Positions 1 through 9,353 of a stretch of DNA of 9,353 nt are shown here, one piece after another. Source of the DNA: Candidatus Omnitrophota bacterium (GTDB taxonomy: Bacteria; Omnitrophota; Koll11; Gygaellales; JAQTUY01); assembly GCA_028707105.1 (NCBI GenBank), contig JAQTUY010000057.1, forward strand, positions 1 to 9,353, in the 5' to 3' direction. Position 1 is the first letter of the stretch. Every line of letters starts with the position of its first letter. The position numbers and the translations under genes are program-made. The notes beneath the pieces were generated by a model. The model was not told where the DNA came from. It saw only the letters and a list, made by a program, of their open reading frames with translations, and searched no databases.

Positions 1-127
1 TTATCTTGCCCCAGCAATCCTGGCAGATAAGGCTGTCTATCGCGTTGTCGTTCAATTTTTTGCGGCAGACAGCGCAGGATTTAGGTAGCAGCATATTTAT
101 CAGACCGTCCATAAATAAGCCCGCCAT
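1..127 (-). CDS. ComF family protein, N-terminal zinc-ribbon part (partial, runs off the left edge)
   Basis: Reading the minus strand from the ATG at 127..125 gives 42 residues beginning MAGLFMDGLINMLLPKSC before the window ends. Two CxxC pairs (C18/C21 and C35/C38, the second in LICQDCW) sit right after a hydrophobic MLLP stretch. This is the pattern of the double zinc ribbon that opens ComF/GntX-type phosphoribosyltransferase-like proteins, linked in some bacteria to DNA uptake or use of DNA as a nutrient. The phosphoribosyltransferase domain would lie outside the window and is not seen. Met6 (codon at 112..110) or Met12 could be the real start: most ComF proteins have about 10-14 residues before the first cysteine, which favours Met6. 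The gene is divergent from pyrE and has its own promoter. Family call from the cysteine spacing and context is fairly good; the function is inferred. Confidence 0.75.
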   Translation of the reverse strand, partial: MAGLFMDGLINMLLPKSCAVCRKKLNDNAIDSLICQDCWGKI

Positions 128-135
128 AGTTACCT

Positions 136-164
136 ATAATAACAATTAAATCGCCTTTTGTCAA
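136..164 (-). promoter_or_regulatory. Sigma-70-type promoter for the comF-like gene
   Basis: On the minus strand a consensus -35 box TTGACA (164..159) is followed by a 17-nt spacer and TATTAT (141..136), with a TG one base before the -10 (extended -10). Only 8 nt separate the -10 box from the ATG at 127, so the start point falls at or next to that ATG. The mRNA would be leaderless if translation starts there, or would have a leader of about 15 nt if Met6 is used. Confidence 0.75.
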
Positions 165-185
165 ATGCCTATTCGTATGAAATAA

Positions 186-214
186 TTGACAGCGCAAGTT
201 ACTGATAGTACAAT
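186..214 (+). promoter_or_regulatory. Sigma-70-type promoter for pyrE and the following operon
   Basis: TTGACA at 186-191, a 17-nt spacer, then TACAAT at 209-214: a near-consensus promoter. The distance from the -10 box to the pyrE ATG at 222 is 7 nt, so the expected start point is at or within a base or two of the A of that ATG. There is no Shine-Dalgarno-like sequence before the ATG. Together these suggest a leaderless transcript. The -35 box also overlaps the TTG at 186 that would otherwise extend the pyrE frame upstream, which argues against using that codon. Confidence 0.8.
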
Positions 215-221
215 ACATACC

Positions 222-782
222 ATGCATACATACACATTAGAAGAGGCGAAAAAACGTTTGTTTCATTTGCTGGATACCCAGGCTTTAAGCAGGGGCAAGG
301 TAATATTATCTTCGGGTAAGGAAAGTAATTATTATCTTGACGGTCGTCTGGTTACTTTAAGCGCCGAGGGAGCCTACCTGGCCGCCCGGCTCATCCTGGA
401 CCTGGTAAAGGATACGGAGATAGACGCCATTGGCGGACCGACTTTAGGGGCGGATCCTTTGGTGGGAGCCATAGGCGTTTTAAGCTATCTGGAGAAAAAG
501 CCGGTGAGCACTTTTATCGTGCGTAAGGCGCCTAAAGCCCACGGCAAGATGCGTCAGATAGAGGGGCCGCGGTTAAAAAAGGGAAGCCGGGTGGTGTTGA
601 TAGACGATGTCGCCACTACGGGTAAGGCTTTAATAGAGGCGAAGCAGGTCTTGGACGGGGAAGGGATAGAGGCCGATACGGCGATAGTCGTCATCGACAG
701 GCAGGAAGGGGCTGAAAAAAACCTGTTTCCTCACGGCCTTAAGCTTGTTTCACTCTTTAAGGCTCAGGATTTCGGGGTATGA
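222..782 (+). CDS. pyrE: Orotate phosphoribosyltransferase
   Basis: Transfers the phosphoribosyl group of PRPP to orotate, giving orotidine 5'-monophosphate, the fifth step of UMP synthesis in the cytoplasm. The 186-residue protein has the usual bacterial length. Visible hallmarks are SGKESNYYLDGR (31-42), typical of the family's N-terminal orotate/PRPP region, the flexible catalytic loop RKAPKAHGKMRQIEG (101-115) with its Lys/His pair, and the PRPP-binding loop VVLIDDVATTGKAL (124-137). I chose the ATG at 222 over an in-frame TTG at 186 because the TTG lies inside the -35 box, and MHTYTLEEAKKRL is a normal PyrE beginning. The stop overlaps the start of the next gene by 4 nt (ATGA), so translation is probably coupled. 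pyrE is the first gene of a four-gene run; no other pyrimidine gene is in the window. Confidence 0.95.
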   Translation: MHTYTLEEAKKRLFHLLDTQALSRGKVILSSGKESNYYLDGRLVTLSAEGAYLAARLILDLVKDTEIDAIGGPTLGADPLVGAIGVLSYLEKKPVSTFIVRKAPKAHGKMRQIEGPRLKKGSRVVLIDDVATTGKALIEAKQVLDGEGIEADTAIVVIDRQEGAEKNLFPHGLKLVSLFKAQDFGV

Positions 783-1576
783 CCTCAAGAGGCGTATTAT
801 TATTTTTTTTAGGCGCCGCTTTATTCAGCGGGTGCTCGACCGAATATAACCTGGCCACCAAACAGGAAGAGTGGATCTATTATTCGACGGACCAGGAAGT
901 GCAAATGGGCCGTTCGATAGCCAAGGCGATCAATAAGGAATATAAGCCCCTGAATGATCCCCTGGTGCAGAAACGGGTGGAGGACATCGGAAAGAAAATA
1001 GCCGCTGTCTGCGACAGGAAAGAAATAAGTTATCATTTTTACACGATAGAGGATAAGCAGGACCCTAATGCTTTTGCGTTGCCCGGGGGATATATATACG
1101 TTAATAGTAAGCTCTTGGATATGATCGGCAATGATGATGAACTTGCTTGTGTCCTGGGCCATGAAGTCGCGCATGTGGTAGCCAGGCATAGTATGAAAAA
1201 ACTGCAGGCATCGATGGGGTATTCCCTTTTCAGGGTTTTGCTGGCTACCGCGCCGGTTGAAGGCTCGGGCGATCTTGGTTACGGCTCGGATGTCGCCTTT
1301 ACGATAGTCATGTTGGGTTATTCGCGCGAAGATGAGCTATTGGCAGACCAATATGGCACGCGTTACGCCAGGGCCGCCGGTTATGACGGCCACGGCATGA
1401 TAACTTTCCTGGAAAAACTGCGCGCTTATGACCGCAGGCAGCCGCTAAGGGCCCATAGTTATTTCAAGACCCATCCCTATATTCCGGACCGCATACGCAT
1501 AGTGAAGCAGGAGCTTGGAGAAAAGACTGATTTTGATGATTATATAAATATCGAGCAGGAGCCGCATAAGAAATAA
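779..1576 (+). CDS. M48-family zinc metallopeptidase, predicted lipoprotein
   Basis: A 265-residue protein with a short lipoprotein signal (MTSR, then a hydrophobic run ending LFSGC, lipidated Cys at 19), so it should be anchored in the envelope and face the periplasm. The M48 peptidase signature is complete: HEVAH (128-132) with two zinc-binding histidines and the catalytic Glu129, and SREDELLADQYG (182-193), where Glu186 is the expected third zinc ligand and Asp190 the conserved helper. THP (231-233) followed by the RIR segment is the usual C-terminal M48 motif. Size and layout resemble LoiP/BepA-type proteases that handle misfolded outer-membrane proteins, but there is no TPR tail as in BepA, so I give no gene symbol. 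The start overlaps the pyrE stop; AGGA at 766-769 can serve as ribosome site. It is followed 19 nt later by the membrane protein. The family is certain; the substrate is unknown. Confidence 0.92.
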   Translation: MTSRGVLLFFLGAALFSGCSTEYNLATKQEEWIYYSTDQEVQMGRSIAKAINKEYKPLNDPLVQKRVEDIGKKIAAVCDRKEISYHFYTIEDKQDPNAFALPGGYIYVNSKLLDMIGNDDELACVLGHEVAHVVARHSMKKLQASMGYSLFRVLLATAPVEGSGDLGYGSDVAFTIVMLGYSREDELLADQYGTRYARAAGYDGHGMITFLEKLRAYDRRQPLRAHSYFKTHPYIPDRIRIVKQELGEKTDFDDYINIEQEPHKK

Positions 1577-1582
1577 CAATAT

Positions 1583-1589
1583 GGGGGAG
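1583..1589 (+). promoter_or_regulatory. Ribosome binding site that fixes the start of the four-TM protein
   Basis: GGGGGAG lies 6 nt before the ATG at 1596. The earlier in-frame ATG at 1581 directly abuts this purine run and has no Shine-Dalgarno of its own. Starting at 1596 also gives a clean signal peptide (MKKAIF...). The site therefore decides the start in favour of 1596. Confidence 0.8.
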
Positions 1590-1595
1590 CGTAAA

Positions 1596-2351
1596 ATGAA
1601 AAAAGCGATCTTTATCGCAGTTGCGTTATTATTTTTTAGTTCCTTGGTTTGCGCGCAGACAGGCACACTGCAGGAATTAAAAGAAAAAGCCCTGACCGCG
1701 GAAGAAAGTGTGGTCTCCAAGATCGATACCGGGGTATCCAGCACAATGACCGGGTCGATGGATTTCCTGCACAAGGTCGTCCAGGAGGAAGGCGAGAAGG
1801 TCCCGCAAAAAATGGATCTCAAGGAGACGGTTATCCTGACCGTAGGGAATCTGGTCCTGTCGTTATTATGCCTGGTATTGGCCGTATTCCTGGTCACTAA
1901 GGTGCCGGCTTCCCAGAAATATCTCTGGTTCCTCTTTATTTTTAACGTCTCCTGGTTTATTATGGTGATAATCGCCAAGGGCGTGTGGGCGACGCTGGAT
2001 TACCTGGTCATAAAGTTAGAGCCGGCCCTGGCAGGCGGCATCTATGATCATTTTTTCATAATATTCGTGATAGTGAGTATGCTTATTTATATCTGGCTTT
2101 TGGCCCGTACCTTCGGCTTGAATTTTTACGGAGCGCTGGGGAGCTTTCTGGTCGCGCATTTTATCTATTTCTTCGTGGTCGCGTTTTTCCTGGCGGTCTT
2201 CAGCCCATATAACGAGAACAGGCTTTTTTCCCTAATAAGGGAAAATATCGGGATACGCTCGGTAATACGCAGCTACGTCGGGGATATGAATAGCATCTCC
2301 CATAATGCCGATATAGGATCGTTTGTTAAATTTAAATATTATCACCTGTAA
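1596..2351 (+). CDS. Unrecognised membrane protein with signal peptide and four TM segments
   Basis: I do not recognise a family. The 251-residue product starts with a signal peptide (MKKAIFIAVALLFFSSLVCA, likely cut after residue 20 before Gln-Thr). A polar, helix-prone stretch of about 55 residues follows (roughly 21-75, rich in Glu, Lys, Ser and Val). Four hydrophobic segments come next at about 79-101, 109-128, 150-171 and 178-203, then a polar tail of about 48 residues with Arg214, Arg221 and Arg225 and the ending FVKFKYYHL. With the N-terminus outside after cleavage, four segments put the tail outside too. The short loops carrying Lys/Arg (102-108, 171-177) would be inside, which agrees with the positive-inside rule. 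It lies between the M48 lipoprotein and the large signalling protein, with gaps of 19 and 15 nt, so co-expression is likely. A role as a membrane partner of one of them is inference only. Confidence 0.8.
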   Translation: MKKAIFIAVALLFFSSLVCAQTGTLQELKEKALTAEESVVSKIDTGVSSTMTGSMDFLHKVVQEEGEKVPQKMDLKETVILTVGNLVLSLLCLVLAVFLVTKVPASQKYLWFLFIFNVSWFIMVIIAKGVWATLDYLVIKLEPALAGGIYDHFFIIFVIVSMLIYIWLLARTFGLNFYGALGSFLVAHFIYFFVVAFFLAVFSPYNENRLFSLIRENIGIRSVIRSYVGDMNSISHNADIGSFVKFKYYHL

Positions 2352-2366
2352 TCTAGATGAGGCCGC

Positions 2367-5300
2367 ATGCCCTCTGAACGTTATAAGGTCCTTGAGGAGT
2401 TTATAAGCGATCCTCTAAGCGTTGTTTATAAGGCGCGCGATCTTGAGCAGGGAGGACCGGTATTATTATCAGTCCTTTCCGAAAAAGCGAGAAACCGCCC
2501 CATCGATATCCTGATGCGTTTTAAAAGAAGCGTGGAGCAATTTTCCAAGCTTGCGCATCCCAACCTTCTTAAGATCCTCTCCGTACTTGACTCCGACGAC
2601 GAGTTCAGCCTGGTTTACGGGTATTTCGATTCCGAAAGCCTTTCTAAACATTTAAATAAACCCTGGGATATAAATAAGGCCGTGGACCTGATCATACAGG
2701 TCTCATCCGCCCTGGACGAAGCGCATCAACAGGGCCTGCTGCACCAGGCTGTCTCGCCCGGCAGTATTCTATTGGGCCGTGAGCAGCCCCAGGCTGTCAG
2801 GCTCTATAATTTCGGTTTTTCCATACTCAGGGATATAAGCAAGATCACCCGTAAGGAAGATGTGGTAAGTACGTTCGGTTATCTTTCTCCCGAGTCCAGC
2901 GGAATATTGCGCAAGCCCGTGGATTACCGGTCGGATATTTATTCCCTGGGCATTGTTTTTTATCAACTCCTTACCGGAAGACTGCCTTACCTGGCCGACG
3001 ATATGTCCAGCCTGGTCCATCAGCATATCGCTACTAAACCCGCCGCGCCGTCGGTCCTCAACCGTCAGATACCGCCGGTCCTGGATAATATTATCTTAAG
3101 GCTTATGGCTAAGGAGCCCCAGGAGCGCTACCAGGGTTTAAAAGGGTTGATCTCGGACCTGAGGGAATACCAGAAGCAGAGCGCGCAGGGTAAGCCGCTC
3201 ATCGATTTTGAGATCGCCAGGTCCGACAGGTTAGCCCAGCTGTCTTTTTCTTCCAAGATGATAGGCCGGGAGAGCGAGCTGGGCCGAATGAGGGATCTTT
3301 TAGGGCAGGCTAAACGGGGCAACGGGTCCCTTTGTTTTGTCTGCGGCGAGCCGGGTATCGGAAAGTCGCGTTTGATCGACGAGCTGCGCGGGTATGTTTA
3401 CGGATTAGGGGGATTATTCGCGGGAGGTAAATGCTATCAATATGAATTGCGCGTCCCTTATCGTGTCTGGAGCGAAGCGATCGACGCCTATATCGAGAAA
3501 ATAAAACGGCTCTCCCAGGCTGAGCAGGATGTCCATATAGGGCGGATAAGAGATTCGCTGGGGGAATTGGGCAGTGAAGTGGTAAAAATAGCGCCTGCCC
3601 TGGCCGACCTTGTCGGCGTCCAACCTAAGCCCGCGGAATTGGAACCGGAAAAAGAAAGGGTTCGTTTTCTTATAACCGTGGCTAATTTTGTCGCCTCCCT
3701 GGCTTCGCGGGAAAATCCGCTGCTGCTGTTTTTGGACCATATGCATTGGATGGATGATGTCAGCGCGGAGATCTTGTTCAGGGTAGCTGAGAAAATATCA
3801 GGCCTGCCTATTCTTTTGGTCGTTTGCTATCGTGACGCTGAAGTAGGGCACAATCATCCTCTTGACCAGTTGATTAAAACGCTGGATAGCCGGGATATCC
3901 CATATTCCAAAATAAGCCTGAAGAGCTTGACGGTAAAAGAAACCTCGGAGATGGTTTCCCAGATACTGATGGAGAAAGAGGAGCAGGTCATGCCTTTGGC
4001 GCAGTTCCTTAATCAGCGGGCCAAAGGCAATCCTTTTTTTACCATTGAACTCCTGCATTCGCTGGCCGAGACCGGACTTATATATTTGCAGGAGGGGCAG
4101 TACATCTTTAATTTAAGCAGGATAAAGGAGGTCGCCCTTCCCGAGGATATCGTTGATATTATCCTCAAAAGGACAAAAGACCTCTCCTTGGAACAGCAGC
4201 AGTTCCTTTCTTACGCCGCGGTCATGGGCAGGGAGGTCCAATTCGACCTTCTCTCCAGGGTAACGGGCCAGCCTTCGGATTTCATAGTAAACACAATAGA
4301 GAAGAGTATAGAAAAGCAGTTCTTGTTCCGCGACATCGTGGGAAAAGAAAAAGTGTTTTTTATGCATAGCAGGATCCGCGAGGCCTTCTATAACAGGATC
4401 TCTTATGAGGCCCGGGTCCCTCTTCATCGCCAGATAGGAATGGTGCTTGAGGAGCAGAATAAGGCAAATCCGGATGTTATCTTGTATGATCTGGTGCACC
4501 ATTTTACTCAAGGTTACGTACACGAAAAAGTCCTGCATTATTCGGTCATCGCCGCCGCGAAGGCAAAGTCTTCTTACGCCAATACCATGGCCGTTAATCT
4601 CTTCGAGCTTGCCCGCGATATACTGGAGAGGGAAAACAGGAAGAACTCCCCGAAATACATGGAAATAATCGAGAACCTCGGTGAGGTTTACCGACTGGCC
4701 GGAAGGCTGGATGAATCCATCGCAACGTTTAAAACCCTGCAGTATTATATACCCAAGCAGGATATGATATCTCAGGCCCGTGTTTTGTCTAAAATAGGCG
4801 ACGCTTTTTTTGATAAAGGAGAAGTAAAGGAAAGCATTTACGCCCTGGAAAAAGCCTTATTGGCCCTGGATGTGCGCATTCCTAAAACCAGGCCCGGATA
4901 TCTCCTGGAGATACTTAAAGAGATCTTGGTGCAGGCGCTTCATACCTGGTTTCCCGGGGTATTCATCGGGAAAGGGCAGGTTTCTTCTCCCAGCCGGACC
5001 ATAATACTTAAGACATTCTTAAGGTTGGTGCATATTTACTATTTTTCCGACATCAATAAAGTCTTTTATTTTTATCTTAAGACCTTGAATATGGCCCAGG
5101 AAACAGGCCCCGGCCCGGAACTTGCTTATTGTTATATTGAGGGGGCGGCGGTCTGGCCCACTTTGCCCTGGTTCTCCCGCGCCTTTAGCGATGGTAATAA
5201 GGGATTAAAAATGGCGCAGGAGATGGGCGATAAGATGCGCGAAGGGAGCGCTAATGTTTACCTGTCGCTCTATTCATATGTCGTGAATGACCCGCGGGCC

Positions 5301-7445
5301 AGCCTGGACTATTCCCGGAAGGCTATCAACCTGTTAAAGGGCCTGGGTGAATATTGGGACCTGAGCATGGCCTATACCTTTAGGAATTACAGCAGTTGGA
5401 TAACCGGAAGGTTAAAAGAGAATATCGCCGAGGGGGAAGAGTTCATCGCGCTGGCTAAAGAGGCAAATGCCCTGCGGGGCCTGGGCTGGGCGATATTCGG
5501 CAGGTGCAAGACGCTATGCCTGATCGGAGAAGTGGACGATGCCACGATAAAGACCGTCAATGAATTCAATATCCTTATCCAGAGAACGCAGGATAAGCCC
5601 AATGTCTTATGGTCGCTGTGTATTCTTTCATTCGCTTATCTAAGGCGGGGTGAGTATGAACAGGCCATACAGGTAATCAAGGAGGCTTCTGATCTGTTCG
5701 CCCTTCAATATAATAAGACCCCCTGGCTGTTAGATTTCTTTCCTTTAGGGGCTCAAATATATCTTGATGTTCTGGCTGACGCGCCCGGCCTGTCTAAAGA
5801 GACAAAAGCGGCCTATATGGAGAAAGCTGAGTGGTTATGCCGCTTGTCTTACAAATGGAGCAGGAAATATCAGTATTGCCTGGGTTGGGCATATCAGGTG
5901 AATGGCACCTGCCTGTGGCTTGCCGGTAAGAAAGAAGACGCGGTTTATGCCTGGGACGAGGGTATAAAATTCCTGAGGGAGAAAACTGGGGATAAGTACC
6001 GCTTAGCCTATCTTTTGCTTGAGGAATCCATGTTTTCTCTGATGGATGACCCCCGCGATAAAAAGGCCCTGACTAACCTTCTGGAGGCCAAGGAGCTCTT
6101 TATCAGTATGGGTTGTAAGCAGGACCTTCAAACCTGCAATGAATTGCTTTTCAAGTTGATACCTCAGGGAGAAGGAGTAGAATCCAGGGATGCCCTGACC
6201 CAAAGGCGCCACCTGGAGAGCCTGCTTTCGGTAACCAGGGCGATCGGTTCGGTATTTGCTCTGGATGAGCTGCTCAGAAGGGTCCTGGATTACGCCTTGA
6301 AGGCTACCGGAGCCGAACGCGGCTTATTGCTGCTTTATGATGATAAAACCAATCAGCTTAATTTGAAATTAAGCCATGGCGTGGAAATATCAGATTTCTT
6401 TTCTTTTGAGTCCTACAAGATCAGCCTGGAGTTGATCAGGGAAGCGGAAAAAGCTAAAGACGCTATTCTCGCCAGCCCTGAAAGCGCGGTCAGCGCGAAA
6501 GTCCAGAATGAGCTTAAAAGCTACAATGTAAAACAAGCCCTGGCAGCTTACCTGAGTTCGCGGGATAAGCCAATAGGCATACTTTATCTGGATAATTCAC
6601 TTTCCGGAGGCACATTCGGCAAGCAGGAACTGGAGCTGATGCAGTCTTTTGCCGTCCAGGCTTCGGTATCCCTGGAAAACGCGAACCTGATCTCTGACCT
6701 TCTGGACCAGGCGCGGCTTAAGCAGGAACTGGAACTTGGGCGCGAGATACAGATGGATCTGCTTCCTAAAGTTACGCCTGTTATTCCGGGCCTTAAGGTA
6801 TCGGGGCTGATGCTGCCGGCTAAGGAGATAGGAGGGGACTACTACGACTTTTTGCCTAATCCACAAACTAACAGCCTGAGCATTGTTATAGGAGACGTCT
6901 CCGGTAAGGGGGTAGCCGCGGGATTACTCATGGCTATGGTCAAGACTTGCCTCTACGCGTTAAATAAACAGCCCATCTCTCCCCGCGAGATACTACTGGC
7001 CACCAACCAGATGCTTTATGAGCATATCAACGCCAAGAAATTCATGACCATGCTTTATTTGACCTGGGACGCGTCCAGGAAGAAATTCATTTATTCATCG
7101 GCCGGTCATGAGCATATAATTACATACAGGGGCGGTATTGCGGAGGCGGTCTTGAGCGGCGGGTTCATGCTTGGGATGCTGCCCGAGATAAGCTCTTTCC
7201 TGGAAGATAAGGAATTAGTTTTAAATCCGGGAGATAAGATAGTGCTTTATACCGACGGCGTAACCGAGGCCAGGGATCCCAATGAGAAGCTGTTCCGCTT
7301 AGAGCGCCTGGTTGAATTGGTCCGGAAGCACGGGGCAAAACCTGCCGACCAGCTCCTGTCGGTCATTAAAGAGGAAGTCTATTCTTTTATCGGCACCCGC
7401 GAGCAGTTTGATGATATTACTCTCGTAGTCATGGAAGCTGCGTAA
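2367..7445 (+). CDS. Pseudokinase / STAND ATPase / TPR / GAF / SpoIIE-type PP2C phosphatase fusion protein
   Basis: A 1692-residue signalling protein without signal peptide or clear TM segment, so probably cytoplasmic. Domain order: Ser/Thr-kinase fold (about 6-270), AAA_16/STAND ATPase (298-600) with its helical continuation (600-760), TPR-like helices (765-1260), GAF (1285-1437), coiled linker (1440-1465) and SpoIIE/RsbU PP2C phosphatase (1470-1690). The N-terminal plan matches the known bacterial family annotated as kinase/ATP-binding protein/sensor histidine kinase, found for example in cyanobacteria and myxobacteria. Here the kinase is catalytically dead and the C-terminal output is a phosphatase instead of a histidine kinase. 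The expected activity is ligand- or partner-controlled dephosphorylation of a phosphoserine/threonine protein, classically an anti-anti-sigma STAS protein. GAGG at 2359-2362 precedes the ATG by 4 nt, and the kinase fold begins at residue 6, supporting this start. It is the last gene of the pyrE run, ended by the hairpin at 7448. The architecture is secure; the target and signal are unknown. Confidence 0.93.
   Translation: [1692 protein letters not shown]
2382..3176 (+). other. Domain: degenerate Ser/Thr kinase (pseudokinase)
   Basis: The fold is recognisable from HPNLL (64-68), [10 protein letters not shown] (170-179, the APE region), [23 protein letters not shown] (starting at Asp186) and the C-lobe end [10 protein letters not shown] (247-256). 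The catalytic residues are all replaced: the glycine-rich loop (9-23) has no glycine, the VAIK lysine is Ser35, the alpha-C glutamate is Ser55, HRD is His126-Gln-Ala128, the following Lys and Asn are Ser130 and Ser133, and DFG is Asn148-Phe-Gly. By established kinase rules this cannot be a normal phosphotransferase, so a binding or regulatory role is inferred. Confidence 0.9.
3258..4646 (+). other. Domain: AAA_16/STAND-type ATPase with helical continuation
   Basis: The domain opens with the typical MIGRESEL (298-305). Walker A is GEPGIGKS (327-334). The Walker B region is [13 protein letters not shown] (452-464), corresponding to the usual hhhhED-LHWAD, but with His458 where the second acidic residue is expected. 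KGNPFF (553-558) matches the sensor-like GNPF motif of this class (MalT/AfsR-like and kinase-linked ATPases). ATP binding looks likely. Hydrolysis may be slow or absent because of His458, which is inference. Confidence 0.88.
4659..6146 (+). other. Domain: TPR-like helical repeat region
   Basis: Two fairly clear TPR units are seen at about 764-797 ([18 protein letters not shown]) and 804-837 ([21 protein letters not shown]). Further degenerate helical hairpins continue to about 1260, for example [20 protein letters not shown] (1088-1107) and [20 protein letters not shown] (1180-1199). In STAND proteins such a region usually binds a protein or small-molecule inducer and controls the ATPase. The binding partner is not evident. 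Confidence 0.75.
6219..6680 (+). other. Domain: GAF sensor
   Basis: Residues 1285-1437 have the GAF outline: [23 protein letters not shown] entry helix, [13 protein letters not shown] first strands, and [39 protein letters not shown] at the end (positions 1401-1439). A small-molecule or chromophore ligand is possible but cannot be named. I saw no obvious bilin cysteine or cyclic-nucleotide NKxnFx3DE motif. Confidence 0.85.
6714..7436 (+). other. Domain: SpoIIE/RsbU-type PP2C phosphatase, catalytic residues intact
   Basis: The linker helix [15 protein letters not shown] (1454-1468) is the usual entry to RsbU-like phosphatases. Metal-site motifs are present in order: GGDYYDF (1489-1495), IGDVSGKG (1508-1515), [10 protein letters not shown] (1628-1637) and FDDITLVV (1681-1688). 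The metal-binding aspartates Asp1491, Asp1510, Asp1630 and Asp1683 are therefore all retained, and an active Mn/Mg-dependent Ser/Thr phosphatase is expected. Confidence 0.92.
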
Positions 7446-7447
7446 AG

Positions 7448-7501
7448 AAACGGGGTCAGGCCTAATTTAACTAATTAATAATTAGGTCTGACCCCGTTTT
7501 T
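7448..7501. terminator. Long hairpin with T tract, likely bidirectional terminator; REP-like sequence
   Basis: The two 20-nt arms (7448-7467 and 7480-7499) are complementary except for one G-U pair (7460/7487), around a 12-nt AT-rich loop. The core is GGGGTCAG...CTGACCCC, followed by TTTTT on the plus strand, an intrinsic terminator for the pyrE-phosphatase run that ends at 7445. On the minus strand the trailing sequence is TTTCTTT, so it may also stop transcription from tRNA-Leu, whose 3' end lies only 4 nt away (7505). The GGGGTCAG-type arms resemble dispersed palindromes that I recall from many environmental bacterial genomes. Confidence 0.85.
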
Positions 7502-7504
7502 ATG

Positions 7505-7589
7505 TGGTGCGGAGGGGGGGAGTTGAACCCCCAAGTCTTGCGACATATGCTTCTGAGACATACGCGTATGCCAGTTCCGCCACCTCCGC
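7505..7589 (-). tRNA. tRNA-Leu, anticodon CAG
   Basis: On the minus strand this is an 85-nt class II tRNA with encoded CCA. Acceptor strands GCGGAGG (7589-7583) and CCTCCGC (7515-7509) pair over 7 bp, with discriminator A and CCA at 7507-7505. The D stem is GCG/CGC. The anticodon stem TATGT/GCATA holds the loop CTCAGAA (7557-7551), giving anticodon CAG at 7555-7553, which reads CUG leucine codons. A long variable arm (GTC-GCAA-GAC) and the T arm GGGGG-TTCAACT-CCCCC complete it. The long variable arm and discriminator A agree with leucine. Confidence 0.96.
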
Positions 7590-7604
7590 GCAAATTGTGT
7601 TAAA

Positions 7605-7633
7605 AGTATATCTTATACCTTCCTTTCTGTCAA
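7605..7633 (-). promoter_or_regulatory. Sigma-70-type promoter for tRNA-Leu
   Basis: On the minus strand TTGACA (7633-7628), a 17-nt spacer and TATACT (7610-7605) precede the tRNA 5' end by 15 nt. This leaves a short leader for RNase P to remove. The -35 box lies 8 bp from the -35 box of the divergent permease promoter. Confidence 0.8.
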
Positions 7634-7641
7634 CAATTCAA

Positions 7642-7670
7642 TTGCCAGGCCGATAATTTGCTGTTATAAT
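7642..7670 (+). promoter_or_regulatory. Sigma-70-type promoter for the AEC permease and smpB
   Basis: TTGCCA at 7642-7647, a 17-nt spacer, then the perfect -10 box TATAAT at 7665-7670. The start point should fall near 7677, giving a leader of about 27 nt that contains the ribosome site GGAG (7694-7697), 6 nt before the ATG at 7704. This gene therefore has an ordinary leader, unlike pyrE. Confidence 0.8.
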
Positions 7671-7703
7671 AACTTCGATTTAGAAATACCGACGGAGAAA
7701 ACT

Positions 7704-8654
7704 ATGTTTATAACCGCTTTTAGAACAACGGGATTGGCGATCCTGGAGATATTTATTATAGGCGCTCTGGGTTTTTGGCTGGTAAAACGCAAGACCTTGA
7801 GCGATGAGGGCTTGAACGGTTTAAGCAAGATCGTTTTGGACCTGACTGTGCCCTTATTCATATTTACCCAGTTCGTCAAAGAATTCAGTTTCTCTCTTTA
7901 CCCGAACTGGTGGATCTTTCCGATCTTAAGCATCAGTCTTACCGCTTTAGGCTTCGCGATCGGAAGTTTTTTCAGCTGGAGCGTTAAGATTCCCGATGAG
8001 AAGATGCAGTTTTTCAGCCTGATCGGGTTTCAGAATTGCGGCTATCTTCCTTTGCCCCTGATCGCCGCGTTGTTGCCTCCGGCGGAAGCAAGTCAGATGT
8101 TCATCTATACGTTTTTATTCATGGCCGGGTTCAATCTGTTGGTGTTCTCTGTGGGCGTGTGTATGTTGACAAGCGATAAGACTAAGCGGCTGGAATGGGG
8201 CAATTTTTTTAATCCCCCGGTCGTAGCTACTCTTCTCGGGCTTTTATTCGTATTCCTGGGCGCGCAGAATTCCATCCCGGATTGGATCTTCCGCCCTTTA
8301 AAAATGACCGGGGACTGCACGCTTCCGCTGGCTATTTTTGTCGTCGGAGGAGGGCTGGCGGAAATATCATTTAAGAAAAAATTTAACCACCAGGCCGTGT
8401 TTTTTGTTCTGCTCTCCAAGCTGCTGATTATGCCTTTGCTGATATTGTTGATATTATCTCAGGCCGGAATTCCCCGCCTTATCGGGATGCTCTTGTTGAT
8501 CCAGGCGGCTGTTCCTTCCGCCACCACCTTATCAGTGATCCTTACTCATCACCGGAAGCAGGACTATATCGTTAACCAATCCATATTCCTGGGGCATATA
8601 TTTTGTATCGTGACGATACCGCTGTTCCTCAGCCTGTTCTATATGCTTAAGTAG
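7704..8654 (+). CDS. AEC-family (auxin efflux carrier-like) permease
   Basis: A 316-residue, very hydrophobic inner-membrane protein with about ten predicted TM segments in two halves separated near residues 155-170 (TSDKTKRLEWGNFF), the layout and length of the AEC/Mem_trans family. Family marks are VLDLTVPLFIF (44-54), GFQNCGYLPLPL (108-119, with the conserved Asn111 in the broken helix of the first half), NPPVVATLLGLLF (170-182) and QAAVPSATTLSV (267-278, the matching break in the second half). Bacterial members export or import small organic acids such as malate or malonate; others are uncharacterised, so no substrate is assigned. It has its own promoter and a good ribosome site, and is followed after 17 nt by smpB, with which it is probably co-transcribed. 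No functional link between the two is evident. Confidence 0.9.
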   Translation: MFITAFRTTGLAILEIFIIGALGFWLVKRKTLSDEGLNGLSKIVLDLTVPLFIFTQFVKEFSFSLYPNWWIFPILSISLTALGFAIGSFFSWSVKIPDEKMQFFSLIGFQNCGYLPLPLIAALLPPAEASQMFIYTFLFMAGFNLLVFSVGVCMLTSDKTKRLEWGNFFNPPVVATLLGLLFVFLGAQNSIPDWIFRPLKMTGDCTLPLAIFVVGGGLAEISFKKKFNHQAVFFVLLSKLLIMPLLILLILSQAGIPRLIGMLLLIQAAVPSATTLSVILTHHRKQDYIVNQSIFLGHIFCIVTIPLFLSLFYMLK

Positions 8655-8671
8655 CGAGGTCCGTAGATACT

Positions 8672-9136
8672 ATGGCCATTAAACTGATCGCCACAAACAA
8701 GGAAGCTTACCGTAATTACGAGATCCTGGAGAAACTGGAGTGCGGTATAGAGCTAAAGGGGAGCGAGGTTAAGTCCTGCCGTTCGGGCCACGCTCATGTG
8801 AAGGAGAGCTTCGCCAGGCTTGAAAATAACGAGATTTTTCTATATAATAGTTATATCAGCCCTTACCAGGAAGCCAGCTATTTGAACGTCGAATCCAACA
8901 GGGTAAGAAGGCTTCTTCTGCATAAGAGCCAGATCAGGAAATTTGCCTCCCACATAATATTGCGTGGGCACGCCTTGATCCCTTTAAGCATGTATTTCAA
9001 TGAAAAGGGGACGGTCAAGATCGAACTGGCGTTATGCAAGGGTAAAAAACTTTATGACCGCAGGGAAGATATCAAGCGCAAGGAATCGGACCTGCATCTG
9101 CGTAAAGCGCTCATAGGAAGGCTCAAGAAAAGATAG
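8672..9136 (+). CDS. smpB: SsrA-binding protein SmpB
   Basis: A small basic protein of 154 residues (normal length) that binds tmRNA and brings it to the empty A site of stalled ribosomes in trans-translation. Clear SmpB marks: ATNKEAYRNYEILEKLECGIELKGSEVKS spanning residues 7-35 (Asn9, and GSEVKS at 30-35), NSYISPY (59-65), RRLLLHKSQI (79-88), LIPLSMYF (102-109) and GKKLYDRRE (124-132). The basic tail that enters the mRNA channel follows, ending LIGRLKKR. The only purine-rich candidate, GAGG at 8656-8659, is 12 nt from the ATG, a rather long spacing, so translation may depend partly on coupling with the upstream permease gene. Its RNA partner ssrA begins 80 nt downstream on the same strand. 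Confidence 0.96.
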   Translation: MAIKLIATNKEAYRNYEILEKLECGIELKGSEVKSCRSGHAHVKESFARLENNEIFLYNSYISPYQEASYLNVESNRVRRLLLHKSQIRKFASHIILRGHALIPLSMYFNEKGTVKIELALCKGKKLYDRREDIKRKESDLHLRKALIGRLKKR

Positions 9137-9216
9137 CAGGTATCCTGGCAGACTGCATGTATTCCAGGCTGCGAGGATGAATTTTCAAACAAGTGAACAA
9201 GAGAAAAATTCAATCG

Positions 9217-9353
9217 GGGGGTGAAAGGACTCGACTTAGGTATTCGGGTAAAAGCAGCATGCCGAGGACGCAAGGAGGCCTCGTAAAAACCTTGCACAAT
9301 TCAAACGCCAATATAAACAACGGGCTTGGAATGAGACCTGCTTTAGCGCAGGC
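9217..9353 (+). ncRNA. ssrA: tmRNA (partial, 5' part, runs off the right edge)
   Basis: The 5' end has the typical tmRNA acceptor and D-like start GGGGGUGAAAGGACUCGAC (from 9217, plus or minus 1 nt). GCAUGCCGAGG and GGCCUCGUAAAAA follow, which are strongly conserved across tmRNAs. Pseudoknot 1 is visible: stem 1 CGAGG/CCTCG (9263-9267 with 9279-9283) and stem 2 GCAAGG/CCTTGC (9270-9275 with 9290-9295). Eleven nt after it, as in E. coli, comes a likely resume codon GCC (9307-9309). The tag frame then reads ANINNGLGMRPALAQ plus a split GC-, which must encode Ala. The stop codon, pseudoknots 2-4 and the tRNA-like 3' half lie beyond the window. It sits next to smpB. The 80 nt between smpB and the RNA show no convincing promoter or terminator, so it may be read through from smpB or from a weak promoter I cannot define. 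Confidence 0.92.

What the first reader, a model, noticed from the sequence alone, without database searches (positions are those of the whole stretch)
2367..7445. Five-part signalling protein that ends in a phosphatase instead of a histidine kinase
Pseudokinase, STAND ATPase, TPR region, GAF and SpoIIE-type PP2C are seen in a single 1692-residue frame. The well-known bacterial relatives with a kinase-ATPase-TPR-GAF plan end in a histidine kinase. Replacing that output with an RsbU-like phosphatase would turn a two-component-type sensor into a partner-switching regulator acting on a STAS anti-anti-sigma protein or another phosphoprotein. No target gene is nearby, so the pathway is open.
Basis: partly seen in the sequence, partly recalled or inferred. 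Interest (0 to 1): 0.75.

Follow-up and report, generated by a model that had tools for sequence, protein, structure and literature searches.

The report
Dead-kinase STAND sensor ending in phosphatase
A very large bacterial sensor protein carries a degenerate protein kinase, an ATP-driven switch, a helical repeat arm and a GAF domain, and ends in a phosphatase of the kind that controls sigma factors; the layout is not unique, but some relatives with nearly the same sensor body carry a histidine kinase in its place, joined at the same helix.

Summary
ORF 2367-7445 (+, 1692 aa) is one intact frame with pseudokinase, STAND ATPase, helical (TPR-type) repeats, GAF and SpoIIE-type PPM phosphatase, identical to a protein deposited from a Candidatus Omnitrophica MAG. 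It is not an assembly fusion: relatives of 36-61% identity share the order. The plan is not new: 59 of the 120 listed homologs (526 found; own protein included) carry kinase, AAA_16, GAF and SpoIIE together. Less expected: (1) around the window protein the kinase lacks its catalytic Asp in 40 of 40 readable rows, while fold residues are invariant and the phosphatase metal residues intact; (2) HK-ended P0037 and P0039 sit inside the phosphatase-ended group, their bodies 82-85% identical to phosphatase-ended neighbours, homology stopping in the helix after GAF. Best reading: a STAND sensor activating a dimeric RsbU-like phosphatase through a coiled-coil helix, probably acting on a STAS protein. 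The target is unproven: no STAS or RsbW gene was found in the window, and its genome is not held.

The parts
2367..7445 (+). whole gene, 1692 aa, ATG start 15 bases after the stop of the upstream ORF
   Evidence: identical to P0001
2367..3221 (+). Hanks-type pseudokinase domain (residues 1-285); catalytic Lys, alphaC Glu, HRD Asp, loop Asn and DFG Asp all replaced
3258..3794 (+). AAA_16 / STAND ATPase core (residues 298-476), Walker A and B present
4404..6158 (+). TPR-type helical repeat arm (residues about 680-1264); its middle part 1001-1150 is the most divergent of 8 regions compared
6261..6680 (+). GAF domain (residues 1299-1438)
6621..6758 (+). continuous 46-residue helix (1419-1464) that ends the GAF and leads into the phosphatase; place where homology ends between relatives with different outputs
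6759..7436 (+). SpoIIE/RsbU-type PPM phosphatase domain (residues 1465-1690), metal Asp residues present
1581..2351 (+). upstream 256-aa ORF, probable membrane protein (judged by eye from its hydrophobic stretches), possible operon partner; no family over cut-off, 14 homologs

Best explanation
It is a STAND-class sensor, probably cytosolic, with a phosphatase output. Shown by sequence or model: degenerate kinase fold, P-loop ATPase motifs, long helical arm, GAF, one long helix, complete PPM metal residues. Inferred: the fast-evolving helical arm (and perhaps the GAF) binds the signal or a partner; ATP binding by the STAND module changes assembly of the protein; this brings two GAF-helix segments together; the paired helices form a coiled coil that dimerises and switches on the two phosphatase domains, as reported for RsbU; the phosphatase then removes phosphate from a STAS-type anti-anti-sigma protein, which ties up an RsbW-like kinase and frees a sigma factor or other partner. 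The pseudokinase no longer transfers phosphate and serves as docking or allosteric domain. The helix after GAF is an exchange point: relatives with nearly the same sensor body carry a PAS-histidine kinase-receiver output there.
For: Domains and motifs. HRD Asp absent in 25 of 25 readable rows of the core clade and 15 of 15 of the neighbouring rows, present in 67 of 71 of the rest; APE-Glu, alphaF-Asp and alphaH-Arg invariant in every readable row. Model with a 46-residue helix between GAF and PPM, pLDDT 87.3; solved matches RssB 3f79/3f7a, Rv1364c 3ke6, SiaA 6k4e. STAND-TPR protein 6mfv matches the N-terminal model. The joining helix is the most conserved of 8 regions (75% mean identity over 45 pairs) and the middle repeat part the least (40%). 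Different outputs after that helix on 82-85% identical bodies. RsbU activation by a coiled-coil linker and the proposal of exchangeable outputs: PMC12143880, abstract and passages. In G026, a genome of the Auribacterota set, STAS, phosphatase and RsbW-type genes lie in a row.
Against: No STAS or RsbW-type gene among the six main window ORFs. Four of four relatives' genomes have both families, but in the three whose relative's contig number I know (G003:C248, G026:C1, G253:C238) no match lies on that contig; the fourth was not placed. Both families are also common in the 14 control genomes (10 and 12), so presence proves little; for G026 and G253 the output domain of the relative was not established. 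The window's genome is not held and no Omnitrophota genome could be reached. The models are monomers with pTM 0.56 and 0.70, so domain arrangement and dimerisation are untested. Loss of catalytic motifs does not strictly exclude residual or different activity. The substrate could be another phosphoprotein.
Confidence: 0.55

Rival explanations
1. The phosphatase opposes Hanks-type kinases elsewhere in the cell (general Ser/Thr phosphoprotein target), the pseudokinase domain recruiting phosphorylated substrates or partner kinases; no sigma factor is involved.
For: Many more distant relatives with the same SpoIIE end have an intact kinase (HRD Asp in 67 of 71 rows of the rest group, which also holds other outputs). 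In an Auribacterota locus a GAF-SpoIIE gene with an N-terminal stretch that looks FHA-like to the eye lies directly before a Ser/Thr kinase gene (L028).
Against: The domain is SpoIIE/RsbU-type; RssB, Rv1364c and SiaA are among its nearest solved structures, and I recall these as partner-switching proteins with STAS-type substrates (recalled, no call).
Confidence: 0.25
2. A defence-type STAND sensor: the helical arm recognises a phage or foreign protein and the output triggers an abortive response.
For: STAND-TPR build; matches to PADLOC kinase models such as PD-T4-6 (E down to 9e-55) and mad6.
Against: The PADLOC matches shown (25 of 32) all lie in the kinase domain, residues 3-297, as expected of any Hanks kinase fold; housekeeping neighbours (phosphoribosyltransferase, M48, SmpB); the five HK-ended relatives scanned carry ordinary signalling domains.
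Confidence: 0.05
3. The kinase domain is still an enzyme of a non-standard kind and the protein is a true kinase-phosphatase.
For: Neighbouring rows keep beta3 Lys (10 of 15) and DFG Asp (10 of 15).
Against: The window protein lacks Lys, alphaC Glu, HRD Asp, loop Asn and DFG Asp; in its own clade Lys survives in 1 of 22 and DFG Asp in 0 of 25 readable rows.
Confidence: 0.07

Closest known systems
HstK family of cyanobacteria (kinase-GAF-histidine kinase; grouped as cbSTKIII in PMC2176072, passages)
   Same: N-terminal Hanks kinase fold and GAF before the output; proteins with kinase, AAA_16, GAF and HK are in the same homolog list
   Different: HstK ends in a histidine kinase; here a phosphatase, and the kinase is degenerate
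RsbU / RsbP / RssB partner-switching phosphatases (B. subtilis, P. aeruginosa)
   Same: SpoIIE-type PPM domain behind a sensor domain and a long helix; RssB and Rv1364c are among the best structural matches
   Different: input is a body of over 1400 residues (pseudokinase, STAND, repeats, GAF); no STAS or RsbW gene found in the window
Pkinase-AAA_16-GAF-SpoIIE proteins of Microcoleus, Planktothricoides, Leptospiraceae and Spirochaetales (database entries)
   Same: same domains and similar length
   Different: 24-28% identity over 42-54% of the query by BLASTP, on a separate branch of the ATPase tree; kinase motifs mostly intact
P. aeruginosa PP2C-kinase fusion gi|9947763 (PMC1262709, passages)
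   Same: phosphatase and Hanks kinase fold in one chain
   Different: phosphatase N-terminal to the kinase; no STAND, TPR or GAF named in its table row
STAND-TPR protein 6mfv
   Same: matches the N-terminal model over 784 alignment columns
   Different: 13% identity, TM 0.31/0.48, rmsd 11.4; its other domains were not compared

Membership tests
SpoIIE/RsbU-type PPM phosphatase | Pfam SpoIIE over cut-off and metal-binding Asp residues | tested here: met
   157.3 bits vs 25; D1491, D1494, D1510, D1630, D1682, D1683 invariant in 20 of 20 rows
SpoIIE/RsbU-type PPM phosphatase | PPM fold | tested here: met
   Foldseek E 5.2e-14 to the RssB phosphatase domain, TMt 0.80
SpoIIE/RsbU-type PPM phosphatase | phosphatase activity | not testable with these tools
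   needs protein
partner-switching module | STAS substrate and RsbW-type kinase gene beside the phosphatase gene | tested here: not met
   none among the six main window ORFs scanned with Pfam; the window shows 2366 bases before and 1908 after the gene, so only near neighbours were seen
partner-switching module | STAS and RsbW genes in the same genome | not testable with these tools
   window genome not held; both present in 4 of 4 genomes of distant relatives
active Hanks-type Ser/Thr kinase | catalytic Lys, HRD Asp, DFG Asp | tested here: not met
   Ser35, Ala128, Asn148
HstK-type kinase/histidine kinase | C-terminal HisKA and HATPase_c | tested here: not met
   neither is among the 24 families listed for the protein at E up to 1
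STAND NTPase | P-loop with Walker A and B followed by helical repeats | tested here: met
TOMM_kin_cyc (TIGR03903) | score over curated cut-off | tested here: not met
   184.3 bits vs 705.75

The most novel reading that the evidence does not exclude
A dead-kinase STAND sensor body has become a plug-in signalling chassis: the same body drives either protein dephosphorylation or histidine-kinase phosphotransfer, exchanged more than once at one coiled-coil helix, and output-less copies of the body (five 1256-1260 aa proteins that look naturally ended) form mixed assemblies that tune the others. It would be a natural experiment for the proposal that coiled-coil linkers make bacterial outputs interchangeable.
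Probability: 0.4. Interest if true: 0.68.

Novelty: new variant of a known kind. Interest (0 to 1): 0.5.

Why it matters
PMC12143880 (abstract and passages) proposes that phosphatases, histidine kinases and diguanylate cyclases share a coiled-coil coupling that lets sensor domains be exchanged. Pairs such as P0022/P0039 and P0024/P0037 (85% and 82% identical over about 1147 aligned positions, kinase domain not counted; different outputs, homology ending in that helix) would let the idea be tested with natural proteins. The clade also shows a kinase fold kept without its catalytic residues ahead of a phosphatase with a complete metal site.

Tried and rejected
Assembly fusion: rejected, because relatives with the same order exist in other records.

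HK-to-phosphatase replacement: rejected for the two clearest cases. The positions of the other HK ends (P0041, P0042, P0046) are less certain, so the ancestral output of the whole clade is not settled.

Chimeric metagenome contigs as source of the HK-ended P0037 and P0039: not excluded; each is listed on 3 contigs, none of which could be read.

Short 1256-1260 aa relatives as cut contigs: P0032 and P0033 do look cut; P0023, P0026, P0029, P0030 and P0031 end at the same point in a similar sequence and were taken as natural. Same-length contigs (14767, 15653) suggest neighbouring pairs, but those contigs could not be read.

Conserved operon with the 256-aa upstream gene: 14 homologs; I saw no contig length shared with the 120 listed relatives of the big protein, a weak test since only the longest contig is given; left open.

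Reaching an Omnitrophota genome: the first genome scan confirmed no relative; the second used generic phosphatase patterns, 80 of 580 kept; relatives of an Auribacterota genome gave 2 of 289 with E below 1e-90, at 26% and 29% identity; SmpB as phylum marker was not informative; phylum searches gave 0 of 136 and 1 of 44, the same G026. A STAS search found 9 proteins; 3 of 9 carry a source name, none Omnitrophota.

Viral collection: 1 of 58 stretches confirmed, matching only residues 1283-1690.

Literature: no listing pointed to a paper on this architecture; that is limited to the open library and these terms. Passages only were read of PMC1262709, PMC2176072, PMC2887360, PMC12143880, PMC12088040 and PMC8638967; the others were seen as listings.

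Limits of the counts: the homolog list is the best 120 of 526, found with a SpoIIE-ended query, so SpoIIE ends are over-represented. The 11 pairs were chosen by me for having different labels, and a break near the domain border is expected in any such pair. Output labels were set by hand from the Pfam column, and the core/mid/rest groups by hand from the tree. P0036 and P0038 (fragments) were left out, P0044 too; one search used 21 hand-picked rows of the 44. In one search, 96 of 118 rows were counted; the other 22 had no readable output or one outside the four classes. On that tree the outputs still follow kinship more than shuffled labels do (25 changes; 100 shuffles had mean 31.7, lowest 27).

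Full report

The kinase is degenerate. Relative to PknB and to the family, beta3 Lys35 is Ser, alphaC Glu55 is Ser, HRD is HQA, the loop Asn is Ser, and DFG is NFG. By group (hand-made groups, rows with a gap at the site left out): core clade, named Omnitrophota where an organism name is shown, HRD-Asp 0 of 25, Lys 1 of 22, DFG-Asp 0 of 25; neighbouring rows HRD-Asp 0 of 15, Lys 10 of 15, DFG-Asp 10 of 15; two basal rows 2 of 2 for each; the remaining rows HRD-Asp 67 of 71, Lys 64 of 71, DFG-Asp 62 of 71. APE-Glu, alphaF-Asp and alphaH-Arg are invariant in every readable row. This fits early loss of the catalytic Asp and later loss of the rest, with the fold retained. The phosphatase Asp residues are invariant in 20 of 20 aligned SpoIIE-ended rows, own protein included.

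The architecture is not unique. Of the 120 listed homologs (526 found at E up to 1e-5), 63 carry SpoIIE by the precomputed Pfam column, and 59 carry kinase, AAA_16, GAF and SpoIIE together, own protein included (my count). They include Microcoleus, Planktothricoides, Leptospiraceae and Spirochaetales entries. A quick tree of the ATPase region (118 of 120 rows) separates a 45-row group containing the window protein from a 66-row group containing those named entries; both hold phosphatase-ended and histidine-kinase-ended proteins.

Within the 45-row group the output differs between close relatives. A careful tree of residues 290-1436 from 21 hand-picked rows puts HK-ended P0037 with SpoIIE-ended P0024 (100/100), and HK-ended P0039 with SpoIIE-ended P0019 and P0022 (100/100). 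Holding P0037 and P0039 together is rejected (AU p 1.4e-43; the pair was named after seeing the quick tree); so is holding three HK-ended rows (6e-38) or all five (1.2e-7). Over residues 290-1430 P0022/P0039 are 85% and P0024/P0037 82% identical, and identity falls to about 20% within the helix after the GAF. Pfam finds PAS, HisKA, HATPase_c and receiver domains in P0037 and P0039. The output parts of these two are 55% identical to each other, and their bodies 68%, so re-use of a related HK module or recombination between paralogs is possible, and chimeric contigs are not excluded. In 11 of 11 chosen pairs with different outputs the change point lies in the stretch after the GAF, as a domain border would also give.

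Five relatives (P0023, P0026, P0029, P0030, P0031; 1256-1260 aa) stop at the same point before the GAF and have no output. Two pairs are listed with contigs of the same length, suggesting neighbouring genes; the contigs were not readable.

Regional divergence among ten SpoIIE-ended core proteins (45 pairs): middle repeat part 40%, N-terminal repeat part 49%, C-terminal repeat part 56%, kinase 61%, GAF 62%, phosphatase 63%, ATPase 64%, joining helix 75%. I read this as a variable input arm and a constrained coupling helix.

Mechanism. PMC12143880 (abstract and passages) reports that RsbT activates RsbU by making its linker a coiled coil that dimerises the phosphatase, and proposes that sensors can be exchanged among phosphatases, histidine kinases and diguanylate cyclases through such linkers. 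The protein here fits: GAF, long helix, PPM; and relatives show different outputs after that helix. The target is inferred. No STAS or RsbW-type gene is among the six main window ORFs. The genome is not held. Four of four genomes of distant relatives have both families, but so do most control genomes, and in three of the four no match lies on the contig of the relative. In one of them, G026, from the Auribacterota set, a STAS gene, a phosphatase gene and an RsbW-type gene lie in a row (the STAS and RsbW-type matches are, the phosphatase was read by eye).

Earlier surveys seen in passages: PMC1262709 reported PP2C-kinase fusions with the phosphatase first; PMC2176072 described the HstK group; PMC2887360 and PMC12088040 surveyed bacterial phosphatases. 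None of the passages read describes this five-part plan.

Verdict: real and intact, a new variant of a known kind; the lasting interest lies in the dead-kinase chassis and the output exchange, not in a unique architecture.

Noticed in passing
window 1581-2351 (+): 256-aa ORF with N-terminal signal-like and hydrophobic stretches (by eye), no family above cut-off, 14 homologs in the large protein database.
   Followed up: partly
window 7505-7589 (-): tRNA-Leu (CAG) gene, convergent with the big gene.
   Followed up: no
window 186-1576, 7704-9136 (+): Neighbours are a phosphoribosyltransferase (orotate type by eye), an M48 peptidase, a Mem_trans transporter and SmpB.
   Followed up: partly
L028 1953-5700 (+): Candidatus Theseobacter (Auribacterota): a GAF-SpoIIE phosphatase gene with an apparent FHA-like N-terminus directly before an intact-looking Ser/Thr kinase gene with HEAT-like repeats (all by eye).
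   Followed up: no
   Followed up: partly
L007 275-11016 (+): Planctomycetota: SpoIIE-ended relative with intact HRD followed by a second very long gene of 1812 aa; that genome gave 127 matches to the query, many of them kinase domains.
   Followed up: no
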